From a bacterium (GTDB lineage Bacteria; Atribacterota; JS1; SB-45; 34-128), in assembly GCA_018894595.1 (NCBI GenBank), contig JAHIPN010000367.1, positions 1 through 8,810 on the forward strand: DNA of 8,810 nucleotides, written 5' to 3'. Below are positions 1-8,810 of this stretch, piece by piece. The first letter of the stretch is position 1. Each line of letters opens with the position of its first letter. The notes under the pieces are model-generated. The model was not told the origin of the DNA. It saw only the letters and a program-made list of their open reading frames with translations, and made no database searches. A program made the translations under genes and the position numbers.

Positions 1-294
1 ATATTTGGCAAGATAAAGAAATTTAAAACCAAAGATGAACTTCTGGAAGAAGAAGTTGATAAATTTATTTCTATATACCATCCAGAAAATAAATTCATCT
101 ATATTATAAGGGAATTTATAAAAGCCTACATTTTAGATACAGGATTAAGAAAAATTATTGATTCTAAAGAATTCGCAAGCCTTGCTACTAATCCAAGATT
201 TAATATAAAAGATTTAAAAGAATTAGATGGCTGGAAAGACCCGGTTGTTGAATATATCAGAGATTATGTTCCTCTAAATACTTTTGCAGCATAA
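1..294 (+). CDS. hsdR: Type I restriction endonuclease subunit R (HsdR), C-terminal fragment
   Basis: The reading frame is open from base 1 to a TAA stop at 292-294, giving the last 97 residues; the start lies outside the window. The peptide contains KFISIYHP, REFIKAYILD, FASLATNP and EYIRDYVPLN. From memory of the family this is the typical extreme C-terminus of EcoEI-like HsdR proteins (helical region after the helicase motor, contacting the methylase core). The full protein would be the DNA-translocating and cleaving subunit, with an N-terminal PD-(D/E)XK nuclease and SF2 helicase domains, none of which are visible here. The next gene starts 12 bases after the stop and encodes the methylase/specificity partner, which supports the call and indicates one operon in the order R then M-S. 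I see no sign of decay in the visible part. Whether the rest of hsdR is intact cannot be judged. Confidence 0.85.
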   Translation: MFGKIKKFKTKDELLEEEVDKFISIYHPENKFIYIIREFIKAYILDTGLRKIIDSKEFASLATNPRFNIKDLKELDGWKDPVVEYIRDYVPLNTFAA

Positions 295-299
295 AGGAG
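294..299 (+). promoter_or_regulatory. Ribosome binding site of the hsdM-hsdS fusion gene
   Basis: AAGGAG lies directly at the end of the hsdR stop codon and 7 bases before the ATG at 307. Its position shows that the fusion gene is translated from the hsdR message and fixes the start at 307. Confidence 0.7.
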
Positions 300-306
300 A
301 TAAAAT

Positions 307-2817
307 ATGTTGGATACCGTTACTAAAAGAAGAATTGATACAGCAAGAGATATTCTGGTGGGAAAATTACCGGATCCCAAATCACAAGTGGAACAGATTA
401 CCATTGCTCTGATTTACAAATTTATGGATGATATGGACAAGCAATCTGAAGAGTTAGGGGGTAAAACAAAATTTTTTACCGGTGAATATGAAAAATATTC
501 CTGGAGCAAAATCTTTGACCCCCATGTGAGCGGATATGAACTTGTCGGTTTATACGGAGAAGCTATCCAGCAAATGAATCATAACCCTAATATCCCTCAA
601 TTATTCAGGAATATCTTTAAAAATGCTTATTTGCCCTATCGTGATCCGGAAACCTTGAAAATGTTTTTAAAAGTGATAGGAGATTTCGAATACGATCACA
701 GTGAAAAATTAGGAGATGCTTTTGAGTATCTACTTTCCATTATGGGTTCACAGGGTGATGCGGGTCAATTTAGGACTCCGAGACATATTATTGATTTTAT
801 GGTAAAAGTGGTTGATCCTTGTAAAAATGAAACTGTCCTTGATCCTGCATGTGGAACAGCAGGATTTTTAATTTCTTCATATAATCATATTCTCAATAAA
901 AACAAAAAAGATAATAGATCTACTCTAACGTCCGATGAAAAAACGAGATTAATCAGTAATTTTTCCGGTTATGATATTTCTCCGGATATGGTTCGATTAT
1001 CTTTGGTAAATATGTATCTGCATAAATTCTCAGCTCCAAAAATTTACGAATACGATACCTTATCTTCGGAAGAAAGATGGAATGAGGTTTCTGATGTTAT
1101 TTTGGCTAATCCCCCGTTTATGTCCCCAAAGGGTGGGATTAAGCCTCATAAAAGATTCAGTATACAGGCAAACCGTTCAGAAGTTCTGTTTGTTGATTAT
1201 ATTGCCGAACATTTAAATCCAAACGGTAGGGGCGGTGTGATTGTGCCGGAAGGAATTATTTTTCAGTCAGGTATTGCTTATAAAAAACTTCGAAAAATGT
1301 TAATCGAAAATGCACTTTATGCGGTGGTTTCTTTACCCTCCGGGGTCTTTAATCCTTATTCCGGCGTAAAAACTTCCATACTATTCTTAAATAAAAATTT
1401 TGCCAAAAAAATCGATAAAATCTTATTTGTAAAAGTAAATAATGACGGGTTTGGCTTAGGTGCTCAGCGAAGAGAGGTCAAAGAAAATGACTTACCGCTG
1501 GCATTGGAAATTATTAATAAATATAAACAGAGTGTTATTGAAAACAAAGAAATTGAATTTAATTTAAACGAAGCAAAACTTGCTAATGTCGTAAAAAAAG
1601 AAAAGATTGCAGAGAGTGGGGAATATAATTTAAGTGGCGATAGGTACAAAGAAGCGATTGTTTATAATGGTAAATGGGATTTTGTAGAACTTGGAGAATT
1701 TTGTGATATATATAATGGGTCAACTCCTTCAAAAAGTAATAATGAGTACTGGGATAATGGAACCATTCCTTGGTTTACTATAGAAGATATTAGAAAACAA
1801 GGTCATATAATTTATAAAACTGAGAAAAAAATAACTAAAAAAGCTCTTTATGAAACAAGTATTAAATTATTGCAAAAGGATGCTGTTTTGTTATGTTGCA
1901 CAGCATCAATTGGAGAGTATGCTATTTCAAAAATCCAATTAACTACTAATCAACAGTTCAACGGTTTAGTTATAAAGAATGAATATCAGAAAAAAATATT
2001 ACCTGATTATATTTTTTGGCTAGCTTCAACGTTTAAACCTGAGTTGGAAAGATTGGGAGGAAAGACATCTTTTAAATTTGTCTCAATTAAAAATGTCCAA
2101 AAAATTAAAATACCATTTCCTCCACTTGAAATACAAGAACAAATTGTTGCTGAATTAGACAACTATCAAAAAATAATCGATGGTGCAAAACAGGTTGTAG
2201 AAAATTACAAACCAACTTTTAAAATCGATTCAGAATGGGAAATGATTGGGATAGGAGATGTTTGTGAATTTAATCCTAAAAAATCTGAAGTAAGGAATCT
2301 TGCTGATGATTTGGAAGTTTCATTTGTTCCTATGGCAGACTTGAATGAATATACAATGCTTTTTAGTACAAAACAAACAAAAAGCAAAGCCGAAGTTTAT
2401 CAAGGGTATACCTACTTTAGAGAAAATGATGTTTTGCTTGCCAGAGTGACACCTTGTTTTGAAAATGGGAAATCAGGAATTGCAAGAAACCTAAAGAATG
2501 GCATTGGTTTTGGTTCTAGCGAATATTTTGTTTATAGGCCTAAAAAAATTATTTTACCAGAATGGATATATTATTTTATATCGTCCTTAAATTTTATTGA
2601 ATCGGGGAAAAATCATATGACTGGAACGGGTGGATTGCAACGATTAACCAAAGATTATGCAACTAGATACAAGATTCCTTTTCCTCCATTAAAAGTCCAA
2701 CAACAAATTGTTACTAGAATAGAAAATGAACAAAAAACTATTGATTCCAACAAAGAATTAATTACAATTTTTGAAAATAAAATTAAAGATAAAATCGCAG
2801 AAGTGTGGGGTGGATAA
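307..2817 (+). CDS. hsdMS: Type I DNA methylase-specificity fusion protein (HsdM-HsdS)
   Basis: This 836-residue protein joins two subunits that are usually separate. Residues 1 to about 440 are HsdM: an N-terminal helical domain, then an N6-adenine methyltransferase fold with the AdoMet-binding motif VLDPACGTAGFL (177-188) and the catalytic NPPF (268-271). The sequence NLSGDRY (441-447), typical of HsdM C-termini, marks the junction. The rest is a full HsdS: first target-recognition domain about 456-605, a helical spacer starting IPFPPLEIQEQIV (602-614), second recognition domain about 641-790, and a second spacer starting IPFPPLKVQQQIV (790-802). The two spacers are internal repeats, as expected for HsdS. 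It should methylate adenine in a bipartite target and, with HsdR, restrict unmodified DNA. Nothing looks broken. Separate HsdM works as two copies per HsdS, so the fusion raises a stoichiometry question. The target sequence cannot be read from the protein. Confidence 0.93.
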   Translation: MLDTVTKRRIDTARDILVGKLPDPKSQVEQITIALIYKFMDDMDKQSEELGGKTKFFTGEYEKYSWSKIFDPHVSGYELVGLYGEAIQQMNHNPNIPQLFRNIFKNAYLPYRDPETLKMFLKVIGDFEYDHSEKLGDAFEYLLSIMGSQGDAGQFRTPRHIIDFMVKVVDPCKNETVLDPACGTAGFLISSYNHILNKNKKDNRSTLTSDEKTRLISNFSGYDISPDMVRLSLVNMYLHKFSAPKIYEYDTLSSEERWNEVSDVILANPPFMSPKGGIKPHKRFSIQANRSEVLFVDYIAEHLNPNGRGGVIVPEGIIFQSGIAYKKLRKMLIENALYAVVSLPSGVFNPYSGVKTSILFLNKNFAKKIDKILFVKVNNDGFGLGAQRREVKENDLPLALEIINKYKQSVIENKEIEFNLNEAKLANVVKKEKIAESGEYNLSGDRYKEAIVYNGKWDFVELGEFCDIYNGSTPSKSNNEYWDNGTIPWFTIEDIRKQGHIIYKTEKKITKKALYETSIKLLQKDAVLLCCTASIGEYAISKIQLTTNQQFNGLVIKNEYQKKILPDYIFWLASTFKPELERLGGKTSFKFVSIKNVQKIKIPFPPLEIQEQIVAELDNYQKIIDGAKQVVENYKPTFKIDSEWEMIGIGDVCEFNPKKSEVRNLADDLEVSFVPMADLNEYTMLFSTKQTKSKAEVYQGYTYFRENDVLLARVTPCFENGKSGIARNLKNGIGFGSSEYFVYRPKKIILPEWIYYFISSLNFIESGKNHMTGTGGLQRLTKDYATRYKIPFPPLKVQQQIVTRIENEQKTIDSNKELITIFENKIKDKIAEVWGG
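2807..2813 (+). promoter_or_regulatory. Probable ribosome binding site inside the hsdMS 3' end
   Basis: GGGGTGG sits just upstream of the ATG at 2817, inside the last codons of hsdMS. It favours the ATG at 2817 over the in-frame GTG at 2805, which would lie before this site and has no comparable purine stretch ahead of it at the usual distance. Confidence 0.45.
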
Positions 2818-3545
2818 TGAACGAAGATTCCTTTAAAATATTAAATCATCTACCTTATTTATATAAAACCACTCAAGAGGAGGAATATATTAATTTTTTA
2901 TGGGATGCATTTTATGCAAATTATGAAAAAGAGAAATATCAGTTTGCGTTTATTGGTTACCATATGCTTTTCATGAGTTTTGCGTATTTTTCAATATGGA
3001 AGATAAAAATTAATCGAGAAAAAGATTTTGCTAAAGCATTAATTGGATTTGATAAAAAGTGTGAAAAAAATATGATGAATGCATCCTCTCCCTTTACTTT
3101 TAGTGAAATAAACGAAAGTAACATTTTCAGATTTTTTAAATTAGTCGGGTGTGAGAACGATAAAATTGGTGAATTTACCAGACTGGTAAAAGATCGTAAC
3201 GATATAGCACATTCAAATGGAAACATATTTTTTAATAGCCAGGATTCTCTTGATGAAAAAATTGATGAAGTTTTAGGATGTATTAATAAAATTCAAGAAA
3301 ATATAAAATGTATTATAAAAAATACTTTTAAAGATTTTTTAAAAAATAATTGGGATAACAATGATAGGGAATGGTTAGATGATGGAGACCAAATTAGGGA
3401 AATATTAATCCGTAAGAATTATTTCTCTAAAAAAGATATTGAGCGTTGTCTAACCTTTGATATTAATCTCTTTAAGCAAGAAAAAAGTTTTACTAAAATA
3501 AAAAAATTATTTAAAACATTTCAGAAAGAATATTCAGAAAATTAA
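2817..3545 (+). CDS. HEPN-motif protein coupled to the type I R-M operon
   Basis: The 242-residue product begins at an ATG sharing one base with the hsdMS stop (TAATG), an arrangement typical of translational coupling. An in-frame GTG at 2805 would add four residues, but its ribosome site would be poorer. The clear signature is RNDIAH at residues 127-132, which fits the HEPN motif (R, usually a polar residue, three residues, H), within a mostly helical protein. HEPN domains are helical bundles that often act as metal-independent RNases in toxin, abortive-infection and CRISPR proteins. Related proteins occur beside type I R-M genes. No membrane segment or second domain is evident; residues 145-242 are charged and helical. 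It may be an RNA-cleaving effector restrained by, or monitoring, the R-M complex, but the HEPN fold rests on one motif and the activity is inferred. It could also be a non-catalytic accessory subunit. Confidence 0.72.
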   Translation: MNEDSFKILNHLPYLYKTTQEEEYINFLWDAFYANYEKEKYQFAFIGYHMLFMSFAYFSIWKIKINREKDFAKALIGFDKKCEKNMMNASSPFTFSEINESNIFRFFKLVGCENDKIGEFTRLVKDRNDIAHSNGNIFFNSQDSLDEKIDEVLGCINKIQENIKCIIKNTFKDFLKNNWDNNDREWLDDGDQIREILIRKNYFSKKDIERCLTFDINLFKQEKSFTKIKKLFKTFQKEYSEN

Positions 3546-3565
3546 TTTATATTACTCTTTTTATT

Positions 3566-3611
3566 TTTAACAATCGACTCATAAAATAATAAAAAGGGAC
3601 CTGTTGTCCAA
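3566..3611 (+). repeat. Intergenic imperfect palindrome, copy 1 (cassette- or REP-like)
   Basis: TTTAACA at 3566-3572 and GGGAC at 3596-3600, followed by TGTTGTCCA, match the ends of the copy at 5909-5953. The distance from TTTAAC to GGGAC is exactly 30 bases in both, while the middle differs. AACA and TGTT at the ends can pair. It begins 20 bases after the HEPN gene stop. A second weak pairing joins CCTGTTG (3600-3606) with CAACAAGG (3633-3640). This is the most diverged of the three copies. Confidence 0.4.
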
Positions 3612-3655
3612 ATTTTTAAAATTGTGCTGCTCAACAAGGGGGAAACAATAAACAG

Positions 3656-4330
3656 ATGAAAAGTCAATTACATTTACCAGAAACAACGAGAAGATATTTA
3701 AAATCAGAAATTTCGACCTATGTTGAAATTTATTTTCAAAAACTATTGCCGGTTTTTAAAGATATTGAGAGTGATGCAGATAAATGTGCAAATGATTTTT
3801 ACGATAATTTTATGAGCCGACCAACCTCTGATGATTTTATCGATCCTTCATCGATTGCAGAAGAAGCCCTGGAAATAGGTATAGAGCATTATTCGTATCT
3901 TAAATTGGGGAAATATAGGTTAACAGCAACATGGCATGCAACTCTCTATCAGCTATGGGAACAGCAATCAAGATTATTTCTATTTCGCGAAATGTCTCAC
4001 GTCTGTAATATTCAGTTTGAAACGTTCTGTACAAACCTGTCAGAGATAAAGAAAAAATTCAAACTCCATAATGTCGATATAGAAAGTTTCTCTTGTTGGC
4101 CTCAAATAGATGAATTGTGTCTATTATGTAATGTTATAAAACACGGTGATGGTGATTCGGCAAAAAGGTTGCGAAAAATTAAACCGGCACTGTTTAAACA
4201 AGAAGACAATATAGATTATATGAAAATATATAAGACTACTTTATTAGAGGAAACCTTAAACTTAAATGAGATGACTTTGCAAAATTACAGAGATGCTTTG
4301 TTGTCTTTTTGGGATGAAATTCCAGAATGA
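3656..4330 (+). CDS. Hypothetical protein with NVIKHGDG motif
   Basis: The 224-residue product starts at an ATG preceded by AAGGGGGAA (3636-3644), a good but rather distant ribosome site. The protein looks helical, soluble and free of signal or membrane segments. Its most distinctive part is NVIKHGDGDS at residues 159-168, followed by a leucine (172) and KPALF (176-180). This pattern recurs, as far as I recall, in an uncharacterised family of helical proteins, and its N-x3-H spacing recalls the second half of HEPN-type motifs, but the preceding arginine is missing. A catalytic HEPN assignment is therefore not supported. The gene lies alone, 110 bases after the HEPN gene and 92 bases before the SEC-C gene, with related palindromes on both sides, so it may be a single-gene module that moved independently. 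I do not know its function; the neighbourhood makes a defence or stress role possible. Confidence 0.75.
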   Translation: MKSQLHLPETTRRYLKSEISTYVEIYFQKLLPVFKDIESDADKCANDFYDNFMSRPTSDDFIDPSSIAEEALEIGIEHYSYLKLGKYRLTATWHATLYQLWEQQSRLFLFREMSHVCNIQFETFCTNLSEIKKKFKLHNVDIESFSCWPQIDELCLLCNVIKHGDGDSAKRLRKIKPALFKQEDNIDYMKIYKTTLLEETLNLNEMTLQNYRDALLSFWDEIPE

Positions 4331-4342
4331 AATTACAGTGAC

Positions 4343-4397
4343 GAGTTATAAGTGGCACAACTTCGTATTTGAATTAAAGAGGGGAAAAGTTTTAGCC
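4343..4397 (+). repeat. Intergenic imperfect palindrome, copy 2 (cassette- or REP-like)
   Basis: GGCACAAC (4354-4361) can pair imperfectly with GTTTTAGCC (4389-4397). The left half aligns with 5900-5941: both read GAGTTA, then CACAACTTC, then GAAT and AGAGGG at nearly equal spacing. It begins 12 bases after the preceding gene's stop and ends 25 bases before the SEC-C gene start. With the copy at 5900 it forms a direct repeat around the SEC-C gene. Confidence 0.45.
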
Positions 4398-4422
4398 TAT
4401 TTAGGTTAATTAAAAAGGAAAT

Positions 4423-5880
4423 ATGAAAGAAAGATATAATATAAAAAGGAATGATTTATGCCCATGTGAAAGCGGGAAAAAATATAAATATTGTTGCGAG
4501 GGAAAAGTTGACTGGAATCAAATAATAAAAGAAGGGAAAGACAGAACGCCCTATTTTTCAATCCGTGGCCGAAACTTACTTTTCATTAATAAAATTGCTG
4601 AGGCACTTCAGCTTGATTCAGTTATTCCATCATCATTACAGGAACTAAGAGCAGCATTCACTCCTGAAGCAGTCAAGAAAATTCACGAAGCTTTAATAGA
4701 TATCTGGCCTCCAAATACAGATATACATAGCGTACTTCAAGGTGCTCGCTCAGATGTTTCTGGTTTATATGTTGGAGATTATCGGCGTGAGTATATATTT
4801 AAAGGGTTAATACGGCATTCGATATATGCAAACAAAATAATTGTTGTTGATCCATTTGTGTATCCATATAGTGTGAGAGAAAAATACAATCCAATTTTAG
4901 CTCCAGAACAGTATCGCAAAGAAACGCTCAAGAATGTTAACTTTTGGTTTTTACTGGCTCCTTGGATAGATGCAGGAATAGTGGAAATTATACGAACTCC
5001 CAACGATTTTGACCGTAGGCTTAATTGGAATTCCTTAAAAAAACAATATAAAAAGTTTGAAGAGAATGAAGAATTGCGTAAAATATTAGAAAAATCTGTA
5101 TCTGAATTAAGTACCAGACAAAGGGAAAAAGAGATATTTAAACAATTAATTTTACCAGCACCTAATGAATATTTAAAGAAGGTATTTAAAGACGCAGACT
5201 TGGGAAAACATGGGTTAACTTTAGAAGAATTTATTGCTTTTATTGAGGAAGAAAGAGGAAAAGATCCAGATTTCTTAGAGACATTTAAACCTGGAAAGAA
5301 TACACGCCAGTTAATCTCATTTTCTAGCGGTGCAAGTTATGACATTGCTAAATTAACCGCCAATCTTACAGGTTCTTACTTAGTGACAGATATATATTCA
5401 AGATGGAAAGAAATTGAAATAGATAGAGAAAGCCAAAATATTGAAAGCAGAGAATGGTCCCCTCTTGCAAAAGCTTTTCAAAATTTAGAATTTAAATACT
5501 TAAATAATTTAAATCTGGAGCATGCCCTCATTTTAAGAAAGGAAAAACGATTAGAGCATCTTAGAGTATTTCTTCGAAAAGTGTGGAAGTCTGCATGTAC
5601 TGCGGAATCATTTAGCGAGATTAACGCTAAGAATTTAGCTGATGAACTAGTATCTGAAATCAGGAGAGCAGAAGTAGAATGGAAGCAAATAGATCTTGAT
5701 TTGTTGAAATGGTTAGGTGCCGAATTGCTAGCTGTCGGAGAACAAATAGTATCTGGCTCTGGATATTTCTTTCCAGCCGCTTTTGCCATAGCTGGTGCAA
5801 TTGAAATAGGAGTAACACAGTTGAAGAGAAAATCTTTTCAAGATAAGTTTCCAGCTGCATTTTTTATGAAACTTAAATGA
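4423..5880 (+). CDS. SEC-C motif protein of unknown function
   Basis: The 485-residue product has near its N-terminus a SEC-C motif, RNDLCPCESGKKYKYCC (residues 9-25), with zinc ligands C13, C15 and C24 (C25 also present or alternative). SEC-C is a short zinc-binding module first seen at the C-terminus of SecA and fused to many unrelated bodies; it mediates protein or nucleic-acid contacts. The rest, about 450 residues, is not a domain I can name. Visible landmarks are VVDPFVYP (141-148), FWFLLAPWIDAGIVEIIRTP (174-193), a highly charged helical stretch 203-240, and LILRKEKRLEHLRVF (369-383). A hydrophobic, glycine-rich segment at about 432-465 near the C-terminus could be buried helices or a membrane-active stretch. 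The start is backed by AAGGAA with short spacing. The gene is flanked on both sides by the CACAAC palindrome, so it looks like an independent accessory module. A defence role is suggested only by location. Confidence 0.82.
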   Translation: MKERYNIKRNDLCPCESGKKYKYCCEGKVDWNQIIKEGKDRTPYFSIRGRNLLFINKIAEALQLDSVIPSSLQELRAAFTPEAVKKIHEALIDIWPPNTDIHSVLQGARSDVSGLYVGDYRREYIFKGLIRHSIYANKIIVVDPFVYPYSVREKYNPILAPEQYRKETLKNVNFWFLLAPWIDAGIVEIIRTPNDFDRRLNWNSLKKQYKKFEENEELRKILEKSVSELSTRQREKEIFKQLILPAPNEYLKKVFKDADLGKHGLTLEEFIAFIEEERGKDPDFLETFKPGKNTRQLISFSSGASYDIAKLTANLTGSYLVTDIYSRWKEIEIDRESQNIESREWSPLAKAFQNLEFKYLNNLNLEHALILRKEKRLEHLRVFLRKVWKSACTAESFSEINAKNLADELVSEIRRAEVEWKQIDLDLLKWLGAELLAVGEQIVSGSGYFFPAAFAIAGAIEIGVTQLKRKSFQDKFPAAFFMKLK

Positions 5881-5899
5881 TAAATTAAAGTTAAAAAAG

Positions 5900-5953
5900 G
5901 AGTTAAAGTTTAACACAACTTCTTTCGGGAATCTCAGAGGGACGGTTGTGCCA
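5900..5953 (+). repeat. Intergenic palindrome, copy 3 (best-formed copy)
   Basis: CACAAC at 5914-5919 pairs exactly with GTTGTG at 5945-5950 across a 25-base spacer that includes GGGACG. The left end is GTTTAAC and the right end continues as GTGCCA. It starts 20 bases after the SEC-C stop. The core GGGACGGTTGTGCC resembles the GGGACGGTT-type hairpins I recall around REP-associated transposases, and the reading-frame remnant immediately downstream fits that. The GTTTAAC end also resembles an integron attC core, but the right end does not match the usual GTTRRRY. Confidence 0.5.
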
Positions 5954-5960
5954 GGTCAAT

Positions 5961-6082
5961 AATTCTGTAACTTTTGGCGGAAAACCTATAGTATATGAGG
6001 AGTTCTTAACCGGATGGTTGAGGCTTTAGGCATTATTAAAGATAGACGTCCTAAAGAAAGACCTCTTAAAAGGGGAAGCTAA
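5961..6082 (+). pseudogene. Possible 3' remnant of a REP-associated (IS200-like) transposase gene
   Basis: Two adjoining frames give GGKPIVYEEFL (5976-6008) and, after an apparent one-base deletion near 6008, NRMVEALGIIKD continuing to RRPKERPLKRGS and a TAA at 6080-6082. The combined peptide has the order expected at the C-terminus of REP-associated tyrosine transposases: a short G-x-P segment with an acidic-phenylalanine-leucine motif, a helix, and a basic RRPK-x-RP tail. Only about 40 codons remain; the catalytic HUH part and tyrosine are absent, so it cannot be active. It abuts the palindrome at 5900-5953, as such genes commonly lie between related hairpins. The match is from memory of the family and the fragment is short, so the call is tentative. 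The alternative is chance coding-like sequence in an intergenic gap. Confidence 0.33.
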
Positions 6083-6115
6083 ACCATAGAAAAAATAGTG
6101 TGTTCCTAATTTAAT

Positions 6116-6121
6116 TATAAT
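6116..6121 (+). promoter_or_regulatory. Possible -10 element for the HD-STAND gene
   Basis: A perfect TATAAT lies 31 bases before the ATG at 6153. No convincing -35 hexamer is found 16-18 bases upstream, where the sequence is A-rich. In such AT-rich DNA the hexamer could be chance. A promoter in this gap is plausible because the gene is separated by 272 bases from its upstream neighbour. Confidence 0.3.
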
Positions 6122-6138
6122 TCGTCATTTAATAAAAA

Positions 6139-6145
6139 AGGGAGG
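6139..6145 (+). promoter_or_regulatory. Strong ribosome binding site of the HD-STAND gene
   Basis: AGGGAGG ends 7 bases before the ATG at 6153, the best-spaced Shine-Dalgarno sequence in the right half of the window. It decides the start of the long 3' gene. Confidence 0.7.
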
Positions 6146-6152
6146 CAAGAAA

Positions 6153-8810
6153 ATGGAACTAACAACATTAGAGAAACGATTAAGAGATAAAAAACCAGAT
6201 ATATTTGGAATATATCAGAAAATAAAAAAAGGTATGAGCATCATTCTTAAGGATTATGAATTAAAAAAGGATCTTAATCCGTGGGGATCAATTGTTGATT
6301 ACTATACATTGCACGGATATCAGCATTGCAAGAATGTTCTCACAAAACTAAACTATCTTCTTATCAATGCTGCCCTTAATCCTTATGAACTTTTTTACAT
6401 CCTATCGGCGGTTTGGCTACATGATATTGGTATGATTGAATATCCGGATAATTACGATATCCTAACAGCTCGAAAATACCATCATATCACCAGTGTAAAT
6501 TACTTTAAAAATCATTTTGCCCCAAAATATCTAGAAAATGAAGAACTTCCTGGCGAATTCAAATTTACAAACAAAGACAAATCAGTGATTTGCGACATTA
6601 TTAAATACCACAGGCAAGATGAAAAAATCGAAGAGGTTGAAGAATCCTTCGACCGAGATGGAATTGAAAATAAGGTTTTCTGCCGTTTTTTGTGTGCGAT
6701 TTTCAGAATTGCGGATGGCATAGAGCTTGATAATTCAAGGGCTCCATTTTTTATTTATGAAAGAAATAAAGAATCCATGCCATACTTGAATAAAATCTTT
6801 TGGGAAAAACATTTTCCGATAAACAGCATAATTCCCAACATGGACAAGGACAAAAGAGGCTTAATGGAAATAGAAATGAAATTCTCCCGTTCCGAATCAG
6901 CTGATGGCAGGATTCATGGAAGTGATATGGTTTCAATTCTACATCAAGTTAAAAAAGACATAAAATCCGAAATAGATTCTGTGGCTGCTGAAATCAATCC
7001 TTCATCTCCTGGCTTCCCCGAAGCTAAAAGAATAACGTTTACGGGTTTCCTTTTCATTAATGAAGAGAAGACGGCAGATGATCCTGATCGTATCTTCAGG
7101 TTTAAAGAGAAGGAAGAGCCTTTAGGTTGGTCGATACGGGAAGATGTTGGATGGGAAAGTCCAGATCAGAAGAAGAAAAAATTAAAAGTTGGGCCATTAA
7201 CAAGTTATTTTGAAATTCAAAGATGTTTTGTACATACCAGTAAAACTGAAAAGTTTTTAGATCTTGCTTCTAAAGAATATACAAAATCATATTACTTGTT
7301 ATCTCCTGCAAACACGGGAAAATCAACACTTTTAAATAGTGCGTCATGGAATGTATTTAAAAATAATAATGGTATCCGATCTTATGTAATCCGGATCGAC
7401 AAGAAAGTTCCCACCTATGAAGAATTACTCGATTATCTAAAAAAATACCATTATGTGGAAGATGAAAATTTCATTTGCATATTTGACACGATGGAACACA
7501 TACCTTCAAACATGCCTGACCCTAAGCCATTGAAGAAACTTATACAATCGCTTAGAAATAATCATCATGTTGTGTGGGGAGCCGGTAGGTCATGGGAAGA
7601 ATTTCAATTCACTGAAACATGGAGAAAATTTATTGAAGAAAATTTTGAGATTCATAACTTACCAGGCTTACTTAGAGGGGCTGATATAGAAAAATTTAAG
7701 CCAAAATTTGAGGAATTTTTTTCAGATGAAAAGGAGATATCAAAATTTTGGAAACTGATTCTTAAAGAAGGTGAAATCGAATCAGATTCATTTAGTCAGA
7801 TATATATGGCACTACAAGGAAAAGAAATAAGAACAGTAGATGATGAGGTTATTAGTATTGTTGAAAACAATCTTAAGAGGACTTCTTTCAGGTATGATAA
7901 AATTTATCGGTCTCTCGAACCATGGGAACATAATGTTTACTGCCTGGTTTATAAGTTCCATGGAATTTTCAAAGAAATTGCGAACAATATAATAGCAAAC
8001 TTTGAACATAAGGAAATGAACTTTGTAGAGGAAATGATAGAAAATGGAAAAATTGAAAGCGGTTTTTATCGATTTTCACAAAAAGATGAAAGTGATGAAG
8101 CAATTGCTGGTATTCATCTTAATGATGAATCAAAGAAAATAATCGAGGAACAAAGGACAACCGGCGCTATAGAGAGTACATGCACAAGCTTGTTAGGACA
8201 CTTTTTCGAAACAGGCTCTGAAAAAGTTTGTCAATCCATCCTTTTCTTCTTCAATGTGCGAAGACTGTTAAATCCTGTTCTTTTAAGAGAGTTTATTGCC
8301 TTAGCGGAAAGGTGTCGGGATAAATTTGCTAACTTTCTCATTCTAAGTTACTTGGCACGAGAAACACCATCTTTAATAAAATATTGGAAAGAGCTTACTC
8401 TACAGAAAGCCAATATGTCCAATGAATGGCTTTTTGGTGAAGCTGTCATTAATTTTGGAATCGCGATTGCACAATCAAGTGGAAACAAATCAGATAATAA
8501 AGCTTTTTCCAATATTATTAACTTAGTCTCTAATGAGGACATTTTAAACAATATGGGAATACGTTTTGGTGAGTTACATATACTTAATTATGCTCTATTT
8601 GCATTCGACAAGGCTATCAAACTTAATCCGAAAAATGCATATCCATGGATAGGAAAAGGAATTGCACTCCTTGAGTTAAATAAAACAAAAGAAGCCATCA
8701 AGGCATTCGACAAGGCTATCAAGCTTAATCCGAAGAATGTAATGCCATGGAAGAGAAAAGGTGATGCACTCCTTGAGTTAAATAAAACAAAAGAAGCCAT
8801 TAAGGCATTC
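6153..8810 (+). CDS. HD domain-STAND NTPase-TPR protein, candidate antiviral sensor (3' truncated by window)
   Basis: The frame is open for 886 codons to the last base of the window, without a stop. Residues about 50-200 form an HD phosphohydrolase-like domain: HGYQH (54-58), WLHDIG (88-93), HH (110-111), YH (152-153) and RIADGIELDNSR (185-196), giving the H...HD...D metal-ligand set. After a linker comes a P-loop NTPase: SPANTGKST (384-392) as Walker A with Ser in place of the first Gly, FICIFD (440-445) as Walker B-like, and VVWGAGR (473-479) in the position of a STAND sensor arginine. Residues about 586-650 look like a winged helix. From 817 come 34-residue TPR units. STAND proteins oligomerise on ligand binding and switch on a fused effector. 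Here the effector would be the HD domain, possibly a nucleotidase or nuclease, and the TPRs the sensor. This layout matches Avs-type defence proteins. The specific pairing and its trigger are inferred. Confidence 0.8.
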   Translation, partial: MELTTLEKRLRDKKPDIFGIYQKIKKGMSIILKDYELKKDLNPWGSIVDYYTLHGYQHCKNVLTKLNYLLINAALNPYELFYILSAVWLHDIGMIEYPDNYDILTARKYHHITSVNYFKNHFAPKYLENEELPGEFKFTNKDKSVICDIIKYHRQDEKIEEVEESFDRDGIENKVFCRFLCAIFRIADGIELDNSRAPFFIYERNKESMPYLNKIFWEKHFPINSIIPNMDKDKRGLMEIEMKFSRSESADGRIHGSDMVSILHQVKKDIKSEIDSVAAEINPSSPGFPEAKRITFTGFLFINEEKTADDPDRIFRFKEKEEPLGWSIREDVGWESPDQKKKKLKVGPLTSYFEIQRCFVHTSKTEKFLDLASKEYTKSYYLLSPANTGKSTLLNSASWNVFKNNNGIRSYVIRIDKKVPTYEELLDYLKKYHYVEDENFICIFDTMEHIPSNMPDPKPLKKLIQSLRNNHHVVWGAGRSWEEFQFTETWRKFIEENFEIHNLPGLLRGADIEKFKPKFEEFFSDEKEISKFWKLILKEGEIESDSFSQIYMALQGKEIRTVDDEVISIVENNLKRTSFRYDKIYRSLEPWEHNVYCLVYKFHGIFKEIANNIIANFEHKEMNFVEEMIENGKIESGFYRFSQKDESDEAIAGIHLNDESKKIIEEQRTTGAIESTCTSLLGHFFETGSEKVCQSILFFFNVRRLLNPVLLREFIALAERCRDKFANFLILSYLARETPSLIKYWKELTLQKANMSNEWLFGEAVINFGIAIAQSSGNKSDNKAFSNIINLVSNEDILNNMGIRFGELHILNYALFAFDKAIKLNPKNAYPWIGKGIALLELNKTKEAIKAFDKAIKLNPKNVMPWKRKGDALLELNKTKEAIKAF
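8601..8810 (+). repeat. Tandem 102-bp TPR-coding repeat
   Basis: Units at 8601-8702 and 8703-8804 differ at 13 of 102 positions by my count, and a third unit begins at 8805 with the same GCATTC. Each encodes one 34-residue TPR (AFDKAIKLNPKN and ALLELNKTKEAIK are shared). Most differences cluster in two short stretches inside the unit. Near-identical adjacent units indicate recent duplication, and the number of copies cannot be known from this window. Confidence 0.9.

Follow-up and report, generated by a model that had tools for sequence, protein, structure and literature searches.

A single-chain HD-NTPase-TPR protein as a candidate Avs-like defence sensor in archaea of the Methanophagaceae kind

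Tripartite immune sensors carrying many different effectors are already known. For Avs5 (AVAST type 5), the available part of PMC12931631 describes a Sir2-nSTAND3-TPR/Sel1 protein in which the sensing of phage triggers the N-terminal enzyme. The HD domain has itself been suggested as an effector in a different context, PMC8195603 listing it among the potential enzymatic effectors of proteins with an NCOA6-clade TRADD-N domain, and the HD term is absent from the passages of PMC7159879 consulted. No description of an HD-STAND-TPR protein was found among titles and abstract openings, which is a weak negative as subscription journals are mostly outside this coverage.

The protein considered here is encoded at the end of an 8,810-nucleotide stretch of DNA (the window), and resembles Avs5 (PMC12931631) in that a single gene specifies, in this order, an N-terminal enzyme, a central NTPase and C-terminal helical repeats including TPRs. 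It differs from Avs5 in possessing an HD-CE domain in place of Sir2, and in that its NTPase returns no significant match to nSTAND3 or any other STAND model; the effector-NTPase-repeat layout of Avs is thus present, with the NTPase recognised at motif level only. The HD-type domain is also common to Ppx/GppA and other HD phosphohydrolases, which are metabolic enzymes and to which weak domain III and exopolyphosphatase matches were obtained. We regard it as an even call that the ORF encodes an Avs-like, single-chain sensor for defence whose effector is the HD domain, present in archaea of the Methanophagaceae kind, and an HD effector in a tripartite sensor would come as a moderate surprise. Because PADLOC, which presumably includes the Avs models, assigned no family to the ORF at an E-value of 0.1, nor to residues 1-796 at an E-value of 10, membership of Avs (AVAST) by model was rejected and the protein is treated only as one that may work in the manner of an Avs.

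Domain order and conserved motifs

The ORF (Table 1) is a single frame which, in the ORF scan, extends without a stop to the last base of the window, where it runs out within a 102-nt tandem repeat (90% matches), a place at which the assembly could well break. Profile matches firmly predict both terminal domains: residues 49-231 match the Pfam family HD-CE (in which "CE" presumably denotes conflict element) at 77.6 bits (cut-off 27), the generic HD profile falls just short of its own cut-off (E 3.4e-4), and TPR_1 is matched with an E-value of 1.5e-15. The order given in the initial annotation, with the HD domain first and TPRs at the C-terminus, is thereby borne out within one frame.

Table 1. 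Positions of features in the window and in the comparison records
Feature	Position (residues)	Strand	Basis
HsdR-like protein, C-terminal end	1-294		45% identity to Paracoccus plasmid gene
Fused HsdM-HsdS	307-2817		profile and plasmid matches
HEPN-like protein	2805-3545		Pfam match short of cut-off
ORF with weak RTasHEPN match	3656-4330		PADLOC E 0.012
SEC-C protein, 485 aa	4423-5880		SEC-C motif at start
Shine-Dalgarno-like GGGAGG	6140..6145	+	sequence reading; 7 bases to ATG
HD-NTPase-TPR protein ORF	6153..8810	+	open-frame list; 886 aa, 3' end lost at contig end
HD domain, Pfam HD-CE PF24391	6297..6845 (49-231)	+	E 1.6e-21; ligands H58, H90, D91, D188
Predicted P-loop NTPase region	7245..7832 (365-560)	+	motifs, conservation; nSTAND_NTPase5 below cut-off
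Walker A-like P-loop SPANTGKSTLL	7302..7334 (384-394)	+	11-residue invariant run
Walker B-like FICIFD	7470..7487 (440-445)	+	conservation across relatives
Sensor-1-like VWGAGR	7572..7589 (474-479)	+	conservation across relatives
Possible winged-helix-like segment	7881..8150 (577-666)	+	low-confidence models show helices, two strands and a helix
Predicted helical segment preceding TPRs	8160..8552 (670-800)	+	helices in model 1, block pLDDT 63-91
TPR array start	8595..8810 (from 815)	+	runs into contig end; 102-nt DNA repeat at 8601-8810
Cassette C5 methyltransferase, HD-CE, ORC-CDC6-like ATPase, CARF6-model	L003 8950-13873; L007 10834-15783; L008 8797-13756; L009 around record start		

A family TPR profile, built from the relative P0001, gives three matches in the window, the first being a 13-residue piece and the last being ended by the contig end. 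Eleven relatives of 1009-1259 aa carry on with more TPRs (6-13 profile matches, against 3 in the window), and the number of repeats accordingly varies within the family. In P0013 the TPR part is out of frame after about residue 822 and meets an early stop, which points to a damaged gene copy or an error in sequencing; P0012 ends early. These two copies could be taken to indicate that the ORF is a decayed or inactive relic, which we consider very improbable in view of its long open frame and the strict conservation of both motif sets in the alignment rows that cover them.

The HD-CE cut-off is exceeded in all five of the full or partial relatives scanned (P0001, P0012, P0013, P0014 and P0017). 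In the conservation alignment, which comprises 22 rows and in which fragments or gapped rows are not counted at a given position, all 18 rows counted share H58, H90 and D91, and all 17 counted share D188, with H54, H110 and H153 of the same domain likewise conserved; the proposed metal-ligand set (H58, H90-D91, D188) is retained in full by every covering relative. The HD ligands and the P-loop lysine are identical in all covering relatives, down to 48% identity. Alignment to four HD-CE proteins that do not belong to the family, to which the HD domain of the ORF is 20-24% identical, yielded invariant columns that include H54, H58, H90, D91, R107, H110, H153, D188 and R196-A197, such that the metal-ligand columns are invariant in all five aligned proteins. 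Among solved structures, the resulting profile of five sequences is closest to an exopolyphosphatase (E 0.0023), and the HD part also has a match to Ppx/GppA domain III that is under the cut-off (E 0.0018). Since the ligands are kept both among relatives and in outside HD-CE proteins, and since the solved relative is an exopolyphosphatase, the domain is likely to be an active HD enzyme. The HD part of P0013 matches the PADLOC model RT_UG24, a defence reverse transcriptase (E 1.3e-4), a model that found no match in the window, P0012 or P0017.

Motifs are also conserved in the middle of the chain. The P-loop SPANTGKSTLL is the longest invariant run in residues 1-800, whether 10 rows or all 22 are considered, and its Walker A sequence SPANTGKST (residues 384-392) has serine in place of the first glycine. 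The six longest invariant runs of residues 1-800, as counted in 10 rows, belong to the HD region and the three NTPase motifs. Both K390 and D445 are invariant (18 of 18 rows); E448, which follows FICIFD, is glutamate in 18 rows and glycine in one, that of the most distant relative P0014; R479 is found in 19 of 19 rows, the whole of VWGAGR being invariant in 10 rows and only VWGA across the 22.

Profiles did not place this region. Its best Pfam match is nSTAND_NTPase5 (PF25199) at residues 368-445 (13.6 bits, cut-off 34; E 0.061), and the remaining candidates were AAA_24 (E 0.14), Rho (E 0.034) and the PADLOC model mad8 (E 0.031). No STAND family in Pfam was matched significantly by residues 340-669, nor was any P-loop domain matched when a profile of residues 340-800 was compared with solved structures. 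Two AlphaFold models (mean pLDDT 52.9 and 55.3) were too poor in the HD and NTPase parts for the fold to be judged; in model 1, residues 577-656 form helices followed by two strands, which would fit a winged helix, with a block pLDDT of 29-54. Thus, of the STAND-like NTPase originally claimed, the Walker A, Walker B and sensor-1-like motifs are conserved, motifs that are common to other P-loop NTPases besides STAND, and the STAND class itself lacks a significant profile match. As the region sits between an enzyme domain and a repeat array, we consider residues 365-560 to be a predicted P-loop NTPase that is probably STAND-like.

HD-CE genes outside the family and a possible mode of action

Five comparison loci, on plasmids of Yoonia, Agrobacterium, Rhizobium and Spirosoma and on scaffold MT838009, were drawn by similarity from plasmid and phage collections, and in these HD-CE and ATPase are separate genes. 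In all five the HD-CE gene adjoins a gene for an ORC-CDC6-like ATPase (PF24389), in R-M-like or MZA-like surroundings: in four loci a C5 methyltransferase gene precedes the pair and a CARF6-model protein follows the ATPase, and the fifth has MzaC/D/E-like genes upstream. This link between HD-CE and ATPase genes, seen on four plasmids and one scaffold, is new here. The four-gene cassette, present on plasmids from Pseudomonadota (three) and Bacteroidota (one), resembles a defence system of the R-M-like kind. In a sixth record, from Sinorhizobium meliloti, the ATPase was matched weakly (20%, E 8e-6) and HD-CE was not matched. Because every one of the five outside genes adjoins such an ATPase in R-M-like or MZA-like sets, the pairing of HD-CE with a neighbouring P-loop ATPase appears to be tied to defence, and the ORF may be a one-chain version of this module to which a repeat sensor has been added.

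The ORF and these loci have in common the HD family with its ligand positions, an adjoining P-loop ATPase and an R-M-like or MZA-like setting, whereas the loci comprise two genes, yield no TPR match in the proteins scanned, and carry either a C5 methyltransferase and a CARF6-model protein or MZA-like genes, their ATPase being without detectable homology to that of the ORF. PF24389 was matched by none of the five scanned family proteins or pieces that cover the NTPase, and profile comparison gave the family NTPase probabilities of 5.1% (hhalign) and 2.4% against the ORC-CDC6-like profile, though both profiles were shallow (Neff about 1.7); by sequence, the ORF does not count as an ORC-CDC6-like pair.

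The same comparison bears on a different reading of the ORF, namely that it is a fused HD-CE and ORC-CDC6-like pair in which the HD domain serves a DNA-linked, R-M-like defence machine in regulation or processing, acting for instance in the turnover of a nucleotide signal rather than as a killer, and in which the TPRs dock a partner. The invariable presence of the ATPase gene next to HD-CE, the methyltransferase and CARF6-model genes or their MzaC/D/E-like counterparts, and the catalytic HD positions common to the ORF and outside HD-CE proteins (four of five aligned) are consistent with such a role. It is nevertheless unlikely in our estimation, as the PF24389 and hhalign results argue against it, no TPR was matched in the comparison proteins scanned, and no methyltransferase adjoins the ORF, whose contig stops before the following gene.

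The simplest reading that would join these facts is that of a one-chain HD-CE and ATPase module with TPRs as its sensor, working in a manner similar to Avs5. In a sensor of this type the C-terminal TPR superhelix would bind a protein trigger, probably viral, and binding would release the central STAND-like switch, which would depend on nucleotide. The chains would then assemble, and the N-terminal HD-CE domains, idle beforehand, would become active as a metal-dependent phosphohydrolase or phosphodiesterase. Removal of nucleotides or of a nucleotide signal, or cleavage of nucleic acid, would then stop the infection, and the cell would probably be lost with it. Judged by sequence comparison, a defence role of the protein is likely. 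Regarding the Avs-like sensor originally put forward, the tripartite layout, the lack of any matching PADLOC model for what was put forward as an undescribed sensor, the defence-like HD-CE/ATPase loci and the absence of relatives from the species-representative genomes scanned speak in its favour. The lack of a significant match placing the NTPase in STAND, and the occurrence of the R-M operon without the ORF on a Paracoccus plasmid, do not. A broader proposal, which we find rather doubtful, is that archaea possess a class of NLR-like, tripartite immune sensors with a built-in HD nucleotide phosphohydrolase effector, this being the single-chain counterpart of an HD-CE/ATPase module that is recruited elsewhere to C5-methyltransferase/CARF6 cassettes and MZA-like sets.

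If the Avs-like reading is true, the effectors fused to STAND-type antiviral sensors would come to include an HD phosphohydrolase, and uncultured methane-oxidising archaea would gain an immune candidate. The HD-CE domain would also be linked with a recurrent module of HD and P-loop ATPase that is testable in bacteria by means of the plasmid cassettes.

Distribution of the family and neighbouring genes

Searches of about 5.8 billion proteins identified 21 clusters in addition to the ORF, with identities to it of 92% to 48%. Two of the searches scored only the candidates with the most shared words, and distant relatives may therefore be missed. Other matches (P0018, P0019 and P0023-P0069) covered no more than 14% of the query and contain TPR-type domains. 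A single cluster carries an organism name, the only one in the family, Candidatus Methanophagaceae, which we take to be ANME-1. Two exact-peptide-pattern scans revealed no relative in species-representative genome contigs, an absence that fits the behaviour of accessory genes, and none was present in the viral contigs scanned; 14 control genomes gave an HD-CE match in one and a match at the cut-off in none. The family is thus very small, with a narrow and patchy spread.

A gap of 272 bases separates the preceding gene from the ATG of the ORF, and no bacterial-type promoter or terminator was detected on its strand between positions 5700 and 6300 by a scan whose models are of bacterial type, archaeal promoters being outside its scope. 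As the ORF has its own ribosome site after this gap, it need not belong with its neighbours, which would also suit a cellular regulator of signalling or transcription whose HD domain hydrolyses a second messenger and which is not antiviral. STAND regulators with TPRs are known, of the MalT/AfsR kind, and signalling commonly involves HD proteins and TPR-NTPase proteins; the exopolyphosphatase relationship of the HD-CE profile points in the same direction. Set against this are the narrow and patchy spread, the defence-like genes in the window and near other HD-CE genes, and the fact that neither profiles nor the low-confidence models confirmed a DNA-binding output domain in the ORF, and we therefore hold a regulator of this kind to be quite unlikely.

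The position beside a type I R-M operon that had been proposed for the ORF is correct in so far as the window contains such an operon, between which and the ORF the gene with the weak RTasHEPN match and the SEC-C gene intervene. The HsdR-like, HsdM-HsdS and HEPN-like genes occur in the same order on a Paracoccus plasmid in which no HD-CE match was found, and from this the operon is judged to be a unit separate from the ORF. The HEPN-like ORF contains an R-N-D-I-A-H motif and overlaps the end of HsdMS; it is the third gene of the R-M operon on the Paracoccus plasmid too (46% identity), and is possibly an RNase add-on of the type I-like system. The ORF that follows weakly matches the HEPN of a reverse-transcriptase defence model and has relatives on 16 plasmid records, and the SEC-C protein has 13 plasmid matches, most of which are labelled DUF4238.
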